A DNA stretch of 64,000 bases from an uncultured Flavobacteriaceae bacterium (GTDB lineage: Bacteria; Bacteroidota; Bacteroidia; Flavobacteriales; Flavobacteriaceae), in the NCBI GenBank assembly GCA_905479065.1, contig CAJQLB010000003.1, positions 1 through 64,000 of the forward strand. Direction: 5' to 3'. Made by a program: the position numbers and the translations under genes. Positions 1-64,000 of this stretch are shown piece after piece (the stretch's first letter is position 1; each line of letters begins with the position of its first letter). The notes under the pieces are model-generated. The model was not told the origin of the DNA. It saw only the letters and a list, made by a program, of their open reading frames with translations, and did no database searches.

Positions 1-29
1 TACACTTGTGGAAGAGTAGGTCACCGCCT
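1..29 (+). rRNA. rrf: 5S ribosomal RNA, 3' end only
   Basis: The first bases contain gaagagtaggtcaccgcc, which matches the conserved 3' portion of bacterial 5S rRNA (compare GGGAGAGTAGG in E. coli and GAGTAGGTCGCYGCC in Flavobacteriia). A strong terminator hairpin follows at once. Only about 29 bases lie in the window. The rest of the gene, and presumably the 16S and 23S genes of an rRNA operon, lie upstream of position 1. Confidence 0.85.
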
Positions 30-35
30 TTTTTG

Positions 36-68
36 AAACCCTTACTATGTATTTAGTAAGGGTTTTTT
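36..68 (+). terminator. Rho-independent terminator after 5S rRNA
   Basis: A perfect 12-bp stem (36-47 with 54-65) with a 6-base loop is followed by a T run. It sits a few bases after the end of the 5S rRNA and would end the rRNA operon transcript. Confidence 0.9.
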
Positions 69-125
69 GTGTTATATTGGTAAATAATTAATCCAAACAT
101 AAAAGGGTGGCGATAACTAAAAAGT

Positions 126-371
126 TTACTTAGATTTCTTCTTTGGATCAAACATACTATCCATAATTGTTTGAAGCCCTTTAAAAGCAATAATACCAGC
201 AGCGAGGCAGATACAAATACTAATAATTAATATGGGGATGTATAAAAATTTATCCTTATTGGTTGTGGCAATATAAAATAGGGTAGGGCCGGCAAACATC
301 ATGACCACGGATAGCCCCATTTTTTTTAATCCCTTGATGAGAATGTCTTTGTTGGTTCTTTTAGTCTCCAT
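126..371 (-). CDS. Small DUF6095-like membrane protein
   Basis: An 81-residue protein with two hydrophobic segments (about residues 19-35 and 43-66), a basic N-terminus (METKRTNKD) and a lysine-rich tail. It resembles the flavobacterial DUF6095 family of small two-helix inner-membrane proteins, whose function is unknown. I chose the ATG at 371, which overlaps the last 11 bases of murQ; an in-frame ATG at 383 would add four residues. The overlap implies translational coupling with murQ. The family name comes from memory of the pattern, not a search. Confidence 0.7.
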   Translation of the reverse strand: METKRTNKDILIKGLKKMGLSVVMMFAGPTLFYIATTNKDKFLYIPILIISICICLAAGIIAFKGLQTIMDSMFDPKKKSK

Positions 372-1179
372 GATGATATGCATTTATGGAAGCTCTGACG
401 CTTCCGTGTTTTTTCAATAGGTATTCAGCTTTTGATCTAGCTATTTGAAGCTGATTCATAATCATTTTAACACCGCGTTCCACTAACTTATGATTGCTTA
501 ATTGCATGTCAATCATTTTATTTCCTTTTACTTTTCCTAATTTGACCATTGTTGCTGTTGTGATCATATTAAGCACCAATTTTTGTGCTGTTCCAGCTTT
601 CATACGAGAGCTACCAGTTACAAATTCTGGTCCAACAACCACTTCAATAGGGTACTTGGCTGCGCGTGACAATGGACTATTGTGATTGCAAGTAATACAA
701 CCTGTTATGATGTGATGATCATTGCAAGACTTTAAAGCAGAGATGACATATGGCGTTGTTCCTGACGCTGCAATACCTACTACCACATCATTTGTTGAAA
801 TATTATATTTTTTTAAATCATGCCATCCTTGTGTTAAGGAGTCCTCAGCAAATTCTACAGCTTTTCTTATTGCAATATCACCACCTGCAATCAAACCGAC
901 TACCATATCATGTGAAACTCCAAACGTAGGAGGACATTCACTAGCGTCTAAAATGCCAAGTCTTCCACTGGTTCCGGCACCAATATAAAATAAACGTCCC
1001 CCTGAGTTTATCTTAAGAAGTATTTGATTGATGAGAGATTCTATTTGCTCTAAAGCCTTGTTAACAGCTAAAGGAACCGTGCTGTCTTCTTTATTAATAT
1101 TGAGAAGTAATTCTGACACACTCATCGTTTCAAGATGATTATAGTGAGAATCTTGTTCAGTAGTTTTCGTGAAAGTCAT
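361..1179 (-). CDS. murQ: N-acetylmuramic acid 6-phosphate etherase
   Basis: This SIS-domain enzyme cleaves the D-lactyl ether of MurNAc-6-phosphate, giving GlcNAc-6-phosphate and D-lactate in cytoplasmic peptidoglycan recycling. Family hallmarks are GAGTSGRLGILDASECPPT (sugar-phosphate site and the DASE glutamate), GIAASGTTPYV (second phosphate-binding loop) and GTAQKLVLNMITT. It has 272 residues against about 300 in E. coli; the C-terminal small helical domain is shorter, as in other Bacteroidota. It overlaps the small membrane-protein gene downstream. No MurNAc PTS or kinase gene is adjacent, so the substrate route is not shown here. Confidence 0.95.
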   Translation of the reverse strand: MTFTKTTEQDSHYNHLETMSVSELLLNINKEDSTVPLAVNKALEQIESLINQILLKINSGGRLFYIGAGTSGRLGILDASECPPTFGVSHDMVVGLIAGGDIAIRKAVEFAEDSLTQGWHDLKKYNISTNDVVVGIAASGTTPYVISALKSCNDHHIITGCITCNHNSPLSRAAKYPIEVVVGPEFVTGSSRMKAGTAQKLVLNMITTATMVKLGKVKGNKMIDMQLSNHKLVERGVKMIMNQLQIARSKAEYLLKKHGSVRASINAYHHGD

Positions 1180-1207
1180 GATTCAAAAGTAATCAATTTA
1201 TACAATG

Positions 1208-2020
1208 TTATTCTACTGTATAGATTAATTCGTCAACTTCTGAAAGCCGAAAGAAGCCAAAAGGAAAATTATTGGAATTTGTTTCATTGACACAATTACC
1301 TCTGACAGTTGCTGGTGTTGTTTCAAATGGTCCGCCACCTTCTTCACTATTTTGCTGTAAGAGAATAAACATGTAATTATAATACGCTTTTGAAATTCCA
1401 ATATTTCTTATGATGACCTCATCGCCAGTCGTTAAATCTTCTTCTGTGTAAAAACCGAAAATTTGATTGCCATCTGTAAACTCATCTTTATAGACCTCGA
1501 GACTAGGTAACGCAGTAAAATTATTTTGAAATTCGAATAAATAATAGTTTTCAACATTTTCTGGATCAGTGTAATAGGCTTTTAATTCAGTTTCTGTTCC
1601 TGAAAAACCACCATCATTTTTTTGTTCTACATACTCAATGGGAGATACAGATTTTAAAATTTCTGTTGCAGAATAAACCTCGCCATTATAGATTATTTCA
1701 AGGGTATAATGGGCATTAATGATAGGAATGAAATTATTATTTCGATAAACACCGCTTGTTCCGTCTTCAATAAAATTATATACTTCATTATTTGTATTGT
1801 AGATAATGACAGAGGCATTATTAGCCGGTGGTGTATTTAAGTCGTAATAGGGTGCGGTTAATGATAATTTTATTTCTTGAATGTTTCCACTAGATCCTTT
1901 AACCCAATTAATAGATGCATCAATGACTAATTGAGGTTCAGATGTGTTTAATCTTAAATCAATAGGCTCCTCACAAGAATAAGTTACAATGCTTAAAACT
2001 ATGATTATTAACTTCTTCAT
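1208..2020 (-). CDS. DUF4249-family outer-membrane lipoprotein
   Basis: A 270-residue lipoprotein. A short signal peptide ends in the lipobox VTYSC (Cys16), followed by EEPIDL. The body is beta-rich and fits the DUF4249 family, which in Bacteroidota is encoded next to TonB-dependent receptors and is thought to act as a surface partner in uptake. It begins three bases after the receptor stop, so the two are co-transcribed with the receptor first. The substrate is unknown; no degradative enzyme accompanies the pair, so a SusD-like sugar role is not implied. Confidence 0.8.
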   Translation of the reverse strand: MKKLIIIVLSIVTYSCEEPIDLRLNTSEPQLVIDASINWVKGSSGNIQEIKLSLTAPYYDLNTPPANNASVIIYNTNNEVYNFIEDGTSGVYRNNNFIPIINAHYTLEIIYNGEVYSATEILKSVSPIEYVEQKNDGGFSGTETELKAYYTDPENVENYYLFEFQNNFTALPSLEVYKDEFTDGNQIFGFYTEEDLTTGDEVIIRNIGISKAYYNYMFILLQQNSEEGGGPFETTPATVRGNCVNETNSNNFPFGFFRLSEVDELIYTVE

Positions 2021-2023
2021 TTT

Positions 2024-4399
2024 TTAAAATTTAAAATTGTAAGATATTGAGGGAATAATTCCAAACAAAGATTGTTTAAAAGATTCATTAACTCCAGTTG
2101 TACGATTTTCTCTAAAACTTATGGATGAGGCGTTGTTGCGATTGTAAATATTGTAAATACTAAAAACCCATTCTGTTTTCCATTTTCTTCCAGAATTTAA
2201 TTTTGGAATGTATTTTGCTGACACATCCATGCGATGATAGTTTGGAATTCTATTAGAGTTTCTATCTTCATAAATAGGTATCGATATACCGTTATAATTG
2301 TATTGACCCTTTGGATACGTCACGGGTAGCCCCGTTTGAAATAAAAAATTGGCATTGAAACTCCATGTTTCATTTAGTTGATATGATGTTGTTATTGACA
2401 CATCATGTGTTTTATCATAAGGTGTGTTATACCAACGACCACCGTTAATACCTATTTCAGAAGATGTCCTGCCTTTCGTTTGTTGTTCCGATTTTGATAA
2501 AGTATAAGCAATCCATCCTTGAAAATCACCTTTATTTTTTCTCAACAATAATTCGAGACCATAGGCTCTGGCTTGTCCCTTTAAAATAACCTGTTCTATG
2601 GCATTATTTGCAATTAAATCAGCGCTATCTGTGTAATCAATTCTGTTATCTATATTTTTATAAAAAGCTTCTAACTCTAGATTATAGGTGTTGTCACTGA
2701 TGGTTTTGAAAAATCCAAGTGCATACTGATGTAATATTTGAGGTTTAATGAAATCTCCACTAGGAGCCCAAACATCTAATGGTGTAGGAGAACTTGTATT
2801 AGATAGTAAGTGTAGATATTGACTTATTTTATTATAACTTGCCTTTAAGGAAGTCTCGTCATTAAATTGATAGGCCAATGCCAAACGTGGTTCAAAATTG
2901 AAGAAGGATTTAATAACCTCGTTACGTTTTAAATTTTCTGTTCCAATAGGTGTGGCTTTTTCATAAATATTAAGTTCAGAATTAAAAATCACAGGATTAT
3001 TATTTTCATAGACGTTAATTTCGTCTTGACCCAATCTTAAAAAAGAACTCAGTCGTAGGCCATAGTTCATAGCTAGTCGATTTGAAATTTCGTGTTCAGC
3101 CTCTAAGTATATTGCGTTTTCAAATGCATATTTGTCAATTAATTTTACAGGATTAATTCCAGAAGTTTCTGTAGTGGGCTTGATGTCTCCAGGATTGAAT
3201 TTGTAATAAATACTATTAATCCCATAATATAATTTAAAATCATTACTGATATAATGTTTTAAATCGTATTTGATATTTAAATTTCGAATGCCAGAGGTCC
3301 AATCAAATTCTACAAAATTTAATTTTAAATCATAATCGTAATCTGAATAAATTAAGGAAAGGTTAGAAAATAACTGATCTGAAAATAAATGATTCCATCT
3401 GAAATTAATCACAGCATTGCCATAGGCATTTTCGAAACTATCGGAAATATTAAATACATCTCTACCGAAATATCCTGATAAAAATACACTGTTGGTCTCA
3501 TTTATTTTATAATTTAATTTGGTGTTCAAATCATAAAAATAGGCAATATTGTCAATGTCAAATAAAGGCAAGAACAGATGTGCGTAACTGCTGCGGCCTC
3601 CAAATAGAAAAGCTCCTCTTTCTTTTTTTAAGGGCCCTTCAACTAGGAGTCTACTCGATACTAACCCTAATCCACCATTAATTTTGAACTCATTACTATT
3701 TCCTTCTTTTTGATAAATATCTAACACAGAAGAGACACGGCCTCCATATTTTGCAGGAATTCCGCCCTTGTATAGTTTAATGTCTTTAATGGCGTCAGGA
3801 TTAAAAACTGAAAATAAACCGAATAAATGGGATGAATTAAAAATGGTAGCTTCATCCAAAAGAATGAGGTTTTGATCAGCAGCACCACCTCGAACATTGA
3901 ATCCAGAAGCTCCTTCACCAGCAGTTGTAACACCAGGAAGCAACGTAATGGATTTAATTAGATCAACTTCACCTAAGACTACAGGGATTTGTTTTATCGT
4001 ATTAATTGAGAGTGCATTCAAACTCATTTGAGGTTTTCTAATACTTAGTTTCTCAACATCTTCCAAAATAACAACTTCATCTAAACTTTCACTGGAAGTT
4101 GAGAGCTCAAAATTTAAAGTTTGATTTTTATCTAATTGAATAGTTTGTACGATACTTGTATACCCTAAATAGCTAATCTGAAATTCGTAAATACCCTTGC
4201 CAAGGGTAAGGGAATAAAATCCGTACTCATTACTAATGGCGCCAGTTTGTAAAGTATGGACAATGATGTTTGCTCCAATAAGTGTTTCATTGCTGCTTTT
4301 ATCAGTAACACTGCCACTCAATGTGAATTTTTCTTGTGCAAAACCAAATAAAGTAAAGAAACAGAATAGTAGATATAAACTTCTCAAAGGAAATATCAT
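2024..4399 (-). CDS. TonB-dependent outer-membrane receptor with carboxypeptidase-like N-domain
   Basis: A 791-residue outer-membrane receptor. The signal peptide ends at about GFAQ. A CarboxypepD_reg-like beta-sandwich follows (about residues 25-110; SGSVTDKSSNETLIGANI), then the plug (about 125-230, with GFNVRGGAADQNLILLDEA and YKGGIPAKYGGRVSSVLDI) and a 22-strand-type barrel ending in the aromatic tail YNFKF. The ATG at 4399 is preferred over the TTG two codons upstream. It forms a two-gene unit with the DUF4249 lipoprotein. It imports an unknown ligand using TonB energy; nothing in the plug identifies it. Confidence 0.9.
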   Translation of the reverse strand: MIFPLRSLYLLFCFFTLFGFAQEKFTLSGSVTDKSSNETLIGANIIVHTLQTGAISNEYGFYSLTLGKGIYEFQISYLGYTSIVQTIQLDKNQTLNFELSTSSESLDEVVILEDVEKLSIRKPQMSLNALSINTIKQIPVVLGEVDLIKSITLLPGVTTAGEGASGFNVRGGAADQNLILLDEATIFNSSHLFGLFSVFNPDAIKDIKLYKGGIPAKYGGRVSSVLDIYQKEGNSNEFKINGGLGLVSSRLLVEGPLKKERGAFLFGGRSSYAHLFLPLFDIDNIAYFYDLNTKLNYKINETNSVFLSGYFGRDVFNISDSFENAYGNAVINFRWNHLFSDQLFSNLSLIYSDYDYDLKLNFVEFDWTSGIRNLNIKYDLKHYISNDFKLYYGINSIYYKFNPGDIKPTTETSGINPVKLIDKYAFENAIYLEAEHEISNRLAMNYGLRLSSFLRLGQDEINVYENNNPVIFNSELNIYEKATPIGTENLKRNEVIKSFFNFEPRLALAYQFNDETSLKASYNKISQYLHLLSNTSSPTPLDVWAPSGDFIKPQILHQYALGFFKTISDNTYNLELEAFYKNIDNRIDYTDSADLIANNAIEQVILKGQARAYGLELLLRKNKGDFQGWIAYTLSKSEQQTKGRTSSEIGINGGRWYNTPYDKTHDVSITTSYQLNETWSFNANFLFQTGLPVTYPKGQYNYNGISIPIYEDRNSNRIPNYHRMDVSAKYIPKLNSGRKWKTEWVFSIYNIYNRNNASSISFRENRTTGVNESFKQSLFGIIPSISYNFKF

Positions 4400-4420
4400 T
4401 TGCAATTTTTTACAAAAATA

Positions 4421-4450
4421 AAAAGCTCCATTGTAATAATGGAGCTTTTA
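4421..4450 (-). terminator. Rho-independent terminator between icd and the TonB receptor gene
   Basis: A perfect 12-bp stem, aaaagctccatt (4421-4432) with aatggagctttt (4438-4449), around a 5-base loop. It ends the icd transcript on the minus strand and could also work in reverse. It separates icd from the receptor/DUF4249 unit. Confidence 0.8.
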
Positions 4451-4468
4451 ACAGTAACTTAATACTTT

Positions 4469-6706
<2,238 letters not shown>

Positions 6707-6996
6707 TTAGAAAGCTGTCGCTTTTCGATGTATTAACCGTAAATTTTTAGTACGCGAATATACAAAATTTGTCTCTTAATGCGATTTGTAGAGGGAGCAA
6801 CTTTAAGCTTAATTGAAATTTTATTAGTGATCTTCTGTCACTCTTAATATGAAAGATTTTGTAAAGTGTAAGTGCTGAAAACTGTGAGTGCATTTCGAAA
6901 AATAATGAGCAGTCACATTTTTTAAAATTTGACTCTATTTACATGACGCGATGAGGATATATAGGCATATAAAAATTTGGTCTTTCAATAAAAAAC

Positions 6997-7042
6997 AAAA
7001 GCCATATCAGTATAGATTACTCTACGTTGACATGGCTTTTTT
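6997..7042. terminator. Imperfect hairpin with T run, possible bidirectional terminator
   Basis: aaaagccatatca (6997-7009) pairs with tgacatggctttt (7028-7040) with a single A/C mismatch, around an 18-base loop. A T run follows on the plus side and an A run precedes it. It could end a minus-strand transcript from the small frame at 7119-7232 or a plus-strand transcript. Confidence 0.55.
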
Positions 7043-7118
7043 GAATCAGCAACTTACATGGCCTATTTTACATCACTGTAAACTTTGAATTTCACAAATT
7101 AGATTTATGAAAATCTTT

Positions 7119-7232
7119 TCAGCTCAAGGCGTTTACCGCTTCAAAAGAAACATCGTCATAGCTTTTCAAAATGTATTGATGTGCTAATCTTGATATTTCA
7201 GGTTTTAATTGTCTTTCTTGATCTTTTATCAT
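7119..7232 (-). CDS. Possible 37-residue peptide or gene remnant
   Basis: An ATG-started frame begins MIKDQERQLKPEISRLAHQY and ends in VNALS. It has a protein-like, amphipathic composition, unlike random AT-rich translation, and a hairpin terminator lies about 80 bases downstream. I do not recognise it. It could be a small real gene, the front of a decayed gene, or chance; no clear ribosome-binding site was found. Confidence 0.25.
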   Translation of the reverse strand: MIKDQERQLKPEISRLAHQYILKSYDDVSFEAVNALS

Positions 7233-7589
7233 TCATTATGCCATTTGCATGAAATACTGATTTCAAAAACATTGTCTACATTGCTCAGTCCCACTTTCGA
7301 TCCTCCTCGCTCTGATTGACTTTCCATTCCATTCGGTTTTTGTCTGATTTAACATACAAATCGTTTTGGAACTTCATGCTTTCTTTGCTAACACACGCAT
7401 ACACGTGGCGCCTCGAAAACTCAAAAAACAATTATATAAAGAACGTTACTTTATCAAGTTTAGGTAATTGTCCGAAAACAACTGAAAGTTACAATGCAAC
7501 TTTTTCCTTAACTCTTCTGCTAATGTAGGCAATGATTTGATTTTTCCAAATTTTTTTGAAGTTTACATATCAACGTGTTATAAACTGTT

Positions 7590-7611
7590 GTTATTAACAA
7601 TTGTTAATAAC
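7590..7611. repeat. 22-base perfect palindrome
   Basis: A fully self-complementary sequence built from two inverted TGTTAATAA-type 9-mers, lying four bases before the rplS terminator stem. The half-site is two bases away from the DnaA-box consensus TTATCCACA, and it also resembles an operator for a dimeric regulator. It is not followed by a T run, so it is not the terminator itself. Confidence 0.7.
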
Positions 7612-7614
7612 CAA

Positions 7615-7640
7615 AAAACCTCGGAAGAACCGAGGTTTTA
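7615..7640 (-). terminator. Rho-independent terminator of rplS
   Basis: aaaacctcgg (7615-7624) pairs perfectly with ccgaggtttt (7630-7639) around a 5-base loop, 20 bases beyond the rplS stop codon. On the minus strand it is followed by a T-rich tail. Confidence 0.85.
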
Positions 7641-7660
7641 GTAATTGACTAATATATTTT

Positions 7661-8011
7661 TTAGAAACGACGTTCTTTGATTCTTGCTTTTTTACCAGTT
7701 AGACCTCTGAAGTAAAAGATTCTTGCTCTACGAACACTACCTTTTTTATTAACCTCTACCTTTTGTAAGGCAGGCAGATTTACTGGGAAAATTCTCTCAA
7801 CACCAATCGATCCAGACATTTTTCTAATAGTGAAGGTTTCTGAACTTCCTGTGCCACGACGTTGTAAAACAACTCCTCTAAAAAACTGAGTACGTGTTTT
7901 GTTACCTTCCTTGATTTCGTAGTATACAGTGATTGTATCACCCGCCGAAAAATCGGGAAAGTCTTTTCTTGTTACAAATTCATCTTGAACAAATTTTACT
8001 AAAGATTCCAT
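7661..8011 (-). CDS. rplS: 50S ribosomal protein L19
   Basis: A 116-residue large-subunit protein at the 30S-50S interface. Typical L19 sequence is present: FSAGDTITVYYEIKEGNK, RTQFFRGVVLQRRGTGS, FTIRKMSGSIGVERIFPV, and the basic C-terminal run VRRARIFYFRGLTGKKARIKERR. It lies downstream of trmD, an order common in bacteria, but here with a 220-base gap containing its own promoter and leader. Confidence 0.99.
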   Translation of the reverse strand: MESLVKFVQDEFVTRKDFPDFSAGDTITVYYEIKEGNKTRTQFFRGVVLQRRGTGSSETFTIRKMSGSIGVERIFPVNLPALQKVEVNKKGSVRRARIFYFRGLTGKKARIKERRF

Positions 8012-8080
8012 GTTTTAATTTTATAATTATTTCGAAACAACGTTCACGATTATCGCCAGAGGTTAACCCGAAATTGGGTG

Positions 8081-8110
8081 CAAAAATAAAGAATTATTGC
8101 AAATAGACAA
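8081..8110 (-). promoter_or_regulatory. Bacteroidota-type promoter of rplS
   Basis: On the minus strand a TTG (8108-8110) is followed after exactly 19 bases by TATTTTTG (8081-8088). This matches the Bacteroidota sigma consensus TTG-N19-TAnnTTTG. It predicts a start near 8075 and a leader of about 60 bases that contains a short hairpin (acccgaaattgggt, about 8066-8079) near its 5' end. Confidence 0.75.
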
Positions 8111-8231
8111 TAGTTTGATAAGTTTATTTTGACTTCCTTTAATACTTGTTTTAAATAATTACTATTTCAATGGTCAATTTTAGAAACATCATGTTTATTA
8201 AACATTACTGTTTTTATCATACTTGAGTACC

Positions 8232-8915
8232 TTACACATCATCACCCAATAAATCAGGTCTATTGGTTTTGGTGTGTTTGAAAGCTTGTTCGTCACGCCA
8301 TTTTTCTATTTCAGGAAAGTTTCCACTAAATAATACAGGGGGCACTTTCCAGCCTTTATAATCCCGCGGCTTTGTGTATATAGGTGGTGCTAATAAATTG
8401 TCTTGGAAACTGTCTGTTAGGGCAGATGTTTCATTTCCAAGAACTCCCGGAATCAAACGAACAATAGCATCACATAGAACAACAGCTCCTAATTCGCCTC
8501 CTGATAAAACATAATCACCGATTGAAATTTCACGCGTTATTAGGTGATCTCGAACTCGCTGGTCAACTCCTTTATAATGACCACACAAAATAATGATATT
8601 TTGTTTTAACGAGATATGATTGGCAATGCCTTGATTTAATGTTTGCCCATCTGGTGTCATATAAATAACTTCATCGTAGGACCTTTGCTCTTGCAGTTTT
8701 CTGATACATTTATCGATGGGTTCTACCATCATAACCATTCCAGCACCACCGCCATATTGGGTGTCATCGATAGACTTATAATTATCAGATGTGTAATCTC
8801 TAAGGTTATGGAAGTAAACTTGAACGATACCTGCAGCTATTGAGCGTTTCATGATTGACGCTTCAAAAGGACTTTTCATCAGTTCCGGTAATACCGTGAT
8901 TATATCAATGCGCAT
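8232..8915 (-). CDS. trmD: tRNA (guanine-37-N1)-methyltransferase
   Basis: It methylates G37 of tRNAs reading CNN and related codons, preventing +1 frameshifting. This SPOUT-class knotted enzyme has 227 residues. It starts with the typical MRIDIITVLPEL and carries DDTQYGGGAGMVM, ILCGHYKGVDQR (AdoMet site) and the knot segment YVLSGGELGAVVLCDA with IRLIPGVLGNE-like sequence. The ATG at 8915 is chosen over an upstream TTG because it reproduces the family N-terminus. Confidence 0.98.
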   Translation of the reverse strand: MRIDIITVLPELMKSPFEASIMKRSIAAGIVQVYFHNLRDYTSDNYKSIDDTQYGGGAGMVMMVEPIDKCIRKLQEQRSYDEVIYMTPDGQTLNQGIANHISLKQNIIILCGHYKGVDQRVRDHLITREISIGDYVLSGGELGAVVLCDAIVRLIPGVLGNETSALTDSFQDNLLAPPIYTKPRDYKGWKVPPVLFSGNFPEIEKWRDEQAFKHTKTNRPDLLGDDV

Positions 8916-9000
8916 AATGCAAAGATGCAAATATTACAGAAAAAAGAAAAGAAACTTCATGTGTTTAAAATGTTAGACCAGTAAAACATCAATAATACAA

Positions 9001-9801
9001 TTAAATGACGTTAACACAACCTAAAACGGATTGTTTTTCTTTAATAATTAAGTTGTTAATGGTGTTCCATAAAGCAATTCTTTTTTCAAGAGATTCTTTG
9101 GCAATATTCAAGGCTTCACACCATTTATGATCATCATTCCCACAGAGCTCTGTGACCATTTCAAGTGACAGAGGACCGTGCTCATCTCCATCAAGTTCAA
9201 TATGCCTTTCAAGATAATAAAGTAACTTACTTTCTTCTGAACCCTTTTTAGGTGACTGATTTAAAATTTCTATAAACATATCTGGAATCACATCTTCACG
9301 CCCAAATGTAAAGGCTGATGCAATGAGATGTGACTTTGAAGAGTTTATGATTGAAAAAGAAAATTTTACAAAATTTGTAACCTCATAATCTATATTAACT
9401 ATGTTCAATGCTTCGTCTACACCAACCCCTTTTTTTATCAACTCCGTAAACCGACAAATTTCTTGTGTATTAGCGCCAGTTTGTGACATGGCATCAAGAT
9501 ACATTTCAAAATGACTTTTTGGCTCACCTAACTCATTGATATCACTTTCCTCCCCATGAACAATCTCATTTATAAACCTTGAGAGTTTCGGATTAGACGG
9601 TGGAGTCCATGGAATTTCGACATTTGTAAGTTTTATTTGAAGACTCTTTAATAATGACATGAAGTCCCAAACGGCAAAAACGTGATTTTCCATAAAAATT
9701 TTTATGTCATCAATCGTTTTTAAGTTATCGTATAAAGGATGTGTTTTTAGTTGATTTCTTAATTCAGAAATTTCATTTTCAATATGATTAATTCTCTTCA
9801 T
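9001..9801 (-). CDS. DUF3050 heme-oxygenase-fold protein
   Basis: A 266-residue all-helical soluble protein matching DUF3050. Candidate metal ligands sit on four helices: [10 protein letters not shown] (about residues 38-47), HGEESD and [10 protein letters not shown] in the middle, and [12 protein letters not shown] near residue 210. Histidine/acid spacing of this kind is typical of heme-oxygenase-like di-iron oxidases and oxygenases, so a non-heme iron enzyme is plausible, but no substrate is known. It is monocistronic here, between trmD and a coiled-coil membrane protein gene. Confidence 0.75.
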
Positions 9802-9901
9802 TATTGTACTGGGAATTAAGGTGAAATAACAATTAACAAAGATAATAGATTCCTCTAAATTTTAAAAAATATAATCATGGTTTTAAATCAATAAAAAAGG
9901 A

Positions 9902-10519
9902 TTAATTGCCCCCTTTTTGCTTATTTAATTCATCTTGAAGTTGTCGTCTAACTTTTTGCTCTCTTTCTAACGCTGTTCTTCTGTGTTCTTCAAACGCATC
10001 TTCTATTTCAAGTAACGACTTTTTAGCAGCCTTGGTGACGGCATTACTATTTTTAAATCTAACAATGAAGATTATAAGTAAGGTTAGTAGGGCCGTGATT
10101 AATGACCACATTAACATACTATAACTAGTCTTACTCATAGATACACCCAGTAGAGACATGTTGTTTTTTTCTAATGTCGTTTGATCTAAATCTAATTGTG
10201 TGTTTATTAAATTTGTTTTTAAAGAGCTTATTTCAGAAAGTTGTTGATTTATAGTGCTTTTGGATGTGTCAAGTTTCACTTGAAGAGTTTTTAACGAATC
10301 AGAGGTATGTAATTGCAAATCTAATAGCATACGTCGGCTAACGGCTTCATACATTTGTCCATTGGTACCTCGAAAGTTTCCAGATTTTCTTAAAACATAA
10401 TTAAATTGATCATCAATACTTCCTTCATTAATCGATTGTGTTGTCGAAGTTTGGGCATTAATTATTGAAATACTTGATATTGAAAGTGTTAGAAACGCTA
10501 ATAATTTAATAGTTTTCAT
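9902..10519 (-). CDS. Coiled-coil inner-membrane protein of unknown function
   Basis: A 205-residue protein. A signal peptide (to about residue 22, INAQ) is followed by a periplasmic region with a coiled coil (about 75-118, rich in S/L/T/Q heptads), one membrane span (about 134-154) and a charged C-terminal coiled coil (about 165-200). Flavobacterial homologues are sometimes labelled tRNA (guanine-N1)-methyltransferase; nothing in this sequence supports that, as there is no knot or AdoMet motif. It lies downstream of the GAPDH gene, separated by a terminator. Confidence 0.6.
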   Translation of the reverse strand: MKTIKLLAFLTLSISSISIINAQTSTTQSINEGSIDDQFNYVLRKSGNFRGTNGQMYEAVSRRMLLDLQLHTSDSLKTLQVKLDTSKSTINQQLSEISSLKTNLINTQLDLDQTTLEKNNMSLLGVSMSKTSYSMLMWSLITALLTLLIIFIVRFKNSNAVTKAAKKSLLEIEDAFEEHRRTALEREQKVRRQLQDELNKQKGGN

Positions 10520-10573
10520 TGTTGAAGTTCAAATTGTATGGTTAGCAAAAAAACGTGTACCAATATAATTATT

Positions 10574-10612
10574 AAATTTAAAGCCTCGTAAAATACGAGG
10601 CTTTAAATTTTA
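10574..10612 (-). terminator. Rho-independent terminator of the GAPDH gene
   Basis: A perfect 17-bp inverted repeat (10574-10590 with 10594-10610) with a 3-base loop, 20 bases beyond the GAPDH stop codon. Its A/T flanks make it symmetrical, so it may stop transcription in both directions. Confidence 0.9.
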
Positions 10613-10629
10613 AAGTGATTTAAATATTT

Positions 10630-12078
10630 CTAATAATAGGTAAATCTTCTAACTTTTGAGATGTATTTGGCTAATCTGATTACTTGATGACTGTATCCAT
10701 ATTCGTTGTCATACCACACGTATAAAATGACATTTTTGCCATCTTTTCTCACAATTGTAGCCTTACTATCATAAATTGCGGGAGCAGAACTACCAATTAT
10801 ATCACTTGAAACAAGCTCATCATTAATTTCATATTTTATTTGTTCAACTAAATCGCCTTCCAAAGCATATTTTTTCATCACGGTGTTTATCCCTACAACG
10901 GATGTTTTACAACTTAAATTAAGATTAAGAATAGCCAGAGAGCCGTTTGGTACGGGCACTCGAATAGCATTCGAAGTTAGTTTTCCTTCAAATGATGGTA
11001 GAGCTTTTGTCACTGCTTTACCTGCGCCAGTCTCTGTGATAACCATATTTAAGGCAGCCGATCTCCCTCGTCGATATTTTTTATGAAAATTATCAACCAG
11101 ATTTTGATCATTCGTATAAGCATGAATGGTTTCTAAATGACCACTTTCGACACCGAAAGAGTCCTCCATTACCTTTAAAATTGGTGTAATGGCATTTGTC
11201 GTGCACGATGCGGCTGAAAAAATATTTAGGGTGTCTGGGTTGTTTTCGAGTTGATTAACACCATGAACAATATTTGGAACTCCTTTTCCTGGTGCCGTTA
11301 ATAATACTTTTTGAGCACCTTTAGCTGATAAATGCCTTTTCAATGCTTCTTTGTCTCTAAAGGCACCTGTATTATCAATGATAAGAGCGTTTTTGATACC
11401 ATATATCGAGTAATCAATATCCTCTGGGGCATTCGCTGAAATCATATTAACAGTCGTACCGTTGATAATTAAGGCATTATTTTTAATATCTGTTGTGACT
11501 GTACCGGAGAAATCTCCATGAACTGAATCGTTACACAATAGTGAGGCTCTTTTTTCTAAAACAGTTTTATTGATGTTTCCCCTGGTGACAATTGCTCTCA
11601 AACGCAGTTGACTACCTTTTCCCGTCCTGGTCATTAACTCTCTAGCGACTAAACGACCAATTCTTCCAAAACCATACAAAACCACATCTTTCGGTTCGAT
11701 GCTTCCGTTAGTTTTGGCATCTTTCAATTTGTCAGCTACAAAAGAGGCTGCATTGTTATATTTATCATCTTCTAAATGAAATTCGTACGTCAATTTTCCA
11801 ATATCAAGCTTGGCTGGAGGCAAGTCTGTGTCCTTAATTGCTTGAGCAATTTCAACGGAGTCAAAAATAGAGATAGGTTTTTGTACAAATTCTCCAGCAT
11901 ATTCGTGAAGATTTAGAATTTCACTAACGTTTCTGTCAATAAGTTGATTTCTAAATAGGACTAGCTCGATGGATTTATCATACCACAAATCACTTATAAT
12001 TTTTATAAATTCTACGGTTGCACGACGTCTATCTGCTTGAAAAGCTAACTCCTTTTCATAAGTTTCACTAATACTCAT
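10630..12078 (-). CDS. gap: Glyceraldehyde-3-phosphate dehydrogenase, long form
   Basis: It catalyses the NAD(P)-dependent phosphorylating oxidation of glyceraldehyde-3-phosphate. At 482 residues it is about 140 longer than the classical enzyme. Residues 1-130 are a helical extension (start MSISETYEKELAFQADRRR), followed by the Rossmann loop LYGFGRIGRLVAR (134-146), catalytic Cys292 in SAASCTTN and His319. Flavobacteria often carry this long form beside a standard one, so it may work in gluconeogenesis or with another cofactor; that is inference. A TATTTTTG box lies upstream. Confidence 0.9.
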   Translation of the reverse strand: MSISETYEKELAFQADRRRATVEFIKIISDLWYDKSIELVLFRNQLIDRNVSEILNLHEYAGEFVQKPISIFDSVEIAQAIKDTDLPPAKLDIGKLTYEFHLEDDKYNNAASFVADKLKDAKTNGSIEPKDVVLYGFGRIGRLVARELMTRTGKGSQLRLRAIVTRGNINKTVLEKRASLLCNDSVHGDFSGTVTTDIKNNALIINGTTVNMISANAPEDIDYSIYGIKNALIIDNTGAFRDKEALKRHLSAKGAQKVLLTAPGKGVPNIVHGVNQLENNPDTLNIFSAASCTTNAITPILKVMEDSFGVESGHLETIHAYTNDQNLVDNFHKKYRRGRSAALNMVITETGAGKAVTKALPSFEGKLTSNAIRVPVPNGSLAILNLNLSCKTSVVGINTVMKKYALEGDLVEQIKYEINDELVSSDIIGSSAPAIYDSKATIVRKDGKNVILYVWYDNEYGYSHQVIRLAKYISKVRRFTYY

Positions 12079-12109
12079 TATAATAGTTGTTAGGTTGTTA
12101 AATTTTTTG

Positions 12110-12117
12110 CAAAAATA
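12110..12117 (-). promoter_or_regulatory. -7 promoter element of the GAPDH gene
   Basis: The minus strand reads TATTTTTG, a perfect TAnnTTTG -7 box, 31 bases upstream of the GAPDH ATG. No TTG lies at the ideal 19-base spacing; a TTTG 9 bases upstream is too close. Confidence 0.45.
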
Positions 12118-12158
12118 GGATATTTCAAACGTTTTCGTAGCTTAAATTTCAAAAAAAG

Positions 12159-12196
12159 AAAAACCCTCAATTATCATGAACTAAAAGAGGGTTTTT
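12159..12196 (-). terminator. Rho-independent terminator of the Do-protease gene
   Basis: aaaaaccctc (12159-12168) pairs perfectly with gagggttttt (12187-12196) around an 18-base loop, 17 bases after the protease stop codon. Confidence 0.8.
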
Positions 12197-12212
12197 AAGT
12201 CAATTATTTTTA

Positions 12213-13634
12213 TTATTTAAATCGATAAGTTACTTTTTCACCATTTTGTTTTACTATTTCTATGCGCATTGGCTCATATGCCGACCGTTTCTCTAATAGT
12301 TGTTCAACTTGTTCAACTGTATTTAGCTTTTCACCATTTATAGCGGTCACAATACTTCCTTCATTTACGCCATCATCGATCCACTCACTTTGATATCGAT
12401 TATTAAGATTTGAAATAACTAAGCCATAATCTAAATTGTGTTTTTCAAGTTCTTCTTTGCTTGGCTTTTTCAGTGTACCAATTACAGCGATATTTACAGT
12501 CGTATTTTTATACAGTGTTACTGGGATTACTGTTATTTCTTGATCTCTCAAAATAGTTACGTTTACAATATCATTAGGTCTTTTTGTGCTTAAAAACCCT
12601 TTTAAATCTGCAAATTTTGTAATGTTTGTTCCATCAATTTTTTTAATAATATCTCCTCTTTTAAGTCCTGCTTTGTCTGCTCCTGATCTCTTTTGTACCT
12701 CACTAATAAAAAATCCTTCAGTTTCATTGACACCTAAATCTTCAGCATTTTTTCCATTGAGTTCACCTCCCATCACTCCAAGTATACCATTTTGGACGTT
12801 TCCAAATTCCATGATATCAGCGATAACTTTTCTGGCTATATTACTAGGAACAGCAAATGAATATCCAATGTAAGATCCCGTTTGTGATGTTATTGCCGTG
12901 TTAATACCAATCAGTTCTCCTCTTATATTTACAAGTGCACCGCCAGAATTTCCTGGATTGACAGCAGCATCTGTTTGAATGAATGATTGTGTATTGGTTC
13001 CTGTTTGATCTAAATTTCTTGATTTTGCACTTATGATACCGGCCGTAACCGTTGAATTCAAATTAAATGGGTTACCGACTGCTAGTACCCATTCTCCAAT
13101 CTTGGATGTGTCACTGTCTCCAAATGTTGAATACGGTAAATCATTATCTGCATTGATTTTTAATAATGCAATGTCTGTTTTCGGATCTGTCCCTATCAGT
13201 TCAGCATCGTAAGTTTTGTTGTTGTTAGTAGTTATCATGATGGATTCAGCACCTTCTATTACATGATTATTTGTTATGATATATCCATCTGAGGAAATGA
13301 TGACACCAGAGCCAGTTCCAATCTGGGGGCGTTGAGATTGTCTGCCAAAAAATAAATCTTCCATTGTCATTTGTCGGCGGCCTATGGCTGTGTTTTGAAC
13401 ATGAACAACGGTGTTAATCGTGTTTTCAGCAGCCGTGACAAAGTTTGGATTTAATGATTCTAAATTGACTGTGTTTGTTTCGTAATTTGCAACAACCTTC
13501 GGTGGTAGTTCAATCAATTCGTGAGTTTTTACAACAGTAGGTTTTTCCTCTAAAAAGTATTTGTAACTGCCCAAGGTAATGGCGCCACCTAATGCTGAAA
13601 CTAAAACAAGTGTTATTATTTTTTTCATGTTCAT
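12213..13634 (-). CDS. Do-type (DegP/DegQ-like) periplasmic serine protease
   Basis: A 473-residue envelope protease/chaperone that degrades misfolded exported proteins. It has an N-terminal signal or anchor (about 5-25). The trypsin-like domain has the triad His124 (TNNHVIEG), Asp154 (TDIALLKI) and Ser230 (PGNSGGAL). Two PDZ domains follow (about 280-375 and 385-470; the first begins GILGVMGGEL). It is single and divergent from dapF. Its upstream region carries three direct TTAAC repeats at 10-12-base spacing (GTTAA on its coding strand), described separately. Confidence 0.95.
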   Translation of the reverse strand: MNMKKIITLVLVSALGGAITLGSYKYFLEEKPTVVKTHELIELPPKVVANYETNTVNLESLNPNFVTAAENTINTVVHVQNTAIGRRQMTMEDLFFGRQSQRPQIGTGSGVIISSDGYIITNNHVIEGAESIMITTNNNKTYDAELIGTDPKTDIALLKINADNDLPYSTFGDSDTSKIGEWVLAVGNPFNLNSTVTAGIISAKSRNLDQTGTNTQSFIQTDAAVNPGNSGGALVNIRGELIGINTAITSQTGSYIGYSFAVPSNIARKVIADIMEFGNVQNGILGVMGGELNGKNAEDLGVNETEGFFISEVQKRSGADKAGLKRGDIIKKIDGTNITKFADLKGFLSTKRPNDIVNVTILRDQEITVIPVTLYKNTTVNIAVIGTLKKPSKEELEKHNLDYGLVISNLNNRYQSEWIDDGVNEGSIVTAINGEKLNTVEQVEQLLEKRSAYEPMRIEIVKQNGEKVTYRFK

Positions 13635-13658
13635 TTATATTAGTTTGAGTTTAAATGT

Positions 13659-13735
13659 TTAACGAATAAAATTATTAAATTATTGAATTTGATGTTGAAT
13701 TTTAACGATTTTTAACGATGTTTTTAACATGTTAA
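13659..13735. promoter_or_regulatory. Phased TTAAC/GTTAA repeats between the Do-protease gene and dapF
   Basis: TTAAC occurs at 13659, 13702, 13712 and 13724 and its complement GTTAA at 13731. The sites at 13702 and 13712 lie inside a near-exact tttttaacgat tandem copy, 10 bases apart, and 13724 is 12 bases further. One-turn spacing of direct half-sites is typical of OmpR-family response-regulator binding. The sites lie 25-100 bases upstream of the protease start. The binding protein is inferred, not shown. Confidence 0.45.
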
Positions 13736-13752
13736 ATACAGTTTAATATTTA

Positions 13753-13760
13753 TATCTTTG
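13753..13760 (+). promoter_or_regulatory. -7 promoter element of dapF, very close to the start codon
   Basis: TATCTTTG matches TAnnTTTG. Only five bases separate it from the dapF ATG at 13766, so a transcript starting at the usual distance would have almost no leader. Confidence 0.5.
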
Positions 13761-13765
13761 TTTGT

Positions 13766-14545
13766 ATGAAGAATCAATTTTTCAAATATCAGGGAACTGG
13801 AAACGATTTTGTGATGATTGATAATCGTCAAAATGACTTTGACATAAAGAATTCAAAACATATAGCGCACTTATGTGATCGAAAATTTGGTATTGGTGCA
13901 GATGGTCTAATTATTTTGGAAGATGACTTAACATCTGATTTTAAGATGATTTATTTTAACTCGGATGGTTGTGAAAGCACTATGTGTGGCAATGGGGGGC
14001 GTTGTGTTGTTCATTTTGCAAAATATTTAGGAATCATAGATAACGATGCTTCTTTTTCGGCAATTGATGGGTTTCATCGGGCCAAAATAAAAGATGATAA
14101 AATACATCTTAGTATGCACAATGTATCTGATATTCAATACAGTAAAGATGCTGTGTTTTTAGACACAGGATCTCCTCATCATGTTGAAATTTGTACTAAT
14201 TTAGACCTCTTAAATGTAAAAGATTTGGGGTCTCAGATAAGATTTGGGGAACTTTATGGAGCATTAGGAGCTAACGTAAATTTTGTAGAAAAGATTAATG
14301 CATCAACATTTAAAGTGAGGACTTATGAACGAGGAGTTGAGGATGAAACTTTGTCTTGTGGAACTGGTGTTACTGCTGTTGCCATTGCGATGCATCATAA
14401 TAAAACGACATCCAGCACAAATTTGGATATTCTAACTTTGGGTGGTGCGTTACAGGTGTCGTTCGATGTGGACAATGGTATCTACAATGACATTTGGTTA
14501 ATTGGACCTGCAGTTCAAGTTTATAAAGGTTCTATAAAATGGTAA
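13766..14545 (+). CDS. dapF: Diaminopimelate epimerase
   Basis: It interconverts LL- and meso-diaminopimelate for lysine and peptidoglycan synthesis. The 259-residue enzyme has the two-cysteine pair Cys74 (STMCGNGGRC) and Cys198 (ETLSCGTG), plus the N-terminal FFKYQGTGNDFVMID. It heads a plus-strand run with a GNAT gene (7-base overlap) and mltG. With dapA at 37 kb it supplies cell-wall diaminopimelate. No Shine-Dalgarno sequence is seen; a -7 box lies five bases upstream of the ATG. Confidence 0.98.
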   Translation: MKNQFFKYQGTGNDFVMIDNRQNDFDIKNSKHIAHLCDRKFGIGADGLIILEDDLTSDFKMIYFNSDGCESTMCGNGGRCVVHFAKYLGIIDNDASFSAIDGFHRAKIKDDKIHLSMHNVSDIQYSKDAVFLDTGSPHHVEICTNLDLLNVKDLGSQIRFGELYGALGANVNFVEKINASTFKVRTYERGVEDETLSCGTGVTAVAIAMHHNKTTSSTNLDILTLGGALQVSFDVDNGIYNDIWLIGPAVQVYKGSIKW

Positions 14546-15072
14546 CACTGAAAGGAAAACAGGTTTTTTTACGTGCAATTGAACCTGAGGATTTAGAATT
14601 TATCCATGATATTGAAAATGATGAGCAGATATGGTATTTGAGTCAGACAAAAGTTCCTTATTCTAAATATGTTATTAAACAATATTTAGAATCTGCACAA
14701 AGTGATCTATTTGAAACCAAACAGTTGCGTCTCGTAATTTCAAATTTTAAGTCAGAGTCTATTGGCCTAATTGACTTATTTGATTTTGATTTTTTCAATA
14801 AACGGGCTGGTTTGGGTATTTTGATAAAGGAACCAAAGGATAGAAAAAAAGGTTTTGGAACTGAAGCTTTAGAATTGCTGATTAATTATTGTTTTTTACA
14901 TTTACAATTACATCAAATATATTGTAACGTTTCTGAGGACAATGATGCAAGTTTGAAATTGTTTTTAAATGCAGGTTTCAAAAAAGTTGGCTTAAAACAA
15001 GACTGGACGTTCAAGAACAATACGTTTAATAATGAATATTTATTGCAATTAATTAATTCAAATGTACTTTAA
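14539..15072 (+). CDS. GNAT-family N-acetyltransferase (RimJ/RimL type)
   Basis: A 177-residue acetyl-CoA-dependent acetyltransferase. It starts MVTLKGKQVFLRAIEPEDLEFI, as in the RimJ/RimL-like Acetyltransf_3 group, and the acetyl-CoA loop is DRKKGFGTEALELL (about residues 101-114). The C-terminal half has the usual NVSEDNDASLKLFLNAGF motif. Members acetylate protein N-termini or small amines such as polyamines; the substrate cannot be read from sequence. It overlaps dapF by 7 bases and mltG by 11. Confidence 0.88.
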   Translation: MVTLKGKQVFLRAIEPEDLEFIHDIENDEQIWYLSQTKVPYSKYVIKQYLESAQSDLFETKQLRLVISNFKSESIGLIDLFDFDFFNKRAGLGILIKEPKDRKKGFGTEALELLINYCFLHLQLHQIYCNVSEDNDASLKLFLNAGFKKVGLKQDWTFKNNTFNNEYLLQLINSNVL

Positions 15073-16105
15073 AAAAATCCTTTTATCGATTGCAGTTATC
15101 GGTTTAATTGTGTGTGCTTGGTTTGCTAATTTTGTTTACCAAGTCATGCTGACTCCAAATACTAATTTTCAAAATCAAGAAGCATTTATATGGGTATCAA
15201 AAGATGATAACTATCAGGATGTTAAGAAACAGTTAGAGCCTTTGTTAGAGGATATTGAAACTTTTGATGTTTTGGCAAAGCAGAAGCAATACGACCAATT
15301 TGTGAAGCCGGGTAGATATCGTATCGAGAAAGGTATGACAAATAATGATATTATTAATTCCATTAGAAGTAACAACATTCCAGTTGTTTTATCATTTAAT
15401 AATCAGAATTCCATAGAGGAGTTGGCGGGGCGTATTGCATTTCAAATTGATGCAGATAGTACCTCATTAGTATCTGCGATGCGTGATGACGTGTTTAATT
15501 CTAAACATGGATTTTCAAGTGCTACTCAACTCGGCATGTACATACCAAATAGTTATGAGGTCTTTTGGAATACCAACGCAGAAAAGTTTAGAGAGCGCAT
15601 GTTGTCCGAGTATGAATCATTTTGGACAGATAGCAGAGCGAGCAAAGCTGAGGCCCTAGGGATGACCAAAAATGAAGTGATGACTTTAGCCTCGATCGTT
15701 TATGAGGAATCTAAGCAAAAAAACGAACAACCAACAATAGCGGGAGTCTATATCAATAGATTAAAAAATAATTGGCTATTACAAGCAGATCCCACCCTTA
15801 AGTTTGCAGCATATAAAATACCAAGGTATAAAAACACTATCATTAAGCGAGTTCTTAATGAACACAAAGAAATAGAATCACCTTACAATACCTATAAAAA
15901 CACAGGATTACCACCGGGTTTAATATCCATGCCAGATATCTCTGCAATTGATTCTGTTCTCAACTATGAGAAACATTCATTTTTTTATTTTGCAGCAGAT
16001 GCAAGCAATCCAGGATTTCATAAATTTGCAAAGACACTTAAGCAGCACAACAATAACGCCAGGGAGTATCAAAATTATCTTTCAAAACAAGGAATCAATC
16101 GATAA
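15062..16105 (+). CDS. mltG: Endolytic murein transglycosylase MltG
   Basis: It cleaves nascent glycan strands at the inner membrane and so sets glycan chain length. It has 347 residues: one N-terminal membrane helix (about 4-26), a LysM-like subdomain and the YceG catalytic domain with LASIVYEES (catalytic Glu217 inferred from the E. coli alignment), AGVYINRLKNNWLLQADPT and NTYKNTGLPPGLI. It overlaps the GNAT gene and is followed by a lysozyme-fold gene, consistent with a wall-metabolism cluster with dapF. Confidence 0.95.
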   Translation: MYFKKILLSIAVIGLIVCAWFANFVYQVMLTPNTNFQNQEAFIWVSKDDNYQDVKKQLEPLLEDIETFDVLAKQKQYDQFVKPGRYRIEKGMTNNDIINSIRSNNIPVVLSFNNQNSIEELAGRIAFQIDADSTSLVSAMRDDVFNSKHGFSSATQLGMYIPNSYEVFWNTNAEKFRERMLSEYESFWTDSRASKAEALGMTKNEVMTLASIVYEESKQKNEQPTIAGVYINRLKNNWLLQADPTLKFAAYKIPRYKNTIIKRVLNEHKEIESPYNTYKNTGLPPGLISMPDISAIDSVLNYEKHSFFYFAADASNPGFHKFAKTLKQHNNNAREYQNYLSKQGINR

Positions 16106-16192
16106 AATTTTTATTTTGGTTACAATTTTTACGCTTATTTTAAGACTGTAGTTCGTCTTTTCTGCTTTTAAAGTATACATTTTGTCGATAAA

Positions 16193-16224
16193 TTTTGAAT
16201 TAGCGCTAAATACTCCTAATTTTG
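16193..16224 (+). promoter_or_regulatory. Bacteroidota-type promoter upstream of the lysozyme-fold gene
   Basis: TTTTG (16193-16197) is followed after 19 bases by TAATTTTG (16217-16224), a full match to the TTG-N19-TAnnTTTG consensus. It lies about 50 bases before the start codon at 16277 and separates this gene from the dapF-mltG run. Confidence 0.7.
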
Positions 16225-16276
16225 CACGCTGATTTTCACATATTTAAATGCATAAAGATTCTAATCAGTTTGAGAA

Positions 16277-16960
16277 ATGAATTTTAAAGTCATGGATAAA
16301 AGATTAATAGCATTTTCAATGATTCCTTTGATGTTGATGACCTTTGTTTTTGGTAATCTAAATAAGGAAAAAAATATAGATTCTGAGCTGTATTCGGTCG
16401 CTGGTCTTGATTTGAATTTTAACTTGACTTACGATACTTTAGAATATGAAAACGATGTGGTATCCTCAGGTTTTGATAATTATTTTCTGACACCAAAATT
16501 GGATAAGAGTTTCACTGGATTTAAAGAAGCATTGGCTTTTAAAGAGTCTCGTGGAAATTACTTTTCAATCAATACTTTCGGGTATCTGGGAAAATATCAA
16601 TTTGGTAAAAGTACCTTGCAACTAATAGGTGTTCACAATACAAATACATTTTTGTCAAATCCAAAACTACAAGAAAAAGCGTTTTTGGCCAACGTAGCTA
16701 GGAACAAATGGATTTTAAGAAGAGATATCAAGCGTTTCTGTGGAACATATATTGAAGGCGTGCTAATTACAGAGTCTGGGATTTTAGCGGCTGCACATTT
16801 AGCAGGTCCAGGAAGCGTAAAGAAGTACCTTCGTAGTTACGGAGCCATTGGTTTTGCCGATGCTTATGGGACAACTATTAAAAAATACATGAATAATTTC
16901 TCAGGTTATGATACGTCTTTTGTTGTTGGTAATAGAAAGGCAAAAGCAAACTTGATGTAA
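16277..16960 (+). CDS. Exported lysozyme-fold (transglycosylase-like) protein
   Basis: A 227-residue protein with an N-terminal signal or anchor (about residues 8-26) and a C-terminal SLT/lysozyme-like domain. The core ALAFKESRGNYFSINTFGYLGKYQFG carries a probable catalytic Glu90 followed by the glycine-rich GKYQFG, and AAAHLAGPGSVKKYL forms the second signature. Such proteins cleave or bind peptidoglycan; homologues are often labelled LysM-type peptidoglycan-binding proteins, but no LysM is visible here. An ATG at 16292 (MDKRL) is an alternative start. Confidence 0.75.
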   Translation: MNFKVMDKRLIAFSMIPLMLMTFVFGNLNKEKNIDSELYSVAGLDLNFNLTYDTLEYENDVVSSGFDNYFLTPKLDKSFTGFKEALAFKESRGNYFSINTFGYLGKYQFGKSTLQLIGVHNTNTFLSNPKLQEKAFLANVARNKWILRRDIKRFCGTYIEGVLITESGILAAAHLAGPGSVKKYLRSYGAIGFADAYGTTIKKYMNNFSGYDTSFVVGNRKAKANLM

Positions 16961-17677
16961 TTAGCCTTTTTGAATAATAAATATTGTTGGTCTTTTGTGC
17001 AGATCAACTGACACGTGTCTCCACTGTGCAATTGTTTTTGTTTTTATGTATTCTGTTGGTAAGGTTATGTCACTTGCAATGCATAGACTCGTATGCTTAC
17101 CCAATATATCACAAATATCACTCAACATACTATTATTTCTGTACGGTGTTTCTATGAAAATTTGTGATTGATTGCGTTCGTATGAAATTTTTTCAAGAAG
17201 TTTTAATTCTTTTTTTCTTTCACTCTTTTCAATAGGTAAGTATCCATTAAAGGTAAATTGTTGGCCATTCATTCCTGAACTCATTAGTGCCAATAAAATT
17301 GATGATGGTCCTACTAATGGAATAACTCTTATGTCGTTCTCATGTGCAATTTTTACAACATCAGCACCAGGATCAGCAATTCCAGGACATCCGGCCTCAG
17401 ATAATAATCCAATAGCTTCTCCTTGCTCACAACCTTTTAAAAATAGGGGTAACTGACTTGCGTCAGTATATTTATTTAACACATGCAGTCTTAAGGATGC
17501 TTGTGATTTACCGGGGCAGATTCTCTTTATAAACCGTCTTGCTGTTTTTTCATTTTCAACGATATACTCATCTAAAGATTCAATAATTTTTTTAATTGAA
17601 ATAGGAAGCACTTCTAAAGGAGCGTTGTCCCCTAGGCGTGTTGGGATTAAATATAATTTGCCGTCTTTTTCTATCAT
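16961..17677 (-). CDS. RsmI-like SAM-dependent methyltransferase
   Basis: A 238-residue tetrapyrrole-methylase-fold protein. Typical RsmI blocks are GKLYLIPTRLGDNAP, AIGLLSEAGCPGIADPGADVV, VIPLVGPSSILLALMSSG and the C-terminal FTFNGYLP with QIFIETPYRNN. RsmI 2'-O-methylates C1402 of 16S rRNA, but this is the shorter, diverged Bacteroidota version, so the target is uncertain. It overlaps the sugar dehydrogenase gene upstream by one base (TAATG) and ends back to back with the lysozyme-fold gene, with no visible terminator between. Confidence 0.85.
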   Translation of the reverse strand: MIEKDGKLYLIPTRLGDNAPLEVLPISIKKIIESLDEYIVENEKTARRFIKRICPGKSQASLRLHVLNKYTDASQLPLFLKGCEQGEAIGLLSEAGCPGIADPGADVVKIAHENDIRVIPLVGPSSILLALMSSGMNGQQFTFNGYLPIEKSERKKELKLLEKISYERNQSQIFIETPYRNNSMLSDICDILGKHTSLCIASDITLPTEYIKTKTIAQWRHVSVDLHKRPTIFIIQKG

Positions 17678-19083
17678 TAACGAATGACTAATTTTTTGTA
17701 CACTATTCCGCCTTTTATCATAGGAATTTTAATTACATAGATACCTTTTGCATAATTTTTAGTTGAAAACGTAATTATATTTTGAGTTGTGTATTCATGT
17801 GAATTAATGAGTTTCCCATGGCTGTCAAAAATAGATATATCAGAGTTAGGTAATGCACTAGTTACATTTATTTGTACCACATCACTAACTGGATTTGGAA
17901 ATATCTTAACGGACGAAAATTCCTTGTTAGTTGTACTGAGAGTTTGGGGGATTATTTTATAAATATTGCCAGATGTGCCTCCTGCAATGTATAATTCTCC
18001 ATTCATATCTTGCCCAAATGTTGTCCAATTATTACCGCTAAATTGTTCTGAATAATGAATTGTATAATCATTCCCGTCAAAGTCTATTGTTCCTATTTCG
18101 TTACTACAGTAATCTGCAAAAAAATAAAACCCATTAAAAGTTGTATGTAATGATCCTCTATGAACATAACCACCAGTTATGGAACATTTAAAATTACCAC
18201 TGGCAAAATGGGTGTATTCAACAATGGGAAAAGTTAATGTTTCTGAGTCTGGACAATTTCTTAAATCATTTGTTGAAGAACCCTCGTAACAGCGCCAACC
18301 AAAATTAGGACCAGAAACACTACTGTTTATCATATTGATTTCCTCAATACTCTGTGCACCAACATCAGCAATCCATAAATTGTCATTAAGTGGATCAAAT
18401 GAAAACCTCCATGGATTTCGTAAACCATAAGCCCATATTTCATCCCTCGCGCTCTCATTAGAGACAAAAGGATTGTCCGGTGGAATACCGTAATTATTGC
18501 CATTTGATACTGCGTCAATATCGATTCTTAATATGGTGCCTAATAAAGTTTCTAAATTTTGGGAATTCTCTTCAGGGTCTCCAAAGCTGCCTCCGTCACC
18601 AACACTTATGTAGAGATATCCGTCACTACCAAAATGTAAATCTCCACCATTGTGATTAGCATATGGTTGAGTAAATGATAAAATAATTTGTTCTGACTGC
18701 GGATCTGCAATATCAGGATTTTCAGAAACTGAAAATCTTGAAATTACGGTATTTCCAGATAAATTAATATAGTTGACAAAGAAGTATCCATTAGTATTAA
18801 AATTGGGATGAAAGGCCAATCCCAATAGGCCTCTTTCGTCATTTGCTGTGATATCGATTACGAGATTGTCAATGTCTAAAAAAGGCGATGAATTTGTATT
18901 ACCTGAAGCATTGAGTATTTGAATATAGCCGGGTTTTTCAACAATAAACATACGAGTATCACCAGCATTTTTAATGCCAACCGGGTTATCAAAACCTGAC
19001 CCAAAATTATCAATGGTCACGTCTAGTTGTGCACAAATTATACACGTAAATAGTTGAAACACAAAAAATAGAATGTTTTTCAT
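17677..19083 (-). CDS. Secreted PQQ-type sugar dehydrogenase with T9SS sorting domain
   Basis: A 468-residue exported protein. A signal peptide ends at about CAQ (residues 1-18). A six-bladed beta-propeller of the GSDH/sorbosone dehydrogenase family follows, with DERGLLGLAFHPNF, HNGGDLHFGSDGYLYISVGDG and DEIWAYGLRNPWRFSFDP. The tail from about 395 is a type A T9SS sorting domain (VKIFPNPVSDVVQI ... YKKLVIR). It likely oxidises sugars at or outside the cell surface with PQQ. It lies between the phosphatase gene and an RsmI-like gene, possibly inserted into a dnaA-phosphatase-methylase run. Confidence 0.88.
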   Translation of the reverse strand: MKNILFFVFQLFTCIICAQLDVTIDNFGSGFDNPVGIKNAGDTRMFIVEKPGYIQILNASGNTNSSPFLDIDNLVIDITANDERGLLGLAFHPNFNTNGYFFVNYINLSGNTVISRFSVSENPDIADPQSEQIILSFTQPYANHNGGDLHFGSDGYLYISVGDGGSFGDPEENSQNLETLLGTILRIDIDAVSNGNNYGIPPDNPFVSNESARDEIWAYGLRNPWRFSFDPLNDNLWIADVGAQSIEEINMINSSVSGPNFGWRCYEGSSTNDLRNCPDSETLTFPIVEYTHFASGNFKCSITGGYVHRGSLHTTFNGFYFFADYCSNEIGTIDFDGNDYTIHYSEQFSGNNWTTFGQDMNGELYIAGGTSGNIYKIIPQTLSTTNKEFSSVKIFPNPVSDVVQINVTSALPNSDISIFDSHGKLINSHEYTTQNIITFSTKNYAKGIYVIKIPMIKGGIVYKKLVIR

Positions 19084-19152
19084 AGCGTTAATTTTTTGGT
19101 CTTAATTAATTAGCAATTTACAATTTAATTGTGAAATCGAGGTGAAGGTAAT

Positions 19153-19614
19153 TTAAGTATTATTTGATATCAATTTTGCAGCAATATTGTCACAGACCAC
19201 GTCTAGCAGTTCAAAGACTTCTAAAAAACCATCAACGCCACTATAATAAGGGTCAGGGACATCTCTTGTTGGCATGTTATCCATCTCTGTGAGTATTAAT
19301 TTAATTTTATTTTGATCAACATTCGTTCTTGCTTTACCTTTTAGATATTGATAGTTTGATGTGTCCATGGCATAAATGACATCGTAAGTGTCAAAATCAC
19401 TTATTTTAAATTGACGGCCTCGTTGATTGCTAATATCGATTGTGTGACGTTTTGCGATTTGAATAGACCTCGAGTCAGGAAACTGACCGATGTGATAATT
19501 ACTAGTTCCTGCAGAATCTACAACGAACATATCAGGGGATAATTTAGATTTTAAAATACCTTCAGCCAACGGAGATCTGCAAATATTTCCTAAGCAAACC
19601 ATTAATATTTTCAT
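19153..19614 (-). CDS. Low-molecular-weight protein-tyrosine phosphatase
   Basis: A 153-residue cytoplasmic phosphatase. The P-loop CLGNICRS has nucleophile Cys7 and Arg13, and the general acid is Asp121 in DPYYSG. The family dephosphorylates tyrosines on BY-kinases in polysaccharide export, or in some relatives reduces arsenate; the intact DPYY loop favours a phosphatase. It begins 12 bases after dnaA, so it is probably co-transcribed with it. The target is not indicated by context. Confidence 0.93.
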   Translation of the reverse strand: MKILMVCLGNICRSPLAEGILKSKLSPDMFVVDSAGTSNYHIGQFPDSRSIQIAKRHTIDISNQRGRQFKISDFDTYDVIYAMDTSNYQYLKGKARTNVDQNKIKLILTEMDNMPTRDVPDPYYSGVDGFLEVFELLDVVCDNIAAKLISNNT

Positions 19615-19626
19615 TGGAACTACTGG

Positions 19627-21054
19627 TTATAAAGACAGTTTTTTCGTGAGATCTTCGACATATTTTCTAAATTGTTTATCAGTTGAGGACAAATTGTCAA
19701 CTGTTTTGCAAGCATGAAGCACTGTAGCGTGATCTCTCTTACCTATTTGTGAACCAATACTTGCTAGTGAAGCTTTGGTAAATTTCTTTGCAAAAAACAT
19801 TGCAAGCTGTCGGGCTTGAACAATATGTCGCTTACGAGTCTTTGATTGCAGGGTATCCACATCCATTTGAAAATAATCAGAGACAACCTTTTGGATGTAA
19901 TCAATGGAAACTTCACGTTTTGTGTTTTTTACAAATTTTTCAACAATATCTTTCGCTAGATTGACAGTGATTTCTTTTTTATTAAAAGATGACTGGGCAA
20001 TTAAGGAAATTATGGCGCCCTCAAGTTCGCGAACATTCGATTTAATGTTTTTTGCAACATAATCAATGACATCATCATCCATTTCTACACCATCACGATA
20101 TAGCTTGTTTTTTAGTATTGATACTCTTGTTTCGAAATCAGGATTTTGTAATTCAGCGGATAAACCCCACTTAAATCGAGATAGTAAACGTTGTTCAATA
20201 TCCTGCATGTCTACTGGTGCCTTGTCACTGGTTAAAATTACCTGTTTGCCATTTTGATGTAAGTGATTGAAAATATGAAAAAAGACATCTTGTGTTCCTG
20301 ACTTACCTGAGAGGAACTGAACATCATCAATAATGAGTACATCAATAATTTGATAAAAATGAATGAAATCATTTCTATTGTTTTTTTTGACAGAATCGAT
20401 GTATTGTTGTGTGAATTTTTCTGCAGAAATATATAAGACAGTTTTTTCAGGATATTTGTCTTTTATGTCAACGCCTATTGCATGAGCGAGGTGTGTTTTT
20501 CCTAATCCAACACCTCCAAATATCAATAGCGGGTTGAAAGATGTTCCACCTGGTTTATTGGCCACTGCAATTCCTGCATTTCTTGCTAATCTGTTTGAAT
20601 CTCCCTCGAGAAAATTTTCAAAATTGTAGCTAGGGTTAAGCTGTGATTCAATTTTGACATTTCTTATTCCGGGTATAATAAAAGGATTTCGTAATTCTGG
20701 ATTTTTATTATTAAAAGGAACGTCAACATCTTGCGATTTCAGAGATGTTCTATTCGAACTAGGTATTTTTTCTGTAAATGGTTGTTTGTTGCCATAAGTG
20801 TTCTCCATTTTGATAATGTAAACCAATTTGGCAGTTTCACCGAGTTCTTTATTCAAGGAAACTTTTAATATTTTGACGTAGTGTTCTTCCAACCATTCAT
20901 AGAAAAATTTACTTGGAACTTGGATGCTGAGTGCATTTTCAGTGAGCTTAACTGCTACAATGGGTTCAAACCATGTCTTAAAGGCTTGCGGTTGAATATT
21001 ATCTTTAATAAAATCTAGACAGTTATCCCATACCGATTGAGCAGTTCTATTCAT
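19627..21054 (-). CDS. dnaA: Chromosomal replication initiator protein DnaA
   Basis: An AAA+ initiator that melts oriC and regulates transcription. It has 475 residues: the N-terminal DnaB-interaction domain (about 1-85), a linker, the AAA+ domain with Walker A GGVGLGKTH (about 180-188) and Walker B VLIIDDVQF, and the C-terminal box-binding domain with GSQIGKRDHATVLHACKTV. The 200 bases upstream contain no cluster of TTATCCACA boxes, so oriC is not evident here. A tetranucleotide run (TAGT)3-CAGT sits in its leader. Confidence 0.99.
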   Translation of the reverse strand: MNRTAQSVWDNCLDFIKDNIQPQAFKTWFEPIVAVKLTENALSIQVPSKFFYEWLEEHYVKILKVSLNKELGETAKLVYIIKMENTYGNKQPFTEKIPSSNRTSLKSQDVDVPFNNKNPELRNPFIIPGIRNVKIESQLNPSYNFENFLEGDSNRLARNAGIAVANKPGGTSFNPLLIFGGVGLGKTHLAHAIGVDIKDKYPEKTVLYISAEKFTQQYIDSVKKNNRNDFIHFYQIIDVLIIDDVQFLSGKSGTQDVFFHIFNHLHQNGKQVILTSDKAPVDMQDIEQRLLSRFKWGLSAELQNPDFETRVSILKNKLYRDGVEMDDDVIDYVAKNIKSNVRELEGAIISLIAQSSFNKKEITVNLAKDIVEKFVKNTKREVSIDYIQKVVSDYFQMDVDTLQSKTRKRHIVQARQLAMFFAKKFTKASLASIGSQIGKRDHATVLHACKTVDNLSSTDKQFRKYVEDLTKKLSL

Positions 21055-21070
21055 TCCTAGTTGTAAATTT

Positions 21071-21088
21071 TAGTTAGTTAGTCAGTCA
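21071..21088. repeat. Short tetranucleotide repeat in the dnaA leader
   Basis: tagttagttagtcagtca is four near-identical 4-base units, 17-34 bases upstream of the dnaA start. A long A run (about 21158-21168) lies further upstream. It may be a leader structure or slippage-prone tract; no function is known. Confidence 0.5.
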
Positions 21089-21256
21089 AAAACAAAGAGA
21101 GGTTGGGTAATTCTCCGGGAGTTTTTATCTTAGACAAATATGTGAACAAAATTCTAAAAAAAAAAATTCAAAACCATTGAATTTTAAGTTTTTTTTTCGC
21201 ATGTTTAATTCGAAAGAAATGTACAACATTATTTTCAAAAGCAGATAACATATTTG

Positions 21257-21652
21257 ATGAAATACAATGAAATACAGATAAGAGTAAGATATGGTGAGAC
21301 CGATCAAATGGGTGTCGTATATCATGGCAATTATTCAAACTATTTTGAAGTTGGTCGATTGGAATGGTTAAGATCCTTAAATATCTCTTACAAAAAGATG
21401 GAATCAGAAGGCATTATGCTTCCTGTAGTATCATTATCAATTAAATACAAAAGACCTGTGCACTATGATGATCTTATTACAATTCAAACAGAATTGGTTA
21501 GGTTACCAACAGCATCGATTGAGTTTTCATATAAATTAATGAATCAACAACGAGAAATTTTGGCTACTGCATCGACAATCTTAGCATTTGTAAACAAAGA
21601 CTTAAATAGACCCATCCGCTGTCCTCAATACATTCTAGATGCCCTGTCTTAA
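21257..21652 (+). CDS. YbgC/FadM-like acyl-CoA thioesterase
   Basis: A 131-residue single hot-dog domain of the 4HBT family that hydrolyses acyl-CoA thioesters. The active-site segment is RVRYGETDQMGVVYHGNYSNYF, with the conserved Asp before MGVVYH, and VGRLEWLR follows. The ATG at 21257 is preferred to the in-frame TTG just before it. It is transcribed divergently from dnaA and its stop overlaps the stop of the convergent YigZ-like gene by 4 bases. Confidence 0.92.
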   Translation: MKYNEIQIRVRYGETDQMGVVYHGNYSNYFEVGRLEWLRSLNISYKKMESEGIMLPVVSLSIKYKRPVHYDDLITIQTELVRLPTASIEFSYKLMNQQREILATASTILAFVNKDLNRPIRCPQYILDALS

Positions 21653-22260
21653 TCAATTTTTTTGATCACTATTTCATGAAGATTAGAAAAAGTCTCATAG
21701 ACTGAAAAAGCATCTTTTTTTCTTACACGAATATTAATGTTGCATTTCATTTCTAAAACCTGTTTTATAATATGAAGTTTTTTCTCTTTAATGACTCGCA
21801 TAACACGATTCATGTTTTGATAGTCAAAAATGATGGCATAGTCAATAGATAATGTTTTTTTGACGATTTTAGATTCTGTTAATACCAAATTAGCTGTTTT
21901 CTTATAGGCATTTATTAAGCCACTAATGCCTAATTTTGTTCCTCCAAAATACCTTACTACCACGATGAGTACGTTGGTTAGTTCAAATGACTGAATTTGT
22001 CCAAAAATGGGAATTCCTGCACTATTTTTTGGCTCACCGTCATCATTGGTCCGGTATTTTACATCATCTACTCCAATGTGATACGCATAGCACCAATGTC
22101 CTGCAGTACGATGCTGTTTTTTGAGTGTTTCAAGATGATATTTCACATCCTCTTCTTTAGAGACATGATAAGCATATCCAAAAAATTTACTATTTTTTTC
22201 TTTAAAGAGAACTTCTTTAAAGGGTTGTGAAATTGTCCTGTATGTATCACGAATTTCCAA
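21649..22260 (-). CDS. YigZ/IMPACT-family protein
   Basis: A 203-residue protein of the UPF0029/IMPACT family. The N-domain has the hallmarks TAGHWCYAYHIG, DDGEPKNSAGIPI and VVVRYFGGTKLGISGLINAYK; a small ferredoxin-like C-domain follows (about 135-203). Homologues include E. coli YigZ and eukaryotic IMPACT, a regulator of translational stress; the bacterial role is uncertain. It follows the EamA transporter gene by one base, so they are co-transcribed. Confidence 0.9.
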   Translation of the reverse strand: MEIRDTYRTISQPFKEVLFKEKNSKFFGYAYHVSKEEDVKYHLETLKKQHRTAGHWCYAYHIGVDDVKYRTNDDGEPKNSAGIPIFGQIQSFELTNVLIVVVRYFGGTKLGISGLINAYKKTANLVLTESKIVKKTLSIDYAIIFDYQNMNRVMRVIKEKKLHIIKQVLEMKCNINIRVRKKDAFSVYETFSNLHEIVIKKID

Positions 22261-22261
22261 A

Positions 22262-23125
22262 TTAAGCTAAAGTTACTAATAAGATTGAGACAATGGCTAA
22301 ACTAATTCCTAACCAATTCATTTTCGATATTGATTCTTTGAATAATAGTAATCCTAATAGTGTTGAAACCATCACAATGGCGACATTATTAACAGTAAAT
22401 AAGGTAGAGCTCTCTAATCCGTTGTATTGAAGAGCCTTAAGTAAATAGATGATAGAATAGTAATTAATTGCACCAAGTATTACACCACCAAAGAAATTTT
22501 TACCTTCAAATTTAAATGTTTTGTTGGCCCTGTTATAAATGAGAATAAGAAGCCCTATAAATCCTGCAAATCCAAATATGGTAGCTGAAAAAATTGGAAT
22601 TCCATTTTTAGGAACATAAGCAGTTTCAAAATATTTAATGGATGCATCAATAATTCCTGAACCTAGAAAAAGTAAAAACGGCAAAAGTAAGCCTTGTTTA
22701 GAAGATTGCTCAGGTTTTGATTTCACAGCAGTTAAGTAAACAGCAATAAGTGCTAAAACAATACCGAAGATCTTTTGAAATTTTAAACTTTCATCGTAGG
22801 CATATAAACCAAAAATAACCGGAATAATTACGCTCATCTTTCCTGCAACTGATGCTACAGACAGTCCATTTCTTTGGGCTGTTAACGCCATTAAGTTAAA
22901 TACACAGATAAAGAGAAAGCCAAGAAATATGGCTCCAAAAAACCAAGTGGAATTAATTATTGTTGTAACATCTACAGTTGAATTATAACTAAAGATGCCG
23001 AAGGTCGCTGCTGTTATGTAATTGACAACAATAGCTTGTAAAGTATGAATTTTAAATCGGTTAAATAGCTTAAATACCACGAATATGGCAGTCGATGCAA
23101 GAATGCTAAGTATTAAATAAATCAA
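22262..23125 (-). CDS. EamA/DMT-superfamily transporter
   Basis: A 287-residue inner-membrane protein with about ten helices in two EamA repeats (roughly 1-130 and 150-287). Typical features are ALTAQRNGLSVASVAGKMSVIIPVI at the end of the first repeat and ESSTLFTVNNVAIVMVSTLLGLLLFKE in the second. The superfamily exports amino acids, nucleosides or drugs; the cargo is not deducible. It overlaps the HAD gene by 4 bases in a four-gene minus-strand run with ribD. Confidence 0.88.
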   Translation of the reverse strand: MIYLILSILASTAIFVVFKLFNRFKIHTLQAIVVNYITAATFGIFSYNSTVDVTTIINSTWFFGAIFLGFLFICVFNLMALTAQRNGLSVASVAGKMSVIIPVIFGLYAYDESLKFQKIFGIVLALIAVYLTAVKSKPEQSSKQGLLLPFLLFLGSGIIDASIKYFETAYVPKNGIPIFSATIFGFAGFIGLLILIYNRANKTFKFEGKNFFGGVILGAINYYSIIYLLKALQYNGLESSTLFTVNNVAIVMVSTLLGLLLFKESISKMNWLGISLAIVSILLVTLA

Positions 23126-23745
23126 AATATGTCTGTCTTTAAATCAAATAATTGTGTTACGTCCTGAGCTGTTGGAATTATATTCCACACATGAATTCCC
23201 ATCTTTAAAGCAGCCTCCGTATTTTCTTTTAAATCATCAATAAATAGACATTCATCAGCTTGTAAATTATTGGATTGTAATACAAACTCATAAATAGAAT
23301 TCGCTGGCTTAGTTAGATGAATATGTTGAGATAGGTAAAATTTATCAAAGCAATTTTTAAAACGGGAGAAGCGAACACGCCCCATATTCTTAATGACCTG
23401 TTGCATATGTAAATCATTGGTGTTACTTAGTAATAAAAGTTTGTATTTGTTTTTTAATGCTAAATTTTCAATAAATTCTAGACGGTGCTCAGGGAAATCA
23501 AGGATCATACTGTTCCAGGCATCAATAATTTTTTGAGAAGGTATTTTTGGAAATTTTTCATTAAAATTTACTAAAAATTTTTTGGTGGTAATGAGTCCTC
23601 TCTCATAATCTAATAATGTATTGTGCATCTCAGATTTAAAATTTTCCGAAACACCTAATTTTAAAAAGTTTTTTGATGTGGCTACTTTATCAAGATTGAT
23701 GAAGACATCTCCAAAATCAAATATGATGGTTTTAATTTTGGACAT
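23122..23745 (-). CDS. HAD-family hydrolase (YihX/epoxide-hydrolase-N type)
   Basis: A 207-residue HAD phosphatase. Motif I is IIFDFGDVFINLD, with the second Asp replaced by Gly as in the YihX-like group. Motif II is LLLLSNTNDLH, the motif III lysine is in LTKPANSIYEF and motif IV is CLFIDDLKENTEAA. The helical cap between motifs I and II fits sugar-phosphate phosphatases. It overlaps ribD by 14 bases. Being next to ribD, it could be the missing pyrimidine phosphatase of riboflavin synthesis, but that is speculation. Confidence 0.85.
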   Translation of the reverse strand: MSKIKTIIFDFGDVFINLDKVATSKNFLKLGVSENFKSEMHNTLLDYERGLITTKKFLVNFNEKFPKIPSQKIIDAWNSMILDFPEHRLEFIENLALKNKYKLLLLSNTNDLHMQQVIKNMGRVRFSRFKNCFDKFYLSQHIHLTKPANSIYEFVLQSNNLQADECLFIDDLKENTEAALKMGIHVWNIIPTAQDVTQLFDLKTDIF

Positions 23746-24715
23746 AAATCTTTAAAGTATCATCATTTATCTGAGTCAGCGCGTTAGATTTGCAGATTAA
23801 TTTTGGAGCTTTTATGCCTTCATTAAAAAGAGATTTACCAATAAACACCCTCGCTTCATCCCAAATACCTGAATCAATAAAGAGTTGTAATGTCTGTGCG
23901 CCACCCTCAATTATGACTGAATTTATATTATGTTTAAATAATTTATCACAAATACTCTGTATGTTCGATTCTGTAACTTTAATCGTTTTAGCTTCTTGGT
24001 TAAACACACAAAGTGTGTCAGAGAGCCTATCATCTTTATCTAAGACTACACGAACAGGATTGTTCCCTTTCCAATCTCGTGTTGTTAGCTTCGGATTATC
24101 GTCTTTAGCGGTGTTTGAACCAATTAAAATTGCCTGTTCTTTAGCACGCCACTTGTGAACCAATTGTCTTGAATAAGGGTTTGTAATCCAAGTGGGTTTT
24201 TTTTCTTTTTTGTTAAAAGGAGCAATGAATCCGTCTAAAGTTTCGGCCCATTTTAGTATGATGAAAGGACGCTTTTTATTGTGAAAGGTGAAAAACCTTT
24301 TATGATGTTGCTTGCAGAGATTTTCTAAAACACCAATTGTTACATTACAACCATTTTTTTTTAAGACATCAATTCCTCTGCCTGCAACTAATTTATTGTC
24401 ATCGATGCAGCCAACGACCACATTAGGAATGTGGTGTTTGATAATAAGATTACTACAGGGAGGTGTTTTTCCAAAATGGCTACAGGGTTCTAAAGTGACA
24501 TAGAGTGTTGCATCTTTCAATAGGGATTTGTTTTTCACGGCGTTAATGGCGTTTACCTCAGCATGGTTGCCCCCATAAGGACTCGTGTAGCCTTCACCAA
24601 TTATTTTGTTATCACAAACAATAACACATCCTACTGCAGGATTTGGGGCAGTGAGACCAAAACCATTTTTAGCAATTTGTAAACAGCGATGTATATATTT
24701 TTCGTGTATCTTCAC
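23732..24715 (-). CDS. ribD: Bifunctional riboflavin deaminase/reductase
   Basis: It deaminates the pyrimidine formed from GTP and reduces the ribose side chain, the second and third steps of riboflavin synthesis. Residues 1-145 are a cytidine-deaminase-like domain with the zinc site His51-Ala-Glu53, Cys78 and Cys87 (EPCSHFGKTPPC). Residues 150-327 are the NADPH-dependent reductase (ILKWAETLDGFIA, IEGGAQTLQLFI). It heads the ribD-HAD-EamA-YigZ run. No other rib gene is in the window. Confidence 0.97.
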   Translation of the reverse strand: MKIHEKYIHRCLQIAKNGFGLTAPNPAVGCVIVCDNKIIGEGYTSPYGGNHAEVNAINAVKNKSLLKDATLYVTLEPCSHFGKTPPCSNLIIKHHIPNVVVGCIDDNKLVAGRGIDVLKKNGCNVTIGVLENLCKQHHKRFFTFHNKKRPFIILKWAETLDGFIAPFNKKEKKPTWITNPYSRQLVHKWRAKEQAILIGSNTAKDDNPKLTTRDWKGNNPVRVVLDKDDRLSDTLCVFNQEAKTIKVTESNIQSICDKLFKHNINSVIIEGGAQTLQLFIDSGIWDEARVFIGKSLFNEGIKAPKLICKSNALTQINDDTLKIYVQN

Positions 24716-24751
24716 TTCACAAAAGTAATACTTAATTATTGGTAATTAATT

Positions 24752-25231
24752 ATGATTATTAGAGAAATCTTACCTCAGGATAACTTGTCTATTAAGGCAA
24801 TTATAACAAGTTGTTTTAAGGAATATGATTTGCCAATTACTGGTTCGTCACTCGAGGATATTGACACAAAACATATGTATCAAGGGTTTCAACAATCAAG
24901 AGCTGTTTATTATGTTGTTGAAGGAGAGGGTAAGATTTTAGGTGGGGGCGGTATAAAACAGTTATTGGGTGCTGGTAATCACATATGTGAGTTGCAAAAA
25001 ATGTATTTCCATCCTGATGCTCGTGGGCGAGGATTTGGACAAAAATTATTGAATTTATGCATAGACTCTGCTAGAAATTTTAATTTTAAGATTTGTTATT
25101 TAGAATCAGCATCTCAACTTAAATCAGCCCTTAAGTTGTATGAAAAAAATGGATTTGAGCACATAGACTCGCCACAAGGTAAAACAGGACATTCTATTTG
25201 TGGAATATATATGAAAAAGGAATTAATATGA
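24752..25231 (+). CDS. GNAT-family N-acetyltransferase
   Basis: A 159-residue acetyltransferase. It starts MIIREILPQDNLSIKAII, with LQKMYFHPDARGRGFGQKLL as the acetyl-CoA loop (about 88-107) and ALKLYEKNGFEHI near the end. The substrate is unknown. It is divergent from ribD, and its stop codon overlaps the prmC start in ATGA. This prmC pairing may mean a role in protein modification, but sequence does not prove it. Confidence 0.88.
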   Translation: MIIREILPQDNLSIKAIITSCFKEYDLPITGSSLEDIDTKHMYQGFQQSRAVYYVVEGEGKILGGGGIKQLLGAGNHICELQKMYFHPDARGRGFGQKLLNLCIDSARNFNFKICYLESASQLKSALKLYEKNGFEHIDSPQGKTGHSICGIYMKKELI

Positions 25232-26076
25232 TTTTAAAAACTCTGCGAAATAATTTTATTAAAACCTTAATTGACTACTATGCGGAGACGGAAATAGTCT
25301 CATTTTTTAATTTATTATCAGCGGATATACTCAAAATGCAACGTATTGATATTGCTCAAAACTTGTATGCTGTAATATCAGGAAAAAAGCAGGAGAAGTT
25401 TCAGAATGCAGTAAATAAATTAAAAAATTATATACCGATACAATACATTATAGGAAACACTGAATTTTATAATTTAACATTAAAGGTGAATGCTGCTACC
25501 TTGATTCCAAGACCGGAAACAGAAGAACTCGTAGCTTGGATTATAAATGATCAAAATAACAAACAAAATATTTCTATTTTAGACGTGGGGACTGGAAGCG
25601 GTTGTATTGCTATTGCTTTAGCCAAAAACCTGCCTGAAGCGAAAGTTTTTGCTTTAGACGTTTCCGAAAAAGCTCTAAGAATCGCAAGACAAAATGCCGT
25701 GGATAACGGGGTTACCATAGAATTTATTGAGGCTGATATTTTTGATGTTGATTTAGGAAATTTACAATTCGACGTTATTGTATCTAATCCGCCATATGTC
25801 CGTGAATTGGAAAAAGAAACAATGAGTCCTAATGTTTTAAATCATGAGCCCCATCTAGCGCTTTTTGTCAAAGATGATGATCCCCTGTTGTTTTACAGAA
25901 GTATAGTAGAGGTTGCTAACAACACACTAAAAAGCAAAGGATTTTTATATTTTGAAATAAATGAATTTTTAGGCAATTTGACACGACAGCTCGTACAGAA
26001 ATTAAACTATTGTAATATTGAACTCAAGAAAGATTTGTTTATGAAAGACAGAATGATAAAAGCGAATAAAAAATGA
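25228..26076 (+). CDS. prmC: Release-factor glutamine methyltransferase
   Basis: It methylates the GGQ glutamine of release factors RF1/RF2 and so boosts termination. The 282-residue protein has an N-terminal helical recognition domain (about 1-75), IPRPETEELV, the AdoMet motif ILDVGTGSGCIAIALA and the catalytic IVSNPPYV. The ATG at 25228, in ATGA overlap with the GNAT stop, is preferred to an upstream in-frame start inside the GNAT gene. It overlaps the LOG-like gene by 4 bases. Confidence 0.96.
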   Translation: MILKTLRNNFIKTLIDYYAETEIVSFFNLLSADILKMQRIDIAQNLYAVISGKKQEKFQNAVNKLKNYIPIQYIIGNTEFYNLTLKVNAATLIPRPETEELVAWIINDQNNKQNISILDVGTGSGCIAIALAKNLPEAKVFALDVSEKALRIARQNAVDNGVTIEFIEADIFDVDLGNLQFDVIVSNPPYVRELEKETMSPNVLNHEPHLALFVKDDDPLLFYRSIVEVANNTLKSKGFLYFEINEFLGNLTRQLVQKLNYCNIELKKDLFMKDRMIKANKK

Positions 26077-26663
26077 TTGATTTAAAAGCAATTGCAGTTT
26101 TTTGTGGAAGTAGTGAAGGCAATGATACTGAAATTATTTCACAAGCTGAGATATTGGGGCATACTTTAGCAAAAGAAGAGATAACCTTGGTTTATGGTGC
26201 AGCCAAAATAGGTATTATGGGTAAAGTGGCACAAGGTGTCCTAGATAATCACGGAAAAGTAATTGGAGTTATTCCGGAGTTTTTGAAATTAAAAGAAGTT
26301 GTTCACTTGGGGTTGAGTCAATTAATAACGACCTCGAATATGCATGAGCGAAAATTAAAAATGCATGAACTTTCAAATGGCTTTATAACGCTTCCTGGTG
26401 GGTACGGTACATTTGAAGAATTATTTGAAATAATGACTTGGGCGCAATTAGGTTTGCATCAAAAGCCAATAGGATTGCTGAATATAAATGGCTTTTACGA
26501 CGACCTCATTAAAATGTTGGACAGAATGGTTGTTAACGGTTTTTTAAAGCTTATAAATTTGGATTTATTGATTGTTGAAGATGATATTGATATATTGCTT
26601 GACAAAATGAGACACTACAAACCACAGGATGTGCCAAAATGGTTGAAAGCAAATAGAACTTAA
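26073..26663 (+). CDS. LOG-family (TIGR00730) phosphoribohydrolase-like protein
   Basis: A 196-residue Rossmann-fold protein with the LOG signature PGGYGTFEEL (108-117) and upstream MHERK (90-94) for nucleotide binding. LOG enzymes release free bases from nucleoside 5'-monophosphates (cytokinin activation in plants); bacterial members act on AMP-like nucleotides and are often misnamed lysine decarboxylase. It overlaps prmC upstream by 4 bases, and its stop overlaps the convergent beta-mannosidase gene. Confidence 0.92.
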   Translation: MIDLKAIAVFCGSSEGNDTEIISQAEILGHTLAKEEITLVYGAAKIGIMGKVAQGVLDNHGKVIGVIPEFLKLKEVVHLGLSQLITTSNMHERKLKMHELSNGFITLPGGYGTFEELFEIMTWAQLGLHQKPIGLLNINGFYDDLIKMLDRMVVNGFLKLINLDLLIVEDDIDILLDKMRHYKPQDVPKWLKANRT

Positions 26664-29128
26664 TAAAGAAATTGATTCAAGGTCTTTATCGAAAGATCTT
26701 CCAATGTTTCTGATGTCGTTTTAAAATGAATTTTAATGGTTTCATTCGGTAATAAATCTAAGAAATTATCGCTGAAATGGCCTTTGTTTTGAGTGTAAAG
26801 AAATACATCTTTTTGTAGAGTTGAACTTGACAACAGTATTGTGAATCCAGAGGATGTTTTTATAATTTGTTTGTTAATCTCTTCTTTGTGTAATTTTAAA
26901 TTTTTAGGATTTGTAAAATAATGTAGCCACCTATTAGTGGTATTTGAAACAACAAAAATGGCATTAGTGTGATCGAAATTTAATTGGTTTAAATTAAGGC
27001 TATTAATTTGCGTATTGGAAATGCCGCCGCAGTCAATGTTTTTAAAGTTATCCCATAATTTATTTCCTTCAAAATCAATCAATTCTAACTTTAATTCTAG
27101 AGGTACGCTATTTAATCGGTCATTAATAACAAATGTTTTTAACAGATTACCTTCAACCCTTGAGGATACCAAAATATTCTTAAAGACTTTTTTTACTTTG
27201 TAATGTAGGGCTTTCCAATTTCCAAAAAAGTCAATACTTGACCATGAAATGGAAGGCCAACAGTCATTAAGTTGCCAAAATAAAGTCCCCATGTTATAAG
27301 GCTTTGCTCGTCTCTGTGCTTCAATGCCTTTTGTAATGCCATAAGCTTGAACTAATTGACTCATATAAATATAGTCTTCTTCTAATGACGGTACCGGAAA
27401 ATCACGTAACATATAGGTGTTAATTAATTCAAAACCACGATGGTGTTTTTGATGATTTCGCAACCCTTTCGAAGTAAGGTTTAATGAATCATTTTGATTG
27501 ATGTGTCTAATGACTTCATAACTGGGAAAAGATTGCATTCCAAACTCACTCATAAATCTTGGCACTTGTTTTTCTAAATGTTCAAATGGATATGCATCAT
27601 GCCAAATCCACCAGTCATGAGCGTCACCTTCAAATTGGTATTTGGGATTTCCACGACCATATTTTGGAGAGCTTTCCCAATAATTTGTATCAGTTAAATT
27701 TGAAATTGTATTGGGTAAAATTGAATCAAATATTTTTAAATAATTATCCCAAATTATTTCTTTTTCAGTTTCTGATCGGTCAGCTTGCCAACCCCATCGA
27801 TACCAACCTTCACTGCTTTCATTATTACCACACCAAAGTGCTATTGAAGCATGATTTCGCAAACGTTTGACATTGTCAATTGCCTCTTGTTGTACATTTT
27901 TTAAATATGCTATGTCTCCAGGATACATGGCACATGCAAACATAAAATCTTGCCATACCAAAAGTCCTTTTTCGTCACATAAATCATAGAATATGTCGTT
28001 TTCATAAATACCTCCTCCCCAAACACGAAGCGTATTCATATTTGCAGCTACGACATCATCAAGTAGCTTTTCATAATGAGTAGTAGTTACCATATTTTGT
28101 AAACTATTTTGAGGAATGTAATTGGCTCCTTTTACGTATATAGGGACGTCATTGATTTTAAAATAAAAAGACTCACCACTTTCATCTTTTTCGGTGATAA
28201 GTTCTATGGTTCGAAGGCCCTTTTTGACAAATGCCTCATCGACGATAGTGTCATCTTTTTTGATAATAATTTTTACGCCGTACAAATAGGGGTCACCTAC
28301 ATTGTGTGGCCACCACCGTTTAGGGTTTTTTATCTCAATGGGAATTGAAACTGATTTATTATTAAAGCTATCTGTGGTCTTTGAGACTAAGGTGTCATTG
28401 ACAAATATTTCAAAAGTATATTGCTCTGTGTTTGAATTAGAACAGTCAATATGCACTGTGAGTTTAGCGATTGATTCATTAAGTTCATTTTGTTCAATGT
28501 ATACATCATTGATTTTAGTATCATTCCATGCAATTAATTTGACTGGGCGCCAAATACCCGAGGTGTTTATTTTTGGGCCCCAATCCCAACCATATTGAAA
28601 TTGAGCTTTTCTCGTGAAAATTCGATTTCCTTCAGGCAGTGAATAATTTAATTGTTTTTTGCTTTCCTCTTCATGTTTTGTCGTATTATCAAATACTATT
28701 TTCAGGGTGTTATTTTCTGTCAAAATAGACTTGACATCAACTTGAAATTTTCGAAAAGCATTGTTGGTATTTAGTAATAGATTATCGTTTAAATATATTG
28801 ATGCATAGGTGTCTAATCCTTCAAAACAAAGAATGATATTGTTTTTTTGAAGTACTTTTTTATCGATGTTAAACATTGTTTTGTATTCCCAGTCAGTTTT
28901 TGAAATCCATTGCGTGTTGTGTTCGTTATTTAAAATAAATGGGTGTTCAATAAGATTGTGTTTTAGTAAATCAGAATGAATATTTCCAGGGATAATTGCA
29001 CTGTACCAAAGGCTATCGGAAATGTTTTTAAAATCCCAATCATTGTGAAGCTCTATCACTTGTGGGGTCTCAATTTTTGTTTCACACCCGAGCCATGTAA
29101 ATATGAGTAACAAAAGACTATATCTCAT
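26660..29128 (-). CDS. Beta-mannosidase, GH2 lipoprotein
   Basis: It hydrolyses terminal beta-mannosides. The 822-residue protein has a lipobox TWLGC (Cys15), so it should be membrane-anchored outside the cytoplasm. The GH2 order is a sugar-binding domain (about 25-200), an immunoglobulin-like domain (about 200-310) and the TIM barrel with LRVWGGGIYE, acid/base Glu437 (WCGNNES) and nucleophile Glu528 (MSEFGMQS). It overlaps cutC by 11 bases in a mannosidase/CutC/hexosaminidase operon, which suggests trimming of an oligosaccharide containing mannose and N-acetylglucosamine. Confidence 0.93.
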   Translation of the reverse strand: MRYSLLLLIFTWLGCETKIETPQVIELHNDWDFKNISDSLWYSAIIPGNIHSDLLKHNLIEHPFILNNEHNTQWISKTDWEYKTMFNIDKKVLQKNNIILCFEGLDTYASIYLNDNLLLNTNNAFRKFQVDVKSILTENNTLKIVFDNTTKHEEESKKQLNYSLPEGNRIFTRKAQFQYGWDWGPKINTSGIWRPVKLIAWNDTKINDVYIEQNELNESIAKLTVHIDCSNSNTEQYTFEIFVNDTLVSKTTDSFNNKSVSIPIEIKNPKRWWPHNVGDPYLYGVKIIIKKDDTIVDEAFVKKGLRTIELITEKDESGESFYFKINDVPIYVKGANYIPQNSLQNMVTTTHYEKLLDDVVAANMNTLRVWGGGIYENDIFYDLCDEKGLLVWQDFMFACAMYPGDIAYLKNVQQEAIDNVKRLRNHASIALWCGNNESSEGWYRWGWQADRSETEKEIIWDNYLKIFDSILPNTISNLTDTNYWESSPKYGRGNPKYQFEGDAHDWWIWHDAYPFEHLEKQVPRFMSEFGMQSFPSYEVIRHINQNDSLNLTSKGLRNHQKHHRGFELINTYMLRDFPVPSLEEDYIYMSQLVQAYGITKGIEAQRRAKPYNMGTLFWQLNDCWPSISWSSIDFFGNWKALHYKVKKVFKNILVSSRVEGNLLKTFVINDRLNSVPLELKLELIDFEGNKLWDNFKNIDCGGISNTQINSLNLNQLNFDHTNAIFVVSNTTNRWLHYFTNPKNLKLHKEEINKQIIKTSSGFTILLSSSTLQKDVFLYTQNKGHFSDNFLDLLPNETIKIHFKTTSETLEDLSIKTLNQFLY

Positions 29129-29807
29129 TCAGAATTGCTTTTATTTTATCGGGATCAGAATAAGTTATTTCTGCTGAGAATAATGAGCTTTTCGAGAGCT
29201 TTTTAGAGGATGCTGAGGTGTGTATTTCTGCAAAGCCTGCCTTCTTAAATTGCTCAACATTACTAGAATTAATACCACCACCGGGAAGCAATATAATTTT
29301 TCCAAAGGATTTTTTTTGAAGTCGTTTAAGTTGTTTTAAGCCAGCTTCAGCTGTTGGAGCTTGTCCCGAAGTTAAAATCCGGTCAACCCCTAACTCACAT
29401 AACTGATTTAAAGCAATATCAGGAGAGTTGACGCAATCAAAAGCACGGTGAAAAGTGAATTTTAAAGGCCTCGCCAATTCAACCAAAACTCTTGTGCGTT
29501 TTGAGTCAATAGAATTATTACTATTTAGTACGCCGGATACAATACCTTGATACCCTAATTTTTTACAGAGATTGATGTTTTGTTTCATGATTTCAAACTC
29601 CTGATTTGAATAAACAAAATTGCCACTTCTTGGTCTGATAAGAACAAAAGCAGGAATTGAGATGTTGTCAATTACTCGTGTTAACATCCCGTAACTCGGT
29701 GTAATACCTCCGTTCGAAATTTCTGAGCACAACTCAATGCGATCTGCTCCGAATTTCTCAGCGGTAATAGCCGAATCATATGAATTCGCACATATTTCTA
29801 ATTTCAT
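29118..29807 (-). CDS. cutC: CutC-family TIM-barrel protein
   Basis: A 229-residue protein of the CutC family, once linked to copper tolerance, whose true activity is unresolved. Signatures are MKLEICANSYDSAITAEKFGAD at the start, ELCSEISNGGITPS, FHRAFDCV and ILTSGQAPTAEAG. It lies between two glycosidase genes, overlapping the mannosidase gene and following the hexosaminidase gene by 4 bases. That context hints at a sugar-related rather than copper-related role in this lineage, though this is inference. Confidence 0.92.
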   Translation of the reverse strand: MKLEICANSYDSAITAEKFGADRIELCSEISNGGITPSYGMLTRVIDNISIPAFVLIRPRSGNFVYSNQEFEIMKQNINLCKKLGYQGIVSGVLNSNNSIDSKRTRVLVELARPLKFTFHRAFDCVNSPDIALNQLCELGVDRILTSGQAPTAEAGLKQLKRLQKKSFGKIILLPGGGINSSNVEQFKKAGFAEIHTSASSKKLSKSSLFSAEITYSDPDKIKAILNEI

Positions 29808-29811
29808 TTAA

Positions 29812-32079
29812 TTAATTAATTATAATTTCATCTATAAATGTCCATGCTTTGTTACCTGCTCCTTGTTTTCCGTCAGAAATGACACCATAGTTTGGGATTG
29901 TAAATGACAAACGTTTGACATCATCATGCCCTTGAAAATTGACTGGAACAACTAAATCTTCTGAATCAAGTATCGTAACTTTAACGGGCTCTTCATTGTT
30001 GAAAGTTATGAAAATATGTTTTGGGGCATAAATCCATTGTCCACGTCCATTATAAAACCTAGTTTTTATCGAGTTTATCTGTATTTTTTCATTAAAATCG
30101 ATTGTTATTTCAATATCTTTTCCTGAAAACCCTAGCCATTCTTTATCACCATAGCGTGAATTGCTTCCGGAGATACCGTTAATCAACCCTTGGGCACCAC
30201 TACCCGCGTAAGACTCGTTTAATTCTGTGTCTATGGCTATCTTTTGACCAACAGCTTTATGTAAATTAATATACTGAGAAAAAGTTTCTCCTAGTTTATT
30301 GCTTGAGTTAAATAAAGCTGCTTTGACATGAACACTTTCTTTGAGTAGAATCGAATTGGTGTAAATTTTAGAAGAGAGTAGGGGTTCAGAATTATCCAAT
30401 GTAAATCGAATTGTTTTACCCTCTGTAAGAGTTTTAAGATGGTAACTTAAACCTTCATTATTGGAATTGAGCTCACCTTGGATTTCATAAAGATGGTTGG
30501 CATAATTGATATCTAAGAAGTCTAATCGCTCATGAAAATTTTCTAGACGTTTTATAAAATTAGCATAATTTTTACGTTCTTTTTTTGACCACACTGTCTC
30601 GCTCATGGCAAGTATACGAGGAAATACCATATATTCAACTTGTTCTGAGGTTTGCATGTATTCTGTCCAAACATTGCCTTGGGCGCCTAATACAAATTTA
30701 GTTTCATCATCATTTAGTTCATCTGGAATAGGGTTAAAATTGTAAACTTTTTCAAGGGGAAGATACCCACCTATCGCCAGGGGTTCCTGTTCGTTTTCCG
30801 ACTGGTAATAATCAAAGTAGCAATGTGATGTTGGCGTCATGATAACATGGTGTTGTTGTTTTGCAGCCTCCACCGCACCGGTGACACCTCTCCATGACAT
30901 GACGGTTGCATTCGGTGCAAGTCCTCCTTCTAATATTTCATCCCAACCTATAATTTGTCTTCCTTTTGAATTTAAATAGTTTTCAATTCTAGAAATAAAA
31001 TAGCTTTGCAGCTCGTTCTCATCTTTTAGACCCTCTCTTAAAATCAGTTCATTACAATGATCACAGTTTTTCCATCTTGTTTTTGGTGCCTCATCTCCAC
31101 CAATATGAATATATCTACTTGGAAATAATGTTAGTACTTCGTCAAGTACATCCTCTAAAAAGGCGAAGGTTTCTTCTTTAGGGCAATAAATATCTTCAAA
31201 AACACCCCATTTGGTGGCAACCTTAACAGGTTCGTTTGTGCATCCAAGACTTGGATATGCTGCAATAGCTGCTTGACTATGACCAGGAAGTTCTATCTCC
31301 GGGATGATTGTAATAAAACGACTGTTTGCATATTGAACAATATCTTTAATTTCTTCTTGAGTATAAAATCCTCCGTATTTTTGGTTGTCAAATTGATGTG
31401 GTTGGTCATTGTAATGACCAATTAGTGTTTCTTGGCGATATGCAGCGATTTCTTGTAGTTTGGGATATTTTTTTATTTCAATGCGCCAACCTTGATCTTC
31501 AGTTAGATGCCAGTGAAATGTATTCATTTTTAACATAGCGAGCGCATCAATATACTTCTTAATAAAATCAACAGAAAACAGGTGGCGACCCACATCTAAA
31601 TGCATTCCTCGGTATGAAAATTCTGGTTGATCTTTTATTAAGACGCAGGGTATTTGCGTTGTTGTATTCGAAAATGTTTTATTTTCGAAAGCCGCTGGGA
31701 GTAATTGTCTTAAAGATTGAATAGCATAAAAGGCTCCCTGATCAGATTGTGCTGTAATATCAATTGATTTTTTTTTGATATTTAAAACATAGGCCTCTGG
31801 GCTGAGATTGAGATCTTGAATAAATTGAATCTTATGAGGCCCATTGAGTTCTTTATTCAATCCTGTTCGAAGGTAGGATTTTAAAAAATCACCAGACACT
31901 TTGAAATCATCATCGTAAATGATGCCGGTAAATTCATTTAATTCAAAATATCCATCACTAGAATTAATTTCTAAAGGCTGTGGGATAATATTGATAAGGG
32001 GAATTGAATTTTCATCATTTTTACAATTTAATAACATGCTCATAAAAACTAGAGCGCCGAGTATATTCTTGTAGTGCAT
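29812..32079 (-). CDS. Beta-N-acetylhexosaminidase, GH20 lipoprotein
   Basis: It removes terminal GlcNAc/GalNAc residues from chitooligosaccharides or glycans. The 755-residue protein has a lipobox MLLNC (Cys19), a GH20b N-domain (about 30-150) and the GH20 barrel from about 153, with the catalytic pair Asp329-Glu330 in HIGGDEAPKTRW. A chitobiase-type C-terminal region follows, then a discoidin-like carbohydrate-binding module (about 620-755). It is first gene of the operon with cutC and the mannosidase and is divergent from ligA. Confidence 0.95.
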   Translation of the reverse strand: MHYKNILGALVFMSMLLNCKNDENSIPLINIIPQPLEINSSDGYFELNEFTGIIYDDDFKVSGDFLKSYLRTGLNKELNGPHKIQFIQDLNLSPEAYVLNIKKKSIDITAQSDQGAFYAIQSLRQLLPAAFENKTFSNTTTQIPCVLIKDQPEFSYRGMHLDVGRHLFSVDFIKKYIDALAMLKMNTFHWHLTEDQGWRIEIKKYPKLQEIAAYRQETLIGHYNDQPHQFDNQKYGGFYTQEEIKDIVQYANSRFITIIPEIELPGHSQAAIAAYPSLGCTNEPVKVATKWGVFEDIYCPKEETFAFLEDVLDEVLTLFPSRYIHIGGDEAPKTRWKNCDHCNELILREGLKDENELQSYFISRIENYLNSKGRQIIGWDEILEGGLAPNATVMSWRGVTGAVEAAKQQHHVIMTPTSHCYFDYYQSENEQEPLAIGGYLPLEKVYNFNPIPDELNDDETKFVLGAQGNVWTEYMQTSEQVEYMVFPRILAMSETVWSKKERKNYANFIKRLENFHERLDFLDINYANHLYEIQGELNSNNEGLSYHLKTLTEGKTIRFTLDNSEPLLSSKIYTNSILLKESVHVKAALFNSSNKLGETFSQYINLHKAVGQKIAIDTELNESYAGSGAQGLINGISGSNSRYGDKEWLGFSGKDIEITIDFNEKIQINSIKTRFYNGRGQWIYAPKHIFITFNNEEPVKVTILDSEDLVVPVNFQGHDDVKRLSFTIPNYGVISDGKQGAGNKAWTFIDEIIIN

Positions 32080-32111
32080 TTTAGTATATTAGATGCTTTA
32101 AAGATAGATAA

Positions 32112-34133
<2,022 letters not shown>

Positions 34134-34157
34134 ATTAATTCTAAATTAGTCTATTTC

Positions 34158-34197
34158 ATCGATAAAATACACTTTTTATCGATAATGTGTATATTTT
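34158..34197. repeat. Overlapping inverted repeats after ligA
   Basis: atcgataaaa (34158-34167) pairs perfectly with ttttatcgat (34174-34183). The overlapping segment aaaatacac (34164-34172) can alternatively pair, with a 2-base bulge, with gtgtatatttt (34187-34197). The two hairpins are mutually exclusive. No clear T run follows, so it is either a weak ligA terminator or a regulatory site for the following gene. Confidence 0.5.
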
Positions 34198-34230
34198 ATT
34201 ATATATTTGGCTCTAACAACTGCGCGAAAT

Positions 34231-34986
34231 ATGAAATCTAAATTAATTGCAGGTATATTAATATCCCTATCAATAGCAACGGTCTTCTTCGAGATAATTG
34301 AAGATCCAAGCGGTAATATAACACGAAGTTTTATTGTACCATTGCTAACATTTTTATACTTTTTTAAAAACAAGGGAAAAACTTCTTATTTTTTCTTTTT
34401 CTTATTATTCTTTTCAATCGCCGAGTCTTTAGTTTGGATGGAAAACTATGATAATTTTAAAATAGGAACATTAAATGTGTCTTTTTATCACTTTTACATT
34501 GGTAACTTATCATCTATTACGGCATATATATTTTTAATTTTAGAAATCTTAAAATCTTATAGTTTTAAAAGTGTGATTGATAAATTTCCTGTTCATATCA
34601 TGATACTGTTTGTTCTTGATATTTACACAATATATCTCGTGAGTGAGACTGCCTTCCGAAGTCCAAATTTTGTTTATAATGTGGATAAAATTATCGAAGT
34701 TATATACAATGGGGTTGTGATGTTTTTGTTGACGGTAGCGCTAATGGGCTATATCAATCGAGATTCTAAAAAAGCAATGAACTTGTTATTAGGTTCTTTG
34801 TGCCTTGTGTTTTCTGAAATACTACAAGTTGCAACTTTCTATGTCTCTGAAAACAATACCCTTCTGGGAGTTAGTTACATTATTCTTTTGATTTTTGCCT
34901 TCACATTTTTGTATGTACAGTCAGATATGTCTTACTCTAGAAGAACTCATTACGAGAGCGTTCCCTTTTTAAAAAACATTGAATAG
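34231..34986 (+). CDS. Multi-spanning membrane protein, possibly YhhN/lysoplasmalogenase-like
   Basis: A 251-residue integral membrane protein with about eight hydrophobic helices, starting MKSKLIAGILISLSIATVF. An early RSFIVPLLTFLYF segment recalls the KPLxxPLLxLY motif of the YhhN/TMEM86 lysoplasmalogenase family, but similarity is weak and I do not claim it. The ATG at 34231 is chosen over a TTG 24 bases upstream, which itself lies within a good -7 box (TATATTTG, 34202-34209). It ends exactly where the convergent phosphatase gene ends. Confidence 0.55.
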   Translation: MKSKLIAGILISLSIATVFFEIIEDPSGNITRSFIVPLLTFLYFFKNKGKTSYFFFFLLFFSIAESLVWMENYDNFKIGTLNVSFYHFYIGNLSSITAYIFLILEILKSYSFKSVIDKFPVHIMILFVLDIYTIYLVSETAFRSPNFVYNVDKIIEVIYNGVVMFLLTVALMGYINRDSKKAMNLLLGSLCLVFSEILQVATFYVSENNTLLGVSYIILLIFAFTFLYVQSDMSYSRRTHYESVPFLKNIE

Positions 34987-35904
34987 TTATACTAAAATGG
35001 TGGTTCCTCTTACTTTTTTTGATTTATTAGAATCGAAAAAGAAATCTATTTTCCCCATGTATAATCCGTAACATCCTACTTGATTTATTAAAACATTTTC
35101 ACCCAATATATTTTTTTCAATGATTGGTTTTTTTAAAAAAGTGTGTGTATGGCCCCCAATGATTAAATCGATATGTTTGGTCGCCCTAGCAAGCACTACG
35201 TCAGATATTTTGTTAGGATCTTTTTTATAATAATGACCAAGATGAGACAAGCATATGATTAAATCGCATTGCTCGTCTTCCTTTAAAATTCTACTCATGT
35301 CTTGAGATATCTCAATTGGGTCTCTATAAACAGTTTCTTTATATTGTTTTTTTAACACCAACCCATTTAGTTCTATACCCAATCCAAAAACACCAATTTT
35401 AATTCCATTTTTTTTAAAGATTTTGTAAGGTTTTACATGTTCATTCATGACCGTTTTTGAAAAATCATAGTTCGCAGAAACAAATTCAAAATTGGCATGT
35501 GGTAGCTGTTTGTATAAACCTTCAATACCATTATCAAAATCATGATTTCCTATTGTTGCAAGGTCATATTTAAGCATGCTCATGAGTTTAAACTCTAGCT
35601 CTCCACCATAATAATTAAAATAGGGAGTACCTTGAAAAATATCTCCTGCATCCAATAGTAAAGTGTTTGGATTTTGCTCTCTTAAGGACTGAATGAGTGA
35701 AGCTCTTCTAGCGACACCTCCTTTATTGGAATTTCGTCCACTTTCCGGACCAAATGCATCGATATGACTGTGTACATCATTGGTGTGTAAGATTGTTATT
35801 TGACGCGAGTCAGTTTCAGGTACAAAAGACGTTAACGAAAGACTGCTCAAACTCAAAAGAGTAGCAGAGGCACTAGATTGACGCAAAAAATCTCTTCTTC
35901 TCAT
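34987..35904 (-). CDS. 5'-nucleotidase-type metallophosphatase, catalytic half
   Basis: A 305-residue exported metallophosphatase. The N-terminus MRRRDFLRQSSASATL looks like a Tat signal peptide. The di-metal site is complete: LHTNDVHSH, LLDAGDIFQG, IGNHDFDNG, CLSHLGH and GGHTHTFL. It corresponds to the N-terminal half of UshA-type 5'-nucleotidases and ends where the nucleotide-binding domain would begin. That missing domain is the gene immediately upstream in the same operon (12-base gap), so the enzyme is split. Confidence 0.92.
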   Translation of the reverse strand: MRRRDFLRQSSASATLLSLSSLSLTSFVPETDSRQITILHTNDVHSHIDAFGPESGRNSNKGGVARRASLIQSLREQNPNTLLLDAGDIFQGTPYFNYYGGELEFKLMSMLKYDLATIGNHDFDNGIEGLYKQLPHANFEFVSANYDFSKTVMNEHVKPYKIFKKNGIKIGVFGLGIELNGLVLKKQYKETVYRDPIEISQDMSRILKEDEQCDLIICLSHLGHYYKKDPNKISDVVLARATKHIDLIIGGHTHTFLKKPIIEKNILGENVLINQVGCYGLYMGKIDFFFDSNKSKKVRGTTILV

Positions 35905-35916
35905 AAATATCTTAAT

Positions 35917-36693
35917 TTAATTTATTCTAATGAATCGTTGGTCAATCATAGGGCGGATGGTATCATTTTTTGAAAAATAATCGATCAGAACATTTCTTAT
36001 TTTATAGTTGAGAATGTGAAGAGTATCGCTTTTTTGAAAAAAGGACATGTTATCCCCACCATTATACAAGTAATCATTAGTGGCAACATTATAGTAGTGG
36101 TCATCGTTTATAATTTCTCCATGAATCTTTGCTTCCAATAATTGAGAATCTTTATCCAATTTAATTGTTAATCCTGAAATAGGATGTGCTCGTTTTGCGT
36201 ATTGTAAATAATTCACCAATTCCTTGACAACGATACCTTTAAGTTTTGCAACCACAACACTATTTTCAAAGGGCATAAGTTGATATGCTGAGCGTGTTGT
36301 AACTGGACCTTTTGGTAAAATAGATCTGATACCACCATGGTTTAACAATACAAAATCAATTGACTCTTGTGTTTTTGATTTGAAAATTGGATTAGCTTCT
36401 TTAAAAACAGCATCAGCCATTAAATTTCCAATCGCTGTGTTTAATTCACCGTCATTTTTAGAATAAGTATCAATGGAAAAAGCGAGCACACTGTCTAAAT
36501 TTTTATTGACGTTTAACCGGTATGGCTCCATGAAATTATTGATCAACGAATCCTCTTTGATTTGAGAATTTATTTCCAATCTTGAACCTTCAATTTTATT
36601 GAGGTGAAAATTGTCTTTACAGGAAAAAAAACAAAGAACTAGCCCAACTAAAATGAGTTTGTTCTTGATTAATATATGATTTTTCAATACCAT
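35917..36693 (-). CDS. 5'-nucleotidase C-terminal-domain lipoprotein
   Basis: A 258-residue lipoprotein (lipobox CFFSC, then KDN) consisting of the 5'-nucleotidase substrate-binding domain: TAIGNLMADAVF, FVLLNHGGIRSILPKGPVT and LMPFENSVVVAKLKG. It has no metallophosphatase domain of its own. It lies upstream of, and is co-transcribed with, the catalytic-half gene. The two products probably assemble into one periplasmic nucleotidase; one would be lipid-anchored and the other Tat-exported. Confidence 0.9.
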   Translation of the reverse strand: MVLKNHILIKNKLILVGLVLCFFSCKDNFHLNKIEGSRLEINSQIKEDSLINNFMEPYRLNVNKNLDSVLAFSIDTYSKNDGELNTAIGNLMADAVFKEANPIFKSKTQESIDFVLLNHGGIRSILPKGPVTTRSAYQLMPFENSVVVAKLKGIVVKELVNYLQYAKRAHPISGLTIKLDKDSQLLEAKIHGEIINDDHYYNVATNDYLYNGGDNMSFFQKSDTLHILNYKIRNVLIDYFSKNDTIRPMIDQRFIRIN

Positions 36694-36710
36694 TTTTAGG
36701 ACATGTTTCT

Positions 36711-36718
36711 TACTTTTG
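36711..36718 (+). promoter_or_regulatory. -7 promoter element of the DUF6913/dapA unit
   Basis: TACTTTTG matches TAnnTTTG and lies 18 bases upstream of the ATG at 36737, in the short divergent space after the lipoprotein start at 36693. No good -33 TTG is seen at 19-base spacing. Confidence 0.4.
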
Positions 36719-36736
36719 CTAAAAGTATAAATTTAA

Positions 36737-37255
36737 ATGATTTTTAAACGATTAAAGAAAAAATCTAATCAAAAATATTTAAATAATAGTTTAAATAATA
36801 GAACGCCATTGGTTGATGAAAGCGTCATTCAGTCTGTGGGTGTTATTTTAAATAGTAACGAATTTAAAGATTCGGATCAATTATTATCCCTTTTAAGATC
36901 TCTGGACATAAAAGAGAATAAAATTAAGTTTATAACTTTTATCGATGACCATAAATCAAGGCCAAACAGCTGGGATGCTTATTTTTATCCTGAAAATTTT
37001 AAATGGAGGGGAAATATTGAAGGTGTTGATTTAACAGATTTTGTCAATGAATCATTTGATATGCTCATAAGTTATTATCAGATAAATCAATTGGAATTAC
37101 ATTTAGTTACCACGTTATCAAAAGCAAAATTTAAAATCGGAATTTCTAATGTAGATGAAAGACTGCATGATTTAATTATAAGTATTGACCCTAACCAAGT
37201 AGAAATATTTAAAAAAGAGTTGTTAAAGTATTTAAAAGTTTTTAATAAGATATAG
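36737..37255 (+). CDS. DUF6913-family protein
   Basis: A 172-residue soluble protein with a lysine-rich N-terminus (MIFKRLKKKSNQKYL), consistent with the Bacteroidota DUF6913 family often found before dapA. No catalytic motif is recognised; the central NSWDAYFYPENFKWRG and FDMLISYYQINQLELHLVT are its most distinctive parts. It ends directly before the dapA start codon, so the two are translationally coupled. The family call is from memory of pattern and context. Confidence 0.6.
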   Translation: MIFKRLKKKSNQKYLNNSLNNRTPLVDESVIQSVGVILNSNEFKDSDQLLSLLRSLDIKENKIKFITFIDDHKSRPNSWDAYFYPENFKWRGNIEGVDLTDFVNESFDMLISYYQINQLELHLVTTLSKAKFKIGISNVDERLHDLIISIDPNQVEIFKKELLKYLKVFNKI

Positions 37256-38137
37256 ATGAATGCATTAAAAGGAACCGGTGTTGCATTAGTGACGCCTTTT
37301 AAAAAAGATTTAAGTGTTGATCATGATGCGCTCGAAAGGGTTGTTAATTATAATATTGATAATGACATTGATTACTTGGTTGTTATGGGTACCACAGGTG
37401 AAAGTGTCACTGTGTCAAAATCTGAAAAAATCAATATACTCAAAACCGTATCTCGCGTAAATAACGGTAGATTGCCTTTAGTGTTAGGTATCGGAGGTAA
37501 CGATACGAGAGCAGTTATAGAAGAAATTCAAATGACTGATTTAAGCGAAATCACAGCAATACTCTCAGTTTCTCCCTATTACAGTAAGCCAACACAAGAA
37601 GGGATTTATCAACATTTTAAGGCAATATCTCAAGCGTCACCAAAACCTATCATTGTTTACAATGTGCCGGGAAGGACCTCAAAAAACATGTTGCCTAACA
37701 CCGTGCTACGACTTGCTAGTGATTTTAAAAACATTGTAGCGGTGAAGGAGGCAGGAAATAACACTCAGCAGTATTTGGAATTACTTAAAAATAAACCAAA
37801 AGATTTTCTTGTTATTTCTGGAGATGATGACCTAGCCTTAGGCACAGTTTTAGCGGGTGGAGCAGGAGTCATTTCTGTTTTAGGCCAAGCGTTTCCCAAA
37901 GAATTTTCAAAAATGATTCGTTTAGGAGTGTCCGGAAACACAAAAGAGGCTCACGAGTTACATTTTAAATTGATGCCAATAACCTCATTAATATTTCGCG
38001 AAAATAATCCAGCAGGAATCAAAGCTGTACTTAATAGCTTAGAGCTTTGTTTGGATGTGGTTCGCTTGCCATTGGTAGCTGCATCTAATAGTTTAAAGAC
38101 AGAGATCAAGTCATTTATTATCAATTATGGGCAATGA
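37256..38137 (+). CDS. dapA: 4-hydroxy-tetrahydrodipicolinate synthase
   Basis: It condenses pyruvate with aspartate semialdehyde, the first committed step to diaminopimelate and lysine. The 293-residue TIM barrel has the Schiff-base Lys164 (IVAVKEAG), Tyr135 and Arg140 in VYNVPGRTS, and MGTTGES (44-50) for substrate binding. It starts one base after the DUF6913 stop. With dapF at 13.8 kb it supports the diaminopimelate type of peptidoglycan. An inverted repeat (38149-38183) lies downstream, without a T run. Confidence 0.98.
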   Translation: MNALKGTGVALVTPFKKDLSVDHDALERVVNYNIDNDIDYLVVMGTTGESVTVSKSEKINILKTVSRVNNGRLPLVLGIGGNDTRAVIEEIQMTDLSEITAILSVSPYYSKPTQEGIYQHFKAISQASPKPIIVYNVPGRTSKNMLPNTVLRLASDFKNIVAVKEAGNNTQQYLELLKNKPKDFLVISGDDDLALGTVLAGGAGVISVLGQAFPKEFSKMIRLGVSGNTKEAHELHFKLMPITSLIFRENNPAGIKAVLNSLELCLDVVRLPLVAASNSLKTEIKSFIINYGQ

Positions 38138-38218
38138 TAAAAAGAAAACTTCGTTAGCCTAATAATAAGTTAATAAACGAAGGGTTAAATATTTATTTTA
38201 ATATTCGTTTGAAATACT

Positions 38219-38226
38219 TATTTTTG
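38219..38226 (+). promoter_or_regulatory. -7 promoter element of the bamD operon
   Basis: TATTTTTG matches TAnnTTTG and lies 16 bases before the bamD ATG. No clear -33 box is seen at the canonical distance. Confidence 0.45.
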
Positions 38227-38242
38227 CATCCTCAATTGAAAT

Positions 38243-39055
38243 ATGAAGAATTTACTTTACATCACATTTATCCTGATTATCACAAGCTCTTGCAGTGAAT
38301 ACCAGAAAGCTTTAAAGTCAACCAACATTGCTGAGAAATTTGCAATGGGTACGGAGCTGTATGATGACGGCAAGTTTGGGAAAGCGAATCGCTTGTTCGT
38401 TCAGATTGTGCCAAAATACAGAGGTAAGCCACAAGCTGAAAAACTCATGTACATGTACTCCAGGACTTTCTATGAAATGAGAGATTTTTATACTGCAAAT
38501 TATCAGATGGAACGTTTTGTAAATGCTTATCCAGAAAGTATAAAGGCTGAAGAAATTGCTTTTTTGGCAGCAAAAAGCTACTATTTTCTGTCTCCGGTGT
38601 ATTCAAAAGAACAAAAAGAAACCGTCGACGCTATTGGTAAATTACAGGGATTTATAAACAGTTATCCTGATTCTGAGTATTTGGCTAGTGCAAATACCCT
38701 AGTAAAAGAACTGGATTACAAATTAGAAAAAAAGGCATTTGAAATAGCCAAAGAATACAACACAACAGGACCTTACAGTAGAGATTATCAGGCAGCCATT
38801 TCAGCATTTGATAATTTCATCATCGATTTTCCTGGTACAACATTAAAGGAAGATGCCATGTTTTACAGACTAGATTCTGCATTTAAAATGGCAATAAATA
38901 GTGTTGAGTGGAAAAAAGAGCAACGTTTGAAAGAGGCTAAAAGTTTATATGATACCTTTGTGAAGTTGTATTCTGAATCAAAATTTAATGAAGAAATCAA
39001 AAGTATGGGTGAAGAATTAGTCACTCAAATGCAACCTTACAGTTCAAAAAGTTAA
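38243..39055 (+). CDS. bamD: Outer-membrane assembly lipoprotein BamD
   Basis: A 270-residue TPR-rich lipoprotein of the BAM complex, which inserts beta-barrels such as the TonB receptors seen here. The lipobox is TSSCSEY (Cys16 region). TPR-like segments follow, for example KFGKANRLFVQIVPKYRGKP and the conserved AYPESIKAEEIAFLAAKSYY. It heads a compact plus-strand run with the omega-like gene (13-base gap), coaBC, porD-like and recN. Confidence 0.95.
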   Translation: MKNLLYITFILIITSSCSEYQKALKSTNIAEKFAMGTELYDDGKFGKANRLFVQIVPKYRGKPQAEKLMYMYSRTFYEMRDFYTANYQMERFVNAYPESIKAEEIAFLAAKSYYFLSPVYSKEQKETVDAIGKLQGFINSYPDSEYLASANTLVKELDYKLEKKAFEIAKEYNTTGPYSRDYQAAISAFDNFIIDFPGTTLKEDAMFYRLDSAFKMAINSVEWKKEQRLKEAKSLYDTFVKLYSESKFNEEIKSMGEELVTQMQPYSSKS

Positions 39056-39068
39056 TACAATAGAAAAA

Positions 39069-39401
39069 ATGGATTTAAAAAAAGTAAATGCTCCTGTAAA
39101 TACTGAAACATATGACAGAAATGAAATAGATGCGCCTACAGAGAATATATATGAGGCCATATCAGTCATTTCAAGACGAGCAGAGCAAATCAATACCGAG
39201 ATTCGAAAAGAACTTATTGATAAATTAGAGGAGTTTGCAACCTACAACGACAGTTTAGAAGAAATCTTCGAAAACAAGGAACAAATTGAAGTTTCTAAGT
39301 TTTATGAAAAATTACCTAAACCTCATGCTTTAGCTGTCCAAGAATGGCTTAAAGAAAAAATTTATTACAGAAACACAGATCAAGATTCTCAAGTAGAATA
39401 A
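39069..39401 (+). CDS. rpoZ: RNA polymerase omega-like subunit
   Basis: A 110-residue Bacteroidota-type RpoZ-like protein. The helical core VNAPVNTETYDRNEIDAPTENIYEAISVISRRAEQI contains the YEAISVISRRA element that corresponds to the omega core binding the beta' C-terminus. The position between bamD and coaBC is the same in other Bacteroidota, and in many bacteria rpoZ also lies beside coaBC, which supports the call. Confidence 0.85.
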   Translation: MDLKKVNAPVNTETYDRNEIDAPTENIYEAISVISRRAEQINTEIRKELIDKLEEFATYNDSLEEIFENKEQIEVSKFYEKLPKPHALAVQEWLKEKIYYRNTDQDSQVE

Positions 39402-39406
39402 TTGTC

Positions 39407-40618
39407 ATGTCAATCTTAAGCGGTAAACATATACTACTAGGCATAACTGCTGGTATAGCCGCGTACAAAACAGCCTCACTAGTGAGGCTTTTTGTCAAAA
39501 ATGGAGCTCATGTTAAAGTCGTTATGACACCTGCGTCGAAGGAATTTATAACGCCTCTTACCTTATCTACACTATCAAAAAATCCAGTTCTTGATTCGTT
39601 TACCAATGAAGATGATGATAACGAAGTTTGGAACAATCATGTTGAGTTAGGTCTTTGGGCAGATATTTTTTTAATTGCCCCTGCCACAGCCAATACCATG
39701 TCTAAAATGGCTTCTGGGAACAGTGATAATTTGCTTTTAGCAATCTATTTATCTGCGAAATGTCCGGTTTATGTGGCACCTGCAATGGATTTGGATATGT
39801 ACCGTCACGCTTCATCCAAAACATCAATGTCGACACTTCAAAGTTATGGGAACATCATTATTCCTGCAGAAGTTGGGGAGTTGGCAAGTGGTTTAGTTGG
39901 TGCGGGAAGAATGGCCGAGCCAGCAACGATTGTAAAATTTATCGAGAGTCATATTTTAGAGGGGTTACCACTTTATCAAAAGAAAATTTTAATAACTGCA
40001 GGTCCAACCTACGAAGCGATAGATCCTGTTCGATTTATAGGGAATCACTCAAGTGGTAAAATGGGTTTTGAAATTGCTAAAGCAGCCTCTAATTTAGGCG
40101 CTGAGGTACGATTAATTACTGGTCCAACCCACCAAAAAATTTCATCAAATCTCATCACTGTCATACCAGTTGTTAGTGCACAAGAAATGTATGAGCAAGT
40201 GCATCAATTTTATGAAAATTGTGATATTGCCATATTATCTGCTGCTGTCGCAGACTACAAAATTAAATTTATATCTAATCAAAAGATAAAAAAGGAAGAA
40301 CACTCTTTAACATTAGAGTTAGAAAAAACTCAAGATATTCTAGCATCTCTTGGAAAGTTAAAAAACAACCAATTACTTGTTGGTTTCGCTTTAGAAACTG
40401 ATAATGAAATTACAAATGCAATTAAAAAACTAAAAAATAAGAATTTAGATTTAATTGTTTTAAATTCGTTAAGTGATAAAGGTGCTGGTTTTGGCACAAA
40501 TACAAATAAGGTCACACTGATAAAGCGTGATCTGAGTACAACTAATTTTCCCCTTAAGTCTAAGGCAGAGGTGTCTAAAGATATTTTAAATGAAATACTA
40601 AAACTGATCGATGCGTAA
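39407..40618 (+). CDS. coaBC: Bifunctional phosphopantothenoylcysteine decarboxylase/synthetase
   Basis: It joins cysteine to 4'-phosphopantothenate (CoaB) and decarboxylates the product (CoaC) in CoA synthesis. Residues 1-180 are the flavin-binding CoaC domain (GKHILLGITAGIAAYKTA, APATANTMSKMASG, VAPAMDLDMY). Residues 190-403 are the CoaB domain (TAGPTYEAIDPVRFIGNHSSGKMG). CoaE is also in the window, at 48.1 kb. It begins 6 bases after rpoZ and overlaps the porD-like gene by 8 bases. Confidence 0.97.
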   Translation: MSILSGKHILLGITAGIAAYKTASLVRLFVKNGAHVKVVMTPASKEFITPLTLSTLSKNPVLDSFTNEDDDNEVWNNHVELGLWADIFLIAPATANTMSKMASGNSDNLLLAIYLSAKCPVYVAPAMDLDMYRHASSKTSMSTLQSYGNIIIPAEVGELASGLVGAGRMAEPATIVKFIESHILEGLPLYQKKILITAGPTYEAIDPVRFIGNHSSGKMGFEIAKAASNLGAEVRLITGPTHQKISSNLITVIPVVSAQEMYEQVHQFYENCDIAILSAAVADYKIKFISNQKIKKEEHSLTLELEKTQDILASLGKLKNNQLLVGFALETDNEITNAIKKLKNKNLDLIVLNSLSDKGAGFGTNTNKVTLIKRDLSTTNFPLKSKAEVSKDILNEILKLIDA

Positions 40619-41504
40619 TTGCTTATTATTATTATTATTTATTTTGGCTATCATGAATGTCAGTTCTCAAGAACTGAATTGTAGCCTGATTGTCAATGCA
40701 CAACAGACTGGAAATGAAAATGTCCAGGTGTTTAAAACACTTGAAAAGCAACTACAAGAATTTGTAAGTAACACTAAATGGACCAATAGAATTGTAGCAT
40801 CACAGGAACGCATTAATGCAAGTATGGTGATTAATATTCAAGATTACAACAACGACACATTTAAAGCCTCTATACAGGTTCAGTCAGCACGTCCAATTTT
40901 TAATTCATCATATGAGTCACCGATATATAATTTTAATGACAAAGATTTTAATTTTAGATATCTAGAATTTCAAAATTTGAATTATAGTCCAACACAATTT
41001 GAGTCTAATTTAGTATCAGTTATTGCATTTCATGTGTACATGATTTTAGGAATGGATGCTGACACGTTTGAGTTAAAAGGAGGTCAAAAATATTTTGAGC
41101 AAGCTCGAACTATCGTTGGATATTCGCAACAAAACAATGCGGTTGGTTGGGCACCACCAAAAGGAGGGGATCAAACTAGAAGCCAGCTATTAGATAATGT
41201 TATGTCTACTACCTACAAAGAGTATAGAGAAGTGCTCTACAAATATCATCGAATGGGCTTAGATGGAATGCACGAAAATCCAAAGAATGGTAAGGTAGTT
41301 GTTGCGGAGGCATTGACAAGCTTACAGGTCATGAATTCTAGGCGTCCAAATTCTTTTATTTTAAGGGTGTTTTTTGACGCAAAGTCTGATGAAATCGAAC
41401 AAGTTTTTTCAGATGGTCCGAGTGTGGATATTAAAAAACTAACAAATACTTTATCAAAAATAGCTCCAATGCATTCGAGTAAATGGAGAAATATAGGTTT
41501 TTGA
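40611..41504 (+). CDS. porD: PorD-like (DUF4835) exported protein
   Basis: A 297-residue exported protein: signal peptide ending near SSQ (residue 20), then ELNCSLIVNAQQTGNENVQVFKTLEKQLQEF, typical of DUF4835. The family is named PorD because of its association with the type IX secretion system. That fits with two secreted proteins in this window carrying T9SS tails. Its molecular role is not established. It overlaps coaBC and precedes recN, an order shared in Flavobacteriia. Confidence 0.8.
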   Translation: MRNCLLLLLFILAIMNVSSQELNCSLIVNAQQTGNENVQVFKTLEKQLQEFVSNTKWTNRIVASQERINASMVINIQDYNNDTFKASIQVQSARPIFNSSYESPIYNFNDKDFNFRYLEFQNLNYSPTQFESNLVSVIAFHVYMILGMDADTFELKGGQKYFEQARTIVGYSQQNNAVGWAPPKGGDQTRSQLLDNVMSTTYKEYREVLYKYHRMGLDGMHENPKNGKVVVAEALTSLQVMNSRRPNSFILRVFFDAKSDEIEQVFSDGPSVDIKKLTNTLSKIAPMHSSKWRNIGF

Positions 41505-41512
41505 TATATTTG
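41505..41512 (+). promoter_or_regulatory. -7 promoter element before recN
   Basis: TATATTTG matches TAnnTTTG directly after the porD-like stop codon, 47 bases before the recN start. It would allow recN to be expressed separately. No -33 match at 19 bases. Confidence 0.4.
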
Positions 41513-41559
41513 CTTAGCCTTTTTGACGCTCAAGTTTCATCATTTAATTTTTATCACAT

Positions 41560-43212
41560 TTGATAAATAAACTCACCATAAAAAATTATGCACTAATTGA
41601 AGAACTGCAAATGGACTTCAATAATGGGCTATCTATTATTACAGGTGAAACTGGGGCAGGGAAGTCAATTTTGCTAGGGGGGTTATCATTGATTTTGGGT
41701 AAGCGTGCTGATTTAACAGCGATGAATGACTCGAGTAAAAAATGTGTGATAGAAGCTACCTTTGACATCGCTAATTATAATTTAAAATCACTGTTTAAGG
41801 ATAATGATTTAGATTACGATGCCGAAACTATCATTCGAAGAGAAATCTTACCGTCAGGTAAATCTCGCGCATTTGTAAATGATTCACCTGTTAATTTAAA
41901 TATACTTTCTTTACTAGGAGTACAACTAATTGACATTCATTCACAACATCAAACTTTACAGATTACAAATGTAGACATGCAATTAGATATTTTAGATGCA
42001 CTTGCAAACAACAAAGTGACGCTTCTAGAATATCAAGAAAAGTTTGTTGTTTATAAAAAAACAAAGGCATTCTTAGAGGAATTAAAGGCGCAAAAAAATC
42101 AAGCTCTGAAAGACCACGATTATAACGTGTTTTTATGGAATGAATTAGAAGAAGCACAACTGTTGTCTGTCGATTTAAGTGCCTTAGAGGATGAACAAGC
42201 AACCTTAAGTAATATTGAATTTGTTTTGGAAGAATTGAAACTTGCGAATGCATTACTTAATGAAGAGCAACTAGGCATCTTAGAAAATTTATCTCGGTTA
42301 AAAGCAAGTTTTTATAAACTAGCTGATATTTCCAAAATCTATACTGCGCTTTACGAACGTGCGTCAAGCAGTTTGATTGAAATGGATGATATGTCATCGG
42401 AGATTATAGAGGTTCAAGAGAGTCTCGAGCTTAATCCTAAAAGATTAGAGCAAGTGAATGCCACCTTACAATTAATTAATAATTTATTACTGAAGCATGG
42501 TGTTTCTGATGTTGATGCATTAATAATGATTCAAAACACGTTGCACGAAAAAGTAGAATCTTTTGAAACAATTGACGATGATATTGTTCAAAAGGAAAGA
42601 GATCTTGAAATGCAAATGGAAAAGCTCAATGCCTTGGCGACACTCCTTCATCGTAGTAGAGTTGAGGTTGTTCCAGTATTTATTGCTCAAATGGCAGCTA
42701 TTTTAAAGGATTTAGGGATGCCAAATGCCGATTTCAAAATAGCGCTAGATTTTCAAGAAAATTATAACTCTAAAGGTAAAGACAGCATCGATTTACTATT
42801 TCGGGCAAATAAAGGAAGTAGTTTTTTACCCTTACAGAAAGCAGCTTCAGGAGGGGAACTGTCAAGAATCATGTTATCCATTAAATCTATTCTCGCTCAT
42901 TATATAAAATTACCTACCATAATGTTTGACGAAATAGACACGGGAGTCTCGGGAGAAATTTCAACAAAAATGGCAACGATCATGCACCAATTGAGCCGCT
43001 CAATGCAGGTGTTTTCAATTACTCATTTGCCACAAATAGCTGCGAAAGGAGACCATCATTTTAAGGTATATAAAAAAGACACCAATGATAAAACAGCCAC
43101 ACATTTGATAAAATTAAATGATGAAGATCGTATTGTTGAAATAGCTCAAATGTTAGGAGGTGAAAAAATATCAACTTCTGCAATTGCTCATGCAAAGCAG
43201 TTGCTCAATTAG
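41560..43212 (+). CDS. recN: DNA repair ATPase RecN (TTG start)
   Basis: An SMC-like repair ATPase that acts at double-strand breaks. It has 550 residues: Walker A GETGAGKSILLGGL (about 30-43), two coiled-coil arms (about 150-350), the signature ASGGELSRIML and Walker B TIMFDEIDTGVSG. The start is TTG at 41560: an in-frame TAA at 41545 rules out anything upstream, and the family N-terminus (LTIKNYALIEEL) begins immediately after it. A weak start may keep its level low. Confidence 0.96.
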   Translation: MINKLTIKNYALIEELQMDFNNGLSIITGETGAGKSILLGGLSLILGKRADLTAMNDSSKKCVIEATFDIANYNLKSLFKDNDLDYDAETIIRREILPSGKSRAFVNDSPVNLNILSLLGVQLIDIHSQHQTLQITNVDMQLDILDALANNKVTLLEYQEKFVVYKKTKAFLEELKAQKNQALKDHDYNVFLWNELEEAQLLSVDLSALEDEQATLSNIEFVLEELKLANALLNEEQLGILENLSRLKASFYKLADISKIYTALYERASSSLIEMDDMSSEIIEVQESLELNPKRLEQVNATLQLINNLLLKHGVSDVDALIMIQNTLHEKVESFETIDDDIVQKERDLEMQMEKLNALATLLHRSRVEVVPVFIAQMAAILKDLGMPNADFKIALDFQENYNSKGKDSIDLLFRANKGSSFLPLQKAASGGELSRIMLSIKSILAHYIKLPTIMFDEIDTGVSGEISTKMATIMHQLSRSMQVFSITHLPQIAAKGDHHFKVYKKDTNDKTATHLIKLNDEDRIVEIAQMLGGEKISTSAIAHAKQLLN

Positions 43213-43215
43213 TCT

Positions 43216-43223
43216 TATATTTG
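43216..43223 (+). promoter_or_regulatory. -7 promoter element of fabI
   Basis: TATATTTG matches TAnnTTTG in the 34-base space between recN and fabI, 23 bases upstream of the fabI ATG. Confidence 0.4.
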
Positions 43224-43246
43224 GCCAATAAAAAATTTAGAATACC

Positions 43247-44062
43247 ATGTCATACAATTTATTAAAAGGAAAGAAAGGAATTATTTTTGGAGCACTTGAT
43301 GCAAATTCTATTGCATGGAAAACAGCAGAGCGTGTTCATGAAGAAGGTGGAGAGTTTGTATTAACCAACGCACCGATAGCTATGCGAATGGGACAAATAA
43401 AAGAACTTGCTGAAAAAACAGGCTCACAAATTATTCCAGCTGACGCGACATTAGAGGAGGATTTACAAAATCTCGTTGAGCAATCAATGGAAATTCTAGG
43501 AGGTAAAATAGATTTTGTTTTGCATTCTATAGGTATGTCTGTTAATGTGCGAAAAGGTCGTGCTTACACAGATCAAAAATATGATTGGACTAAAAAAGGA
43601 ACAGATGTTTCAGCGATGTCGTTTCATAAAGTCATGCAAGCTTTGTATCAGGGGGATGCTATGAATGAGTGGGGGAGCATTGTTGCCTTAACCTATATGG
43701 CGGCACAACGTGTGTTTCCCGATTACAATGATATGGCAGATAATAAAGCTTATCTTGAAAGTATAGCGCGTAGTTTTGGGTATTTTTTTGGTCGAGATAA
43801 AAAAGTTCGTGTGAATACGATTTCGCAGTCTCCAACACCAACAACGGCAGGTCAAGGTGTAAAAGGGTTCGATGGGTTTATAGCTTATGCAGAAAAAATG
43901 TCACCGTTAGGAAATGCCACTGCTCTTGATTGTGCCAATTATACGGTAACCTTATTTAGCGACCTCACCAAGCGCGTCACGCTACAAAATCTTTACAATG
44001 ATGGCGGATTCAGTAATATGGGTGTGAGTGATGCTGTGATGGAACATTTTATTGAGGAGTAA
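43247..44062 (+). CDS. fabI: Enoyl-[acyl-carrier-protein] reductase (NADH)
   Basis: It reduces the enoyl-ACP double bond in the last step of fatty-acid elongation. This short-chain dehydrogenase has 271 residues: the nucleotide loop GKKGIIFGALDANSIAW, HSIGMS in the middle, and catalytic Tyr150, Tyr160 and Lys167 (LTYMAAQRVFPDYNDMADNKAYL). It is the target family of triclosan-like inhibitors. It has its own -7 box and a terminator downstream. Confidence 0.96.
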   Translation: MSYNLLKGKKGIIFGALDANSIAWKTAERVHEEGGEFVLTNAPIAMRMGQIKELAEKTGSQIIPADATLEEDLQNLVEQSMEILGGKIDFVLHSIGMSVNVRKGRAYTDQKYDWTKKGTDVSAMSFHKVMQALYQGDAMNEWGSIVALTYMAAQRVFPDYNDMADNKAYLESIARSFGYFFGRDKKVRVNTISQSPTPTTAGQGVKGFDGFIAYAEKMSPLGNATALDCANYTVTLFSDLTKRVTLQNLYNDGGFSNMGVSDAVMEHFIEE

Positions 44063-44115
44063 AAGGAAGACAACCCTAATTCATATAATCAATTTTACAA
44101 ATAATTTTTAAAAAT

Positions 44116-44148
44116 GAATGTTTTTCACAAAAAAGCATTCTTTTTTTT
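44116..44148 (+). terminator. Rho-independent terminator after fabI
   Basis: gaatgttttt (44116-44125) pairs with aaaaa and cattc (44129-44140) with a 2-base bulge and a 3-base loop, followed by eight T. It ends the fabI transcript before the secreted-protein gene. Confidence 0.75.
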
Positions 44149-44276
44149 GGGTATTATTGCATTTTTATGATTTACAACCTCTTTATTGGTATTTCATCGA
44201 TTAGCCTTTTTAACTTTTATATTTATTGACCTTTTTAACATATTTTTATGAGAACTAACTTATAACTCAGCAAAAT

Positions 44277-46070
44277 ATGAAAAAAATTACTTTATTATTT
44301 ACGATTTTAACTGCATCCTTTGGGTTTTCTCAAAATGGTGGTGACACATGTGGAGCAGCAGTGGCGGTAACGCCGGGCTCTTTTACGCAAACAGAAATTA
44401 CTGGCACAGGTGCAGAACTAGGTACGGGAGTTGGTTCAGCCTGGTTTGTTTATACACCAACTGAAGATGCAAGTATTGTTGTTTCTTCATGTAATGGAGG
44501 ATCTGATACATATCTAGCAATTGGAACCGGTACATGTGGTTCATTGAATCTTGCAGGATCTAATGATGATTTTTGCTCAACTAGCGAAGGAGGATCCGCA
44601 TTTGCATCACAAGTGTCAATTCCTGTTACTGCTGGAACAGATTACTACATTGAGTGGAGTAACAGATGGAGTAGTGGGCCTTTTAATTGGAGTATTGAAG
44701 AAATTGCCTGTCCAGAAGTAGGGACAGTCTTTATTGAATTTCTCACTGATGTGTCAGGTGATTTTATATGGTCGGATGTCGGCGGATTATCATATGAATG
44801 GGAAGTGCAGCCAGATGGCACTGCTCAAGGTACTGTCGGTGCCCCAGCTAGTGGTTCAACAACAACATCTCAATTTTCTACAGGTAATGTTTTACAAGCT
44901 AACACACCTTATGATATTTTTATCCAAACAAACTGTGGTTCTGACGGAACGTCGGATTATATTGGTCCTCTGAGTTTCACAACAAATGCGTTACCTCCTC
45001 CTAGTAACGATTTACTTGAGAATGCGATTGCTGTTGTTTGTGATGGTAATTATACTGGTGATACAACCAATGCTAATTTTACTGAAACAGATGCTCCGGA
45101 TGGTTTTGGTGCTTCCAATGATACTGCAAATATTTGGTATTCATACACAGGATCTGGCACGGAAGAAGATGTTACCGTTGATTTATGTGCCTCTGGCTAT
45201 GATACAGCCTTTATTGTGTATACAGGTACTTCAGGAAATTTAGTTGCTGTTGGTGGTAATGATGATAATTCAGCTGTATGTGGTGCTGGATTTAGATCTT
45301 ATGGTTCATTTATCTCTGACGGTTCAACGACTTACTATATCAATGTAAATGGTTACTCAGGTACCACAGGATTAGTGGATATGACTATTTCATGTGCAAG
45401 TACAACACCACCACCATCCAACGATGAGGTTGGCGATGCTGTCGCTTTGACTCTTGATGCGTCTGTACAAGGAACAACAGAGGGGGCAACACAAGATGGC
45501 TCTCAAGATCAACCAGCGTGTGATCCATTTGGTTCCATTGCTGATGTTTGGTACACAGTTACACTAGCAGAGGAAGGAGACCTACAAATAGTCACCACCA
45601 TATCAGGTAATTCAGATCAAGCAAATGTTACGGTGTATACATCAGATAGTGGTTTAGAAGAAGATGAAGTTATAGCATTTTGCTCAGATGCAGGTGCTGG
45701 AGAAACTATATCAGGAAATTTAGTTGCAGGAACTTATTATATAAGAGTTTGGAGTGATGGTGTTGCATCAACAAGAACAGAGGGAACCTTTGATATAGTT
45801 GCAAATTTCACTGGTTTATCAATCAATGATTTTGACAATCCAAAATTATTTCAATATTACCCAAACCCTGTAAAGAATGTCTTGACATTGAATGGGCAAC
45901 GAAATATTGAATCGATTTACATATATAACATGCTTGGGCAAGAAGTGATGTATTCACAACCTCAAGCATTAGATAGTCAATTAGACATGTCTAAATTACA
46001 GTCAGGAACCTATTTTATGCAAGTAACTGTTGGAACTACAATACAAACAGTTCGTGTAATTAAGCAATAA
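44277..46070 (+). CDS. T9SS-secreted protein with repeated PPC-like domains
   Basis: A 597-residue exported protein. A signal peptide ends at about FGFSQ (residue 19). Three beta-sandwich units resembling bacterial pre-peptidase C-terminal (PPC) domains follow (about 20-145, 240-370 and 380-505), joined by a fibronectin-like stretch (about 148-235) and proline linkers (PPPSND). Repeated features are NDxxxxAxxV, VWYxxT and TYYIxV. Residues about 515-597 form a type A T9SS sorting domain (YYPNPVKNVLTLNG ... VRVIKQ). It is probably a surface or released adhesin; no catalytic domain is seen. Confidence 0.85.
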   Translation: MKKITLLFTILTASFGFSQNGGDTCGAAVAVTPGSFTQTEITGTGAELGTGVGSAWFVYTPTEDASIVVSSCNGGSDTYLAIGTGTCGSLNLAGSNDDFCSTSEGGSAFASQVSIPVTAGTDYYIEWSNRWSSGPFNWSIEEIACPEVGTVFIEFLTDVSGDFIWSDVGGLSYEWEVQPDGTAQGTVGAPASGSTTTSQFSTGNVLQANTPYDIFIQTNCGSDGTSDYIGPLSFTTNALPPPSNDLLENAIAVVCDGNYTGDTTNANFTETDAPDGFGASNDTANIWYSYTGSGTEEDVTVDLCASGYDTAFIVYTGTSGNLVAVGGNDDNSAVCGAGFRSYGSFISDGSTTYYINVNGYSGTTGLVDMTISCASTTPPPSNDEVGDAVALTLDASVQGTTEGATQDGSQDQPACDPFGSIADVWYTVTLAEEGDLQIVTTISGNSDQANVTVYTSDSGLEEDEVIAFCSDAGAGETISGNLVAGTYYIRVWSDGVASTRTEGTFDIVANFTGLSINDFDNPKLFQYYPNPVKNVLTLNGQRNIESIYIYNMLGQEVMYSQPQALDSQLDMSKLQSGTYFMQVTVGTTIQTVRVIKQ

Positions 46071-46086
46071 TTTTAATATTTTATTT

Positions 46087-46120
46087 AAAAAGCCACCAAT
46101 TATTTGGTGGCTTTTTTTTT
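46087..46120 (+). terminator. Rho-independent terminator of the secreted-protein gene
   Basis: aaaaagccaccaa (46087-46099) pairs perfectly with ttggtggcttttt (46104-46116) with a 4-base loop and a T run of nine. Confidence 0.92.
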
Positions 46121-46143
46121 GAGGGTGTTAACTCCTGTTTAAT

Positions 46144-46151
46144 TATCTTTG
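46144..46151 (+). promoter_or_regulatory. -7 promoter element of the glycosyltransferase gene, five bases from the ATG
   Basis: TATCTTTG matches TAnnTTTG. As in dapF, only five bases separate it from the ATG (46157), with the nearly identical spacer ttcgt (dapF has tttgt). A near-leaderless mRNA is predicted. Confidence 0.5.
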
Positions 46152-46156
46152 TTCGT

Positions 46157-47167
46157 ATGACAGCCAAGGATATATCATTTATCATTCCGGTTTTTAACAG
46201 ACCTGATGAAATTAAAGAGCTTCTTGAAAGTTTTTTGCTACTTGAAGGAGATCATAAGTTTGAGATTGTCATTATTGAAGATGGTTCTACAATAACATCT
46301 CACAGTATTATTTTACAATATTCACAGCATTTAGATATTTCTTATCATACCAAAGTAAATTCTGGTCCCGGTGATTCAAGAAATGTCGGTATGCGTATGG
46401 CTAAGGGCAGTTTTTTTATCATTTTAGATTCAGATTGTTTATTACCAACACACTATTTAAACACAGTACTTCAGCACCTCACTGTTTCACAAATAGACTG
46501 CTTTGGTGGTCCAGATGCTGCACACTCGTCATTTAGTCCTATTCAAAAAGCGATTAATTTTTCTTTAACATCTTTTATTTCAACGGGTGGTATTCGGGGC
46601 AAACATCGCAGTGTGAATACTTTTCAACCAAGAAGTTTTAATATGGGTTTGTCTAAAAAAGCGTTTGAGGCAACTAGTGGTTTTGGAAATATTCATCCAG
46701 GTGAAGACCCTGACTTATCTATTAGATTAAATAAATTGGGATTTAAAACGGTCTTAATTTCAAAGGCTTATGTCTATCATAAACGTCGTATTTCTCTCAC
46801 TAAATTTTATAGTCAAGTGTACAAGTTTGGATTGGTGAGACCTATATTGAATACATGGCACCCTCATACCAGGAGTATCACTTATTGGTTTCCAACGTTG
46901 TTTAGTTTGGGATCTGTACTAGCAATTATCTTGGCTGTAAATGCTGTATATTGGCCGGTATTTTTACTAGGGGTCTATTTTTTGACAGCTTTTTTTATAG
47001 CCTTTAATGCGACAAAAAACATCATAGTTTCTTTATTATCTTTAGTCGCTATTGGTATTCAATTTTTTGGTTATGGAAAAGGGTTTTTGAAGTCTACAGT
47101 GCGATTAATGTCGTCCAATTATAATATAGAAGCGCGCTTTCCTGAATTATTTTTTAAAGCAACATAA
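46157..47167 (+). CDS. Family 2 glycosyltransferase with membrane tail
   Basis: A 336-residue GT2 enzyme that transfers a sugar from a nucleotide donor at the inner membrane. The GT-A fold begins ISFIIPVFNRPDEIKELLESF, followed by IVIIEDGST, the metal-binding DSDCLLP (DxD) and GEDPDLSIRLNKLGF. Residues about 245-315 hold two or three membrane helices. The acceptor is unknown. Its stop codon overlaps the start of the YbbR gene (TAATG). Confidence 0.9.
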   Translation: MTAKDISFIIPVFNRPDEIKELLESFLLLEGDHKFEIVIIEDGSTITSHSIILQYSQHLDISYHTKVNSGPGDSRNVGMRMAKGSFFIILDSDCLLPTHYLNTVLQHLTVSQIDCFGGPDAAHSSFSPIQKAINFSLTSFISTGGIRGKHRSVNTFQPRSFNMGLSKKAFEATSGFGNIHPGEDPDLSIRLNKLGFKTVLISKAYVYHKRRISLTKFYSQVYKFGLVRPILNTWHPHTRSITYWFPTLFSLGSVLAIILAVNAVYWPVFLLGVYFLTAFFIAFNATKNIIVSLLSLVAIGIQFFGYGKGFLKSTVRLMSSNYNIEARFPELFFKAT

Positions 47168-48126
47168 TGTCACGACTAAAAATTCATATATCAAGATTAT
47201 TTAAAAGTAAAAAAATTAATGTACTTCTAGTTTTTGTCTTATTGGCTTTGCTTTTCTCTATATTGACAAAATTATCCAAAGATTACACAAAAACAATTTC
47301 TTTTGATATTGAAATGACCAATGTACCAAGTCAATACGTTATTCTCAAAGATTCGGTTCAAATGCTTGATGTAACTTTAACCAGTTCTGGTTTTAATTTA
47401 CTTAAATATTATCTCATTGATCCTCAATTAAATTTTGATTTTAGTACCATTAAGCGTGATAAAAAGCACTATGTATGGACCAAGAATAGCCAATTTCAAA
47501 GTATTGTGAATCAATTTAATGTAGCAACTTCTATAAACGCATTAAAACCAGACACTATTAAATTTAATTATGATGCACGATTTATCAAGCGACTTCCTGT
47601 AGTTTTAGAACAAAATATAAAATTTGCGTCAGGATTTGATATTGCCGATTCGTATGTTCTTGAACCAGATTCCATAGACGTCATTGGTTCCAAAATGGTC
47701 ATAGATACCTTAAAACAAATTAAAACAGAAACACTATCTCTAAGTGATGTTAACAGCGATATTAATTTTATTGTAACTCTAAATTTGCCAAACAACAGCG
47801 ATGACTTTTTGGTGTCATCAAGTCAGGTTGAGGTATTTGGTGCAGTCACAAAGTTTACTGAGGGATCTATTTTTGTACCAGTGAGAATTACTAATCTACC
47901 AGAAAATTTATCAATTAATTATTTTCCGAAAGAAATTGAGGTTATTTTTTACACAAGCCTTGAAAATTACGGTAACATTTCTATTAATAGTTTTAAAGTT
48001 GAATGTGATTTTGGTGCCTTAAATGATTTTGAAAATCAATTAATTCCAAAAGTTATTGAAAAACCTACACAGGTAAAGAACGTCAGGTTAGGTACAAAGT
48101 CAATTGAATTTATTCTTAAAAAATGA
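47167..48126 (+). CDS. YbbR-domain membrane protein
   Basis: A 319-residue protein with one N-terminal membrane helix (about 17-35) and an extracytoplasmic region of YbbR-like beta repeats (about 45-120, 140-220 and 225-315). Typical features are VPSQYVILKDSVQMLDVTLTSSGF and YVLEPDSIDVIGSKMVIDTLKQI. In Firmicutes the homologue CdaR regulates a c-di-AMP cyclase; no cyclase gene is adjacent here. It overlaps coaE by 4 bases (ATGA). Confidence 0.85.
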   Translation: MSRLKIHISRLFKSKKINVLLVFVLLALLFSILTKLSKDYTKTISFDIEMTNVPSQYVILKDSVQMLDVTLTSSGFNLLKYYLIDPQLNFDFSTIKRDKKHYVWTKNSQFQSIVNQFNVATSINALKPDTIKFNYDARFIKRLPVVLEQNIKFASGFDIADSYVLEPDSIDVIGSKMVIDTLKQIKTETLSLSDVNSDINFIVTLNLPNNSDDFLVSSSQVEVFGAVTKFTEGSIFVPVRITNLPENLSINYFPKEIEVIFYTSLENYGNISINSFKVECDFGALNDFENQLIPKVIEKPTQVKNVRLGTKSIEFILKK

Positions 48127-48719
48127 AAGTATTACCGTATATAGTTGGTCTAACAGGAGGTATTGGAAGTGGCAAAACTACGGTGGCTAATTTTTTTAAA
48201 GAACTAAGTGTTCCCATTTATATTGCTGATGATGAGGCGCAAAAATTAATGTTAGAATCACCTCTTTTAAAAAGTGAGTTAATATCCTTATTTGGCCCAA
48301 AGGTATATGAAAATGGACAATTAAATAAACTGCTTATATCTGAGTCTATTTTTAAAGATAAAACAACACTCAAGGCCATAAACAATATTGTTCATCCAGT
48401 AGTTGCTATTCATTTTAATAAATGGTTAGGTCTCCAAGAAAGCCCTTATGTGATTAAGGAAGCTGCTATTTTTTTTGAGAACGGTAGTTATAAATCACTT
48501 GATGCAATTATCACCGTTGTGGCTCCTGAAGAATGTAAAATAAGACGAATCATGCAACGTGATATAAAGTCAAAAAAACAAATTAAGGCGATAATGAACA
48601 ACCAATGGAGCGATAAGAAAAAAATTAAAATGTCGGATTTTGTTATTGAAAACACTAATTTGAAGCAAACAAAATTGTTGGTAAAGGAAATTCACGAAAA
48701 ACTACTTAAAAAACTGTAG
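48123..48719 (+). CDS. coaE: Dephospho-CoA kinase
   Basis: It phosphorylates dephospho-CoA in the last step of CoA synthesis. The 198-residue P-loop kinase has Walker A GLTGGIGSGKTTVA (about 9-22), IADDEAQKLM, HPVVAIHFNKW and VVAPEECKIRRIMQRD for substrate binding and lid. It overlaps the YbbR gene in ATGA. With coaBC at 39.4 kb the window holds two CoA-synthesis genes. Confidence 0.96.
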   Translation: MKVLPYIVGLTGGIGSGKTTVANFFKELSVPIYIADDEAQKLMLESPLLKSELISLFGPKVYENGQLNKLLISESIFKDKTTLKAINNIVHPVVAIHFNKWLGLQESPYVIKEAAIFFENGSYKSLDAIITVVAPEECKIRRIMQRDIKSKKQIKAIMNNQWSDKKKIKMSDFVIENTNLKQTKLLVKEIHEKLLKKL

Positions 48720-48732
48720 TTTCAATTAAAAT

Positions 48733-48790
48733 TTAACATTTTTGTTAAGGTAAGGTTAAATGCTCAATATACTAAATGTTAAAATGTTAA
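48733..48790. promoter_or_regulatory. Phased GTTAA half-sites upstream of the two-component system
   Basis: TTAACA-N4-TGTTAA (48733-48748) is an inverted pair. GTTAA then recurs in direct orientation at 48744, 48755, 48778 and 48786; the first step is 11 bases and the next 23, about one and two helical turns. The last copy overlaps the -7 box. This layout fits autoregulation by an OmpR-family regulator. The same half-site occurs upstream of the Do-protease gene. Confidence 0.45.
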
Positions 48791-48795
48791 TTTTG
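48788..48795 (+). promoter_or_regulatory. -7 promoter element of the sensor kinase gene, four bases from the ATG
   Basis: TAATTTTG matches TAnnTTTG, ending four bases before the ATG at 48800. It overlaps the last GTTAA copy, so a bound regulator would compete with polymerase. Confidence 0.5.
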
Positions 48796-48799
48796 AACA

Positions 48800-50395
48800 A
48801 TGAGTAAAAGGTTATTTGTCTTGTTAGTGGTACTAATGAGTCTGTCTTTGATAGGAATTATTTTTGTACAGGCGTATCACATTAACAATACGGTGAAGAA
48901 TGAAGAGGAACAGTTTACTGACAAAGTGAAGCGTGTTTTAAGCTCTACTGCCACCACTATAGAGGAATTAGAGTATAAGGAATATGCGTTTCGTTTCAGA
49001 GAGCTGATGGCAGAAAAGGGAGTTCAGGTTGATACCACTGATATTAGAAATTTGTGGATTATTCAGGATGATCTTAATTCAAACGAAACTCTCATTTACA
49101 GAAACGGAATTTTAGAGGAAAATTTTAAAATTCCATCGTTCATTGACATCGGTTTAGATAGTATTAATATTACACGAATATCGAATGAACGAGAAACACG
49201 TATTTCTAGAAAAAACAGTTACGACAACTTTGATGGGAATAGTAATGCAGCATCTTTAGAAGTGTCACCAGAAGCGTTGTTATTACAATCAGCACAAATT
49301 TCTCGAAGTAAAGAGGTGATGTTTGAAACAGCGTATAAAGATATGGCCAAACGGTCACCAATACATTTGCGTGTCTCAAGAAATGATTTATCGGATTTGT
49401 TATCCCAAAAGCTTACAGATAACAACATTGATATCACTTTTGAATATTCTATTTATCACAAGGATTTGGCAACAAAAGTTCAAACAGAAAATTTTGAATT
49501 GTTACAAGATATTTCTTACGGGGTTCCAATTTTTTTGGATAACAACGATGAGAGTGAATATAAGTTGTATGTAAATTTTCCTAAACGAAATCGCTTTATT
49601 TTATCATCTATTTTAGGATTGGCTTTGTTGTCAATAATTTTTACAACCATCATTATCATAGCTTATACGAGTGCCATTTATCAATTAATTAAACAGCGAA
49701 AGATAGCACAGATTAAAACGGATTTTATAAATAACATGACACATGAATTTAAGACGCCAATTGCCACCATAAGTTTGGCTTTAGATGCAATTAAAAATCC
49801 AAAAATTATTGGTGATGAGGATAAAGTGAAACGTTACCTTAAAATGATTAAAGATGAAAATAATAGAATGCACGCACAGGTTGAAAATGTTCTGCGAATA
49901 TCAAAACTTGAAAAAAATGAATTAAATATAAGTAAAGATCAAGTTGATTTACATGAATTAATTTTAGATGCCATCACGCACATTGAATTAATTGTTGAAA
50001 ATAGAAATGGTTATATTAATACAAATTTAGATGCAAAATTATCATCGGTGTTAGCCAATGAAACTCATTTTACTAATGTTATTGTAAATATTTTAGATAA
50101 CGCTGTAAAATATACAAATGGTAAACCAGAAATAAATATGACAACCGAAAATATTGGAAATAATATCATATTAAAAATAAGTGACCGTGGTAGTGGGATG
50201 ACAAAGTCAGTGTCAAAAAGAGTGTTTGAGAAATTTTACAGAGAGCATACAGGCGATGTTCATAATGTGAAAGGTCACGGTTTAGGTCTCGCTTATGTCA
50301 AGCGTATCGTCGATGATCACTCAGGTCATGTTAGTGTTGAAAGTGAAAAAGGACATGGTAGTACCTTTATTATTAAACTACCGTTAATATCATAA
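48800..50395 (+). CDS. Membrane sensor histidine kinase
   Basis: A 531-residue inner-membrane kinase. Two membrane helices (about 6-24 and 268-292) frame a periplasmic sensor of about 240 residues with no family I recognise. There is no clear HAMP domain; a short linker leads to the HisKA box with phospho-acceptor His315 (MTHEFKTPIA). The ATPase has NVIVNILDNAVKY, ISDRGSGM and KGHGLGLAYVK. The response regulator follows 7 bases later. The topology resembles envelope-sensing kinases; the signal is unknown. Confidence 0.94.
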   Translation: MSKRLFVLLVVLMSLSLIGIIFVQAYHINNTVKNEEEQFTDKVKRVLSSTATTIEELEYKEYAFRFRELMAEKGVQVDTTDIRNLWIIQDDLNSNETLIYRNGILEENFKIPSFIDIGLDSINITRISNERETRISRKNSYDNFDGNSNAASLEVSPEALLLQSAQISRSKEVMFETAYKDMAKRSPIHLRVSRNDLSDLLSQKLTDNNIDITFEYSIYHKDLATKVQTENFELLQDISYGVPIFLDNNDESEYKLYVNFPKRNRFILSSILGLALLSIIFTTIIIIAYTSAIYQLIKQRKIAQIKTDFINNMTHEFKTPIATISLALDAIKNPKIIGDEDKVKRYLKMIKDENNRMHAQVENVLRISKLEKNELNISKDQVDLHELILDAITHIELIVENRNGYINTNLDAKLSSVLANETHFTNVIVNILDNAVKYTNGKPEINMTTENIGNNIILKISDRGSGMTKSVSKRVFEKFYREHTGDVHNVKGHGLGLAYVKRIVDDHSGHVSVESEKGHGSTFIIKLPLIS

Positions 50396-50402
50396 GAAAG
50401 TT

Positions 50403-51116
50403 ATGGAAGAAGTAAACAAAAAAATTTTACTAGTAGAAGACGATCCTAATTTTGGGACTGTTTTGAGAGACTATTTAATGATGAATGACTATGACGTCGT
50501 ACATGCTAAAAATGGTATGGAAGGGTTTGAGAAGTTTAAAAGAGATGATTATGACTTGTGCATACTCGATGTGATGATGCCTTACAAAGATGGATTTACG
50601 CTTGCCAAGGAAATACGAGAAAAAAATACGGATGTCCCTATCATCTTTTTGACAGCCAAAGCCATGAAGGAAGATGTCTTGAAAGGCTATAAAGTGGGAG
50701 CTGATGATTATTTAAATAAGCCTTTTGATAGCGAGGTGTTATTGATGAAAATAAAAGCAATCATTCAACGCAAAGCCACTGACAGTGTCGCAGACAGTAA
50801 GCAATTTGAATTTGAAATTGGGAATTTTCATTTAAATTCTAAGTTGAGATTTTTAAAGTATAAAGGAGGAGATCCCACGAAGCTTTCACCTAAAGAAAAT
50901 GAGCTATTACGATTATTGGCACTTCATGAAAATGACCTAATGCCAAGAGAACTGGCATTAACAAAAATTTGGAGAGACGATAATTACTTTACCTCGAGAA
51001 GTATGGATGTGTATATCGCGAAGTTGAGAAAATATCTTAAAGTTGATGGAAATGTTGAAATTTTAAACATTCATGGGGAAGGTTTTAGATTAGTGGTAAA
51101 CCAAAATCTAAAATAA
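50403..51116 (+). CDS. OmpR-family response regulator
   Basis: A 237-residue transcription regulator, partner of the kinase upstream. The receiver has acidic pocket Glu12-Asp13-Asp14, phospho-acceptor Asp56 (LCILDVMMPYKDG) and Lys in FLTAKA. The C-terminal winged helix (about 135-235) has LSPKENELLRLLA and the recognition region TSRSMDVYIAKLRKYLK. OmpR-type regulators bind direct half-sites about 10-11 bases apart, as seen upstream of its own operon and of the Do-protease gene. Confidence 0.95.
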   Translation: MEEVNKKILLVEDDPNFGTVLRDYLMMNDYDVVHAKNGMEGFEKFKRDDYDLCILDVMMPYKDGFTLAKEIREKNTDVPIIFLTAKAMKEDVLKGYKVGADDYLNKPFDSEVLLMKIKAIIQRKATDSVADSKQFEFEIGNFHLNSKLRFLKYKGGDPTKLSPKENELLRLLALHENDLMPRELALTKIWRDDNYFTSRSMDVYIAKLRKYLKVDGNVEILNIHGEGFRLVVNQNLK

Positions 51117-51141
51117 TTAACAAGATTATCGATACTACAAG

Positions 51142-51177
51142 AATCCAATTTAAATTAATCTTTAAATTGGATTTTTT
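51142..51177 (+). terminator. Rho-independent terminator after the response regulator, overlapping the miaA 3' end
   Basis: aatccaatttaaa (51142-51154) pairs perfectly with tttaaattggatt (51161-51173) around a 6-base loop, followed by T residues. The right arm lies inside the last codons of miaA on the opposite strand, so it constrains that coding end. Confidence 0.8.
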
Positions 51178-52069
51178 CTTTGATGTAATCAATAATGTTG
51201 TTAGTGTCATGATCAATACCAAACCACTGGATTTCTGAATTTTTATTAAACCATGTAAGTTGTCTCTTTGCATAGCGTCTGGTGTTTTTCTTAATTTCTG
51301 CTACGGCTTCATCTAAGTTAATAGTGTTATCAATAAATTGAAATAACTCTTTATAACCTACTGTATTTAAAGCATTTAATTGCTTATATTTTATTAGATT
51401 TTTTACTTCTAACAAAAGGCCATCTTTCATCATGACATCAACACGTTCGTTAATACGTTGGTAGATGATATCTCGTTCAGCTGTAAGTCCAATGGTTATG
51501 GTTGTAAATGGACGTTGACTCTTATGTTGTGTTAAATATGACGAATATGGTTTTCCGGTACCGATACAGATTTCTAAAGCTCTTATGACGCGATGTGGGT
51601 TGTCAATTGCAATTTTTTCATAAGAAATCCTATCTAATACTTTTAATTTATTTTGTAGGGACAAAAGTCCTGAGGTTTTTAAATCCTTATTTAGTTGTTC
51701 TCTAATTGATTTTTCAATTTTTGGAAAAGTATCTAACCCTTTTAAAATTGCATCGATGTATAGTCCAGAACCACCCACCAAAACGACGACGTTATTTGAT
51801 TTAAATAACGACTCTAAAACACTGAGTGCTTCTCGTTCAAAATTTCCAACACTATACTCATCTAAAACAGATTTATGATGAATAAAATGGTGCTTGGCTT
51901 GCTTGAGTTCTTTACTATTAGGAGCGGCCGTTCCAATACGGAGTTCTTTGTAGAATTGTCTAGAATCAGCAGAAATGATGTCTGTGTTAAAAAATTGAGC
52001 AAGTGCAATGCTTAGTGAGGTTTTACCGATTGCAGTAGGCCCAACGATGGTAATTAGATACTTACTCAT
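51155..52069 (-). CDS. miaA: tRNA dimethylallyltransferase
   Basis: It adds the isopentenyl group to A37 of tRNAs reading UNN codons. The 304-residue enzyme has the P-loop ITIVGPTAIGKTSLSIALA (about 6-24), ADSRQFYKELRIGTA, VLVGGSGLYIDAIL and the tRNA-binding YAKRQLTWFNKN near the C-terminus. It overlaps the K+ channel gene upstream by 8 bases. Its last codons form one arm of the facing operon's terminator. Confidence 0.97.
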   Translation of the reverse strand: MSKYLITIVGPTAIGKTSLSIALAQFFNTDIISADSRQFYKELRIGTAAPNSKELKQAKHHFIHHKSVLDEYSVGNFEREALSVLESLFKSNNVVVLVGGSGLYIDAILKGLDTFPKIEKSIREQLNKDLKTSGLLSLQNKLKVLDRISYEKIAIDNPHRVIRALEICIGTGKPYSSYLTQHKSQRPFTTITIGLTAERDIIYQRINERVDVMMKDGLLLEVKNLIKYKQLNALNTVGYKELFQFIDNTINLDEAVAEIKKNTRRYAKRQLTWFNKNSEIQWFGIDHDTNNIIDYIKEKIQFKD

Positions 52070-52901
52070 TTAATTTGTTTCCACAGTTGTAACAAAATTC
52101 TGCATTATCATTATGTGTGTCTACCAGGCAATTTGAGCAGGATTGAGTATTGGTCGCGATACTTTTTCGGTTAAATCTAGTCATCTGAGAAGACACAATT
52201 CCGGTAGGAATTGCAATTATTCCGTACCCCATTATCATTATGATTGACGCAATAAATTGACCTAGTGCAGTAATTGGTGCAATATCTCCATACCCAACGG
52301 TTGTAAGAGTAACAATGGCCCAATAAACACTCCTTGGAATACTCGTGAAACCACTATCTTGATCACTTTCCACGAGGTACATCACAGTGCCTAAAACGAT
52401 GCATAAAATTATAACAAATAGGAGAAATACAGCAATCTTTGCCTTACTAGCTTTTAGTGCTCTGGCGAAGTTTGTTGACTCTCCAATAAATCTTGCGAGT
52501 TTCAAAATTCGGAAAATACGCATTAATCTTAGTGCTCTCAAAGCAATTAAAGAGTGTGTTCCAATTAAGAAAATGGATAAATACTTTGGAATTGTTGACA
52601 GTAAATCAATAATTCCGTAAAAGCTAAAAATATATTTTAAAGGATGTTTAACAGCAATAATTCTAGCAATATATTCTATTGAAAAAAGAATGGTTATGAT
52701 CCATTCAGAAACATTTAAAAAGTCGTGATATTTAGAATCAAAACTTTCAACACTCTCAAGCATTACCAACACAATACTTGCAATAATTGTTATAAGCAAC
52801 AGGATGTCAAAGATTTTACCTTTTGGCGTATCCGCCTCATATATTACCTCATGGAGTAAATGCTTCCAATTATTTTTTTTGTTTGATTTATGAGCGTTCA
52901 T
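52062..52901 (-). CDS. Voltage-gated-type K+ channel with C-terminal zinc ribbon
   Basis: A 279-residue ion channel. It has six membrane segments: S1-S3 (about 30-120), an S4 with regularly spaced arginines (LRALRLMRIFRILKLAR), S5, a pore loop with the selectivity filter TVGYGD and S6. This is the bacterial KvAP/Kch-like class. The last 30 residues carry CSNC ... CYNCG, a four-cysteine zinc ribbon, which is unusual for such channels. The ATG at 52901 is chosen over a TTG three codons upstream. TACATTTG lies six bases before this ATG. Confidence 0.9.
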   Translation of the reverse strand: MNAHKSNKKNNWKHLLHEVIYEADTPKGKIFDILLLITIIASIVLVMLESVESFDSKYHDFLNVSEWIITILFSIEYIARIIAVKHPLKYIFSFYGIIDLLSTIPKYLSIFLIGTHSLIALRALRLMRIFRILKLARFIGESTNFARALKASKAKIAVFLLFVIILCIVLGTVMYLVESDQDSGFTSIPRSVYWAIVTLTTVGYGDIAPITALGQFIASIIMIMGYGIIAIPTGIVSSQMTRFNRKSIATNTQSCSNCLVDTHNDNAEFCYNCGNKLNE

Positions 52902-52923
52902 GGAAACCAAATGTAATAAAAGA

Positions 52924-54330
52924 TTAAGGATTACCCAATTTAAGTACTTTGAGTCGCTTGTTACGTCTCATGTAACTTTGAATAATATGTTGTGAATCTT
53001 TATTATGTTGCATAGGTGTGATGATATTTTTTAAAATATCAATGTTGTGAATTTGATAGTTCAAATTATAAAAACCAAATCCTTGATAGACACCATTTTC
53101 AATTAAAATTGCACTGCGTTCATCATGGTCTCTTCCTTGATCAATGATAACCATATTTTGATTTTCAAAACTATGAAATTCGATTATTTTTGAAACTCGT
53201 TCATTATAATTGTTTACCGATTCATCCTTAATACAAGCTCCATAACATTGTTTTATGGTATAATTAAAACAGTTACTTGAGGTTTGATACATACCTGTGA
53301 GTTTTTGACACAGGGTGTGTTTATCAACTATTTTCGTCATAAAACTTTTACCACTCTGCAGGTTGGCAAAAGTAGTTATTGGCCTCTCTTTACCATCTAT
53401 TTTTGATAATTTTAGATTTAGGTAACCAGCATCGTCCTTAAAACTAAATAAGCCATAAGTGAAAATGGTTCGCCGTTGCGCTCTGTTAAAAATGGGCTTA
53501 TTTTTTTTAATTTCTTCACTTTCTTTTAAAAGAGCCACAAGTTCACTGCCTGTACTTTCGTAAGTTACTGCCGCTACTTGAAGTTGCATTTTTTTTGATT
53601 TCCTGTTTGTTCCAGTAAAATGTTGGTTTATTCGGCTTTTGATATTTTTACTTTTTCCAATGTAGATAATTTCGCCATTGGATCTATGCATATAATAAAC
53701 TCCAGTAATTGAAGGTAAACTATCGATAATATCTTTGAGTCTTGGCTCCATTTGAAATTTGGGTTCAAATCTAATAGACTCTTGTATGATATTTTTTTTA
53801 GAGTCCTTTGCTAGCAACATTTTAAACAGTGTAACCGTCGCCAGTGCGTCACCAGAAGCACGGTGTCTGTCGCTAACAGGAATCCCTAAAGATCTTGCTA
53901 ATTTACCTAGGCTGTATGATTGTTGCCCTGGAATAAGTTCTTTTGATAACTCGACTGTGCAGAGTGTACGTCTTTTAAATTCAAATCCGAGACGTTCAAA
54001 TTCTGCTTTGAGAATTCTGTGATCAAATTTAGCATTATGAGCAACAATGATACAATTTTCAGTGATTTCAACGATACGTTTTGCAACCTCAAAAAATTTA
54101 GGAGCATTTTTCAGCATATTTTTGTTGATTCCTGTTAGATTAACAACAAATGGCTGAATCTCTCTTTCAGGATTAACTAAACTTATAAACTGATCAATAA
54201 CGGCATGTCCATCAAATTTATAAATGGCAATTTCGGTAATACCTTCCTCATTGTATTTGCCTCCTGTGGTTTCTATGTCTAAAATTGCGTAAATAATTTT
54301 GTTTTTATCGTGTAACTTATCTAGTGCCAA
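52924..54330 (-). CDS. DnaQ-type exonuclease fused to a UvrC-like GIY-YIG domain
   Basis: A 468-residue two-domain nuclease. Residues about 12-175 are a DEDDh 3'-5' exonuclease (Asp18 and Glu20 in LDIETTGG, VAHNAKFDHRIL, and DRHRASGDALATV). Residues about 200-280 are a GIY-YIG domain (GVYYMHRSNGEIIYIGKSKNIKSRINQHF), followed by a UvrC-like region of about 180 residues with a cysteine pair. Similar fusions occur in actinobacteria (Cho-like) and Bacteroidota. A DNA-repair role is likely but unproven. It overlaps the YggS gene by 14 bases. Confidence 0.9.
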   Translation of the reverse strand: MALDKLHDKNKIIYAILDIETTGGKYNEEGITEIAIYKFDGHAVIDQFISLVNPEREIQPFVVNLTGINKNMLKNAPKFFEVAKRIVEITENCIIVAHNAKFDHRILKAEFERLGFEFKRRTLCTVELSKELIPGQQSYSLGKLARSLGIPVSDRHRASGDALATVTLFKMLLAKDSKKNIIQESIRFEPKFQMEPRLKDIIDSLPSITGVYYMHRSNGEIIYIGKSKNIKSRINQHFTGTNRKSKKMQLQVAAVTYESTGSELVALLKESEEIKKNKPIFNRAQRRTIFTYGLFSFKDDAGYLNLKLSKIDGKERPITTFANLQSGKSFMTKIVDKHTLCQKLTGMYQTSSNCFNYTIKQCYGACIKDESVNNYNERVSKIIEFHSFENQNMVIIDQGRDHDERSAILIENGVYQGFGFYNLNYQIHNIDILKNIITPMQHNKDSQHIIQSYMRRNKRLKVLKLGNP

Positions 54331-54976
54331 AAATGGTACTCCCTATTCTTACCATATTACTTCCACATGCGATAGCTAATTTAAAATCACCACTCATACC
54401 CATGGATAAAGTTTCTAAATTCATAGTGGGGTAATGTACTTCCTTCAACGATTCAAATAGTCTTTTTAGTTCTAAGAATTCTTTTTTAATTTGGCTGTCG
54501 TCATCAGTAAAAGTTGCCATTCCCATCAAGCCTTTAATGCGAATGTGTTCTAAACTCAAAAATTCTTCAGATTGAATAATGGTGGTGAGTTCCTGCTCGG
54601 TCATACCAAATTTTGAATCTTCGCTAGCAATTTTAATTTGAAATAAGCAATTTATAATTCTGTGTTGTTTTTCTGCTTGTTTATTAATTTCTTTTAATAA
54701 TTTAAAATTATCAACGCCATGAATAAGTGTTACAAAACTCGCAATGTGTTTTACTTTGTTACGTTGCAGGTGTCCAATCATATGCCAATGAATATCCTTG
54801 GGCATTTCATGGTATTTCTCCACCATTTCTTGAACTTTATTTTCCCCAAAGATACGTTGTCCTTCTTGATAAGCCTCCAAAATAGCGCTCACTGGCTTTG
54901 TTTTGGAAACAGCAACCAAGATGGTATCATTCATAAGTTGTTTCCTAACTGCAGCTAGATTTGATTTGATACTCAT
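54317..54976 (-). CDS. YggS-family PLP homeostasis protein
   Basis: A 219-residue PLP-binding TIM barrel (PLPBP/YggS family) that buffers pyridoxal phosphate and has no known catalytic activity. PLP-lysine lies in ILVAVSKTKP (about residue 25). RIFGENKVQEMVEKY, WHMIGHLQRNKVK and LSMGMSGDFKLAIACGSNMVRIGSTIFG are the family blocks. It is co-transcribed with the 3-hydroxyacyl-CoA dehydrogenase gene (3-base gap) and the nuclease gene (overlap). Confidence 0.95.
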   Translation of the reverse strand: MSIKSNLAAVRKQLMNDTILVAVSKTKPVSAILEAYQEGQRIFGENKVQEMVEKYHEMPKDIHWHMIGHLQRNKVKHIASFVTLIHGVDNFKLLKEINKQAEKQHRIINCLFQIKIASEDSKFGMTEQELTTIIQSEEFLSLEHIRIKGLMGMATFTDDDSQIKKEFLELKRLFESLKEVHYPTMNLETLSMGMSGDFKLAIACGSNMVRIGSTIFGTR

Positions 54977-54979
54977 GGT

Positions 54980-55867
54980 CTATGAGAATTGTTTAGCTAC
55001 ATGTTCGGCTTTACGAGTTTTGGAGTAATCATAAAAACCGCTACCCGTTTTTAGTCCTAGCTTTCCTGCATTAACCATATTAACTAATAAAGGACATGGG
55101 GCATATTTAGGATTTTTATAACCGTCATACATAACATTCAGAATTGAAAGGCAAACATCTAACCCAATAAAGTCTGCGAGTTGCAATGGTCCCATAGGAT
55201 GTGCCATGCCGAGTTTCATGACCGTGTCAATTTCTAACACACCAGCAACACCGTTAAAAAGTGTTTCAATAGCTTCATTTAACATTGGTATCAATATTCT
55301 GTTAGCAACAAATCCCGGATAATCATTAACCTCAACGGGCGTTTTTCCTAATGATTTAGACAATGTCATGATCAAATTTGTAACCTCGTCACTTGTATTA
55401 TAACCTCGAATTATCTCAACCAAATTCATTAGTGGGACAGGGTTCATAAAATGCATACCAATAACCATATCGGGTCTTGAGGTCATTGAGGCAATTTCTG
55501 TGATGGAAATAGATGAGGTATTGGTTGCTAAAATAGTATCATCAGGACACGCTTCATCTAATTGTTTAAATATTTGAAATTTCAATGTTTTATTTTCAGT
55601 GGCGGCTTCGACAACAAGACTCGCGTATTCAACACCCTCTTTAATGCTTGTGTATACTGAAATATTATTAAGAGTTTCTTCTTTTTTATCTAAGGTGATT
55701 ATATTTTTTGCTACCATTCTTTCCAAATTCTTTGTAATGGTGTTAATCCCTTTCTTGAGAGAAGCTTCACTGATATCTATCAATTGAACCTTAAATCCAT
55801 TTTGGGCAAAGGTGTGAGCAATTCCATTACCCATTGTTCCTGCTCCAATGACGGCCACATTTTTCAT
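54980..55867 (-). CDS. 3-hydroxybutyryl-CoA dehydrogenase
   Basis: It oxidises or reduces 3-hydroxyacyl-CoA with NAD(H). The 295-residue protein has the NAD loop VIGAGTMGNGIAHTFAQ (about 5-21), TNTSSISITEIA, the catalytic histidine in GMHFMNPVPLMNLVEII and the C-terminal helical domain (FVANRILIPMLNEA). It could act in fatty-acid or butyrate metabolism or amino-acid breakdown. It lies 11 bases after the Gfo/Idh gene stop in the same minus-strand run. Confidence 0.94.
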   Translation of the reverse strand: MKNVAVIGAGTMGNGIAHTFAQNGFKVQLIDISEASLKKGINTITKNLERMVAKNIITLDKKEETLNNISVYTSIKEGVEYASLVVEAATENKTLKFQIFKQLDEACPDDTILATNTSSISITEIASMTSRPDMVIGMHFMNPVPLMNLVEIIRGYNTSDEVTNLIMTLSKSLGKTPVEVNDYPGFVANRILIPMLNEAIETLFNGVAGVLEIDTVMKLGMAHPMGPLQLADFIGLDVCLSILNVMYDGYKNPKYAPCPLLVNMVNAGKLGLKTGSGFYDYSKTRKAEHVAKQFS

Positions 55868-55878
55868 ATATGTATTTT

Positions 55879-56838
55879 TTAAAAACTATTAATGATTTGA
55901 GTTGCTACACGCAAAGCTTCGGTACCATCGTGAAGTGTTACAATGGGTGTAGTTTGATTATTTATTGCTTCTGCAAAGGTATCTAATTCGTCAAGAATGG
56001 CATTGTTATTATCGACAGTAGGATTATCAAAGTAAATTTGTTTTTTGACACCTTCAGCATTTTGAAGGATCATATCAAAATCACCAGGATTTTCTGGAGC
56101 ATCTTTCATTTTAACCACTTCACATTTTTTTTCTAGAAAGTCCACTGATATGTAAGCATCTTTTTGAAAAAATCGCGTTTTACGCATATTTTTTAATGAA
56201 ATTCTACTTGCTGTTAAATTAGCAACACACCCATTCTCAAATTCAAGCCGTGCGTTTGCTATGTCTGGGGTTTCACTTAAAACAGATACACCACTTGCAG
56301 ACACGTGTTTAACCGTTGATTTAACAACACTCAATATGATATCGATGTCATGAATCATTAAATCTAAAACAACAGGAACATCTGTACCCCTCGGGTTAAA
56401 TTCGGCTAATCGATGCGTCTCAATGAACATCGGACTTTTCAATTGGTGTTTTATGGCTTTAAAAGCAGGATTAAAACGCTCAACATGCCCAACTTGCCCT
56501 TTTAAATTGTAATCAGATAGTAATGATCTAATGTTTTCAGCTTCTTCAACCGTGTTGGTGATTGGTTTCTCGATAAAAATGTGTTTGCCTTTCTTAATGC
56601 TTTTTACAGCGCAGTCATAATGAGAAAGAGTAGGAGTTACAATGTCCACCATATCAACAGCGTCGATAAGGTTATCCATTGACTCAAAGAACTTAAAGCC
56701 AAATTCTGATTCAACTTTTTTGCCATTGTTTTTGTCAGGATCATAAAAACCAACAAGTTCATATTGGTCTGACTGATCGAGGAGTCTTAAATGAATTTTA
56801 CCAAGATGACCAGCACCCAGAACGCCCGCTTTTAACAT
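55879..56838 (-). CDS. Gfo/Idh/MocA-family oxidoreductase
   Basis: A 319-residue NAD(P)-dependent oxidoreductase. The Rossmann loop is LKAGVLGAGHLGKIHL at the very N-terminus, followed by GKHIFIEKPITNTVEEA (catalytic-lysine EKP motif) and DLMIHDIDIIL. The substrate, usually a sugar or sugar-like compound, is unknown. The ATG at 56838 (MLKAGVLG) is preferred to a TTG six codons upstream. It is the first gene of the run down to miaA. Confidence 0.9.
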   Translation of the reverse strand: MLKAGVLGAGHLGKIHLRLLDQSDQYELVGFYDPDKNNGKKVESEFGFKFFESMDNLIDAVDMVDIVTPTLSHYDCAVKSIKKGKHIFIEKPITNTVEEAENIRSLLSDYNLKGQVGHVERFNPAFKAIKHQLKSPMFIETHRLAEFNPRGTDVPVVLDLMIHDIDIILSVVKSTVKHVSASGVSVLSETPDIANARLEFENGCVANLTASRISLKNMRKTRFFQKDAYISVDFLEKKCEVVKMKDAPENPGDFDMILQNAEGVKKQIYFDNPTVDNNNAILDELDTFAEAINNQTTPIVTLHDGTEALRVATQIINSF

Positions 56839-56957
56839 AAATATAATTTTAGACAAAAATAGCTTTTTTGAGACAAAAAAAAGAAAAAGAAAATGGGAAA
56901 AACCGTTTGAACTTTATGATGATTCGTTTATTTTTAGTTTTTATAAATACACAGTTT

Positions 56958-57599
56958 TTGAAGGACACATTTAAGCACCAAGGATTGAGAAAGCAGCTTG
57001 TTAGTATTTTAAAAAACAAGGGGATAAATGATAAATTTGTACTTGATGCAATTCAAAATATTCCACGACACCTTTTTATGGATTCAAGTTTTTTGGATCA
57101 CGCGTATCAGGATAAAGCTTTCCCAATTGGTGCAGATCAAACCATTTCACAACCGTATACGGTCGCTTTTCAGACAGAACTTTTAAAAGTAAATAAAGGA
57201 AATAAAATACTCGAGATAGGCACAGGTAGCGGATACCAATCTGCAGTTCTTTGTGAGTTGGGAGCCAGGGTGTACAGTATTGAAAGACAATTGGAGTTAT
57301 TTAAAAAAACCAAACTTTTTTTACCCAAACTAGGCTATCGCCCAAAACAACTTATTTTTGGTGATGGTTATAAAGGCTTAACTGAACAGGCACCCTTTGA
57401 CGGTATTATCGTGACTGCAGGTGCTCCATTTGTACCCAAACCACTATTGAGCCAACTAAGACTGGGTGGCCGTTTGGTGATTCCTGTAGGAGATAAGGTT
57501 CAGGTTATGACTTTAATAATTCGAAAAGGTGTTAAGCAATTTGAAAAACATGAATTTGGAGATTTTAGATTTGTTCCTTTATTAGAAGATAAAAATTAA
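56958..57599 (+). CDS. pcm: Protein-L-isoaspartate O-methyltransferase (probable TTG start)
   Basis: It methylates isoaspartyl residues in aged proteins, starting their repair. The fold has ISQPYTVAFQTELL, the AdoMet loop ILEIGTGSGYQSAVL and FDGIIVTAGAPFVPKPLLSQLRLGGRLVIPVG. The family N-terminus MKDTFKHQGLRKQLV begins here at a TTG (56958), giving 213 residues, the usual length. In-frame ATGs at 56916 and 56919 would add a hydrophobic tail (MMIRLFLVFINTQF) not usual in the family; they are the main alternative. Confidence 0.93.
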   Translation: MKDTFKHQGLRKQLVSILKNKGINDKFVLDAIQNIPRHLFMDSSFLDHAYQDKAFPIGADQTISQPYTVAFQTELLKVNKGNKILEIGTGSGYQSAVLCELGARVYSIERQLELFKKTKLFLPKLGYRPKQLIFGDGYKGLTEQAPFDGIIVTAGAPFVPKPLLSQLRLGGRLVIPVGDKVQVMTLIIRKGVKQFEKHEFGDFRFVPLLEDKN

Positions 57600-57721
57600 G
57601 TTATTTGTTTATGTTTGATTTTCACAGATGCTAGTTTGCAGTGTAGCTAAAAAAGATTTTATTGTCCTGTTAATACTGTATCTATTTGAAAATAGTGTAC
57701 TAAAAAAGAATACTTATCAAT

Positions 57722-57754
57722 AAAAAACCCTTCAAATAATTTGAAGGGTTTTTT
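57722..57754 (-). terminator. Rho-independent terminator, probably bidirectional
   Basis: aaaaaacccttcaa (57722-57735) pairs perfectly with ttgaagggtttttt (57741-57754) around a 5-base loop, with A/T runs on both sides. It lies between the convergent pcm and exported-protein genes and can serve both. Confidence 0.9.
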
Positions 57755-57773
57755 ATTGATATTTTTAAATGTA

Positions 57774-58514
57774 TTAATTAACCCAAAGTAATGTTTTCCT
57801 TATGATTGTATAACCAAAGCCATCAGGTAAAATTTCATTCATTTTAGATTTTGAAGCCATTTTTTGATAGGTATTGTCATCCTTGTATGAAAGATACGCC
57901 ATCGCATCCAATAAAGTTGAAAATCCATCACGCGTGAATATTGATGCTTTACTGGCAGTGCCCTTTGGATGTATTCTTGTATGAACCCCCCAACTATCTA
58001 ATTTCGTGTTCTTTTGCATTGAAATATGAATGTCACGATAAATGTTTTTATTCTCATTTACAAAATCAGCAACACTATTTGGTCTACCATAATTAAATAT
58101 GGTAAAATTTGTATCATTACCATCAATAGAACTTTCGTTTTGATACCATCTGATGGCTTTCACCTCGCGAATATTTTCAGTACTAATATCTTCTGCAGAG
58201 ACACCTAAAATACTGGTGTCCCAATTTGCTTGACTGGAGAATGCTTGTTCTAAGTCTTTAAAGGTATTCACAATAAGGTAATTAGCGTCAGAATTATTTT
58301 CGTTTAGTCCTATATTTTTCATCAAACCCCAACCGGTCATGTTTCCTTTTTTAATTTCCTCTTTAGCTACTTTTGACCAATAATCTATTTCAAGACGTTC
58401 AAATGTCTCTTGGTTTTCTGGCGCTACATTAATATACATGTGCATTGATACTGTTTTTTGAGCCATTGTTATCATTGCACTTAATAAGAAAATGGTTGTT
58501 AATAATTTTTTCAT
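57774..58514 (-). CDS. Exported protein with two diverged copies of a dimeric alpha/beta-barrel-like domain
   Basis: A 246-residue exported protein (signal peptide to about MAQ, residue 19). Its halves look like diverged copies: F.R.E.D.W.K with GWGLMKNI and an alanine-anchored helix (about 22-130) recurs as F.N.N.K.YRD with SWGVHTRI and FSTLLDAMAYLSY (about 132-246). The pattern resembles ABM/NIPSNAP-like ferredoxin folds. I know of no function. It is monocistronic, between a strong terminator and a 317-base upstream spacer. Confidence 0.5.
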   Translation of the reverse strand: MKKLLTTIFLLSAMITMAQKTVSMHMYINVAPENQETFERLEIDYWSKVAKEEIKKGNMTGWGLMKNIGLNENNSDANYLIVNTFKDLEQAFSSQANWDTSILGVSAEDISTENIREVKAIRWYQNESSIDGNDTNFTIFNYGRPNSVADFVNENKNIYRDIHISMQKNTKLDSWGVHTRIHPKGTASKASIFTRDGFSTLLDAMAYLSYKDDNTYQKMASKSKMNEILPDGFGYTIIRKTLLWVN

Positions 58515-58831
58515 TGGTTGTTGTTTTTAAGGTTATAATTCAAATATATGTCATTTATTGTTAAATGCAATTAATAATATAAATAATATAGACATGATAA
58601 CATATCATACATTCGGAAATAAAATGGGAGGACTGTATCTAATTTATTGTAGGTTGGATTAAGTTACGGTATTTTATAATTTCACCCTTGCTACTATTTT
58701 GAACCTTTTTGCGGAGTAGGTGTCATTACTCATTTTTACCGTATAAATGGATGCCAAATGATATTTAAGAGGGATACACTTGTTAATCAATGACCGTATT
58801 TTTAGATACTTTTATATTTAAACAATAAGTG
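58515..58831. other. Intergenic spacer of 317 bases, no gene seen
   Basis: AT-rich spacer between the exported-protein gene and the large BNR protein gene. It contains a 6-bp inverted repeat (atgata-aca-tatcat, about 58594-58608) and no open frame, tRNA or strong terminator that I can support. Confidence 0.6.
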
Positions 58832-61800
58832 TTATTTGAATTCTAATGGTTTTTTTAAGAGCTTATTTATTGTTGGAACCTCTGTTTCCAAGAGATTTTT
58901 TAATTGACCAAGATTTTTATCCAGTTCAATGGATAGCTCTTCAAATACCTCATAGGCACCATCGGTTGGTTTTGCATCGCCGTTTTCTACGCTTCGTCTT
59001 AAGGACGCAAGTCTATTATTTAATTTTATAGGAAAATTTAATGGATCTTGTCCTGACTGATTTTTAACTTGGTAAAGGGTTTCTTCTATAGTTGAAATTT
59101 TTTCAACAAAAGGTATAATCGTTTTTTTGTAAGCTGAGGTAGAAACGTAATCAGCTTTTTTAATTTGAGACTTTATGAGTCTGATTGTTATGACAGCTTG
59201 GTTGGCATCGCTTGTTTTATTCATTATTTTTGATGCTAAAGTAAATTGTTCTTGCAAATCAGCTTCGGTGATGTCTTCTAAATTTGGGTTAATATGAATA
59301 TCAAAATCATAAGTTTGTGTATAATCACCGGCAGTCATTTTTACTTTATAATTACCCGGCGGAGCTTTTGGCCCTCGTTTAGGTTGAGCACTCCAAATAA
59401 TCATGCCATCGAAGGTGGTTGCACCTGGATAACGTAAATCCCATGTGAAATTATTTAAGCCTTTAGCAGTAGTCGGTTTTGATGAGCCGCCTCGTCGCCA
59501 CCAAGGAACATTAGGGTCGGGTTGGTACTCAGGTTTATCTCCGATGTGAGTTGATATTATACGGTTGTTTCTATCTAATATTTCAAATGTGACCTTATCA
59601 AATTCTTTTTCTAAATAATATTGAATTTTTGCATCATAAACACCTCGTATAGCATCTGCTGGCTCAAAAAGAAAAACAGATTTATTGGATATAGATTGCT
59701 GATATTGACGTATCGGTTGAATATCATCAAGAATCCAAAATCCACGTCCATGTGTTCCGATTACAATATCATTATCTTTAATCACCAAGTCTCTTACAGG
59801 AGTATCAGGTAGATTCAACTGAATTTTTTGCCATTTTTGACCATCATTAATTGAGAAATAAACCCCGTGTTCTGTAGCTAAAAACAATAAACCTGGTCGA
59901 ACAGGATCTTCTCTTATGGCTCGTGCAAAATGCCCTTCAGCAATACCATTAATGATTTTTGTCCATGTTTTTCCGTAGTCATGAGTTTTAAAAACATACG
60001 GAGCTCTGTCATCAACTTGATAGCGGTTTGCTGCGAGGTATAAAGTACCTGGTTTGTGTCGAGATTCGTCAATAATACTAATTCTAGAAAATTTTGGTAG
60101 TTCTTTTGGAGTAATATCTTCCCAGGTTTCTCCACCGTTTCGAGTAATGTGCATTTTTCCATCATCTGATCCTGCCCATATTGTTTTGATATCATGATTT
60201 GACGGTGCAAGAGCAAAAACAGTAGCGTAAATTTCAGGGCCATTCATGTCCATGGTGATTACCCCTCCAGTTTTTCCTAATGTTGATGGGTCAGCATAGG
60301 TTAAATCAGGACTAATTCGCTCCCAAGTTTGACCGTCATTGCGTGTTTTCCACACATGTTGAGAACAGGTGTACATGACATTATCGTCTTGTGGGGCAAA
60401 CATAATTGGAAATGTCCATTGCCAGCGCTCAGGAAGGGCACTCGCTGGTTCTCCTGAAAAAAAGCGAGGATAAACTTGAATATCTCTAATTTGTCCAGTA
60501 TTTCGATTGTAACGTGTTAGGAGAGCACCTTGGCTACCAGCATAGAAAACATCAGGCTTACTGGGGTGTTGTGTAATCCAACCACTCTCACCACCACCAA
60601 CAGAATAATACCAACCATGGTTAGGTCCTCTTCCTTGTTTATGACCCCATCCATCACTTGGAACAGCAACAGTACTATTATCTTGTTGTGCACCAGCAAC
60701 ATGATACGGTATATCTGAAGTTGTCATGACATGGTACAATTGAGTGGTCACATAATCTTGTTCTGTCCAACTTTCACCTCCATTAATAGTGATATTTCCT
60801 CCTCCATCATTCGCATTTATCATACGTTTTGGATTGTTAGGGTCAATCCATAAATCATGGTTATCTCCATGGGGTACTTTTATCGTGATATCAAAAGTTC
60901 TACCACCGTCCAAGGACTTGTATAGCCCTGTATTTAAACCATAAACAATGTTTTTATCTAGTGGGTCTGCATAAATTCGAGAATAATAAAATGCTCGTTG
61001 TCTCAATTTACGTTCATCATTGGTACGTATCCATGTTTTACCAGCATCATCAGAACGGAATACACCGCCCTCGTTGGCTTCAATGATAGCCCAAACTCTA
61101 TTAGAGTCAGCAGGTGAAACGGTAACTCCAATTTTACCTATCGGTCCTTTTGGCATACCTGCATTGCCTGTTAAATTGGCCCATGTACCACCACCATCCA
61201 CACTTTTCCAAAGTTTACAATCTGGTCCTCCTCCCCACATTTTCCATGCTTTCCGTTGTACTTGCCAAGTACTTGCATACAAAACTTTTGGATTATTACG
61301 GTCAATAATTAAATCTACAGCACCGGCTTTTTCACTTACAAAAAGAGTTTTTTCCCAAGTATTTCCACCATCTGTACTTTTGAAGACACCACGCTCAGAA
61401 TTATCCCCGTAAGGATGACCCAATGCGGCAACATAGACGATGTCAGGGTTGGTAGGATGTACTCGAATTCGAGCAATTGCTTGTGTTTCCTCTAATCCTA
61501 AATGGCGCCAAGTTTTTCCGCCATCAACTGTTTTGTATACACCATCGCCTTGAGTGATACTACCTCTCAATTGAACTTCTCCCATTCCGATGTAAACAAT
61601 GTCAGGGTTCGTTTCAGCAACTGCAACAGCTCCAACAGATGAACTTGTAATTTGGCCATCAGTCACGGGAAACCATTCAGTACCACCGTCAACAGTTTTC
61701 CAAAGACCGCCACCTGTTGCTCCAAAATAATACTCATTTGTTCTTCCAGGACTTCCTGCTGCTCCAAGAGAACGACCACCACGATAAGGACCTATATTTC

Positions 61801-61924
61801 GCCACTCTAGTTGTTGGTAAAAATCTGTAGGTATAGAAGATTCTTCGAGAGTGACTTGACTAATTATGACATTAAAACTAGCGATTAATAACGTTAAACA
61901 AATAGATTTCAAATTGTAGTGCAT
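58832..61924 (-). CDS. Large exported BNR-repeat (VPS10/sortilin-like) protein
   Basis: A 1030-residue exported protein with a signal peptide to about residue 22. Residues about 35-760 form one or two beta-propellers with about eleven BNR/Asp-box motifs (for example VDGGKTWRHL, TDGGNTWEKT, NGGETWEDIT, HDYGKTWTKI), similar to VPS10/sortilin-type glycosyl-hydrolase-labelled proteins of Bacteroidota. A beta-sandwich (about 790-900; NNFTWDLRYPGATTFDGMI) and a helical tail follow. There is no T9SS tail. Glycosidase activity is often assumed for such proteins but no catalytic residues are evident; ligand binding is as likely. Confidence 0.85.
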   Translation of the reverse strand: MHYNLKSICLTLLIASFNVIISQVTLEESSIPTDFYQQLEWRNIGPYRGGRSLGAAGSPGRTNEYYFGATGGGLWKTVDGGTEWFPVTDGQITSSSVGAVAVAETNPDIVYIGMGEVQLRGSITQGDGVYKTVDGGKTWRHLGLEETQAIARIRVHPTNPDIVYVAALGHPYGDNSERGVFKSTDGGNTWEKTLFVSEKAGAVDLIIDRNNPKVLYASTWQVQRKAWKMWGGGPDCKLWKSVDGGGTWANLTGNAGMPKGPIGKIGVTVSPADSNRVWAIIEANEGGVFRSDDAGKTWIRTNDERKLRQRAFYYSRIYADPLDKNIVYGLNTGLYKSLDGGRTFDITIKVPHGDNHDLWIDPNNPKRMINANDGGGNITINGGESWTEQDYVTTQLYHVMTTSDIPYHVAGAQQDNSTVAVPSDGWGHKQGRGPNHGWYYSVGGGESGWITQHPSKPDVFYAGSQGALLTRYNRNTGQIRDIQVYPRFFSGEPASALPERWQWTFPIMFAPQDDNVMYTCSQHVWKTRNDGQTWERISPDLTYADPSTLGKTGGVITMDMNGPEIYATVFALAPSNHDIKTIWAGSDDGKMHITRNGGETWEDITPKELPKFSRISIIDESRHKPGTLYLAANRYQVDDRAPYVFKTHDYGKTWTKIINGIAEGHFARAIREDPVRPGLLFLATEHGVYFSINDGQKWQKIQLNLPDTPVRDLVIKDNDIVIGTHGRGFWILDDIQPIRQYQQSISNKSVFLFEPADAIRGVYDAKIQYYLEKEFDKVTFEILDRNNRIISTHIGDKPEYQPDPNVPWWRRGGSSKPTTAKGLNNFTWDLRYPGATTFDGMIIWSAQPKRGPKAPPGNYKVKMTAGDYTQTYDFDIHINPNLEDITEADLQEQFTLASKIMNKTSDANQAVITIRLIKSQIKKADYVSTSAYKKTIIPFVEKISTIEETLYQVKNQSGQDPLNFPIKLNNRLASLRRSVENGDAKPTDGAYEVFEELSIELDKNLGQLKNLLETEVPTINKLLKKPLEFK

Positions 61925-62001
61925 GATAGATAATGTTACTTAGAGATATTACTTTGAACTAAAAATACCAAAATATTTGTTTAAATGGGAGGTAGGCTGT
62001 G

Positions 62002-62505
62002 TTAATTTAATAAACATCTAACCATTTTAAAATCATCCATGATATATCCATTTCCGATGTCAATTACGAGCGATTCAGATTTTTTAAATCCTGATAACTC
62101 ATAAAACCTAATAGAATGAATATTATTTTTATTAACCGTTAAGTAAATAGTTTCGCAATTTGCTTGAAATGCAAATGAAACAATAAAGTCAATCGTAATT
62201 TTTCCATATCCTTTTCCTCTAAAGTCTTTTAGGATGTAAACTTTACTTAAAAATAATTGAGAATGTTCTTGTCGTATAGAAAAATATCCAATTAATAAGG
62301 TGGCAAAATATATTCCATAATAGTGGAAATGTTTTTTAGATATTTGTTCATCAATTGCTTCTTCTGACTGAAATTTATCAAGCATGTAGGTAACTTGATT
62401 GGCTCCAATAATTGGAATGTAATGTTCACTCCAAATGGATGTTGCTAGTTTGGAAACTTCGAGAATATTAGTTTGATGTAATATTTTTTTTATTTCTATC
62501 ATCAA
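62002..62505 (-). CDS. GNAT-family N-acetyltransferase
   Basis: A 167-residue acetyltransferase with acetyl-CoA loop VYILKDFRGKGYGKITIDFIV (about 90-110) and NKNNIHSIRFYELSGFKK near the C-terminus, as in diamine and ribosomal-protein acetyltransferases. The substrate is unknown. It begins 3 bases after the LETM1-related gene stop, so the two are co-transcribed. Confidence 0.85.
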   Translation of the reverse strand: MMIEIKKILHQTNILEVSKLATSIWSEHYIPIIGANQVTYMLDKFQSEEAIDEQISKKHFHYYGIYFATLLIGYFSIRQEHSQLFLSKVYILKDFRGKGYGKITIDFIVSFAFQANCETIYLTVNKNNIHSIRFYELSGFKKSESLVIDIGNGYIMDDFKMVRCLLN

Positions 62506-62508
62506 TTA

Positions 62509-63681
62509 TTAGTTTTCTATACGATTATCATCAAACGCCGAGGGTAAAAGTTTTGGAATGATTTTTATAAACAAAGGAAGTAATAAGGCGCCTCCGGGTA
62601 ACAAAAAGATTGCTAAGCTCGGTATTGTTTTAATAATATCAAGAAGTTGTTCTTGTAAACGCTTAGTTTCATCACGGGTTAAATCTCTCACTGTAGATTG
62701 ACTGATAAGTATCATCAGTTCTTTACTCTGTCGAAACTCTTTTTGAAGTCTTGTTTTATTTCGTGACACTAATTTATTCACCAATTTACTTGAATTGGTA
62801 TAAAAATTTTCTACAATATTTCTAGAACTTAGTAGATCAATATTATTTTTGTTGATACTGTAAAAGGTGTTAACTGAGTTTATTGAACGTTTAATGGTGG
62901 TTTTAGGGAGACACAGTTTACTTCCTAAATCAACTAAAAAATGACGTTCTTTTTTATCAATGACTCTATCACTCCATGTGGCCATACAAGCAATATCAAA
63001 CAAATACCATTTTTCATTTAAAGTCACTATGTTTTTAACAGCCTCTTTTTGACTTATGTGAGCGTTGTTTTGAAATCGCATGGATAACTTTAAAAGCGTT
63101 ATGAGGCTTTGGTCATAAGTTGTTTTATTTATTTTTGAATTGAGTACCTCTAGCACATTTTTCTCAATAGATGCTTCTAAATTTTGGATGTAGCTCAAGG
63201 AAATGGAATTGTGCAAAAGAAATTCTTTATAGGCCAGTATGTCTACATAAAGAAGAGCATTTATGACAAAATAATTAAAATTTTTTATTAAAATATTATC
63301 ATCTATTTGAATTCGTTTATGTAATATTTTTTCTAATAAGCTATAGTCTTCTTTGCTATTGAAGATGAAATTAAAAAAGGAGAATTTGTAAACATTAATA
63401 TTTTTATAAAAAGTAATAATACTCTCTAAAAAAGGAATGTTACTGTTCGAATTATTATGGGTAAAGTAAAGTGATAAAAATAAGTTTATTTTACATATTT
63501 CATCATCAGATAATTGTTTAGAATCAATGAAATTAGCCACCGTATTTTTGTTATTACCATAGATAAAACCAGTGGTTCTTAAATTTTCATAGAATGATTG
63601 CTCTGATTGATTCAGAAGTTCTTGATCGTCTGATAATATGTTCAACAGTTTTGCAATCCAACCGCGAGCTGAAGGATTCAT
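62509..63681 (-). CDS. LETM1-related protein
   Basis: A 390-residue mostly helical protein. The C-terminus ends in a short hydrophobic, proline/leucine-rich LETM1-like segment (IFLLPGGALLLPLFIKIIPKLLPSAF), resembling the start of mitochondrial LETM1. Flavobacterial homologues are called LETM1-related biofilm-associated protein; that name is from memory. The central part (about 200-260) resembles a TerB-like helical fold (WSDRVIDKKERHFL), which is inference. It is first of two genes with the GNAT downstream. Confidence 0.65.
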   Translation of the reverse strand: MNPSARGWIAKLLNILSDDQELLNQSEQSFYENLRTTGFIYGNNKNTVANFIDSKQLSDDEICKINLFLSLYFTHNNSNSNIPFLESIITFYKNINVYKFSFFNFIFNSKEDYSLLEKILHKRIQIDDNILIKNFNYFVINALLYVDILAYKEFLLHNSISLSYIQNLEASIEKNVLEVLNSKINKTTYDQSLITLLKLSMRFQNNAHISQKEAVKNIVTLNEKWYLFDIACMATWSDRVIDKKERHFLVDLGSKLCLPKTTIKRSINSVNTFYSINKNNIDLLSSRNIVENFYTNSSKLVNKLVSRNKTRLQKEFRQSKELMILISQSTVRDLTRDETKRLQEQLLDIIKTIPSLAIFLLPGGALLLPLFIKIIPKLLPSAFDDNRIEN

Positions 63682-63794
63682 ATATTATTTTTATTAAAAA
63701 ATATAAAATACATTATTGCAAATGAGTGACATCTTACTATCCATATCAACCATGAGACAGTAATTCATAAAACTTAACGGGTGTTGATCTCAAT

Positions 63795-64000
63795 TTATTG
63801 AATGATTCCTCCGCAACTTATACGACTTCCCGCTGCTCCTGATGGTTGGGATTTAAAGTCGTCAGTTCCTTGATGTACAATAATTGATTTGCCAATAATG
63901 TCTTTCGAGTCATCTCCGCAACCAATACACCATTCTTTGGTCAAAAATGTCACTGTACCAATACCATTTGAATCTGCTGAAAAGTTACCAATGTCACCTT
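63795..64000 (-). CDS. sodC: Cu/Zn superoxide dismutase, C-terminal part only
   Basis: The last 68 codons of a superoxide dismutase are visible; the N-terminal half lies beyond the window. Conserved features are GDIGNFSADSNG, the copper-ligand histidine in IIVHQGTDDF, and SGAAGSRISCGGII with the guiding arginine and disulfide cysteine. It converts superoxide to hydrogen peroxide and oxygen, usually in the periplasm. A second cysteine pair (EWCIGCGDD) is typical of the Bacteroidota form. Confidence 0.92.
   Translation of the reverse strand, partial: GDIGNFSADSNGIGTVTFLTKEWCIGCGDDSKDIIGKSIIVHQGTDDFKSQPSGAAGSRISCGGIIQ

Follow-up and report, generated by a model that had tools for sequence, protein, structure and literature searches.

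The window analysed here, 64,000 nucleotides of one contig from an uncultured Flavobacteriaceae bacterium, carries a cluster of GTTAA half-sites just upstream of a two-gene operon coding for a sensor kinase and a response regulator, and a second cluster upstream of a gene coding for a Do-type protease. This raises the question of which protein reads these repeats, and whether the two promoters belong to a single regulon. The sequence-only reading had proposed that they do, with the kinase/regulator pair controlling itself and the protease, and comparison with related genomes supports one such regulon comprising the operon and degP: the half-site is common to both promoters, is phased at 10-12 bp and stands 32-33 bp from a -7 box, kinase promoters in other orders carry arrays as well, and the degP array is absent from most regulator-less genomes. 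Phased direct repeats thus precede both the operon and its putative target, as a direct-repeat regulon would have them. It is likely, in our view, that the array is bound by the operon's own RprY-type regulator, which would activate both this operon and degP from about -45/-56.

The operon codes for two products:
48800..50395, plus strand: membrane histidine kinase gene, RprX-type, with HisKA and HATPase_c domains
50403..51116, plus strand: OmpR/PhoB-type response regulator gene, RprY-type, the proposed binder, with Response_reg and Trans_reg_C domains

The regulator exceeds the cut-offs of both domain models of the OmpR/PhoB response regulators (PF00072, 104.2 bits; PF00486, 55.8 bits). Its best NCBIfam model is RprY (NF051850), 121 bits ahead of the runner-up (162.9 bits), yet its score of 283.8 bits falls below the equivalog cut-off of 370, and it is therefore named RprY-type rather than RprY. 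Six proteins, namely five of five further orthologues tested and one relative, reach 281-348 bits with the same model. The regulator is not a CpxR by score (NF008199, 108.9 bits for a cut-off of 341). Moreover, the residues RSMDV in the putative recognition helix are invariant across 21 regulators.

The interval between coaE and the operon (48720-48799) harbors four plus-strand GTTAA and one inverted TTAAC, arranged with respect to the -7 box as follows (conservation refers to Flavobacteriaceae kinase promoters that have the core repeat):
48733..48737, minus strand: inverted accessory half-site (TTAAC), about -67, position kept in 69/117
48744..48748, plus strand: distal half-site of the core repeat, about -56, read from the sequence
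48755..48759, plus strand: proximal half-site of the core repeat, about -45, 33 bp upstream of the -7 box, this exact distance being found in 106/117
48778..48782, plus strand: third half-site, about -22, a GTTAA 33-35 bp past the first being present in 103/117
48786..48790, plus strand: fourth GTTAA, overlapping the -7 box and kept in 53/117, TAnnTTTG persisting where this copy is lost
48788..48795, plus strand: -7 box TAATTTTG of the kinase gene, ending 4 nt 5' of the ATG at 48800

The 11- and 23-base steps described earlier are correct (starts at 48744, 48755, 48778 and 48786, which adds a further step of 8), the last GTTAA does run into the -7 box, and the inverted pair consists of TTAACA (48733-48738) and TGTTAA (48743-48748). 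The inverted partner and the copy over the -7 box are present as claimed, but they are the less conserved elements and hence look accessory. Scans for sigma-70-type promoters and Rfam families gave nothing above chance at the kinase-promoter locus. Repeats could arise by chance in AT-rich DNA such as this window (about 33% GC), where a single GTTAA is common and the bare motif is not enriched (174 observed versus 240.6 expected). However, at least four GTTAA occurred in only 0.005%, and a step-11 pair in 0.15%, of 20,000 dinucleotide shuffles of 48720-48799, and four GTTAA within 80 bp of one strand are found at just two places in the 64 kb, the kinase and protease promoters, versus a mean of 0.04 and a maximum of 1 such cluster in 50 shuffled windows. 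With the conservation and fixed geometry given below, this makes chance hardly credible.

The second cluster lies at the protease gene, whose product scores 392.6 bits with the Do/DegP model (TIGR02037), below its cut-off of 416.2, and is termed Do-type here, the domain order being the fitting one:
12213..13634, minus strand: Do-type (DegP/HtrA) periplasmic protease gene, the proposed target, with trypsin-like and PDZ domains
13724..13728, minus strand: half-site of the degP array, about -66
13712..13716, minus strand: half-site of the degP array, about -54
13702..13706, minus strand: proximal half-site, about -44, 32 bp upstream of the -7-like box
13667..13674, minus strand: -7-like box TAATTTTA of degP, whose last base departs from the consensus G

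These half-sites, likewise read from the DNA itself, bear out the claim that the same GTTAA recurs here, although the steps differ slightly from 11 (minus-strand starts at 13728, 13716, 13706 and 13663; steps 12, 10 and 43).

The arrangement is widely conserved. In Flavobacteriaceae, GTTAA-N6-GTTAA is present in 117 of 126 kinase promoters, which comprise 48 of 53 regions from relatives, the window's own and 77 of 80 loci from named species (including Winogradskyella, Algibacter, Gramella and Maribacter) and are not independent, some records being of the same genome. In these promoters some 10 bp of poor conservation separate the core repeat from a second conserved block, in which the third half-site and the -7 box are found. 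This box lies 32 bp from the proximal half-site in nine of the 117, besides the 106 with 33 bp. Of 77 array-bearing degP promoters, 51 have a TAnnTTT(G/A) box at 32-33 bp from the proximal half-site, and only 17 a strict TAnnTTTG. Taking the -7 box as -12 to -5, the window's own pairs are at -56/-45 for rprX and -54/-44 for degP. Outside the order, 24 kinase regions of the class were collected; two have no ORF and two have another gene upstream (DUF3108, PorP/SprF), and among the 20 left, all with HisKA and HATPase_c domains, 18 carry phased arrays, which in some cases comprise four half-sites with steps of 11, 10 and 10. The degP arrays outside the order are often reversed, with a step of 10 rather than 11 (L428-L457, L479-L481 and L492).

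The -7 box also bears on the start of the kinase message, as in 103 of 126 orthologues only a few nucleotides separate its end from the ATG (4 nt in 81, 5 nt in 22). This box spans -12 to -5 in Flavobacterium psychrophilum, where only 5.5% of 890 mapped mRNAs are leaderless, according to the accessible part of that study (PMC9723704). Transcription would thus be expected to start at or beside the A of the ATG, and we predict from this spacing a leaderless kinase mRNA starting at the A of the ATG at 48800.

A further comparison is offered by genomes that have no regulator. Of 395 Flavobacteriaceae genomes sampled, 390 gave an RprY match, and four genomes of the family are devoid of both kinase and regulator (G038, G190, G231 and G360). 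A same-strand pair with a step of 10-12 within 250 bp, which appears in 0.9% of shuffles when either orientation is allowed, is found at degP in 65 of 69 regulator-positive regions of the family versus none of these four (Fisher 6e-5, uncorrected for ancestry, the genomes in this and the following counts not being independent). In other families of the order, some of which lack a close RprY match, the array is present in 11 of 14 genomes with a close RprY and in none of six without (Fisher 2e-3, ancestry uncorrected), five of these six protease matches being short homologues of 365-397 codons. At the class level, where either orientation was accepted, a looser count than the same-strand one of the family, and where "without" means no RprY match at 1e-45 and not proven absence, the figures are 20 of 28 versus 2 of 18 (Fisher 7e-5, ancestry uncorrected), or 20 of 27 versus 2 of 15 when genomes with an uncertain degP start are removed (G528, which gave no hit, G458, G469 and G505). 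The regulator-positive set includes 25 genomes selected for small size or divergent RprY, and two genomes were kept outside the contingency counts, both with an array present: G276, with no RprY at 1e-50 but a matching kinase fragment, and G059, whose best RprY match is at 44%. There are exceptions in both directions. A same-strand array is missing from 8 of 84 regulator-positive degP regions of the family and order, among them G059, which has no close RprY, and an array in either orientation from 8 of 28 in the class; the two class genomes with an array at degP despite no detected RprY are G484 and G488. In G038, dapF still lies beside degP, and the operon and the array are both missing. No dapF is found beside degP in G190, G231 and G360, so promoter exchange could explain the loss of the array there; the array is kept in 16 of 19 operon-positive family genomes where dapF was not seen.

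Since the array occurs at both promoters, is shared by remote relatives and is mostly absent from genomes devoid of the gene pair, it is probably the binding site of the pair's own regulator. The alternative, that a different OmpR/PhoB-family regulator reads the arrays at both promoters and that the operon is one of its targets instead of supplying the binder, is quite unlikely. Several such regulators exist per genome (12 matches to the query in G000), seven of the 12 GTTAAA-N5-GTTAAA sites in the four regulator-less genomes are still intergenic, and sites upstream of other genes show other geometries. However, the degP array is missing without kinase and regulator even though other regulators of the family persist in those genomes, the array occupies the operon's own promoter across the class, and in Porphyromonas gingivalis binding of RprY to its own promoter has been reported.

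The latter result comes from an EMSA; the promoters of groES, dnaK and clpB were also bound by the P. gingivalis protein, which the accessible part of the report describes as a repressor of chaperone genes (PMC3646045). A repressor bound close to the -7 box, and silencing its own operon and possibly degP, would also suit the two kinase-promoter half-sites nearest this box (one at about -22, one overlapping it). We nevertheless hold repression to be unlikely here, as conservation is highest for the upstream pair (about -45/-56), whose distance from the -7 box is fixed in both promoters, and only 53 of 117 kinase promoters retain the copy that overlaps this box. Moreover, a TTG 8-35 bp upstream of the -7 box is present in only 25 of 117 kinase promoters, which together with the fixed distance suggests activation. 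Given that P. gingivalis RprY binds its own promoter yet is called a repressor, we only infer the binder and the sign of control in the present system, as we do the envelope signal.

Activation by the RprY-type regulator would then proceed as follows. The kinase would sense an envelope signal and phosphorylate RprY, which would sit head-to-tail on the direct repeat at about -45/-56, with a step of 11 in Flavobacteriaceae and mostly 10 or 11 elsewhere. Regulators of the OmpR family bind as head-to-tail dimers to direct repeats spaced by one helical turn. Bound RprY would aid RNA polymerase at -7-box promoters, and the operon and degP would both be switched on.

Several known systems offer parallels. 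In PhoB/PhoP-type promoters, too, half-sites are repeated in tandem at a spacing of one helical turn ahead of the core promoter, but the half-site sequence and the offset of 32-33 bp to a TAnnTTTG box are different here. In enterics, CpxR controls degP, and CpxRA shares with the present system a kinase/OmpR-type regulator pair, a direct-repeat box and, as proposed here, its own operon and a DegP-type protease as targets. The CpxR box is GTAAA-N4-8-GTAAA in the accessible text of PMC5063474, whereas the half-site here is GTTAA at a fixed distance from the Bacteroidota -7 box; the system is thus likened to CpxRA in its proposed working, its regulator not being a member of CpxR. It also resembles RprXY of Bacteroides and RprY of Porphyromonas, given its best NCBIfam model and the binding of the own promoter reported in P. 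gingivalis, though it scores below the equivalog cut-off. As far as the available portions of these papers go, rprX/rprY is the only two-component system for which essentiality is reported in B. fragilis 638R (PMC4072883), P. gingivalis is without rprX (PMC6032018), the targets reported for its RprY differ from those here in being chaperone genes, ahpC and nqrA, and the two RprY papers searched for a binding motif name none. A literature search covering few subscription papers returned none that combines GTTAA, Bacteroidetes and a response regulator and none that joins RprY with DegP; the box may be printed elsewhere.

The genome-wide search for the shared motif suggested by the earlier reading was run, and its bare-repeat counts were uninformative, with 17 GTTAA-N6-GTTAA in G000 versus 28 for the reversed control. 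The stricter GTTAAA-N5-GTTAAA gave 133 sites versus 88 for the reversed control in 20 genomes, and 12 versus 14 in the four regulator-less genomes (all summed by hand). We examined 122 of the 133, the other 11 being nine presumed degP sites and two in G041: 97 are intergenic, one lies over an ORF end and 24 are inside ORFs, whereas a single GTTAAA in the same loci is intergenic in 76 of 516 cases. The recurrent neighbours are genes coding for an outer-membrane beta-barrel protein, a CAP-domain lipoprotein, LytTR/rpsF, a MoxR-type ATPase and DUF4442/DUF4870 proteins. In G000, seven of eight GTTAA-N6-GTTAA sites examined (out of 17) are intergenic, five of them before recurrent genes including rprX (two matched by eye). 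The other sense-oriented sites have a strict TAnnTTTG at 33 bp in just one of 51 rows, and reverse-oriented sites (73 rows) have this box at 27 bp in 12 cases or at 37-38 bp in 14. These similar repeats are only candidate RprY sites. Assigning every GTTAAA-N5-GTTAAA to RprY was rejected, since the intergenic sites of the regulator-less genomes remain, none of them before a recurrent target.

The broadest proposal, which to us stands evenly balanced, is that GTTAA-N5/6-GTTAA with its proximal half 32-33 bp from a -7 box would be the RprY box of the Bacteroidia, belonging to an ancient envelope-quality circuit, a counterpart of CpxRA, that drives itself (through a leaderless mRNA in Flavobacteriaceae) and degP, the reverse sites at 27 or 37-38 bp adding the outer-membrane beta-barrel protein and other genes. 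The box, the fixed promoter geometry, the core target and the naturally operon-less genomes would make the role of the system in envelope quality control directly testable.

Some further observations concern individual loci. The reversed form, TTTAAC-N5-TTTAAC, shows a second fixed phasing before the outer-membrane beta-barrel gene and others (L152, L154, L163, L189, L194, L225 and more). The rpsF/LytTR site was dropped as a second test of co-loss: only 2 of 30 genomes showed a pair, and none of the four regulator-less genomes yielded the LytTR neighbour. At least 13 of the 24 in-ORF sites share a single position, some 430 bp ahead of a receiver-PglZ gene, which we take to be porX; there, GTTAAA-N5-GTTAAA lies within an HD-domain gene from which the receiver-PglZ gene is divergent (L142, L158, L169 and at least 10 others), reflecting either coding constraint or a site. 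In one genome, four related genes coding for lectin-like type IX-secreted proteins each have a sense array about 66-68 bp before the ATG (L223, L224). Finally, an L19-Flavobacteria ribosomal protein leader (Rfam RF03130) was identified at 8038-8065 of the window, on the minus strand.
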